Of a stretch of 32,742 nt of DNA, positions 1 to 32,742 are shown piece after piece. A model generated the notes under the pieces. It was given only the letters and a program-made list of their open reading frames with translations, searched no databases and was not told the DNA's origin. Each line of letters begins with the position of its first letter. The stretch's first letter is position 1. The DNA comes from Rhodothermales bacterium. Its GTDB lineage: Bacteria > Bacteroidota > Rhodothermia > Rhodothermales > UBA10348. The stretch covers positions 1-32,742 of the forward strand of contig JANJTM010000019.1 of assembly GCA_024711125.1 (NCBI GenBank), read 5' to 3'. Made by a program: the position numbers and the translations under genes.

Positions 1-1
1 G

Positions 2-2326
2 GAACGCGCGGCGTTGCTGGGACCGACGTCGGTTCCTGACGCCGAAGCGGCGCTCGAGCGGGTGGACCGTCTTCAGGATCTGCTCCGGTTCTCGGACCCG
101 ATTCCGGAAGCCTCGTTTCCCCGGGTCACCGAGGCGCTTCGACGGGCGGCCCCGGAGGGAGCCTGGCTCGAACCCGAGGATCTGCACGACATCCGGCAGG
201 TGGCCGCGTGCGCGCGGCGCATGCACGCGTACCTGTCTGCGCGGGCCGAACCGGGTTCGGCGCTGGCCGGTACGGCCGCGTCGCTCGTTCCGCTTCCCGA
301 CCTGGAACGCACGCTCGACGGGCTGCTCGACGCCGAAGGCCGGATCCGGGAGGACGCGTCGCCGGAGTTGCGGCGCATCCGCCTGGAGGCCACGCGGTCG
401 CGCGAGCGGCTGCGGTCGGAACTGGCGGCGACGCTGCGCCGTGCCGCGTCGGAGGGGTGGGCCACCGAGGAGCAGCCCACCGTCCGCGGGGGCCGGATGG
501 TCATTCCCGTGCGCGCCGAGGCCAAGCGCAAGCTCGACGGCATCGTGCAGGACGTATCGGCCACCGGACAGACGGCCTACGTGGAGCCCGCGGCCTGCGT
601 GGAACTGAACAACGACCTGCGCACGCTCGAGGCCGCCGAGCGTCGCGAGATCGTGCGGCTGCTCACGGTCGCGACCGCCGTCGTGCGCGCGTCCCGGTCG
701 CAACTCGCGGACGACGCCGCCACGCTCGCGGTCGTGGACGTCCTGGTGGCTACCGCCCGGGTGGCGAACCGTCTCGACGCACGGGTTCCCGAACGTGCTT
801 TCGACGGGGTCGTCGACCTGCGGGGCGCACGCAACCCGGAGCTTCTGCTGCGGCTCGGGAAAGGCGTCGATTCGGTCGTACCCATCGACGTGCGCCTGGA
901 CGCCGCGACACGCATGATCGTGATCTCCGGCCCCAACGCCGGAGGCAAGTCGGTCGCGCTGAAGACCGTGGGCCTCTTCGCGTCGTTGCTGGCTTCGGGC
1001 ATTCCCGTACCCTGCGATCCGGGCAGCCGGTTCGACCGGTTCGAGCGGCTGTTCGTCGAAATCGGGGACGACCAGAGCGTGGAGGACGACCTGAGCACGT
1101 TCTCGTCCCACCTGGCGCACCTGCGCGCGATGCTCGAGCGGGCCGATGAACGCACGCTCGTGATGATCGACGAGGCGGGATCGGGCACCGACCCGGACGA
1201 GGGCTCGGCGTTGGCGCAGGCCGCGCTCGAGATGCTGCTGGAACGAGGCGCACGCTGCCTCGTGACGACCCATCACGGACCCCTGAAGCGATTCGCGCAC
1301 GAAGCGGCGGGTGCGGCCAACGGCATGATGGCGTTCGATCGCGAGACGCTGAGACCCACGTTCCGGTTCGTGACGGGAGTACCCGGTGCCTCGTACGCGT
1401 TCGAGATCGCCGACCGGCTGGGCCTGCACCCCGAGGTGGTACGAAGGGCCACCGAACTGGTCGGAAGCGATCGGGCCGCGATGGAGCGACTGCTGTCGGA
1501 CCTGGATGCCCGCAACCGGGACCTGGAGCGGCAGCTGGCACGCGCGGGTGAAGCGGCCCGAGCGGCGGAGCAACGCGGCCGGATCCTCGAGGAACGCCTC
1601 GGGGCACTGCAGGCGGCCCGGCAGGAGATCCGCGCGAAGGCGCTGTCCGAGGCCGAAGCCGTGCTGCGCGAGGCCAACGCGGCCGTCGAGCGCGCCGTTC
1701 GCGAAATCCGGGAGTCCGAGGCCGAGCGCGACGTCGTGGCCGAAGCGAGGAGGCGGATCGAGGCGACGAGGGAAGCGGTGGAAAAACAGCGGAGCCGGGG
1801 CGAAAAGCGTTCGGGAGCGCGTCGCGCCCCGAGGAATCCGGCTCCACGGAGCGTTTCGGCGCCGGTCGCCCTCGCGGTCGGCGACCAGGTGCGCCTGGAC
1901 GGGGACGGACCGACCGGCGAGGTCCTCGAACTCAGGGAACACGAAGCGGTGATCGCGATGGGATCGGCCCGATTGCGGGTCGCCAGGGTTCGGCTCGTGC
2001 GGGTGGGCGGGCGCCGCCGGCAGGAGGTGACCGTCCGGCAGGTCTCGGACCGCCCCTCGGGATGGGTGGCCGCGTCGGCCCGAGTGCGCGTCGATCTCCG
2101 GGGAATGCGGGTGGACGAGGCCATCGCCGAGGTCGTCCGCTTCGTGGACGAGGCCGTAGCCGCCGGCCTCCAGCGGGTCGAAATTCTGCACGGAAAGGGC
2201 ACTGGAGCCCTCCGGCTTTCCATACACGAGTATCTTTCGACGCGTGCCGACATCTCGTCGATCGACGAGGCTCCCGTGGACCAGGGGGGTGCCGGCGTGA
2301 CCGTCGTATCGCTCCAGGAGTCCTGA
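2..2326 (+). CDS. mutS2: Endonuclease MutS2 (5'-truncated by window edge)
   Basis: MutS-family ATPase with a C-terminal Smr nuclease domain; the family suppresses homologous recombination or acts in ribosome-collision rescue. Numbering residues from the TTG at 14, the Walker A motif GPNAGGKS lies at 306-313, the Walker B acidic residue D386 is in MIDEAGSGTDPDEG, a charged coiled coil spans about 490-620, and the Smr domain runs from about 690 (VDLRGM) to the end with the motif HGKGTG starting at H726. The reading frame stays open through position 2, and the codons before the TTG (E-R-A-A) fit the conserved GRERA segment of the family. The true start is therefore upstream of the window and about 20-30 residues are missing; the TTG at 14 is not a real start. 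The next gene begins 1 base after the stop, so the two are probably cotranscribed. Confidence 0.95.
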   Translation, partial: ERAALLGPTSVPDAEAALERVDRLQDLLRFSDPIPEASFPRVTEALRRAAPEGAWLEPEDLHDIRQVAACARRMHAYLSARAEPGSALAGTAASLVPLPDLERTLDGLLDAEGRIREDASPELRRIRLEATRSRERLRSELAATLRRAASEGWATEEQPTVRGGRMVIPVRAEAKRKLDGIVQDVSATGQTAYVEPAACVELNNDLRTLEAAERREIVRLLTVATAVVRASRSQLADDAATLAVVDVLVATARVANRLDARVPERAFDGVVDLRGARNPELLLRLGKGVDSVVPIDVRLDAATRMIVISGPNAGGKSVALKTVGLFASLLASGIPVPCDPGSRFDRFERLFVEIGDDQSVEDDLSTFSSHLAHLRAMLERADERTLVMIDEAGSGTDPDEGSALAQAALEMLLERGARCLVTTHHGPLKRFAHEAAGAANGMMAFDRETLRPTFRFVTGVPGASYAFEIADRLGLHPEVVRRATELVGSDRAAMERLLSDLDARNRDLERQLARAGEAARAAEQRGRILEERLGALQAARQEIRAKALSEAEAVLREANAAVERAVREIRESEAERDVVAEARRRIEATREAVEKQRSRGEKRSGARRAPRNPAPRSVSAPVALAVGDQVRLDGDGPTGEVLELREHEAVIAMGSARLRVARVRLVRVGGRRRQEVTVRQVSDRPSGWVAASARVRVDLRGMRVDEAIAEVVRFVDEAVAAGLQRVEILHGKGTGALRLSIHEYLSTRADISSIDEAPVDQGGAGVTVVSLQES

Positions 2327-2327
2327 A

Positions 2328-3290
2328 ATGGCCCGAATCGTCATCACCCGCCCGCTTCCGCCCGAGGAAATCGACGTGCTGCGCACGGCGCACGAGGTCG
2401 TGGTGCACGACATCGGACCCGACAACGGGGGGGACGAGGATCGCATCATCGAGGCGCTCCGGGGTGCCGATGCCGCGATCACGCTCCTGGACAACCCGGT
2501 TTCGGCCCGGGTCCTGTCGGCCTGTCCCGGCCTGAAGATCGTGGCGCAGTGCGCCGTCGGATACGACAACGTGGACGTGCTCGCCGCCAAGGAGCTCCAG
2601 ATCCCGGTCAGCAATACGCCGGGCGTACTGACCGATGCCACCGCCGATTTCACGATGGCCCTGCTGCTCGCCGCGGCGCGGCGGCTGCGCGAGGCCGATC
2701 GGTACCTGCGCGACGGACGGTTCCGGCGTTGGGAGATGCTCGAGCTGCTCGGAACGGGGCTGTCGGGAAAGACGCTCGGTATCGTGGGGCTGGGACGGAT
2801 CGGAAGCGCGGTGGCGCGGCGGGCGCTCGGTTTCGGCATGCGCATCACGTATCACGACCGCGGGCACTCGAACCCCACGAAGGAACGCCGGGTCGTGGCG
2901 CATCGCGTGGATTTCGCCACGCTTCTGGCCGAAAGCGACGTCATCACGCTGCACTGCCCGCTCAACGCCGAGAGCCGGCACCTGATCGACGCGAGCGCCC
3001 TCGCGCGCATGAAGCGGGGCGCGATTCTCGTGAACACCTCGCGCGGTCCCGTGGTGGACGAAGCCGCCCTCGTGGACGCGCTGCGCTCCGGCCACCTGGC
3101 CGCGGCCGGCCTCGACGTATTCGAGCGGGAGCCGGACCTCCATCCGGGGCTCTTCGAACTCGACAACGTGGTGCTCGCACCGCACCTCGGCAGCGCCACG
3201 CGCGAGACGCGTCGAGCGATGGCGCGCATGTGCGTCGAGGCGGTGACGGCCGCGCTGGCGGGCCTGGACATTCCGTACCGGGTAGCCTGA
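2328..3290 (+). CDS. D-2-hydroxyacid dehydrogenase (glyoxylate/hydroxypyruvate reductase-like)
   Basis: NAD(P)-dependent reduction of a 2-keto acid to a D-2-hydroxy acid, cytosolic. The 320-residue protein has the usual family length. It shows the Rossmann loop GLGRIG at 154-159, an acidic residue at the end of the next strand (D177, which suggests NAD(H) rather than NADP(H)), and the catalytic set R239 (in NTSRGPVVDE), E268 (in VFEREP) and H286 (in APHLGSAT). The catalytic-domain motif CAVGYDNVD at 75-83 is also present. The closest families are glyoxylate reductase/D-glycerate dehydrogenase; phosphoglycerate dehydrogenase is less likely because no ACT domain follows. ATG lies 1 base after the mutS2 stop with GGAG about 10 bases upstream, inside mutS2. 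The exact substrate cannot be read from sequence. Confidence 0.9.
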   Translation: MARIVITRPLPPEEIDVLRTAHEVVVHDIGPDNGGDEDRIIEALRGADAAITLLDNPVSARVLSACPGLKIVAQCAVGYDNVDVLAAKELQIPVSNTPGVLTDATADFTMALLLAAARRLREADRYLRDGRFRRWEMLELLGTGLSGKTLGIVGLGRIGSAVARRALGFGMRITYHDRGHSNPTKERRVVAHRVDFATLLAESDVITLHCPLNAESRHLIDASALARMKRGAILVNTSRGPVVDEAALVDALRSGHLAAAGLDVFEREPDLHPGLFELDNVVLAPHLGSATRETRRAMARMCVEAVTAALAGLDIPYRVA

Positions 3291-3349
3291 CGGTCTGCGG
3301 ACCGGTTTTTGCCTACTTTCCGGGCGACCTGAGCCCACGGACCGGGACC

Positions 3350-3763
3350 ATGCGGAGAACCCCGAGACTGCGCCTGTTGGCGCTGGCGTTGTTGTTGGCC
3401 GGGGCGCGGCTGTCCACGGCACAGGACGTCGAACCCGCGGCGGCGAGCGTCCTCCGGGCCCTGGAGACGGGCGACGCCGAGCGCCTGCTCTCGAGTACGC
3501 CGGCGCGCCTCGAGATTGCCCTTTTCGGCGCCACCCGGCGCTACAGCCGCCCGCAGGCCCTGTTCGTGCTGCGGGACTTCTTCCGCGAGTACCCTCCCGT
3601 TCGGGTCGAACCCCAGGCGGCGACCGCCACGGGAGCGGGTTGGATGGGCAGCTTCGGGTACACGGTGGAACGCGGGGCAAGACCGCTCGTCGTCGGCGTC
3701 CAGATGCGATTCCTGTTCGACCAATGGCAGGTGACGCGGGTGATCATCCGGGAGGTGCGCTGA
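3350..3763 (+). CDS. DUF4783 exported protein
   Basis: A 137-residue protein that begins with a clear Sec signal peptide (two Arg, a Leu/Ala-rich core, probable cleavage after STAQ near residue 25). The mature part matches the Bacteroidota DUF4783 pattern: an opening helix of the type 'LRALETGDAERL', a strand pair, then 'YSRPQALFVLRDFF' and a C-terminal WQVTRVIIREVR strand. The fold is NTF2-like by family knowledge; no biochemical role is established. The start ATG at 3350 was chosen because the signal peptide starts there, although the frame is open far upstream. A TACTTTC element at 3314-3320 could be a -7 box, but no -33 element is visible at the right distance. Its stop directly abuts the GTG of the histidine kinase, so the two are likely translated from one mRNA. 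Confidence 0.85.
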   Translation: MRRTPRLRLLALALLLAGARLSTAQDVEPAAASVLRALETGDAERLLSSTPARLEIALFGATRRYSRPQALFVLRDFFREYPPVRVEPQAATATGAGWMGSFGYTVERGARPLVVGVQMRFLFDQWQVTRVIIREVR

Positions 3764-6700
3764 GTGCGGCCCGACCGATCCCCGTCCTTGGCGAACGCGG
3801 CGTGGGGCGCGGCCCTTGTCATCGCATTCGTCGGCCTGCTTGCCGCAGCGCTCGTTCGTGAGCGGGCCCGTTCCACCGACGAAACGGGTCGGATCGAAGC
3901 GAGGGAGCGGCTCGTAACCTCCGGCCTCGACCGTGCCGAGCAGGATTTCCAGGCGCTCCTTCGGGGTGTGCAGGATGCCGGGCGGGCGGTTGCGTCCGAT
4001 CCGCGGGTGATCGAGGCCTTCCGCTCGCTGGCCGACGGCGACGCCAGGGCCGGCGACCGGCTGGTGGCCGTGGCGACCGACCTGGATCTTCGCCCGCTCC
4101 AGGCCGTCGAGCTGTACGATGCCACGCCTCGAATCCGTGCGTGGAACGGGTTCGCCATGCCCGTCGACCGGGGACCCGGAGATCCGAGATTCCTCGCCGA
4201 GCCGTTTCTCGAGATCGCGTTCGACGGTGATCGGCGGGCAGCCCTCGTGGCCTGGGTTCCGATCGTCGACCGGGGACGTGCGTTGGGCGCGGTCCGTGCG
4301 ATGCGCCTGGTACTGGCCCGGTACCCGGTGCGCAACGAGTACCTGAGGGACGAATCGCTGGCCGACGACTGGAGACGGGCGACCGGTCTCGAGGTTACCG
4401 TCCGGCTGGGGTCGGAGGCGTCCGATGCGGACGAGGCTGTCGCTTCCAGGACGCTGCGCGCTCCGGACGGGCGCGTTTTTGCCACCGTGGGCATCGTCGA
4501 GCCGACGCTCGAAGCCGCCGCGACGCGCGTGGCCGGGCGGTACGAAGCGGTGGTCGGCTTCTGGGTCACCCTTCTCGTGATCGCGTGGCTCGGCGCCACG
4601 GCGCGGTGGGTGCTCCGCGGCGGCGGCCGGGCTTGGGCGGCCGCGGCGGCGGCGCTCGTCTCGGCGGTCGGCGGGCGCGCCGCCCTCCTGCTGTTCGACG
4701 TTCCGGCCGCCTGGCAGGGGGGCAAGGCCCCTCTCGCGCCGCTCTTCGATCCCGAGCACCTGGCTTCTCCGTGGGCGTTCGGCCTGTTCGCCTCGATCGG
4801 CGAACTCGTCGTCACCACCCTGTTCGCGCTCTGGCTTGCCGTGCTCTTCGGAGCCCGCGTCCTGAGGGGGAATCCCTCAGCCGAGCATCCGGCGCGGTCG
4901 CTCGCGCCCCGGGCGCTCGTTGCGGCGGCCATCTCGGCGGCCCTGTTCATCTTCGTGGAAGCCACCGCACAGCGTCTGCTGGACGACTCGACGCTGGGCT
5001 ACTTCGTGCGATCGGGCCTGCTGCCGCAACGCCTCGTGGTCGTCGTGTTCGCTTCGCTGCTCGTCCTGCTCTTCGTCGCGCTCGCGGTGGGCTCTGCCGC
5101 GTGGAAGGGACTCGTCGGATCCCCGGATCTGCGCAGCCGGAAGCTCGCGGCGGTCGCGTTGGCGATGGCCAGCGCACCGGTATGGGTCGTGGCGTATCTC
5201 TTGGTGCCGATGCGGGATCCGGGCCTCATCATCGGGCTGGTGCTCTTCACCGGTGTCTGCGCGGCGGCGGGCCTGGCCCGGCGCGAGCCGGGTCGAAGAC
5301 TCGCCGAGCGTCTCACGGCGCGGGCGGTCCTGTCGACCGTTCTTCTCGTGGCGCTTCTCCTGTATCCGGCGCTGGATCGAGGGCTGGAAAAGGAGCGCCG
5401 CGATCGCATGGCCGACGGAGCGACGGCGTTCTTCGAGGAGACCGATCCCCTGGTGGTCTATTCGGTCGAACGGGCGCTGGAAGACCTCTCTGAAGACCTC
5501 GGACCCGGGGCGGGTGCCGCCGATTCCGTGTTGACGGCCGGCCTTCGCGCCTCTTTCCTGGCCTCGCTCGGAACGTTCGAGGTCTCGGCGGCCTGGATAG
5601 GGCCCGACGGCGCGACCATCGGCCGTTCCGGTCCGGCGCGCACCCGCGGCGCCCAGGCGGCGCTCGACGCGCGGGATCGGGACGACGTCGACCTGCTCCG
5701 CGCGATGGCGGGCCCGAATGGGGCCGGAACGCCGAGGGTAGAGAAGCTCACGAGTCCCCGCGAGCGCGACCGGTTCGATTACGTCGGTCTCGCCGGCCTC
5801 GGTGACCGGGGTTGGCTGCTGGTCCGGGCGGCCCAACATGAACATCTGCCTGCCGGAAGCACCCCGTTCCCGAGGGTCCTCGTCCCGGCGGGGACCTACG
5901 GGACGGCCTACCAGGACCTCTCGATCGCCGAATTTCGCGACGACGTGCTGGTCCGGAGCTTCGGGCAGGAGTTCGGTCGGTCCTATCTCGATGCCGCCGT
6001 GATGGCCGACCTTTCGAGGCTCGGTGCGGCCTGGCGTACCGAGGAGGTGGGAGGGAGGGAGTACCTCACGTACTACGTGCAGCGAGGCAGGAACGGCGAA
6101 GGTCCGGGCCCGGAACGCACCGTAGCGGTGCGGCAGCCCTCGGTAAGCCTCTTCGACCGGCTGTACTACCTCCTTCGACTGACGGTCTCAGGGCTCATCG
6201 TCGCGGTTCCGGTCTACCTGGCGGGCCTGGTCGCGCGCCGCCGGGCGGGCCTGCTGCCGGTCGCGCGCGCACGCTTCCGGGACCGGGTCCTCGACGCCTT
6301 CTTCGCGGTGGGGCTTGCCGCGGTGCTGGCGATGGGTGCGCTCGGCCTTCGCGTCGTCACGGGAGAGAACGAGCGGGCGATCGAGAGCTGGCTGCGGCAG
6401 CACCTCGAGCGGGTGGAAGAGACGCTGGTGCAGGATTCGGGAGTGGACGAACTGCCGTACCGCGCGCTGGAGCGCGTCGAGATCGATTCGCTGGCGGCGC
6501 GGGTGGGTCTCGACCTCACCGTCTACCGGGGCTTCGAATTGGAGTCCTCGAGCCGTCCGCAGCTGGCGAGGGATCGCCTGATCCCGACCCGCCTTCCGAT
6601 CGAGGCCTACCGGGCACTGTTCGTCGACGGATTCCGGTTCGTCGACGTGGAGGAGCGACTGGGCAATTTCCGGTACACGGCGGGATACCGTGCGCTGACC

Positions 6701-7738
6701 GACGAGCAGGGCGTTCCGAGATACGTCGTCTCCGTGCCGACGCTTCCCGAGCAGGAACGTATCGAGGAGGAGAGGGCCCGTACGGTCGCCTATCTCTTCG
6801 GCGCGCTGCTGCTGCTGGTGTTGGCGGTCATGGCCACGGCCGCGGTCATCGCGAACGCCCTGACGCGTCCGCTCGTGCGGCTGCGCACCGGCCTGGAGCG
6901 GGTCGCGGAGGGCCGGTACGAGCGCATCCGGCCGCTGGACACCCGCGACGAACTGGGTGATCTCGTCTCCACGTTCAACCTCATGCAGGACCAGCTCGCC
7001 GAAAGCCGGCGCCTGCTCGCGGCCCAGGAACGCCAGCTGGCGTGGAGGGAGATGGCGCGCCAGGTGGCCCACGAGATCAAGAATTCGCTCACGCCGATGA
7101 AGCTGACGATCCAGCATCTGCGGCGAGCGTGGGAGAGGGATCCCGGCGGGGCCTCGTTCCCCGATCTGTTCGAACGCAAGACTTCGACGCTGCTCGACCA
7201 GAGCGAGGCGTTGGTCCGCATCGCGAACGAGTTCTCGACGTTCGCCCGGATGCCGCTGCCGACCCTGGAAGTACTCGACCTGAACCGTGTGGCTTCGTCG
7301 GCCGTGCTGCTGATGCAGGAGCAGTCGGGTATCCCGATCGAGCTGGACCTTGCGGAGGAACCGCTCGACGTGGAGGGCGATCGCGAGGCGCTGCAGCGGG
7401 TGTTCATCAATTTCATCAAGAACGCGGTGGAGGCCCTCGAATCCCGGGCAGACGGGACGATCCGCGTCGTGACGCGCGCCGACCTCGATCCGGAAACGGG
7501 GCTGGCGACCGCGCTGGCCCGCGTCGTCGACGACGGCCCTGGCGTTGCTCCGGAGGTGCGAGACCGCATCTTCGTGCCCGCCTTTTCCACGAAGACGAGC
7601 GGAACGGGGCTCGGGTTGGCGATCGCCCGATCCACGGTCGAGGAACTGCGCGGCAGCATCGGGTTCGAGACCGAGACCGGGCAGGGTTCCACCTTCTGGT
7701 TCCGACTGCCGCTGATCCCGGCGGACCGTGATTCCTGA
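3764..7738 (+). CDS. Giant multi-pass sensor histidine kinase (NtrY-like C-terminus)
   Basis: A 1324-residue membrane histidine kinase with a GTG start directly after the preceding stop. About twelve hydrophobic segments are visible (near 11-31, 263-283, 291-311, 342-365, 381-400, 423-445, 461-482, 488-505, 520-537, 800-825, 845-865 and 1008-1033). They separate three large, probably periplasmic sensor regions: 32-260, 540-798 and 866-1007. HAMP follows at about 1034-1085. The HisKA motif AHEIKNSLTPMKL has phospho-acceptor H1103, and the ATPase domain has N1220 (N box), DDGPG from 1256 (G1) and GTGLGL at 1280-1285 (G2). All catalytic motifs look intact. No receiver domain is fused and no response regulator gene is nearby, so the partner is elsewhere. 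The kinase half resembles NtrY-type kinases; the multi-helix central region was not recognised. The downstream trkAH genes may or may not be targets. Confidence 0.9.
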   Translation: MRPDRSPSLANAAWGAALVIAFVGLLAAALVRERARSTDETGRIEARERLVTSGLDRAEQDFQALLRGVQDAGRAVASDPRVIEAFRSLADGDARAGDRLVAVATDLDLRPLQAVELYDATPRIRAWNGFAMPVDRGPGDPRFLAEPFLEIAFDGDRRAALVAWVPIVDRGRALGAVRAMRLVLARYPVRNEYLRDESLADDWRRATGLEVTVRLGSEASDADEAVASRTLRAPDGRVFATVGIVEPTLEAAATRVAGRYEAVVGFWVTLLVIAWLGATARWVLRGGGRAWAAAAAALVSAVGGRAALLLFDVPAAWQGGKAPLAPLFDPEHLASPWAFGLFASIGELVVTTLFALWLAVLFGARVLRGNPSAEHPARSLAPRALVAAAISAALFIFVEATAQRLLDDSTLGYFVRSGLLPQRLVVVVFASLLVLLFVALAVGSAAWKGLVGSPDLRSRKLAAVALAMASAPVWVVAYLLVPMRDPGLIIGLVLFTGVCAAAGLARREPGRRLAERLTARAVLSTVLLVALLLYPALDRGLEKERRDRMADGATAFFEETDPLVVYSVERALEDLSEDLGPGAGAADSVLTAGLRASFLASLGTFEVSAAWIGPDGATIGRSGPARTRGAQAALDARDRDDVDLLRAMAGPNGAGTPRVEKLTSPRERDRFDYVGLAGLGDRGWLLVRAAQHEHLPAGSTPFPRVLVPAGTYGTAYQDLSIAEFRDDVLVRSFGQEFGRSYLDAAVMADLSRLGAAWRTEEVGGREYLTYYVQRGRNGEGPGPERTVAVRQPSVSLFDRLYYLLRLTVSGLIVAVPVYLAGLVARRRAGLLPVARARFRDRVLDAFFAVGLAAVLAMGALGLRVVTGENERAIESWLRQHLERVEETLVQDSGVDELPYRALERVEIDSLAARVGLDLTVYRGFELESSSRPQLARDRLIPTRLPIEAYRALFVDGFRFVDVEERLGNFRYTAGYRALTDEQGVPRYVVSVPTLPEQERIEEERARTVAYLFGALLLLVLAVMATAAVIANALTRPLVRLRTGLERVAEGRYERIRPLDTRDELGDLVSTFNLMQDQLAESRRLLAAQERQLAWREMARQVAHEIKNSLTPMKLTIQHLRRAWERDPGGASFPDLFERKTSTLLDQSEALVRIANEFSTFARMPLPTLEVLDLNRVASSAVLLMQEQSGIPIELDLAEEPLDVEGDREALQRVFINFIKNAVEALESRADGTIRVVTRADLDPETGLATALARVVDDGPGVAPEVRDRIFVPAFSTKTSGTGLGLAIARSTVEELRGSIGFETETGQGSTFWFRLPLIPADRDS

Positions 7739-7758
7739 GTCGCCCGGGGGTATCTTGC
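7728..7758 (+). promoter_or_regulatory. Possible -33/-7 promoter and leader of trkAH
   Basis: TATCTTGC at 7751-7758 resembles the Bacteroidota -7 box TAnnTTTG. Exactly 20 bases upstream is only GTGA (7728-7731), an imperfect -33 box, so support is moderate at best. The leader that follows contains two perfect 5-bp stems with 4-base loops: CGGCG/CGCCG at 7767-7780 and CCCGC/GCGGG at 7795-7808. Neither looks like a known riboswitch, including the K+-linked c-di-AMP class, which is much longer. Confidence 0.3.
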
Positions 7759-7820
7759 CCACCGCGCGGCGATCCCGCCGACCTGTTAACGAGACCCGCT
7801 GACGCGGGCACGACGAGCGC

Positions 7821-9167
7821 ATGCGCGCGATCATCATCGGGGCCGGAGAAGTCGGATTCGACGTCGCGAGACTGCTCTCGATGGAGCAGCACGACGTGGT
7901 CGTCGTGGACGTGGACGAAGGAGCGCTCGAAACGGTCCGGGAGCGGCTCGACGTCATGACGGTGCGCGGCAACGCCACGTCGGCCGAAGTGCTGCGCGAG
8001 GCGGGAGCCGAACGGGCCGACATCTGTGTCGCCGTGACGACCGTCGACGAGGTGAACATCGTCGCGTGCATGTTGGCCGACCGGCTGGGGATCGAGACGA
8101 CGATCGCGCGGGTGCGCTCGGACGAGCTGTCGAACGCCGATTCGGTGCTACGGGCCGAGGATTTCGGCATCGACGCGATGATCCACCCCGAGGAGAGTGC
8201 GGCGAGCGAAGTCGAGCGGCTCATCCAGCGGGCGGGGGCGAGCGATATCCTTCCGCTCGCCGACGGGCGTGTGCAACTCGTCGGTCTCCGCATCGACAAG
8301 GATTCCCCGGTGGTCGGCCGGCGGCTGCGCGAACTGTCCCTGCCCAACGTACCTTTTCGCGTGGCCGGGATCTCGCGGGGCATCCGCACGCTGCTGCCGG
8401 GAGGAGACGAGACCCTGCGTGCGAACGACGTGGTCTTCGTGCTGTCGCTGCCGAAACACGTGCCGCCCGTGCTCGAGATGCTGGGCAAGAGCGACCGCCG
8501 CATCGAGCGGGTCATGATTCTCGGCGGCACCGACGTCGGCATCCGCGTCGCGCGCAGCCTGGGCGAAGCGAAGTACCGCCGGGTGAAGCTCGTCGAACCC
8601 GACCGCGAACGGGCCGAGCGCATCGCCGAGCACCTCGGCAACGTCATGGTGCTTCACGGAGCCCTGACCGACATCGACCTGCTGGTCACCGAGGGGCTGC
8701 CCGACATGGATGCGTTCGTCGCCGTGACGGGCGACGAGGAGTCGAATCTCGTTACCTGCCTGCTGGCGAAGCACCTCGGCGTGCGCAAGACCGTCGCCCT
8801 GCTGTCGAAGCCGGCGTACATCCCGATCAGCCAGTCGATCGGCCTCGACTCCGCGGTGAACATGAAGCTCGCGATCTCGCGGGAGGTAGTTCGCCACCTG
8901 CGCGGCAAACACGTCATGAGCGTCGCCACGGTGCACGGCCTCGACGCCGAGATCCTCGAATTCGTGGCGTCGCCGCGTTCTCCGATCACGAGGGACGAGG
9001 TGGCCAAGGTGCAGATTCCGCGCGGAATCCTGATCGGCGCCGTGCTGCACGAGAAGAACGCCGAGATCGTCACCGGAGTGACCCGCATCGAGGCGGGCGA
9101 CCGGGTGTACGCCTTCGTTTCGTCGGGCCTGGCGCCGCAGGCCGCCCGGCTCTTCTCGCGCGGCTGA
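7821..9167 (+). CDS. trkA: Trk system potassium uptake protein TrkA
   Basis: Cytosolic NAD(H)-binding regulator of the TrkH potassium channel. The 448-residue length is that of the classic two-repeat TrkA. The first RCK-N Rossmann loop GAGEVG is at 7-12 with acidic residues after strand 2 (D30, D32), followed by an RCK-C domain to about 225. The second repeat starts at RVMILGGTDVG (loop 235-240) with its own RCK-C at the end. The start ATG at 7821 is fixed by the Rossmann strand MRAIIIGAG. The trkH gene starts 19 bases after the stop, so both subunits are made from one transcript. Gating ligands (NADH/NAD+, ATP or a cyclic dinucleotide at RCK-C) are known for the family but cannot be assigned here. 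Confidence 0.96.
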   Translation: MRAIIIGAGEVGFDVARLLSMEQHDVVVVDVDEGALETVRERLDVMTVRGNATSAEVLREAGAERADICVAVTTVDEVNIVACMLADRLGIETTIARVRSDELSNADSVLRAEDFGIDAMIHPEESAASEVERLIQRAGASDILPLADGRVQLVGLRIDKDSPVVGRRLRELSLPNVPFRVAGISRGIRTLLPGGDETLRANDVVFVLSLPKHVPPVLEMLGKSDRRIERVMILGGTDVGIRVARSLGEAKYRRVKLVEPDRERAERIAEHLGNVMVLHGALTDIDLLVTEGLPDMDAFVAVTGDEESNLVTCLLAKHLGVRKTVALLSKPAYIPISQSIGLDSAVNMKLAISREVVRHLRGKHVMSVATVHGLDAEILEFVASPRSPITRDEVAKVQIPRGILIGAVLHEKNAEIVTGVTRIEAGDRVYAFVSSGLAPQAARLFSRG

Positions 9168-9186
9168 ACCCGTTCCGGACCCGGTC

Positions 9187-10701
9187 ATGGCCCTCAACTG
9201 GAAGCCCGTCGCCGGTACGCTGGCCGCCCTGATCGGCTTCCAGGGCATTGCGCTCTGGATTCCGGCCCTCGTCGGCGCGTGGTTCGGAGAAGGGTCATGG
9301 TGGACCTTCGCGGCGGTGGGCGCGGTCTCCATGCTCCTCGGTTGGGCGGGCTGGAAGGCGTGGCACGGCGGAAACCCGGACGAACTGCGCGTACGCGAGG
9401 GATTCACCATCGTGGCCACGGCGTGGTTCGTCCTGGCGGCGGTCGGCTGCATGCCCTTCGTGCTGGCCGGCGTCCTGCCTTCGTATACCGACGCCTATTT
9501 CGAGGTCGCGTCGGGGTTCACGACGACCGGCGCTTCCGTGCTGGGGGGCGCGCACACCCCGGCCATCGAGGCCATTCCCAAGGCATTCCTGCTCTGGCGC
9601 AGCCTGACGCACTGGATCGGGGGGATGGGCATCATCGTGCTGACGCTCGCCGTGATGCCGATCCTGGGCGTGGGCGGGATGCAGCTCTACAAGGCCGAAG
9701 TGCCTGGGCCGAGCGCCGACAAGCTCACGCCGCGCGTTCGCGAGACGGCCAAGCGGCTCTGGCTGATCTACGTGGGCATCACCGTGATCCAGGTCCTGCT
9801 GCTCTGGCCGGCGATGGGGCTGTTCGATGCCGTCAACCACGCCTTCGCGACCATGGCAACGGGAGGGTTCTCGACGAAGAACGCCTCGGTCGGACATTAC
9901 GGATCGGCGTACGTGGATTGGGTGATCACCGTCTTCATGTTCCTTGCGGGCATGAACTTCGCCCTGCACTACCGCCTCCTGCGCGGGCAGCCCGTCACGG
10001 TCTTCCGCGACACCGAATTCCGCGTGTACGCGGCGATCGTGCTCGTGTCGGGCGTCGTGCTGGCGATCGCCACGTGGCAGCCGGTCGTCAGCCGGCTTCC
10101 GCTCGACGAGTCCACGGCCGACTTCTTCCCCGGGTACGCTTCCGTCGCCGACGCCCTGCGGTACGGATTCTTCCAGGGGATCTCGATCGTCACCACGACC
10201 GGATTCGCGACGGCCGACTACGAGTTCTGGCCGCCGCTGGCGCTCGGGCTGTTGTTCTCGCTCTTCTTCATCGGCGGCATGGCGGGCTCGACCGGGGGCG
10301 GCGTCAAGGTGATCCGCCACGTGCTGATGTACAAGAACTCGTACAAGGAAATCCGGCAGCTCGTGCATCCGCAGGCCATCCTCACGGTCCGGCTGAACGG
10401 CCGCGTGGTCCCGCAGGACGTCATGCGGAACGTGCTGTCGTTCATCGTGCTGTACCTCGGACTGATCGGCATCGGCACCCTGGCCGTCACGGCCTCGGGC
10501 GTGGACCTGCACTCGGCGTTCACCGGGGTGATCTCGTCGGTCGGAAACATCGGTCCGGCGTTCGGCACCCTCGGCCCGGCCGAGAACTACGCGCACATCC
10601 CCGCGCTGGGCAAGTGGATGCTGTCCTTCCTGATGATCGCCGGCCGGCTCGAGATCTTCACCGTACTCGTGCTTTTCGCGCCGTCGTTCTGGCGATCCTG
10701 A
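9187..10701 (+). CDS. trkH: Trk potassium uptake channel TrkH
   Basis: Inner-membrane K+ (or K+/Na+) uptake protein of the TrkH/KtrB superfamily, 504 residues with the expected four repeats of helix-pore loop-helix. The four selectivity-filter segments are visible: SGFTTTGAS at 109-117, MATGGFST at 223-230, IVTTTGF at 334-340 and SVGNIGPAFG at 451-460. The Gly residues at the filter core are conserved in all four. An Arg in the last repeat (R487, in GRLEIF) corresponds to the conserved residue near the pore. The gene follows trkA directly and ends 6 bases from the stop of the convergent HhH-GPD gene. No defect is seen. Confidence 0.96.
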   Translation: MALNWKPVAGTLAALIGFQGIALWIPALVGAWFGEGSWWTFAAVGAVSMLLGWAGWKAWHGGNPDELRVREGFTIVATAWFVLAAVGCMPFVLAGVLPSYTDAYFEVASGFTTTGASVLGGAHTPAIEAIPKAFLLWRSLTHWIGGMGIIVLTLAVMPILGVGGMQLYKAEVPGPSADKLTPRVRETAKRLWLIYVGITVIQVLLLWPAMGLFDAVNHAFATMATGGFSTKNASVGHYGSAYVDWVITVFMFLAGMNFALHYRLLRGQPVTVFRDTEFRVYAAIVLVSGVVLAIATWQPVVSRLPLDESTADFFPGYASVADALRYGFFQGISIVTTTGFATADYEFWPPLALGLLFSLFFIGGMAGSTGGGVKVIRHVLMYKNSYKEIRQLVHPQAILTVRLNGRVVPQDVMRNVLSFIVLYLGLIGIGTLAVTASGVDLHSAFTGVISSVGNIGPAFGTLGPAENYAHIPALGKWMLSFLMIAGRLEIFTVLVLFAPSFWRS

Positions 10702-10726
10702 GCCCGTTCAGGCGAAGTCCCGCCAG
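10689..10726. terminator. Dyad spanning the trkH / HhH-GPD convergent stops
   Basis: Nested inverted repeats cover the 6-bp gap between two convergent stop codons. CCTGA at 10697-10701 pairs with TCAGG at 10708-10712 (the two stop codons form part of the stem), and CTGGCG at 10689-10694 pairs with CGCCAG at 10721-10726. No T-tract follows on either strand, so a bidirectional terminator is only a possibility. Confidence 0.3.
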
Positions 10727-11232
10727 CCGAAGTAGTGCAGCACGTAGCGCATCTTGGCGGCCTTTTCCGCACCGAAGCCGGGGAGCGATTCCACTCGCCG
10801 CGCGATCGTCTCGAAGTCGGCCCCGTCGTCCCACAACCTCTCGGCGGTGCCGTCCCAGCGCTCGACGAGCTGCGCACAGACGCCGAGCGTGTAGTCGGCC
10901 ATGCGGTTCGTGAAGCGGTGCACGGCGGGGCGCTCGGCAAACACGTCGCGAAGCGTCTGCCCGTCCATCCGGGCGATCCGGCGCACGTCCAGGTGCCCGA
11001 GGCGCGCCTTGAGGCGGGAGGGACCGGTGAACGCGTACTCGGCCAGCACGCGCTGGTCGTAGAGCAGGCCCAGCAGGGCGGCGTTGGGGTCGGTGCGCAG
11101 GAAGGCGTCCTCGTCGGGGTCGCCCGTCAGGGTGCCCTGCTCGCGGAACCGGTTCATCATGCGGACCAGCCCGCCCTCCAGGTGCGAGTAGTCCAGCAGG
11201 GCGGTCGGAAAGGGGTTCGGGCGTCGTGCCAT
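10708..11232 (-). CDS. Small HhH-GPD-type DNA repair-like protein
   Basis: A 174-residue protein resembling the uncharacterised HhH-GPD family known from Actinobacteria (TIGR03252 type). The shared landmarks are an N-terminal DPNAALLGLLYDQRV helix, the segment ERPAVHRF, and a helix-hairpin-helix of the form LPGFGAEKAAKM near the C-terminus. By family knowledge it should bind DNA and may act in base-excision repair. However, the chain ends about 15 residues after the HhH, so the catalytic Asp (and the Lys of bifunctional enzymes) that normally lie on or after this element are not visible. Glycosylase activity is therefore doubtful. ATG at 11232 follows the cysS stop by 17 bases; the two are presumably cotranscribed. 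Confidence 0.75.
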   Translation of the reverse strand: MARRPNPFPTALLDYSHLEGGLVRMMNRFREQGTLTGDPDEDAFLRTDPNAALLGLLYDQRVLAEYAFTGPSRLKARLGHLDVRRIARMDGQTLRDVFAERPAVHRFTNRMADYTLGVCAQLVERWDGTAERLWDDGADFETIARRVESLPGFGAEKAAKMRYVLHYFGWRDFA

Positions 11233-11249
11233 GCGTCCGGGGACCGCGG

Positions 11250-12767
11250 TCAGAGCGTCGAGGCGCGTTTCCACTTCGGACCGTCGGGCGTATCCATCAC
11301 CTCGACGCCGAGTTCGGCGAGCTCGGCGCGCAGCGCGTCGGCCCGCGCGAAGTCGCGGGCGGCACGGGCGGCGTAACGCTCGGCCACCAGGGCGTCGATC
11401 CGGACGGCGTCGGGGTCGGCGTCCTTCGCGTCGGCGGCCCGCTCGGCGAGCGGCTTCTCGTGCTCCACGATGCCCAGCAGCGCGTTCACGCGGGCGATCC
11501 AGGCGCGCGCGCCGGCGGCCGATGCCGCGTTGAGTTGCGCGCGCATTCCGCCCAGCAGCTTGAAGCCCTCGATGACGGCCGCGATGGCTTCGGGCGTGTT
11601 CAGGTCGTCGGCCATGGCCGCCAGGGCGCGATCGTACAGCGCGTCGAGGCGCTCGCCGACGCGGTCGGCCCCGCCGGCACCGGCCGCGGCCGCCGCGTCG
11701 ACCGCCGACAGGATCTCGCGGAAGCGTTCGACGTGCTTCGCGCTGGCCTTGAGCGTTTCCTTCGTGAAATTGAACGGCTTGCGGTACTGCCCCGAGATCA
11801 GCGCGAGGCGCAGGGCGAGCGGGTCGACGCCGCGTCCGCCGGACGCCGCCGTTCCCACGAGGTCGCGCACGGTGAAGAAGTTGCCGGTCCGCTTGGCCAT
11901 CTTCTCGCCTTCGACCTGGAGGAAGCGGGTGTGTACCCAGTGCTTCGAGAAGGTCTTGCCGGTCAGGCTCTCGGACTGCGCGATTTCGCACTCGTGGTGC
12001 GGAAAGATCAGGTCTTCTCCGCCCGCGTGGAGGTCGATCTCGTCGCCCAGGTAGGCGCGCGCCATGACCGAGCACTCGATGTGCCACCCGGGGAAGCCCC
12101 AGCCCCACGGGCTGTACCACTGCATGAGGTGCTTGGGGTCCTTCTTCCACAGCGCGAAGTCGCGCGGATCGCGTTTGCCGGGGTCCGAAACCGTGTCGCG
12201 GACCAGCTGCTCGAGCTGCTCGGCCGCCTCGTTGCCCGACAGCCGGCCGTAGCCCTCGAAGCTCGCCACCGAGAAGTAGATACCCTGTTCCGTTTCGTAC
12301 GCGTGTCCTTTCTCGATGAGCTGCTCGACGGCCGCAATCTGCTCGCGGATATGTTCGGTCGCCCGGGGCCGAACCGCGGGGTCGCGCAGGTTCAGCGTGT
12401 TCCAGTCGGCCAGGAGTTCGTTCGTGTAGTACCGGGCCAGGTCCCACACGTTGGCGAAGCGCTCGCCCTCCTTCGACCGCAGGGCCTTGGCCATGCGGTC
12501 CTCGCCCGACGCGTCGGCCGCATCGTCCTCGGTGAGGTGCCCGACGTCGGTCACGTTGGTCACGTAGGTCGTGCGCCAGCCCAGCGCCTCGGCCGTGCGC
12601 AGGATCAGGTCGGCCGTGAGGAACGAGCGGAAATTCCCGATGTGCGCATACGAATAGACGGTCGGGCCGCACGAATAGAAACGGAGGTGCCCGGCCTCGC
12701 GGGGCACGACCGGTTCGACGGCGTTCGACAGCGTATTGTACAGGCGGAATTCGGGTGCGGGGTCCAT
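11250..12767 (-). CDS. cysS: Cysteine--tRNA ligase
   Basis: Class I aminoacyl-tRNA synthetase that charges tRNA-Cys. Residues are numbered from the ATG at 12767 (505 residues). The HIGH-equivalent AHIGN is at 41-45 and the KMSKS-equivalent is GEKMAKRTGNF, with KMAKR at 289-293. The zinc site that selects cysteine is complete: C33 (in YSCGPTVY), C232, H257 and E261 (in FPHHECE). The C-terminal helical domain and the short end domain follow, and total length is normal. An upstream in-frame ATG at 12794 would add nine residues (MRLRSRAEP). I prefer 12767 because the conserved part begins at once with PEFRLYNTLS. It is divergent from macA across about 220 bp and leads the small HhH-GPD gene. Confidence 0.95.
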   Translation of the reverse strand: MDPAPEFRLYNTLSNAVEPVVPREAGHLRFYSCGPTVYSYAHIGNFRSFLTADLILRTAEALGWRTTYVTNVTDVGHLTEDDAADASGEDRMAKALRSKEGERFANVWDLARYYTNELLADWNTLNLRDPAVRPRATEHIREQIAAVEQLIEKGHAYETEQGIYFSVASFEGYGRLSGNEAAEQLEQLVRDTVSDPGKRDPRDFALWKKDPKHLMQWYSPWGWGFPGWHIECSVMARAYLGDEIDLHAGGEDLIFPHHECEIAQSESLTGKTFSKHWVHTRFLQVEGEKMAKRTGNFFTVRDLVGTAASGGRGVDPLALRLALISGQYRKPFNFTKETLKASAKHVERFREILSAVDAAAAAGAGGADRVGERLDALYDRALAAMADDLNTPEAIAAVIEGFKLLGGMRAQLNAASAAGARAWIARVNALLGIVEHEKPLAERAADAKDADPDAVRIDALVAERYAARAARDFARADALRAELAELGVEVMDTPDGPKWKRASTL

Positions 12768-12965
12768 GGGCTCGGCTCGGGAACGTAGCCTCATCGAACG
12801 CAGCCGCCCCGCACCGGTTCGGCCCGGTCACGGAAGTGTCACGTTTGTATGCCGTTTGGCGGGAGCGGCCTCCGGGCCGAAACGACGCTTCCGACCGGCG
12901 CGTACTCCCCTCGAAACCGCGGAACAGGAACCCGGGAACCTCGCCGATTCCGAACGCCCCTAGCT

Positions 12966-12980
12966 CCCGCCCTCGGCGGG
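12966..12980 (+). promoter_or_regulatory. Hairpin just before the macA start
   Basis: Perfect 6-bp stem with 3-base loop (CCCGCC, CTC, GGCGGG), ending 7 bases before the macA ATG, where a ribosome binding site would normally sit. It could limit translation initiation. A two-codon reading frame (ATG at 12983, then TGA) overlaps the macA ATG. The rest of the 220-bp cysS-macA divergent gap shows no convincing -33/-7 pair on either strand. Confidence 0.3.
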
Positions 12981-12987
12981 CCATGCC

Positions 12988-14292
12988 ATGAAGAAGGCCA
13001 TCGCCATCGTCCTCGTACTCGTCGCCACGGCCGCCGTGGTGTGGCAGTTCACGAAGGGCGACGGCAAACCCACCACCACGTACCGGTTCGTCGAAGTCCA
13101 GCGCGGCGATCTCGAGGCCGTCGTATCGGCCACCGGCACGCTGAATGCCGTCACCACGGTGCAGGTCGGAACGCAGGTTTCGGGCATCGTGCAGTCGATC
13201 TACGTCGATTTCAACGACCGGGTGCGGCGTGGTCAGCTGCTGGCGCGCATCGACACGACGCTGCTGATCAGCGCCATCCAGGACGCGCGCAATACGCTCG
13301 ACCGGAACATCGCGCAGCGCGATTACGCCCAGGTGGAACTCGACCGCATCCAGGCGCTCTTCGAGAAGGCGTACGCCACCGAGGTGGAGCTCAACAAGGC
13401 CAAGTACGATCTGCAGGTCGGCGAGGCAAGCGTGAAATCGGCCGAGGTGAACCTCGAGCGCGCCCAGCGCAACCTCTCGTACGCCACCATCTACTCGCCG
13501 ATCGACGGAGTCGTCGTGGAGCGCAACGTAGAACCCGGACAGACGGTCGCGGCTTCGTTCTCGGCGCCGCAGCTCTTCCTCATCGCGAATGACCTGTCCC
13601 GCATGCAGATCCTCGCGTCGGTGGACGAGAGCGACATCGGCCGCATCCGGGAAGGACAGCAGGTGCGATTCACCGTGCAGGCGTTCGACGAACGCCAGTT
13701 CGAGGGCACCGTTCGGCAGGTGCGCCTCCAGTCGCGGGTCCAGGACAACGTCGTGACGTACACGGTGGTCGTGGACGTCGACAATGCCACCGGCGAACTG
13801 CTGCCCGGCATGACGGCGACGGTCGAGTTCATGGTCGAGCGGGTGGCCGACGTGTTCAAGGTTGCGAACGCCGCGTTGCGCTTCCGCGCGACCGAGGAAA
13901 TGATGGCCGAATTCCGGGCGCGCATGCAGGCCCAGCGGGAGGCGTCCGGCGACACGACCCGGTCACGACAGGGCGGAACGCCGGCCGCGGGCCAGGGGGC
14001 TCCGGCGGCGGGCGGACAGGCCACGTTCGGCGGCGGGCAGGACGGTGGCACCCGCAACGGCGGCGGCAACCGGACGATGCTCTGGTATCTCGACGCCGAC
14101 GGCGTGCTGCAGGCGACCTTCGTGCAGACGGGCCTGAGCGACGGCACGATGACCGAGATCTCGGGCCGCAACCTGGAGGCCGGAATGCAGGTGATCTCGG
14201 GCATCTCGCAGGCCGACGACGGCGGCGCGACCGCGAACCCGTTCCAGCAGCAGCGCACGCAGCAGGGCGGGCCGCCGCGGCCGGGCTTCTGA
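12988..14292 (+). CDS. macA: MacA-like periplasmic adaptor of an ABC efflux pump
   Basis: Membrane-fusion (HlyD/RND-type adaptor) subunit that links an inner-membrane ABC transporter to an outer-membrane channel. An N-terminal signal anchor (about 4-20) is followed by a first lipoyl half (41-90), a long alpha-hairpin (95-165), a second lipoyl half with YSPIDGVVVERNVEPGQTV (169-187), a beta-barrel domain (200-285) and a membrane-proximal domain. The membrane-proximal domain is interrupted by a low-complexity Gly/Ala/Gln/Arg stretch at about 303-361, and the C-terminus is again Gln/Gly/Pro-rich. Substrate is unknown (macrolides, peptides or lipids in the wider family). The gene is the first of three co-directional pump genes, and no TolC-like channel gene is nearby. 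MacA versus another adaptor is inferred from the MacB-type partners. Confidence 0.88.
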   Translation: MKKAIAIVLVLVATAAVVWQFTKGDGKPTTTYRFVEVQRGDLEAVVSATGTLNAVTTVQVGTQVSGIVQSIYVDFNDRVRRGQLLARIDTTLLISAIQDARNTLDRNIAQRDYAQVELDRIQALFEKAYATEVELNKAKYDLQVGEASVKSAEVNLERAQRNLSYATIYSPIDGVVVERNVEPGQTVAASFSAPQLFLIANDLSRMQILASVDESDIGRIREGQQVRFTVQAFDERQFEGTVRQVRLQSRVQDNVVTYTVVVDVDNATGELLPGMTATVEFMVERVADVFKVANAALRFRATEEMMAEFRARMQAQREASGDTTRSRQGGTPAAGQGAPAAGGQATFGGGQDGGTRNGGGNRTMLWYLDADGVLQATFVQTGLSDGTMTEISGRNLEAGMQVISGISQADDGGATANPFQQQRTQQGGPPRPGF

Positions 14293-14322
14293 CGTTCCTC
14301 CACGGCTGACCCGGTACCCCCG

Positions 14323-15072
14323 ATGCAACGCGACACGGTTATCGAAGTCCGCGGCCTCAAGAAGGTCTACTCCATGGGCCACAACGAGGTACACGCGCTG
14401 CGCGGCGTGGACCTCGACGTGCGCGCCGGCGAGATGATCGCCATCATGGGGGCCTCGGGGTCGGGCAAATCGACGATGATGAACATCCTCGGCTGCCTGG
14501 ATTACCCGACAGGAGGCAGCTACATGCTGGACGGCGTGCGGGTGGAGTCGCTGACCAAGAACCAGCTCGCCGACGTGCGCAACCAGAAGATCGGGTTCGT
14601 ATTCCAGGGCTTCAACCTGCTCGCCCGCACGTCGGCACTCGAAAACGTCGAGCTTCCGCTCCTGTACGACCGCACGCACCGCCGGATCGACACGCGCAAG
14701 GCGGCGGCGGCCGCGCTCGATCGCGTGGGGCTGGCGCAGCGCATGGATCACGTTCCGAGCGAACTCTCGGGCGGCCAGCAGCAGCGCGTCGCGATCGCGC
14801 GGGCGCTCGTCACGAGCCCGGCCATCCTGCTTGCCGACGAACCGACCGGAAACCTCGACTCGCGCACGAGCGTCGAGGTGATGGCCCTCTTCCAGGAGCT
14901 CAACAACCAGGGGCTCACGGTCCTTCTCGTCACGCACGAGCACGACGTGGCTTCGTACGCGCGGCGTATCGTGGAGCTGCGCGACGGGCGCATCATCCGC
15001 GACGTCACGCAGGCGCCCGAGGACGCGGCCCGCATCCTGGCCGGCCTGAACCCCGACACCGTCATCGTCTGA
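14323..15072 (+). CDS. MacB-type ABC transporter ATP-binding protein
   Basis: The 249-residue nucleotide-binding subunit of the LolD/MacB class. Walker A GASGSGKS is at 43-50, the Q-loop Gln is Q95 (VFQGFN), the signature LSGGQQQR is at 148-155, Walker [14 protein letters not shown] has catalytic E173, and the switch His is H205. All ATPase residues are intact. Unlike E. coli MacB, where ATPase and permease are one chain, here they are two adjacent genes (9 bases apart), the usual arrangement in Bacteroidota and Gram-positives. It works with the permease at 15082-16299 and the adaptor upstream. Confidence 0.93.
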
Positions 15073-15081
15073 CTTCCGACC

Positions 15082-16299
15082 ATGCGCGCATCCAATCTCA
15101 TCAAGGTCGCCGGGCGGAGCATCGTCAAGAACAAGATGCGCACGCTGCTGACGATGCTGGGCATCATCATCGGCGTGGGGGCGGTCATCGTGATGGTGGC
15201 CGTCGGCGACGGCGCCCGCTCGCAGATCGAGAAGCAGGTGCAGAGCCTGGGCACCAACATGCTCGTCGTGACGCCGGGGGCGAGCTCGACCGGGGGCGTC
15301 AACCGCGGCGCGGGCTCGTTCAACCGCCTCAGCATGACCGACGTCGAGAAGATCCGCAACGAGAGCCAGTACGCGTCGCTCGTCTCTCCCGTTCTGTCCA
15401 CGTTCGGGCAGGTCGTGGGCGGAAGCGGCAACTGGCGTGCGCAGGTGGCCGGCGTCGACGTCGACTACATCGAGATCCGGGACTGGGCCGTCGCATCGGG
15501 CTCGTTCTTCAGCGCCGCCGACGTGCGGCAGGGAAAGAAGGTCGTGGTGATCGGGCAGACGGTCGCGAAGAACCTCTTCGGCGAGAGCGACCCGGTCGGG
15601 CAGACCGTGCGCATCCGCAACGTGCCCGTCCAGGTGATCGGCGTCATGGCGGCCAAGGGCCAGACGGCCGAGGGCCGCGACCAGGACGATATCATCATCG
15701 CGCCGCACACGACGGTGGCCACCCGGCTCTCCCGGTGGAATTTCCTGTCGCAGATCCTCGCGTCCACGTCGTCGCCCGGCGACATCCCGGCGGCGCAGAC
15801 CGAGCTCAAGGCCATCCTGCGCGAATCGCACGGGTTGTCGACCTGGGAAGAGGACGACTTCGAGATCAAGAACCAGGCCGAGCTGACCGAGGCGGCCGCC
15901 GGTACGACCGAGACGATGACGCTCCTGCTCGCCGCGATCGCCTCGATCTCGCTGCTCGTGGGCGGAATCGGCATCATGAACATCATGCTCGTGTCCGTCA
16001 CCGAGCGCACGCGCGAGATCGGCATCCGCATGGCCATCGGGGCGCGCGGACGCGACGTGCTCACCCAGTTCCTGATCGAGTCGATCGTGATGTCGATCCT
16101 GGGCGGCGCGGCGGGCGTCGGGCTCGGTTTCCTCGGCGCCAAACTGCTGGGCGACTACATGGGCTGGTCCACGCTCGTCGGCGGGCAGACCGTCATGGTC
16201 GCCATCGTCTTCTCGGCGGCCGTGGGGATCTTCTTCGGGTTCTACCCGGCGCGCAAGGCGGCCCGGCTCAACCCGATCGAAGCGCTGCGGTACGAGTAG
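15082..16299 (+). CDS. MacB-type ABC transporter permease (FtsX family)
   Basis: A 405-residue permease with the MacB/FtsX layout. TM1 is at about 22-44 following the [16 protein letters not shown] motif. A large periplasmic MacB_PCD domain (about 45-275) includes [12 protein letters not shown] and DPVGQTVRI. Three C-terminal helices follow, with the conserved [28 protein letters not shown] segment split over TM2 and the cytosolic coupling helix. The C-terminus has the typical [18 protein letters not shown] ending. It is the third gene of the pump operon. Its stop lies 3 bases from that of the convergent moaB. Confidence 0.93.
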
Positions 16300-16309
16300 G
16301 GCTCAGCGC
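16282..16309. terminator. Dyad spanning the macB / moaB convergent stops
   Basis: GCGCTG (16282-16287) pairs with CAGCGC (16304-16309) across a 16-base loop that contains both convergent stop codons. Without a T-tract, terminator function is a guess. The same arrangement occurs at the trkH/HhH-GPD junction. Confidence 0.28.
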
Positions 16310-16803
16310 CGGAGTTCGCGTACGACGTGGCGCAGCTCGGGAAGGATGAGCTTCTCCATGGCCAGGCCCACGGCGGCCACGGAACCCGGAAGGACGAAGA
16401 CGGCGGTTCTTCCGCGCGAACCCGCCACCGCCCGCGTGAGCATCGCGGCCGCGCCGATTTCCTCGAACGACAACATCCGGAACAGTTCGCCGAAGCCCGG
16501 CAGTACCCGGTCGAGGAGCGGGGTGACGGCCTCGATGGTCCCGTCACGCGAGGAGAGACCGGTGCCCCCGGTCAGGATCAGCACGTCGGCCAGCCCGAAC
16601 CCGCTGCGCACGACCTCGGCTACCGCGCCGGGATTCTCGCGCACCAGGTGTCGTGCAACCACGGTATGACCCTCGTGCTCGAGCGAGGTCGCGATGAGGT
16701 CTCCGCTCGTATCGTTCTCCGGCGTGCGGGTGTCGCTGCACGTGACGATGATGCAGCGCACGGAGATGCCGCCGGCATCGGACCGGTGCTCTTCCTGGCT
16801 CAT
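16303..16803 (-). CDS. moaB: Molybdenum cofactor biosynthesis protein MoaB/MogA family
   Basis: Molybdopterin-binding (MoCF) fold protein; family members adenylylate molybdopterin or act as paralogues of MogA. The 166-residue chain matches the MoaB type from the first residues (SQEEHRS...VRCIIVTCSDTRT), with the pterin-binding loop LTGGTGLSSRDGTIEAV, then GFGELFRMLSFEEIGAAAMLTRAVAG and LPGSVAAVGLAMEKLILPEL. The ATG at 16803 overlaps the yidD stop (ATGA), so translation is probably coupled. No other molybdopterin gene is in the window, so its position behind yidD is not explained by pathway. Confidence 0.92.
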   Translation of the reverse strand: MSQEEHRSDAGGISVRCIIVTCSDTRTPENDTSGDLIATSLEHEGHTVVARHLVRENPGAVAEVVRSGFGLADVLILTGGTGLSSRDGTIEAVTPLLDRVLPGFGELFRMLSFEEIGAAAMLTRAVAGSRGRTAVFVLPGSVAAVGLAMEKLILPELRHVVRELRR

Positions 16804-17117
16804 GGGTTCGGCGACCCCGGGCCGGGGTCGTGCTCGTGGAGTTCGTCGTCGGGTGGACGGGCGGGGGGCTCGCCGTACCACCGCGGGGGATCCCACCCGT
16901 GTCCTCCCCACGGGTTGCACCGCAGGATACGATGCACTGCGAGGATCGTGCCTTTCCATGCGCCGTATTTCTCCAGCGCCTGGATCGCGTACTGCGAACA
17001 GGTGGGCGTGAAGTTGCAGGCGCTGCCGAGGTGGGGCGACAGCACGAGCTGGTAGACGCGGACCAGTCCGATCAACAACCGGCGAGGGAGCGAAAGGGCG
17101 AGCCGGACGATGCTCAT
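16800..17117 (-). CDS. yidD: Membrane protein insertion efficiency factor YidD
   Basis: A 105-residue protein of the YidD (UPF0161, formerly 'haemolysin alpha') family, which assists YidC in inserting inner-membrane proteins. The N-terminal amphipathic segment is followed by the family core YQLVLSPHLGSACNFTPTCSQYAIQALEKYG, seen in parts as SPHLG, CNFTPTCSQYA and RCNPWGGHGWDPP. Cysteines are at 34, 40 and 67. The C-terminal tail is acidic and Pro-rich. ATG at 17117 overlaps the gluQ stop by 4 bases, and its own stop overlaps the moaB start in the same way. In many bacteria yidD sits with rnpA and yidC near the origin; here it does not. Confidence 0.93.
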   Translation of the reverse strand: MSIVRLALSLPRRLLIGLVRVYQLVLSPHLGSACNFTPTCSQYAIQALEKYGAWKGTILAVHRILRCNPWGGHGWDPPRWYGEPPARPPDDELHEHDPGPGSPNP

Positions 17118-17923
17118 GGCCGTGCGGGCTCCTCGCTGCGCGCCATCCACCGGTCGAAAGCGTTCCGGACCGCGTCGGGGGCGAGGTCGGGGTCGTCGAA
17201 GAGGCTCATCGCACGGGCCCCCGCCGACTTGGAGAGCTTCCCGCCCGCGTCGTCCGTGAGCAGGGGATGGTGCTCGAAACGCACGTCCAGGTACGCGTCC
17301 AGTCCGAGAACCGGCGCTATCGCGCGTTGCAGGCGGGTGGACGGCTCGAGGTCCATCCCCCGGAACACGTGGCTCACGCCGTAGTCGAGGTCGTCCACGA
17401 TCGTGGCGACGTGGTACGCGCAGGTGCCGTCGCGACGGCGCACGACCGGGTCCCTCAGCGCCGGCTCGGACGGGCCTTCCACCTCGCGCCCGTCGAGCCG
17501 GAGGCGCCACGCGGCGCCCGGTGTTTCGAGGTCCAGGCCCCGGTTCCGGCACGTGCCCGGGTAGCCGCCGTCGCGGGTCGCCGCGTCGACGTCGTGACGG
17601 GAGCAGGTGCACGCGAAGACGCGGCCGCCTTCCGCAAGCCGTTGCAGCGCTTCGGCATACCGTCCCGCGCGCCGGGCCTGGGTCCAGTTCGCCCCGAAAT
17701 CGTGCGGATCGGTCGGCCCTTCGTCGAACGCGACGCCGAGCCAGGAGGCTACGCGGAAGATGTCCTCGACATACTCGGGCCGGGTTCGGCCGCGGTCCAG
17801 GTCGTCGATGCGCAGGAGAAGGCGCCCGCCCGTGCGGTCCCGCCACCGCTCGGCGAGGAGCAGGTTGAACACGTTGCCGAGGTGCAGGTAGCCGCTCGGC
17901 GTGGGGGCGAAGCGGGTTTTCAC
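17114..17923 (-). CDS. gluQ: Glutamyl-Q tRNA(Asp) synthetase
   Basis: Truncated glutamyl-tRNA synthetase paralogue that attaches glutamate to queuosine at the wobble base of tRNA-Asp. At 269 residues it contains only the catalytic domain and lacks the anticodon-binding domain of GltX, as expected. Visible motifs are FAPTPSGYLHLGN (HIGH equivalent HLGN at 14-17), RIDDLD (38-43), the zinc ligands C105, C107, Y121 and C125, and KLSKS at 229-233. The GTG start at 17923 is the only reasonable one because the conserved KTRFAPTPSG begins directly after it. It lies 46 bases after dnaE, and the downstream yidD overlaps its stop. Confidence 0.92.
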   Translation of the reverse strand: MKTRFAPTPSGYLHLGNVFNLLLAERWRDRTGGRLLLRIDDLDRGRTRPEYVEDIFRVASWLGVAFDEGPTDPHDFGANWTQARRAGRYAEALQRLAEGGRVFACTCSRHDVDAATRDGGYPGTCRNRGLDLETPGAAWRLRLDGREVEGPSEPALRDPVVRRRDGTCAYHVATIVDDLDYGVSHVFRGMDLEPSTRLQRAIAPVLGLDAYLDVRFEHHPLLTDDAGGKLSKSAGARAMSLFDDPDLAPDAVRNAFDRWMARSEEPARP

Positions 17924-17969
17924 GGGGATGGGCGCCGGGGCGCCGGGGGCGGATCGGCTCGCATGACGC

Positions 17970-20900
17970 TCACCCCTCCACCCGGATGTGCTCCCGTCCG
18001 ACCAGCCGTGCCAGGCCCTGCATGAACTCGGCGTTGGGTTCGATCACGACCGACCGGGCCAGGATGCGCTGCGGAAGGTCGTGGCCCGGGATCGCCAGGT
18101 CGAAATAGAGCTTGGCCGCCCCGCGATTCCGGTCGCAGAGTTCGTGGAGCGCCGTGACCTGGGCTTCCGCGAGGTCCTCCGGATCGAGTTCGAGGACCAC
18201 GGCCCGGATCATCTGCTCGCGGACCTTCCAGACCGGCACGACGTCGTCGGCGATGATCTTGACGCCTCCCCGCATCTCGAGGCCTCCGCGGACGAGGACG
18301 ACCTCGTCCGGCTCCAGGTAGCGCTGCACGCGGTCGTAGACCTGCGAGAAGCAGAGCACCTCGGCCTGCCCGGTGAAATCCTCGATCGTGGCGAATCCCA
18401 TGGGCTTTCCGGCCTTGGACCGCCGGTGCTGCACGTCGGTGACGATGCCGAAGAGCGTGTGCACGGGCCGGTTCGCGCCGTACCCCATCGCGTCCTCGGC
18501 GGGCGTGAACTCCTCGACGAGGCCCTCGGCCTCGGCGATCGAGCACGTGGCGAAGGCGCGCATCTCGGGGAGGTACGCTTCGAGCGGATGGCCGGATACG
18601 TAGAACCCGACGACGTCGCGTTCTTCCTTCAGCACGCGGCCCCGGGGCCACGGCGCGACGGTGGGCATCTGGGGCACCACGGCGCTCGCGCCGTCGCCCG
18701 ACGGGCCTCCGAAGAGCGAGTTCTGGCCGGCCGTGCGGTCGGCGATCACGCGGTTGGCGTACTGGATCGCGGCGTCGAGCGCCTCGAGCATCTGCGCCCG
18801 GTGCCCTTCGATCTCGTCGAGCGCCCCGGCGCGGACCAGCGATTCGAGCGCCTTGCGGTTGACCTGGCGCGGATCGATCGCCACCGAGAGATCGAACAGC
18901 GACGTGAACGCCCCCTTGGTCGCCCGAGCCGCGACGATGCACTCGATGGCCCCGAGCCCGAGCCCCTTGATTGCGCCGAGCCCGAACCGGATGCGCCCGT
19001 TCTCGACCGTGAAGTGGGCCTCGCTGCGGTTGATCGAGGGCGGAAGCACCTCGACGCCGAGGTGCCGCGCCTCCTCGAGCACGACCGCGAGCTTCTTCGT
19101 GTCGCCCATTTCGTTCGTCATCGCGGCCGCGAGGAATTCCGGCCGGTAGTGCGCCTTCAGGTAGGCGGTCTGGTAGGCGACGACGGAGTAGGCCGCACTG
19201 TGGCTGTTGTGCACCACGAGGCCGTCGGCCACGAAGTTGTGCAGGCCGTCGACCGTGAGGTCGTACGTGTCCTCCTCGCCCATGGGCGTGATCGCCACGA
19301 TCCGGTCCCAGAACACGTCGTTCTGCGGTTCTGCGGACGGCTCGAGCGTTCGCGCGTATGCGTCGAGGCGCTCGAGATCCCGGCTCCGGCCCACGATATG
19401 GGGCCCGACCACCTTCAGGAAACGGTCCAGCGTACCGTCGCCGATCAGGTGTACGGTCCAACCCGGTCTGACCGTGCCGCGGTATCGGAACCGCTTTTCC
19501 CCGATACGCGACGGGATGCCGAGCCGCAGCAGCAGGTGCTGGACGTCGCGAGCCAATCCCTCGGAGGACGTGGCGTAGTACGGACGGAATCGATCCCCGC
19601 TGCACAGGTGCCCGTCGCCCGACCAGAGCCGGCCGACGAACAGGGCGATGTCCTCGGACCGCAGGGTGAACACCACGTCGGGGACCCTTTTCGCGTCGGC
19701 CTTGACACCCAGGATTCCGAGCCGCTCCGCCCATCGGAATACGCCAGAACGGACCTCCAGTCGCGTTGCGACCGCCGTGCCCCCCTTGTTCCACGGCGCC
19801 TGGCCCGGCCGGAAGCGGGAATCGCGGCCGGTGTTCAGCACGACTTCCATCCGGCCGTTGGGCCTGGTGTAGATCCGGGCGACGGTTCCGGGGAAGACCC
19901 TCGACGCGTTGACGAAATCGTCAACGAGTTCCCTGTCGTTGTTGTAGAAGTAGAGCGTGGATGGGTGGCAGGTGTTGCCCTCCGAAAGCAGGCCGGCGAG
20001 CACGACCAGTTCGCTTCGGGGCATCGTGGCCGTCGTTGCTGCGCTGAGCCGGCGTGGCGCCGCCAGGCGGTCGCCCACCGCCAGGTCTGCGAGGTTCGTC
20101 CACCCGTCGAACGTTCGGAGCGGGTGGTTGCCGGTCGCCGTGATGCGGTGGCCGAGCGCGGTCCGTACCTCGAATACGGGCTTGCGGCCGTTCCATACCA
20201 CGTCACTCACCGGGCGGGGTCGAAGGGTCAGTTGCTCGTCCAGCGCATGGACCGTGAAGGCTTCCCGTGTACGAAACAGCTCCTCGACCGTACGCCGCGC
20301 GCCCGTTTCGGCATCCGTGACCACGGTCGTGCCCACGACGCACCGGTTGAACCCGTACCCCGCGAACTTCGCCATCATGTCGAACGTCGCGACGGCGGTC
20401 TTCTCGTCGACACCCCGGGCAAGTGCCCCTTCGACGAAGATGGCCTGCTGCTTGTCCATCTCCTCCTTCTTCTTCTTGCCCATCGCGCGGCGAAGGAGGT
20501 CGGCGCTTCCGAGCGAGTACCCCCCCATCACCTGTGCCATCTGCATGACCTGCTCCTGGTAGACGGGCAGGCCGTAGGTGGCCTCGAGCACGGGCTCGAG
20601 CATGGGGTGCGGGTACTCGACCTTTTCGGTCCCGTGCTTGCGCGCGATGTAGTTCGGGATGAGGTCCATCGGCCCGGGCCGATAGAGCGCGTTCATCGCA
20701 ATGAGGTCCTCGAGGCTGGTCGGCTTGAGCTTGCGCAGCCACTCGCGCATGCCCGAGGATTCGAACTGGAAGATCGCGACCGTTTCCGCACGCCGGAAGA
20801 GTTCGAGCGTCGCCGGGTCATCGAGCGGAATCGTATCGAGGTCGACCTCCACGCCGCGGTTTTCCCGGATGAGCCGCAGCGCGTCATCCAGCACCGTGAG

Positions 20901-22595
20901 CGTCTTCAGCCCGAGGAAGTCCATCTTCAGCAGCCCGAAGTCCTCGACCCACTTGCCGTCGTACTGCGTCGTGACGACGTCCTCGTCGGCCGTCTTTCCC
21001 TTGGCGACCGCGACCGGTATGAAGTCGCTGACCCTTCCCGGCGCGATGATGACGCCGGCCGCGTGCACGCCCGTGTGGCGCGCGCTGCCCTCAAGCACCC
21101 GCGCGTAGTGCAGCAGGTTGCGGATCTGCTCGTTGGGGTCCTTGAGCAGTTTCTTGAACTCGGGTACGTCCTCGATCGCCGTATCGAGGCTCACTTTCGG
21201 GCCTTCCGGGATCAGCTTCGCGATGCGGTCGGCTTCGGCGAGCGGAACGCCGAGCACGCGCGCGACGTCCCGGATGACCGACCGCGCGCCCATCGTTCCG
21301 AAGGTGATGATCTGGCAGACGTTCTCGCGCCCGTACTTCTGCACGACGTAGTCGATGACCTTTCCCCGCCCCCGGTCGTCGAAGTCGATGTCGATGTCGG
21401 GCATCGAGATACGCTCGGGGTTCAGGAAGCGCTCGAAGAGCAGGTTGTACCGGATCGGATCGATGTCGGTGATGCCGAGGCAGTAGGCGACGAGGCTGCC
21501 GGCCGCGGATCCGCGGCCCGGACCGACCCGCACGCCGAGGTCTCGAGCGGCCGTCGTGAAGTCCTGGACCACGAGGAAATAGCCGGCGAAGCCCATCGCG
21601 CGGATGACGCCGAGCTCGTAGTTCAGCCGCTCGACGACCTCCTGCGGCATGTCGGGGTACCGGTGTCGCGCGCGCTCGAAGACGAGACCCTGCAGGTATC
21701 CGTCCGCGTCGTCCCGGAAGCTCTCCGGGAGCGGAAAGTGCGGCATGAGCAGCCCGCCCGTCTTCAGGTCGAACGAGCACCGGTCGGCGACGACGATCGT
21801 ATTCGCGAGCGCCTCGCGACGCTGCTCCGGATCGAGGCGGGCGAGCGAATCCTCCATCTCGAAAGACGACTTCAGGTAGAACTGGTCGTTCTCGAAACGC
21901 ATCCGGGACGGGTCGTAGAGGTCCTTGCCCGTCTGCAGGCACAGCAGCACGTCCTGGGCCGCGTGGTCCTCGCGCGCGACGTAGTGCACGTCGTTCGTGG
22001 CGAGGATCGGAACGCCGAACTGCCGGGACCAGCGCAGGAGGACCTCGTTGACCCGGAGCTGGTCCTCGATGCCGTGGTCCTGGATCTCGATGAAGTAGTC
22101 GTCGCCGAAAATGTCGAGCCACTCGCGGAACCGCGCGAGCCCCGCTTCCTCGCCGTGGCGCAGGATCGTCTGCGGAACCTCGCCCTGGAGGCAGCACGTC
22201 GTGGCGACCAGCCCCGCCGAATACGCGCGAAGCGTCTCCTTGTCGATGCGGGGCTTGTAGTAATACCCGTCGGTGTACGACAGGGAGGACAGCCGCATCA
22301 GGTTGCGGTATCCTTCCTCGGACCGGGCGAGCAGCACCTGGTGAAAACGGGTGCGCTCGGTGCGGTCCTGCATGCCGGCGGGCGCGATGTAGAACTCGCA
22401 GCCGATGATGGGGCGAACGCCCGCCTTCTTCGCCTTCGCGTGGAATTCCGGGACGCCGAACAGGTTACCGTGGTCCGTGATCGCGATGGCCGGCTGCCCG
22501 AACTCCGCGGCCCGCTCGACGAGGGTCTGGATCTGTGCGGCCCCGTCGAGCAGCGAGTACTGGGTGTGGCAATGCAGGTGGCAGAAATCGGCCAT
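17970..22595 (-). CDS. dnaE: DNA polymerase III subunit alpha with in-frame intein
   Basis: Replicative polymerase catalytic subunit. The 1541-residue precursor comprises 1162 residues of DnaE, the usual length (E. coli about 1160), plus a 379-residue intein. The N-terminal PHP domain starts with CHLHCHTQYS (His at 6, 8 and 10) and TDHGNLFG. The polymerase core has GPGRGSAAGSLVAYCLGITD, the catalytic Asp pair D400 and D402 in MPDIDIDFDD, and the third Asp D559 in KMDFLGLKTLTVL. The beta-binding region and OB-fold (VHTLFGIVTDVQHRRSKAGK onward) lie after the intein. The intein interrupts GYGFNR/SHSAAY at residues 751/1131 (precursor numbering). A functional polymerase therefore requires protein splicing. 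gluQ follows 46 bases downstream, so dnaE probably heads a dnaE-gluQ-yidD-moaB transcript. Confidence 0.96.
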   Translation of the reverse strand: MADFCHLHCHTQYSLLDGAAQIQTLVERAAEFGQPAIAITDHGNLFGVPEFHAKAKKAGVRPIIGCEFYIAPAGMQDRTERTRFHQVLLARSEEGYRNLMRLSSLSYTDGYYYKPRIDKETLRAYSAGLVATTCCLQGEVPQTILRHGEEAGLARFREWLDIFGDDYFIEIQDHGIEDQLRVNEVLLRWSRQFGVPILATNDVHYVAREDHAAQDVLLCLQTGKDLYDPSRMRFENDQFYLKSSFEMEDSLARLDPEQRREALANTIVVADRCSFDLKTGGLLMPHFPLPESFRDDADGYLQGLVFERARHRYPDMPQEVVERLNYELGVIRAMGFAGYFLVVQDFTTAARDLGVRVGPGRGSAAGSLVAYCLGITDIDPIRYNLLFERFLNPERISMPDIDIDFDDRGRGKVIDYVVQKYGRENVCQIITFGTMGARSVIRDVARVLGVPLAEADRIAKLIPEGPKVSLDTAIEDVPEFKKLLKDPNEQIRNLLHYARVLEGSARHTGVHAAGVIIAPGRVSDFIPVAVAKGKTADEDVVTTQYDGKWVEDFGLLKMDFLGLKTLTVLDDALRLIRENRGVEVDLDTIPLDDPATLELFRRAETVAIFQFESSGMREWLRKLKPTSLEDLIAMNALYRPGPMDLIPNYIARKHGTEKVEYPHPMLEPVLEATYGLPVYQEQVMQMAQVMGGYSLGSADLLRRAMGKKKKEEMDKQQAIFVEGALARGVDEKTAVATFDMMAKFAGYGFNRCVVGTTVVTDAETGARRTVEELFRTREAFTVHALDEQLTLRPRPVSDVVWNGRKPVFEVRTALGHRITATGNHPLRTFDGWTNLADLAVGDRLAAPRRLSAATTATMPRSELVVLAGLLSEGNTCHPSTLYFYNNDRELVDDFVNASRVFPGTVARIYTRPNGRMEVVLNTGRDSRFRPGQAPWNKGGTAVATRLEVRSGVFRWAERLGILGVKADAKRVPDVVFTLRSEDIALFVGRLWSGDGHLCSGDRFRPYYATSSEGLARDVQHLLLRLGIPSRIGEKRFRYRGTVRPGWTVHLIGDGTLDRFLKVVGPHIVGRSRDLERLDAYARTLEPSAEPQNDVFWDRIVAITPMGEEDTYDLTVDGLHNFVADGLVVHNSHSAAYSVVAYQTAYLKAHYRPEFLAAAMTNEMGDTKKLAVVLEEARHLGVEVLPPSINRSEAHFTVENGRIRFGLGAIKGLGLGAIECIVAARATKGAFTSLFDLSVAIDPRQVNRKALESLVRAGALDEIEGHRAQMLEALDAAIQYANRVIADRTAGQNSLFGGPSGDGASAVVPQMPTVAPWPRGRVLKEERDVVGFYVSGHPLEAYLPEMRAFATCSIAEAEGLVEEFTPAEDAMGYGANRPVHTLFGIVTDVQHRRSKAGKPMGFATIEDFTGQAEVLCFSQVYDRVQRYLEPDEVVLVRGGLEMRGGVKIIADDVVPVWKVREQMIRAVVLELDPEDLAEAQVTALHELCDRNRGAAKLYFDLAIPGHDLPQRILARSVVIEPNAEFMQGLARLVGREHIRVEG
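19206..20342 (-). mobile_element. DnaE intein with LAGLIDADG homing endonuclease domain
   Basis: In-frame insertion of 379 residues, from C752 to N1130 of the precursor, between FNR and SHSAAY. Splicing residues look complete: Cys1 (CVVGTTVVTD, block A), block B ITATGNHPL with H824, block F TYDLTVDGLHNFVADG, and block G VVHN with penultimate H1129, terminal N1130 and Ser as the +1 extein residue. A dodecapeptide endonuclease lies between them: LAGLLSEGN at 866-874 (acidic E872) and LFVGRLWSGDG at 985-995 (D994). Both catalytic acids are present, so homing may still be active. The insertion point is four residues downstream of the cyanobacterial split DnaE intein site (Y/CFNKSHS). Confidence 0.95.
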
Positions 22596-22683
22596 GAAAT
22601 CCGGTCGACGGGTGGCGGGGAATCAAGCATGGAGGATATGTAGTAGACGGCATCCGCGTTCCCCGATTCCGCCCGCCCGCCCG

Positions 22684-23256
22684 ATGAATTCCATCCTGCT
22701 CGTCATCGACCGCGAGGCCCAGGACGACCTGCTCCTCTGGTCGTCCGTCGCCCGGGCCGTGGCGGTCGCGCGGCCGACCCGTCTCGCGATCCTGCATGCT
22801 CCGGGTGAGACCGCCGGACGGGCGCTGGAGGGGCAGGGGTTCGACGCGGATCTTCCGCTCGGCGACGAGCCCGATGAAGCCCGATCCCTCGTTCGACGGG
22901 CGCTGCTGGAGGAGAATCGACGCGCCGCGCAGGCGCTGACCGACGAAGGCGTCGCCGCGGTCGCCATGCCGGGATCGGCGCGGAACCTGCTGGGCGACGG
23001 TCCGGCCCCATGGTTCGCCCAAGCCGTGCGGACCGGGACGGTACCGGTCGTTTCGGCCATTCGGGCGCTGGGCGATCGCCTCGTGGAGGTCGGTCCCGAA
23101 CGGGCCGCCGAGCGCCTCGAAAGCCTTCTCGACGCGCCGGTGCTGAAGGTCCGGTTGGCATCGGTTCCGGGGCCCCCGGATGCCCGGGATGACGTAAACC
23201 TCGTCGTTACAACCGTTTCCGGTCTCGCTGCGGCGTTGACCCGCACCCGCGGCTAG
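22684..23256 (+). CDS. Hypothetical protein, possibly a degenerate amino-acid-kinase-like domain
   Basis: A 190-residue soluble protein with no signal peptide or membrane segment. It opens with SILLVIDREAQDDLLLW, contains a Glu/Arg-rich helix (EARSLVRRALLEENRRAAQALTDEG), then VAAVAMPGSARNLLG and WFAQAVRTGTVPVVSAI, and a C-terminal half of VRLASVPGP and VNLVVTTVSG. The order (helix, strand with G-S near a loop, then 'GTVPVVS') recalls the first half of acetylglutamate/amino-acid kinases, where an N-acetylglutamate-like substrate binds. The Gly-rich phosphate loop and the ATP-binding C-lobe are missing. I infer a kinase-derived non-enzymatic protein with low certainty. ATG at 22684 is taken because the frame upstream reads through the dnaE promoter region. 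It is divergent from dnaE across 88 bp. Confidence 0.7.
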   Translation: MNSILLVIDREAQDDLLLWSSVARAVAVARPTRLAILHAPGETAGRALEGQGFDADLPLGDEPDEARSLVRRALLEENRRAAQALTDEGVAAVAMPGSARNLLGDGPAPWFAQAVRTGTVPVVSAIRALGDRLVEVGPERAAERLESLLDAPVLKVRLASVPGPPDARDDVNLVVTTVSGLAAALTRTRG

Positions 23257-23286
23257 CGGCGACGACCGGCATGAATCCGCGTTTCT

Positions 23287-23301
23287 GGCCCAATTAGGGC
23301 C
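23287..23301 (+). terminator. Short GC hairpin after the 22684 gene
   Basis: GGCCC (23287-23291), loop AATTA, GGGCC (23297-23301): a perfect 5-bp stem 30 bases beyond the stop and 9 bases before the hc1 -33 box. Only a weak T-containing stretch follows, so it may be a terminator or a promoter-proximal operator. Confidence 0.35.
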
Positions 23302-23309
23302 CTGCTTCA

Positions 23310-23341
23310 TTTGACAGGGGGGAGGGGGGCGCGTACCTTCG
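23310..23341 (+). promoter_or_regulatory. Promoter of the hc1-like gene
   Basis: TTTGACA at 23310-23316 and TACCTTCG at 23334-23341. It fits the Bacteroidota -33 TTTG / -7 TAnnTTTG pattern with a 20-base gap, and equally a sigma-70-like TTGACA with 17-base spacer. The spacer contains two runs of six G separated by a single A. The ATG is about 78 bases beyond the -7 box, giving a leader of roughly 70 nt. This is the best promoter in the window. Confidence 0.7.
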
Positions 23342-23403
23342 TCGCCACCCCGAATCACCCCGGCGCTTCCGTACCGGTCTCGCCGAAAGCACAACCCTAT
23401 TCC

Positions 23404-23410
23404 AGGAGGA
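23404..23410 (+). promoter_or_regulatory. Strong Shine-Dalgarno of the hc1-like gene
   Basis: AGGAGGA placed 8 bases before the ATG at 23419. It is by far the most canonical ribosome binding site in the window and is unusual in Bacteroidota, where Shine-Dalgarno sequences are often weak. Together with the strong promoter it indicates high expression. Confidence 0.75.
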
Positions 23411-23418
23411 ATCTTGGC

Positions 23419-23592
23419 ATGAGCAAGTACACGGAACTCAAGTCCTTCGTCGACGGCCTCGAAGACGACTTCGGCAAGTTTTTCGACAAGGGCAACAAGG
23501 CTGCCGGTACCCGCGTCCGCAAGGCGATGCAGGACCTGAAGAAGATGGCGCAGGACATCCGCGCCGAGGTCCAGGCCAAGAAGACGGCCTGA
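23419..23592 (+). CDS. Histone H1-like nucleoid protein (Hc1 family)
   Basis: A 57-residue basic protein of the Hc1-type histone-like family common in Bacteroidota. It matches the family over its whole length: ELKSFVDGLEDDFGKFFDKGNKAAGTRVRKAMQDLKKMAQDIRAEVQ can be followed in parts as DDFGKFFDKGNKAAG and TRVRKAMQDLKKMAQDIR. The C-terminus is QAKKTA; it lacks the long Lys/Ala/Pro-rich tail of chlamydial Hc1. The expected role is DNA binding and compaction. The start is fixed by an AGGAGGA site 8 bases upstream. It is a single-gene unit with its own promoter (23310) and a 16-bp terminator hairpin (23615). Confidence 0.92.
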   Translation: MSKYTELKSFVDGLEDDFGKFFDKGNKAAGTRVRKAMQDLKKMAQDIRAEVQAKKTA

Positions 23593-23614
23593 TTACCCCT
23601 CTTGACGCTACCTC

Positions 23615-23649
23615 CGGAAGGCCGGGCCCGTCGCGGGTCCGGCCTTCCG
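23615..23649 (+). terminator. Terminator hairpin after the hc1-like gene
   Basis: A 16-bp stem (23615-23630 with 23634-23649, one G-T pair) closed by the 3-base loop TCG, 22 bases after the stop. Downstream sequence is TATTCTGG rather than a T-run, so release may be imperfect, but the stem is the strongest in the window. Confidence 0.75.
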
Positions 23650-23731
23650 TATTCTGGGGGTATCCGCTCCGTTACAGCCCCGGGTACGCCCGGACCGCGC
23701 AGCTCCTCCGGGCGCGCGAAGAAGTGCGGAA

Positions 23732-23875
23732 GTGGGATTTCGGCCCATGGTCGATGTATTGGGCCCCGAATGCGGTCGAATAGGTCGACTTTCCGCTGAA
23801 ATACGACGTTTTGCCCCTGGAAAACGGGCCAATACATCGAATTTCGGCCTCTTTTCGACGTTCTGGTCCCCGATA
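23732..23875. repeat. Three degenerate 40-bp repeats at a 52-bp period
   Basis: Units at 23732-23771, 23784-23823 and 23836-23875 align without gaps. By hand count the identities are 24/40 and 27/40 for the third unit with the second and first, and 23/40 for the first with the second. Nineteen columns are identical in all three. The shared plus-strand core is TTTC-N-GC, 7 variable bases, CGA-N-GT, N2, TG, N2, CC, N2, GA. The pattern does not continue one period to either side. Fifty-two is not a multiple of three, so the units are not a translated repeat. Confidence 0.7.
23752..23841. repeat. Long-range inverted repeat within the 52-bp repeat array
   Basis: TCGATGTATTGG (23752-23763) is the exact reverse complement of CCAATACATCGA (23830-23841), a 12-bp perfect match with about four more pairs next to it after bulges (CCC/GGG and G/C). 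It would close a structure enclosing smaller hairpins (GTCGA/TCGAC at about 23777-23791 and GTTTT/AAAAC at about 23809-23826), as in a three-way junction or cruciform. Confidence 0.6.
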
Positions 23876-24035
23876 TCAGGTGGGGACACGCGCCCCGCGG
23901 CCGTCAGCGGGCCGACCGCGCCGAAGTGGATACCCCGCTCGTATTTTCCTCCGCGGACGCCGTCGGCGACACCCGCGCCGCCGGGCCGCCGCGCCGATCC
24001 GCCCCGTGTGCCCCTTCACGATCCCACGACCCGCC

Positions 24036-24899
24036 ATGCGTCGTCTGCTGCTTTCGACCTTCCTTCTCCTTGCCGGAATCGGCGTTTCCAGGGCGCAGGA
24101 CGCGCCGCCCGCGTGGACCCGGTCGCTGGCGGGCAAGGTTTCGGCGACCCAGGCGGGCTTCAACAACTGGACGGCCGGCGGCATCAATACGCTGGCCCTC
24201 ACCTCGGGCATCGACGGCAAGGCCGAGAAGACGACCGGCGCGTGGACGCAGTCCTACGACTTCCGGGCCGGTTTCGGGTTCATCAAGCAGGATACCCTCG
24301 ACGTGCGCAAGGCCGAGGACCTCATCCTGTTCAACGGTTCGCTCAAGTACCAGGGACAGGATTTCTTCCGCCTGTTCAACCCGACGTTCGCCCTGTCGGC
24401 GCGTTCGCAGTTCTGGGAGGGCCTGAACTTCGACAAGAACCCGTTCAACGACGGCAGGCGGCCACCCGTCAAGGTGTCGGACGCGCTCTCGCCGGCGACG
24501 TTCACCCAGTCGCTGGGTCTGACGGTCGCGCCGGCCCCGTGGTTCACGCAGCGATTCGGCTTTTCGGCCAAGCAGACGGTGGTGACGATCGAACGCCTCC
24601 GTGCGCTCTACAGCCTGAGGCCCGACCAGTCGGTCAAGGCGGAGCTCGGTCTCGAATCGGTCAGCCAGGTGGATCGCGAGGTGTTCGAGAACGTGCGCTA
24701 CAAGAGCAGTCTCGGCCTGTTCACGGCATTCAACAACGCGGCGAAACCCGACCTGCTCTGGGAGAATTTCGTCACGATGCGGGTCAACAGCTGGCTTACG
24801 ATGAACTTCGAGTGGGCGCTCCTGCTGGACGAGGACCGTTCGAAGAGCCTGCAGGTCAAGGAAGTGTTCTCGGTCGGGTTCGTCTACCAGTTCATCTGA
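24036..24899 (+). CDS. DUF3078 outer-membrane protein
   Basis: A 287-residue protein with an N-terminal signal peptide (MRRLLLSTFLLLAGIGVSRAQ, cleavage after residue 21 or so). The mature chain matches the Bacteroidota DUF3078 family: a KVSATQAGFNNWTAGG opening, then repeated alternating strands rich in Tyr, Phe and Trp such as TQSYDFRAGFGFIKQD, DLILFNGSLKYQG and TMNFEWALLLDE. The C-terminal end VGFVYQFI has a final hydrophobic residue and alternating pattern typical of beta-barrels recognised by BamA. The role is unknown. ATG at 24036 was chosen because the signal peptide begins there; the frame is open further upstream. Three more envelope genes follow with gaps of 6-14 bases. Confidence 0.88.
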   Translation: MRRLLLSTFLLLAGIGVSRAQDAPPAWTRSLAGKVSATQAGFNNWTAGGINTLALTSGIDGKAEKTTGAWTQSYDFRAGFGFIKQDTLDVRKAEDLILFNGSLKYQGQDFFRLFNPTFALSARSQFWEGLNFDKNPFNDGRRPPVKVSDALSPATFTQSLGLTVAPAPWFTQRFGFSAKQTVVTIERLRALYSLRPDQSVKAELGLESVSQVDREVFENVRYKSSLGLFTAFNNAAKPDLLWENFVTMRVNSWLTMNFEWALLLDEDRSKSLQVKEVFSVGFVYQFI

Positions 24900-24909
24900 G
24901 CGAGGGCCC

Positions 24910-27111
24910 ATGGCAGCCGACGACGGGCGCGGCGCCGGGCCTGCTGCAGCGGAATCCGCCGATGCGGAGCGCCCGTGGGCGAGGGTGCGTCGCGTGATGG
25001 GACCGGACGGGGTCGCCTGGCTGCTGATCGTTCCGCTCCTGTGGCCCGTTCCGCTGCTCAACCGGCTTCACGTCGAGTCCGGGGCGGTGCTCGCGCTTGC
25101 GGCATGGTTCGTGGCCGGTTACGCGGCGCTTCGCGCGTTCGCCGCCGGGCACGGTTTCGGTCCCGTGCTTCGCGGTCGCGTGACCCGCATCGCGCTGCCG
25201 GCCGTCCTGATGACGGTCCCGCTCGCATGGGCTCCGAACTGCGGGTACGTCGAGGGATTCGGGTACTTCCTCCTGTTCGTCGTGCCGACGGCGGTCCTGG
25301 CGACGTCGGCAGCGTGGGCACAGGGATCGCTGCGGGCGGGACGGGCGCCGTCGGTCGGTCGCCTGTTCGCGCGCCACGCGGCGCTCGGGATCGTCCTCGT
25401 CGTGATCGGTCCCGCATACGACCTGCTTCTGCACCCGCAATTCTACACGTACAACCACGTTTTCGGGGCGATCGTCGGTCCCGTGTACGACGAGGAACTC
25501 GTCTGGCGCCCCGGACTGGTGGCGTTCCGGGCACTGACGCTGGTCTGGGCCGTCGTCCTCTTCGCGGTCGGAAGCGCGGCAAGGGCCCGCGTCACCCGCG
25601 ATCTTCGACGGGTGGAGGGCTGGCTCGCGCTGGCCGGCCTCGCCGGCCTGGTCCTCGCCGCCGGGTATTCCCGGGCCGGACGACTCGGGATCGTGACGAC
25701 CGTCGAGGCCCTTCGGCAGACCATGCCGGCCACGGTCGACGTCGGGACGCTGCGACTGCACGCCGATTCGCTGGATGCGCGAACGGTCGGTTTCGCGGCA
25801 CACGCGGCGCATCGCCTGGATTCGCTCCTCGGCGTGCGGCCGTCCCGGCCCGTCGAGGTCTGGATCTACCCGGACGCGTCCACCCGCGCCCGACTCACCG
25901 GCGCCCGCGTCACCAGCGTCGCACCGGTCTGGCTCCGGGAACCCCAGGTCCACGTGTTGGCCGAACAGTTCGAGGACCTGTTTCCGCACGAACTCGTGCA
26001 CGCCTACGCGCGCGAGTTCGGCATGCCGGTGCTCAGGGCCTCGCCGGCCGTGGGTCTCGTCGAAGGGCTGGCCGTGGCGCTGGAGCCGCCCGACGGGGGG
26101 CCGTCGCCCGCGGAACTGGTCGCCGCGGATCGGCGCTTCGCCTGGGCCGACAACCTGGAGGGCGCGCTCTCGCCGTGGGGTTTCTGGACCGGTCGGGGAG
26201 GGGTCTCGTATGCGGTCACCGGGGCGTTCGTCGGATGGCTCCTCGATCGGTACGGGGCGGAACCCCTCCGGACGGCGTACCGGACGGGATCCCCGGAAGC
26301 GGCGTACGGGCGTCCCGTTCGCGAGCTGGCCGCCGCATGGCAGGCCGACCAGGAGCGCTTCGCCGCGCTTCCGGTGGACGCCCGCGCGCGGGCGGGCGCC
26401 CGGTTCGACGCTCCCTCGCTGTTCGAGCGTCGGTGTCCGCACTGGGTGCCGCGCTGGGAACGCGCGCGGCGCCGGTCGGCCGAGGCGCTGGAGCAGGGCG
26501 ACATCCCGGGCGCCGTCCGGGAAGCCGAGGACGCCCTGGACCGAGCACCGGAGGACCCGGCGGTGCGGGCCGCATGGGCGCGCGCGCTGCTGGCCGCCGC
26601 ACGGTACGAAGAGGTGCGGGCGCGCCTTGCGACGTGGCCCGATTCGACGCGTTCCGGAGCGCTCCGGGTCGTGGCGGCCGACCTGGCGGCCCTGTCGGGC
26701 GATTCGGTCGCGGCGCGTGCCGAATACGACCGGGTCCGCCGGGCGCAGCCCGCTTCGGCCCGGGAAACGAGGGCGCTTCTCGTCGCCCGCCATGCGCTGG
26801 CGGGGCGTCCCGACGTCCTCCGTCGCCTCCGGGGCGCCGACGCAACGTCGGTCGTCGCGATGGTCGATTCGTTCGGGACCTCCCCGGGCCCCGGCGGGGG
26901 GCGCGGGGAGTGGGAGCGGCAGGTGCTGGCCTGGCAATCGGATGCGGCGTGGACGGCCGGGGACCTCGACGCGGCCCGGGCGTTCGCGGTTCGGGCGCGT
27001 GACGCGTACGCCGCGGTAGGCGACGACCCGGGCGCCCGGTTCCAGCAGGAGGCCGTCCAACGGTTCCGCTGGCTGGTCTCACGATCGTCCCTGCCCGGGC
27101 AGGTACCCTGA
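24910..27111 (+). CDS. Multi-pass membrane gluzincin-like protease with TPR-like C-terminus
   Basis: A 733-residue protein not recognised as a named family. The N-terminal part has about seven hydrophobic segments (near 34-50, 57-77, 93-107, 116-135, 155-170, 203-222 and 237-252) and an odd conserved-looking loop YTYNHVFGAIVGPVYDEE (179-196). Next comes a peptidase MA-type (gluzincin) domain: HELVH at 360-364 with H360, E361 and H364, and the third zinc ligand E385 in VEGLAVALE, 20 residues on. A helical region of about 500-733 has TPR-like pairs (ALEQGDIPGAVREAEDALDRAPEDPAVR). Zinc ligands and catalytic Glu are intact, so an active zinc protease facing one side of the inner membrane is inferred. 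The substrate is unknown. It lies 10 bases after the DUF3078 gene and 14 before the DUF5103 gene. Confidence 0.8.
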   Translation: MAADDGRGAGPAAAESADAERPWARVRRVMGPDGVAWLLIVPLLWPVPLLNRLHVESGAVLALAAWFVAGYAALRAFAAGHGFGPVLRGRVTRIALPAVLMTVPLAWAPNCGYVEGFGYFLLFVVPTAVLATSAAWAQGSLRAGRAPSVGRLFARHAALGIVLVVIGPAYDLLLHPQFYTYNHVFGAIVGPVYDEELVWRPGLVAFRALTLVWAVVLFAVGSAARARVTRDLRRVEGWLALAGLAGLVLAAGYSRAGRLGIVTTVEALRQTMPATVDVGTLRLHADSLDARTVGFAAHAAHRLDSLLGVRPSRPVEVWIYPDASTRARLTGARVTSVAPVWLREPQVHVLAEQFEDLFPHELVHAYAREFGMPVLRASPAVGLVEGLAVALEPPDGGPSPAELVAADRRFAWADNLEGALSPWGFWTGRGGVSYAVTGAFVGWLLDRYGAEPLRTAYRTGSPEAAYGRPVRELAAAWQADQERFAALPVDARARAGARFDAPSLFERRCPHWVPRWERARRRSAEALEQGDIPGAVREAEDALDRAPEDPAVRAAWARALLAAARYEEVRARLATWPDSTRSGALRVVAADLAALSGDSVAARAEYDRVRRAQPASARETRALLVARHALAGRPDVLRRLRGADATSVVAMVDSFGTSPGPGGGRGEWERQVLAWQSDAAWTAGDLDAARAFAVRARDAYAAVGDDPGARFQQEAVQRFRWLVSRSSLPGQVP

Positions 27112-27125
27112 ACTCCATCCGCTCC

Positions 27126-28430
27126 ATGCGCTTCCGATCCCTGGGCCCGACCCCGGGCGCCGTTCCGGCCATCGCCGTCCTCGCCGTCCTCGTCGCCTGC
27201 TCGGGGCCGCGGGAGGTCCCCGGCGGGGATCGCCCGATTCCGGCAGCGCCGCAAGAGCGGTTCGCTCCGCCCGTAGCCTCGGTCGGAACGGTGCAGGTCT
27301 ACCGGACGGGCGGCGAGGATACGCTCCCGGTGTTGAACGCGTCTTCGGGCGAGACGCTCACGCTGGCATTCGACCTCGTCGACGAATCCCCGCGGCCGCT
27401 GTCGGTCTGGTTCTACCATGCGGACCGTTCGTGGCGACGCGACCTCCAGCCGGGCGAAGCGCTCGAGTCGTTCCACCGGGACGACCTGTTCGACTACCGC
27501 GCGTCCAGGGCTACGCAGTTGCCGTACGTGCACTACCGGTACGCCTTCCCGAACGCGTCGATCCGTTTTCGCGTGAGCGGAAACTGGGTGCTCCGCGTGA
27601 CCGAGCAGGGAGACGAGGAGGCGGTACTCTTCGAGCGCCCCTTCCTGGTCAGCGAACAGGCCGTGCCGATCCGGTTCGGTGTCGAACCGGTGATGGTCGC
27701 CGGCGCGTCGTACCCGTCCCTGCAGCCCACCGTGGAATTCGCGCCCCCGGAACGCCTCTCCGGCAACGCCTACGATTACGACGCCTGTTTCGTGCGCGGC
27801 GGCATCCTCTCCGCTGCCCGGTGCGACGCGCGCATGGACCTGGCTCCCATGCCGTCGGTCCGCTTCACGCTCGACGCCGAAACGGCGCTGCGGCCGCGAC
27901 CTGACGACGGGTACCTCGATCTGTCCGACCTCCGGATCGGACCCCGCGTCGTGTCGACGGACCTGTCGGCGGTTCCCTTCCGCGCCGCGCTCGAGCCCGA
28001 CTACATGCGGTTTCCCGGCTCACTCGACAACCCGATGCTGGGCGCGAACCCGGTGATCGACGGGACGGTGCCGCTTCCCGAGCCTTCGCTCGGCGCCGAG
28101 TACGTGCGGGTCCGGTTCTCCTTCGTTCCCGACCCCGAGCGGGAGCTGCCCGGCTCGGTGCACGTCATCGGCACGTTCGACGGGTGGAACCCCATGTCCT
28201 CCAACCGGATGGAGTGGAACCCGACGACGGCCCGGTACGAGGCCGAGGTCCTGCTCAAGCAGGGCCGCCACGCCTACCGGTACGCGTTTTCCGACGAGCG
28301 CGTCGCGACCGAGGTCAACGAGTCGAGCCCCCCGAAATCCGACGACATGATTTCGGCTTTCGTGTATTTTCGGGATGTCCGGCTCGCGACCGATCGTCTC
28401 GTGGCCTCCGTTTCCGTACGCCAACGCTGA
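27126..28430 (+). CDS. DUF5103 lipoprotein, type IX secretion system plug family
   Basis: A 434-residue lipoprotein with an N-terminal signal and lipobox VLVAC (lipid-anchored C25). The family (DUF5103; type IX secretion system 'plug' protein) closes the Sov/SprA translocon channel in the outer membrane in the absence of cargo. Family landmarks are an early strand pair ('LTLAFDLVDESPRPLSVWFYHADRSW' in parts), LQPGEALESFHRDDLFDYRAS and VHYRYAFPNASIRFRVSGNWVLRV. An AMPK/CBM48-like C-terminal beta domain from about 325 has GTFDGWNP and HAYRYAFSDE. Length is normal. A sodium:solute symporter follows 6 bases after the stop, in the same frame. The T9SS link is from the family; no other por/gld gene is in the window. 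Confidence 0.88.
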   Translation: MRFRSLGPTPGAVPAIAVLAVLVACSGPREVPGGDRPIPAAPQERFAPPVASVGTVQVYRTGGEDTLPVLNASSGETLTLAFDLVDESPRPLSVWFYHADRSWRRDLQPGEALESFHRDDLFDYRASRATQLPYVHYRYAFPNASIRFRVSGNWVLRVTEQGDEEAVLFERPFLVSEQAVPIRFGVEPVMVAGASYPSLQPTVEFAPPERLSGNAYDYDACFVRGGILSAARCDARMDLAPMPSVRFTLDAETALRPRPDDGYLDLSDLRIGPRVVSTDLSAVPFRAALEPDYMRFPGSLDNPMLGANPVIDGTVPLPEPSLGAEYVRVRFSFVPDPERELPGSVHVIGTFDGWNPMSSNRMEWNPTTARYEAEVLLKQGRHAYRYAFSDERVATEVNESSPPKSDDMISAFVYFRDVRLATDRLVASVSVRQR

Positions 28431-28436
28431 TCCGCA

Positions 28437-29834
28437 TTGTCCTTCGTCCTCGTCGGGGTACTCGTCTACGTCGCCGTCCAGCTGGGCATCGGCTTCGTGA
28501 TCTCGCGGCGCATCCGGACCGAGGACGATTACCTGATCGCGGGACGCAGCCTCGGCTACCCGCTCGCGATCTTCACCATCTTCGCGACCTGGTTCGGAGC
28601 CGAGACGGTCGTCGGCGCCGCCGGACGCATCTATTCGGAAGGACTCGGCGCTGGTTCGGGCGATCCCTTCGGGTACGGCCTGTGCATCCTCTTCATGGGG
28701 CTGTTCTTTGCCGTTCCGCTCTGGAAACGCAAGATGACGACGCCGGCCGACTTCTTCCGCGACCGGTTCTCGGGCGCGACCGAGCGCATCGTCGTGCTGC
28801 TGATGGCGCCCACGTCGCTCTTCTGGGCCGCGGCCCAGGTGCGGGCGTTCGGGCAGGTGCTTTCGGTCGCGTCGGGCCTCGACCTCACCCTCACCCTCGC
28901 CGGGGCGGCGTCGGTGGTCATCCTGTACACCATGTTCGGCGGGCTGCTCGCCGACGCCTGGACCGACCTCGTACAGGGTATCGCGCTGAGCGTCGGCCTC
29001 GTCGTGCTGTTCGTGGCGGTCATGGCGAACGGAGGGGCCGAGGCGCTCGCGGCGCTCGACCCCGAGCGCCTGCGCATGGCGGGACCCGGGCAGTCGTGGC
29101 CGGACCTGCTCGAGAGTTGGCTGATCCCGGTGTGCGGAAGCCTCTTCGCGGCCGAGCTGGTCACGCGCATCATCGCCGCGCGATCCGGGGTCGTGGCCCG
29201 GCGCTCAGCCCTGTCGGCCGCGGCGATCTACATGACGCTCGGCCTGATCCCCGTGACCCTCGGCCTCATCGGCCCGACACTCCTCCCCGGGCTCGAGCAC
29301 CCCGAGCAGCTCCTTCCGACGCTCGCGTCCACGTACCTGGGGCCCGTCCTGTACACGCTGTTCGCCGGGGCCCTCGTTTCGGCCATCCTCTCGACCGTGG
29401 ACAGCGCGCTCCTGGTCTCCTCCTCGCTCGTTTCCCACAACCTGGTGGTACCTCTTCTTCCCGGCGTGACGGAAGCGGGCAAGGTGCGGCTGGCTCGGGG
29501 CGGCGTGGCGCTGTTCGGTGTCCTGGCGTGGATTCTCGCGGCCGGCGCAGACAGCGTGTACGGACTGGTCGAGGAGGCCTCGGCCTTCGGAAGCGCGGGC
29601 ATCTTCGTCGTCATGCTGGCCGGCCTCTTCACGCCGTACGGGTCCGGTCCGAGCGCCGTGGCCTCGCTCCTCGCCGGAGTAGGAGTATGGATCCTCGGTG
29701 CGTACGTCGCCGGGATCGGGCACCCGTTCCTGGCCTCGCTGGCCGCCGCGGCGACCGCGTTCGTGCTGGTCGCGGTGCTCGAATCCGCGCGATCGCGCCG
29801 CCCCGCGGCCTTGCGCGTGCGTTCGTCGGATTGA
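28437..29834 (+). CDS. Sodium:solute symporter family protein
   Basis: A 465-residue inner-membrane transporter of the SSS family (Na+-coupled uptake of sugars, amino acids or similar). Twelve to thirteen hydrophobic segments span the whole chain. Landmarks are the N-terminal IRTEDDYLIAGRSLGYPLAIFTIFATWFGAETVVGAAG, in parts DYLIAGRSLG and TWFGAETVVG, then FAGALVSAILSTVDSALL with the SSS signature-like helix (SAILSTVDSALLVSSSLVSHN). Those Ser/Thr residues bind Na+ in the family. The TTG at 28437 is the only plausible start, because a stop in the same frame ends 7 bases earlier and the first helix follows at once. The substrate cannot be inferred. It is the last gene of the DUF3078 operon. Confidence 0.9.
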   Translation: MSFVLVGVLVYVAVQLGIGFVISRRIRTEDDYLIAGRSLGYPLAIFTIFATWFGAETVVGAAGRIYSEGLGAGSGDPFGYGLCILFMGLFFAVPLWKRKMTTPADFFRDRFSGATERIVVLLMAPTSLFWAAAQVRAFGQVLSVASGLDLTLTLAGAASVVILYTMFGGLLADAWTDLVQGIALSVGLVVLFVAVMANGGAEALAALDPERLRMAGPGQSWPDLLESWLIPVCGSLFAAELVTRIIAARSGVVARRSALSAAAIYMTLGLIPVTLGLIGPTLLPGLEHPEQLLPTLASTYLGPVLYTLFAGALVSAILSTVDSALLVSSSLVSHNLVVPLLPGVTEAGKVRLARGGVALFGVLAWILAAGADSVYGLVEEASAFGSAGIFVVMLAGLFTPYGSGPSAVASLLAGVGVWILGAYVAGIGHPFLASLAAAATAFVLVAVLESARSRRPAALRVRSSD

Positions 29835-29859
29835 CGCGTCGTGACTCCCTTTTGTGGCA

Positions 29860-29873
29860 ATTCCGTTCGGAAT
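29860..29873. repeat. Small palindrome after the symporter gene
   Basis: ATTCCG-TT-CGGAAT, a perfect 6-bp dyad in an A+T-rich patch, 26 bases after the symporter stop and 12 bases before the candidate -33 box of the metalloprotease gene. It could be a repressor/activator site. No terminator T-tract follows. Confidence 0.4.
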
Positions 29874-29884
29874 GAATTCGGGCA

Positions 29885-29915
29885 TTGTGCCGGTTCGGGG
29901 CAGGGGGTATTCTCT
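29885..29915 (+). promoter_or_regulatory. Candidate promoter of the metzincin gene
   Basis: TTG at 29885-29887 and TATTCTCT at 29908-29915, separated by 20 bases as in the hc1 promoter, with a G-rich spacer (CAGGGGG). The -7 box matches only partly. A 67-base leader to the ATG at 29983 follows. Confidence 0.4.
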
Positions 29916-29982
29916 GCCGTTCCGTAACGAAAATCACGGGTTCTGCCGACCGGACCAGCGCCGACGGCCGCCCGTCCGAACC

Positions 29983-32469
29983 ATGCGCAGAGCCGTACTT
30001 CCCCTCTTCTTCGCCGTCCTCCTGCTGGGCGGCTGTTCCACGTTCCGCCGGACCGAAAAGCCGACGGCGCAGTCGCCGCGAAACGCCGCGCGCGCCGACA
30101 CCACGCGAGCCGACCGGCCCGCCGCCGCCCGGACCGGCATCAAGCCGTACAAGGACGTCATCAAGGATACCTTCGCGAAGGACGAGGGCGTCTTCACGCT
30201 GCACCGGGACGGCCAGAAGCTCTGGTTCGAGATCGCGGACAGCCTGCTGGGCCGCGAATTCCTCCAGGTGACGCGCATCTCGAAGACCGCGGACGGTCTC
30301 GGCTACGGAGGCGAGCAGACGAACAAGCTCGTGCTCCGCTGGGAGCGCCAGGCCGACAACATCCTGCTGCGGGTCGTGAGCTACACGAACACCGCCGACG
30401 AGGAGAAGCCCATCGCGCAGGCGGTTCGCAACTCGAATTTCGAACCGATCCTCAAGTCGTTCGCCATCGCGGCCTACAACGCCGACACCTCGGCGGTCGT
30501 GATCGACGTGTCGGACCTGTACCTCGACGACGTCCCGGCGCTCGGCCTTCCGACGTTCCGCCGGACCGGGTTCCAGGTGCGCCGTCTCGATCGCAGCCGG
30601 TCCTATCTCGAGCGCGTCGCCTCGTATCCGCTCAACGTGGAGGTCCGGCACGTGCTGACGTACGAGGCCGGGCAGCCGCCGTCGAACGCGTCCACGGGGG
30701 CGATCACGCTCGAAATGGCGCAGTCGATGATCCTTCTGCCCGAGGAGCCCATGCAGCCGCGCCTCTGCGACGAGCGCGTCGGGTTCTTCTCGACGGGCAC
30801 GGTGGACTACGGTCGTGACGCGCAGAAGGCCGAAACGCGCTGCTTCATCACGCGATTCCGCCTCGAGCCGAAGGATCCGGAGGCCTACGCCCGCGGAGAA
30901 CTCGTAGAGCCCGTGAAGCCCATCGTCTACTACGTCGACCCGGCGACACCCGAGAAGTGGCGTCCCTACCTGAAACAGGGGGTCGACGACTGGCAGGCGG
31001 CATTCGAGAAGGCCGGCTTCAAGAACGCCATCATGGGCAAGTATCCGCCGACGCCCGAAGAGGACCCGGAGTTCAACCCGGAGGACGTACGCTACTCCGT
31101 GATGCGGTATTTCGCCTCGGACATCGAGAACGCCTACGGTCCCAACGTGAACGACCCGCGCTCGGGCGAAATCCTCGAATCGGACATCGGCTGGTACCAC
31201 AACGTGATGAACCTGCTGCGCAACTGGTACCTGGTCCAGACCGCGGCGGCCAATCCCGACGCGCGCACGGTCAAGTTCTCGGACGAACTGATGGGTGAAC
31301 TCATCCGGTTCGTGGCGGCGCACGAAGTGGGGCACACGATCGGCCTGCAACACAACATGATCTCGTCGGCCACGGTGCCCGTCGACAGCCTGCGTTCGCC
31401 GACCTACACCGCCCTGCACGGCACCGCTCCGTCGATCATGGACTATGCGCGTTTCAACTACGTCGCGCAGCCGGGGGACGGTGTCACGCGGTTCTTCCCG
31501 ATGATCGGCCCCTACGACGAATGGGCAATCCAATGGGGCTACACGCGCCGTTTCGATCACCTCGGTCCGGACGGTGAGAAGGTCGAGCTCAACAAGTGGA
31601 CGGTCGAAAAGACGGCCAACCCGCAGTACCGGTTCGGCAGCGGGTTTCTCTCCGATCCCAACTACAATACCGAGGCCCTGGGCGACGACGCCATGAAGGC
31701 CAACGACCTCGGCATCGAGAACCTGAAGCGCATCCTTCCGAACCTTCCCGAGTGGACCGCCGAAGAGGCGAAGAACTACGAGGACCTCAAGGAACTGGTG
31801 GGCGAGGTCACCGGGCAGTACAACCGGTACATCGGTCACGTCGTCCGGTACGTGGGCGGCGCCTACCAGACGCTCAAGACGACCGACCAGCCGGGCCCGG
31901 TGTACGAGTCGGTGGAAAAGGCGCGGCAGCAGCAGGCGATCGACTGGCTCGACCGCCAGGTCTTCACGACGCCGACCTGGATGATCCATGCCGACATCCT
32001 GCGCCGTTTCGAGGACTACGGCATCACCGACGTCGTGCGGCGTTCGCAGGAGAGCGCCATCCGTCAGCTGTTCGATGGCCGACGGTTGGGTCGCATGTTC
32101 GAGTACGAGGCCCTGGTCGGGGACGCGACGTACACGGTCGAGGAGCTGCTCGTGGATCTGCGTACACGCATCTGGCGGGAACTGTCGGCTGCGGCGCCCG
32201 CGGTGGATCCCTATCGCAGGAACCTCCAACGGGCCCACCTGGAGCAGCTCGCGGCGCTGATGCAGGCTCCCGCCATCGCGTCGAACGCGTTCCTCGGTTC
32301 CGGCGTGAACCTGCCGCAGACCGACGTGCAGGCGCTGGTGCGCGGCGAACTGGCGGCGCTGAAGGCGTCGGCGACGCGGGCCGGCTCCCGGTCGCGCGAC
32401 CGGTTGACCCAGCTGCACCTGGCCGACGTCGTGGCGCGGATCGACGCGGCGCTCGATCCCGAGAACTGA
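29983..32469 (+). CDS. Zinc-dependent metalloprotease (DUF5117/DUF5118 family lipoprotein)
   Basis: An 828-residue exported lipoprotein with lipobox LLGGC (C18). The family combines DUF5118 and DUF5117 with a C-terminal DUF4953 metzincin domain. The zinc site HEVGHTIGLQH is at 447-457 with ligands H447, H451 and H457 and catalytic E448, and the Met-turn SIMDYARFN has M486. Other family segments are KPYKDVIKDTFAKDEGVF near the mature N-terminus and YYVDPATPEKWRPYLKQGVDDWQAAFEKAGF before the catalytic core. ATG at 29983 was chosen because the signal peptide starts there; the frame is open about 40 codons upstream without one. It is flanked by a candidate promoter (29885) and a good terminator (32499), so it is probably monocistronic. 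Substrate is unknown. Confidence 0.92.
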   Translation: MRRAVLPLFFAVLLLGGCSTFRRTEKPTAQSPRNAARADTTRADRPAAARTGIKPYKDVIKDTFAKDEGVFTLHRDGQKLWFEIADSLLGREFLQVTRISKTADGLGYGGEQTNKLVLRWERQADNILLRVVSYTNTADEEKPIAQAVRNSNFEPILKSFAIAAYNADTSAVVIDVSDLYLDDVPALGLPTFRRTGFQVRRLDRSRSYLERVASYPLNVEVRHVLTYEAGQPPSNASTGAITLEMAQSMILLPEEPMQPRLCDERVGFFSTGTVDYGRDAQKAETRCFITRFRLEPKDPEAYARGELVEPVKPIVYYVDPATPEKWRPYLKQGVDDWQAAFEKAGFKNAIMGKYPPTPEEDPEFNPEDVRYSVMRYFASDIENAYGPNVNDPRSGEILESDIGWYHNVMNLLRNWYLVQTAAANPDARTVKFSDELMGELIRFVAAHEVGHTIGLQHNMISSATVPVDSLRSPTYTALHGTAPSIMDYARFNYVAQPGDGVTRFFPMIGPYDEWAIQWGYTRRFDHLGPDGEKVELNKWTVEKTANPQYRFGSGFLSDPNYNTEALGDDAMKANDLGIENLKRILPNLPEWTAEEAKNYEDLKELVGEVTGQYNRYIGHVVRYVGGAYQTLKTTDQPGPVYESVEKARQQQAIDWLDRQVFTTPTWMIHADILRRFEDYGITDVVRRSQESAIRQLFDGRRLGRMFEYEALVGDATYTVEELLVDLRTRIWRELSAAAPAVDPYRRNLQRAHLEQLAALMQAPAIASNAFLGSGVNLPQTDVQALVRGELAALKASATRAGSRSRDRLTQLHLADVVARIDAALDPEN

Positions 32470-32498
32470 TCCGCTGCACCGGCTCATCGTGCGGCGGA

Positions 32499-32541
32499 GG
32501 CCCCCCGGAGCGCAGGACCGCGCCCCGGGGGGCTTTCTTTT
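32499..32541 (+). terminator. Rho-independent terminator after the metzincin gene
   Basis: GCCCCCCGG (32500-32508) pairs perfectly with CCGGGGGGC (32525-32533), with an inner GCGC/GCGC pair, followed by TTTCTTTT (32534-32541). It is a textbook stem and T-tract about 30 bases after the stop. Confidence 0.88.
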
Positions 32542-32635
32542 CGTCCCGGCGTGTCGGGGAGCGCATCGCACGCGTCGTAGGGAGGACCCGGGTAGATCGG
32601 CATGCCTACGGCGAATACCATCGTACAAGGAGCCG

Positions 32636-32668
32636 ATGGCCCCTCGAACAAGCCGGGTAACGCCATGA
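32636..32668 (+). CDS. Possible 10-residue leader peptide overlapping the lipoprotein start
   Basis: ATG at 32636 with AAGGAG 3 bases upstream (32627-32632) encodes MAPRTSRVTP and ends in a TGA that overlaps the lipoprotein ATG (ATGA at 32665-32668). The spacing of the ribosome binding site is short, but the lipoprotein ATG has none of its own, so translational coupling is possible. It may equally be a chance frame. Confidence 0.3.
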   Translation: MAPRTSRVTP

Positions 32669-32742
32669 AAAGCCTCGCCGCGTGCCTCGTCGTACTGGCC
32701 GTATTGTCCTTGACTGCCTGCTCGAAGACGTCCGGCCCGGAG
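32665..32742 (+). CDS. Lipoprotein N-terminus (3'-truncated by window edge)
   Basis: The first 26 codons of a gene that continues beyond the window. They give a Lys-containing n-region, a Val/Leu/Ala core and the lipobox LTAC with C19, followed by SKTSGPE. This is a clear lipoprotein signal peptide. The family cannot be told. It begins about 120 bases after the terminator of the preceding gene and therefore needs its own promoter; none is obvious in 32542-32664, where an 8-base palindrome GGCATGCC occurs near 32598. Confidence 0.75.
   Translation, partial: MKSLAACLVVLAVLSLTACSKTSGPE

Follow-up and report, generated by a model that had tools for sequence, protein, structure and literature searches.

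Introduction

The BOX-type modular repeats of streptococci are made of fixed end modules placed around a repeatable middle module. In phased operator and nucleoid-protein arrays, half-sites repeat at whole helical turns, so that a single protein polymer can run along one side of the helix. The BIMEs of Stenotrophomonas are extragenic, dispersed palindromic motifs of alternating orientation, occurring in pairs or in tandem and separated by sequence that is particular to each locus, and the length of their inter-REP segments varies substantially (PMC2817692). In E. coli, the BIMEs bind IHF and gyrase (PMC2817692, PMC6379681). The loops of the CGTC REPs are 4-5 nt long (PMC3733652).

Here we analyse a repeated element present in the window, the whole 32,742-nucleotide stretch of a Rhodothermales genome (hereafter G000) that was studied. 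The element is a member of a genuine repeat family, palindromic, phased and intergenic, for which we found no description within our partial coverage of the literature.

A two-unit palindromic element between hc1 and DUF3078

In the window, the gene for a Histone H1-like Hc1 protein (hc1; 23419-23592, + strand; PF07432, E=5e-25) lies upstream of a DUF3078 gene (24036-24899, + strand; PF11276, E=3e-14). A sequence-only reading had reported three 40-bp units in the gap between these genes, spaced by 52 bp and with 19 of 40 columns identical, and we confirmed that count at the same coordinates; moving the units 2 bp upstream gave 20 of 40 shared columns. With spacings of 41-100 bp tried, the 52-bp trio was the top three-unit alignment of the entire 32.7-kb window, and in 1000 dinucleotide-preserving shuffles of the 443-bp gap, covering all those spacings, the mean was 10.9 columns and never more than 15 were obtained. 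The units are real, although their register was misleading, as they cut across the true caps and palindromic units of the element.

The whole element, a two-unit phased palindromic repeat, occupies 23724-23866 (+ strand), as defined by blastn, by a profile match (23723-23866, E=8e-33) and by a sharp 5' boundary of conservation. It starts with a conserved 5' cap, GTGCGGAAGTGGGATTTCGGCC (23724-23745, + strand), at whose boundary the information content of the alignments jumps from the background level seen outside. Two 52-bp units identified with a unit HMM follow, both on the + strand: unit 1 (23751-23802) consists of the half-site TCGATGTATT (23751-23760), a loop, the half-site AATAGGTCGA (23779-23788) and a further loop, and unit 2 (23803-23854) has the same order, with half-sites ACGACGTTTT (23803-23812) and AATACATCGA (23831-23840). 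The dyads at 23779-23812 and 23831-23864 are consistent with this division. The 3' cap, GGCCTCTTTTCGACGTTCTGG (23846-23866, + strand), placed from the alignments, overlaps unit 2 at its last loop. The family consensus is a 5' cap GGTGCGGAAGTGGGATTTCGGCC, two repeats of TCGAYRTWTT-loop-AAWAYRTCGA-loop, and a 3' cap that in other copies ends in TTTTCCACGTTC or CATTTTCCAATCC. A typical copy is thus formed by two tandem 52-bp units between conserved ends, each unit being an imperfect palindrome with inverted half-sites (AAWAYRTCGA / TCGAYRTWTT) and aligned loops of ~14 and ~18 nt. By description, fixed ends and a repeatable middle module recall the streptococcal BOX repeats; unlike BOX, the middle module is here palindromic and phased.

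A terminator-like hairpin of hc1 (23615-23649, + strand), with arms 94% complementary, is located upstream of the element and is separate from it. This hairpin is kept in the gaps of the relatives, where loci L100-L123 show a GC-rich hairpin and then a T-rich stretch downstream of hc1, varied in sequence; hairpin and T-rich stretch are likely a conserved terminator. Among the 24 family relatives with DUF3078, hc1 adjoins that gene in 22; for the remaining two, the stretch is cut at a contig end and hc1 was not found on it. The 22 syntenic gaps (112-402 bp) contained the hc1 terminator, but the element was missing from all of them. The copy in the window is therefore lineage-specific and not part of hc1 regulation, and it is most simply explained as an insertion.

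The element adjoins hc1, and it had been suggested that Hc1 itself might bind the repeats, or that they serve the hc1-DUF3078 pair in particular. Neither proposal was supported by the comparison, since relatives that retain both Hc1 and the synteny lack the element, and ~44 other copies (see below) are found beside unrelated genes. Hc1 is an unlikely ligand, and we regard as very improbable any explanation based on Hc1 sites or on a regulatory device specific to this gene pair.

Elsewhere in the window, a DNA polymerase III alpha-like ORF of 1541 aa (17970-22595, - strand), as judged by eye from its translation, appears to bear an intein, whose borders CVVGTTVV...VVHN/S interrupt GYGFN...SHSAAY; its GLLSEG and GRLWSGDGH motifs resemble a LAGLIDADG endonuclease.

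The element is dispersed between genes in its own genome

The window element is one of ~45 copies of an intergenic DNA element in G000. The search for further copies that had been proposed with the sequence-only reading was positive: blastn with 144 bp returned 20 matches, of which one was the window copy and the best of the others had E=1e-31, and a profile built from 18 copies on sequence alone gave 112 matches at ~45-50 places. Strong copies mostly match on both strands because the whole element is nearly palindromic. According to the unit HMM, nearly all strong copies have exactly two 52-bp units; at least three, some partial, are present at a few loci. At one locus (L047, G000:C31:4117-4205), further degenerate half-units lie downstream of a canonical two-unit element.

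None of the 44 placed copies overlapped a gene predicted by codon usage, so that all 44 are intergenic. The proposal that the repeat acts as DNA, not as protein, is supported. For the 35 copies with both neighbours on the fetched stretch, the flanking genes were convergent in 12, tandem in 18 and divergent in 5, and the 5' cap followed the 3' end of a co-oriented gene in 28 of 42 cases, a mild bias. The neighbours were mostly mutually unrelated; Pfam was run on seven outside the window, including MurB, MazG, isocitrate dehydrogenase and 2-hydroxyacid dehydrogenase, and the rest were inspected only. Five contig ends of G000 (the starts of C78, C71, C23 and C33 and the end of C80) were within ~250 bp of a copy, for a rough expectation of ~1, and the elements may sit in regions that break assembly.

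Half-sites and spacing are constrained

The 33 best copies had a mean identity of 69% and a star-like tree. They are old, and no recently made copy was seen, the maximum pairwise identity being 82%. In these copies, 23 of 142 columns were invariant, compared with 0.05 expected at a uniform rate, and a model with rate heterogeneity was strongly preferred over the uniform one (lnL -3024.5 vs -3167.4). The 89-column core had accumulated 545 substitutions and a single indel, and the short 5' cap 124 substitutions and 11 insertions; the copies behind these spacing figures were detected by similarity, with ~11 weaker ones excluded, using a profile built on nearly ungapped copies that disfavours those bearing indels. 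As similarity detection favours conserved copies, the constraint figures are somewhat overstated, but core and cap are contrasted within the same copies.

Half-sites matched the consensus at 88%, versus 76% for the rest of the core. The dyad AAWAYRTCGA-N14-TCGAYRTWTT, at exact spacing and with at most two mismatches, occurred 48 times, always inside the element places listed by the profile, and a reversed-pattern control gave 0. Of 110 half-sites (alignment A2), 105 had CG, TG or CA as the central dinucleotide and not one had TA; this preference could stem from CpG deamination or from a protein that recognises a YR step by indirect readout. The constraint on both spacing and half-sites supports helical phasing: 51-52 bp corresponds to five turns at 10.2-10.4 bp per turn, a phasing that concerns the 51-52 bp period, as the relative setting of the inverted half-sites depends on the half-site centre chosen. 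The earlier claim about the spacing is borne out by the near-absence of indels in the core and by the fixed half-site spacings of a second genome, described below.

We also considered whether the repeats work as RNA, with hairpins that stabilise or terminate the mRNA at transcript 3' ends. The element folds better than its shuffles (z of -2.6 on one strand and -2.9 on the other), and the 5' cap bias and the 12 of 35 copies between convergent genes would fit this idea. However, there was no covariation: the arms pair no better within a copy than with the arms of other copies, the covariation term of the consensus was only -0.43, and the second hairpin often has C-A mismatches. Moreover, both strands fold equally well, an Rfam search gave nothing at the gathering score, and hairpins in RNA would work without a fixed 51-52 bp period. 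With no compensatory base changes of the kind that marks structured RNAs, the earlier suggestion of a repeated RNA element is unsupported, and a transcribed RNA function seems improbable.

Comparison with REPs, REPINs and MITEs

Like the BIMEs and REP arrays of E. coli (BIME-2) and Stenotrophomonas, the G000 element has palindromic motifs of alternating orientation that are extragenic, dispersed and often tandem. The motifs themselves are different. REPs are palindromes of 20-40 bp, one end of which carries an unpaired GTAG or CGTC tag, a structure that the element does not have: GTAG was present in 1 of 33 copies and CGTC in 6, and the GACG found in 24 is part of the CGACGT half-site, and hence lies within the arm. 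The loops of ~14 and ~18 nt also differ from the 4-5 nt of the CGTC REPs (PMC3733652), spacing is fixed, unlike that of the Stenotrophomonas BIMEs, and compensatory changes are missing. REPs and REPINs go together with a cognate RAYT (Y1 tyrosine transposase) in the same genome, and no Y1/RAYT gene (PF01797) was found in G000 or in G009 and G014, the other two array-bearing genomes; mobilisation by RAYT was thus rejected. Since the layout resembles that of a BIME but the REP features are lacking, we call the element BIME-like and not a BIME.

It could still be a selfish non-autonomous element, MITE- or REPIN-like, whose transposase reads the palindromes, so that the conserved positions would be its recognition sequence and the copies would be decaying. 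As REPINs and MITEs do, the element consists of short palindromic sequences dispersed between genes and is absent from the orthologous site, here in 22 relatives. Whole-element copies with a sharp 5' boundary are scattered exclusively between genes, they share position-specific variants of the half-sites, their distribution is lineage-restricted, and by eye the caps look like inverted repeats, partly complementary to each other. Measured cap complementarity was ~50%, however, and no better within than between copies. Y1, the sole transposase family searched, was encoded by the relatives G018, G007, G006 and G001, where no such arrays were detected. There was no target-site duplication, which MITEs generate, the longest flanking repeat being not above the control, and no near-identical copies were seen. 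Decay should have removed half-sites and added indels, contrary to the state of the core, and the arrays of G009 vary in length and have locus-specific units. A transposon origin may lie behind the dispersal; as an explanation of the element as a whole, we consider a mobile element rather unlikely.

The same geometry with other half-sites in a second genus

The G000 profile also matched G009, which belongs to the same family and a related genus. A model made from the G009 hits identified arrays at ~19 places, many with 3-10 units. Half-sites close to AGGTTNNA / TNNAACCT are common to all of these arrays and the unit sequence is array-specific. Across 13 arrays, all 51 R-to-L spacings were 31 bp and all 54 L-to-R spacings were 20 or 21 bp, counts that omit cases in which the half-site itself failed the search pattern and in which units of one array are non-independent, giving ~12 independent arrays. 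Loops were 41-44% identical between arrays, compared with 25-27% after shuffling and 85-87% within arrays; for the 23-bp loops, the values were 41%, 27% and 85%. Hence the spacing rule of G000 is found in this second genus with other half-site sequences.

Homogenisation within loci and a variable number of units are what functionless minisatellite growth, via replication slippage at a palindrome, would produce. Such growth does not account for nearly every strong G000 copy having exactly two units plus caps, for G009 arrays with dissimilar loops having half-sites and spacing in common, or for invariant columns in old copies, and we think it highly improbable.

In G014, from the genus of G009, we found two arrays whose half-sites resemble AAGTTCAA and whose period is 51-52 bp, so the half-site differs by genome (AAWAYRTCGA, AGGTTNNA and AAGTTCAA). 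GGCC cores and AAAAGCGG loop motifs suggest, at the level of sequence likeness, that the G000 and G009 families share an ancestor. A strict array pattern matched G009 51 times forward and 48 times in reverse, and 113 other genomes of the order gave no match. When 140-200 kb each of G013, G002, G028 and G036 were scanned de novo for tandem repeats of 49-53 bp, none turned up, and 120 kb of G009, as positive control, yielded one array; with no arrays in these four sampled relatives, the arrays are not a general feature of the order. Further afield, a unit pattern that catches only 14 of the 33 own copies, and so would miss diverged families, had no match in 84,980 genomes and IMG/VR, and blastn against plasmids and phages was also negative. 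No neighbour gene family was common to the G000 and G009 copies, and beside the arrays we saw no cognate regulator.

Discussion

We favour, with a probability slightly above one half (about 0.55), the reading that these BIME-like intergenic arrays of phased half-sites are docking sites for a putative lineage-specific, oligomerising DNA-binding protein other than Hc1. The proposal of an array of protein-binding sites thus emerges as the best reading of the repeats, with a predicted ligand. As in operator arrays, conserved inverted half-sites stand at constant spacing and the spacer sequence is tolerant of change. The alternating inverted half-sites are locked at a 51-52 bp period, ~five turns of B-DNA, which would place equivalent half-sites on the same side of the helix, where a sequence-specific oligomerising protein could fill them side by side along one DNA face. 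That the geometry is kept while loops and half-sites change would be expected if such a protein reads inverted half-sites on one helix face. Half-sites repeating at whole helical turns are also the feature that the element shares with phased operator and nucleoid-protein arrays, the ligand being here putative; it differs from them in having the same architecture at dozens of loci without a common neighbour gene.

Occupied arrays might act as nucleoid or supercoiling nodes, by analogy with gyrase or IHF at the E. coli BIMEs, or as boundaries between neighbouring transcription units. Some copying process would have spread the element earlier in the G000 lineage, and the half-site presumably changed between genomes together with its protein. 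A broader view, that dozens of phased arrays form a lineage-specific chromosome-organising system in which the specificity of a putative dedicated protein shifts between genera and the five-turn geometry is kept, is tentative. Interspersed palindromic repeats are usually explained by RAYT-driven transposition, and the array-bearing genomes studied here are without RAYT, have spacing nearly devoid of indels and differ between genera in half-site sequence at an unchanged geometry; they are a natural setting in which to test whether it is the reading of helical phase by a protein that preserves such repeats.
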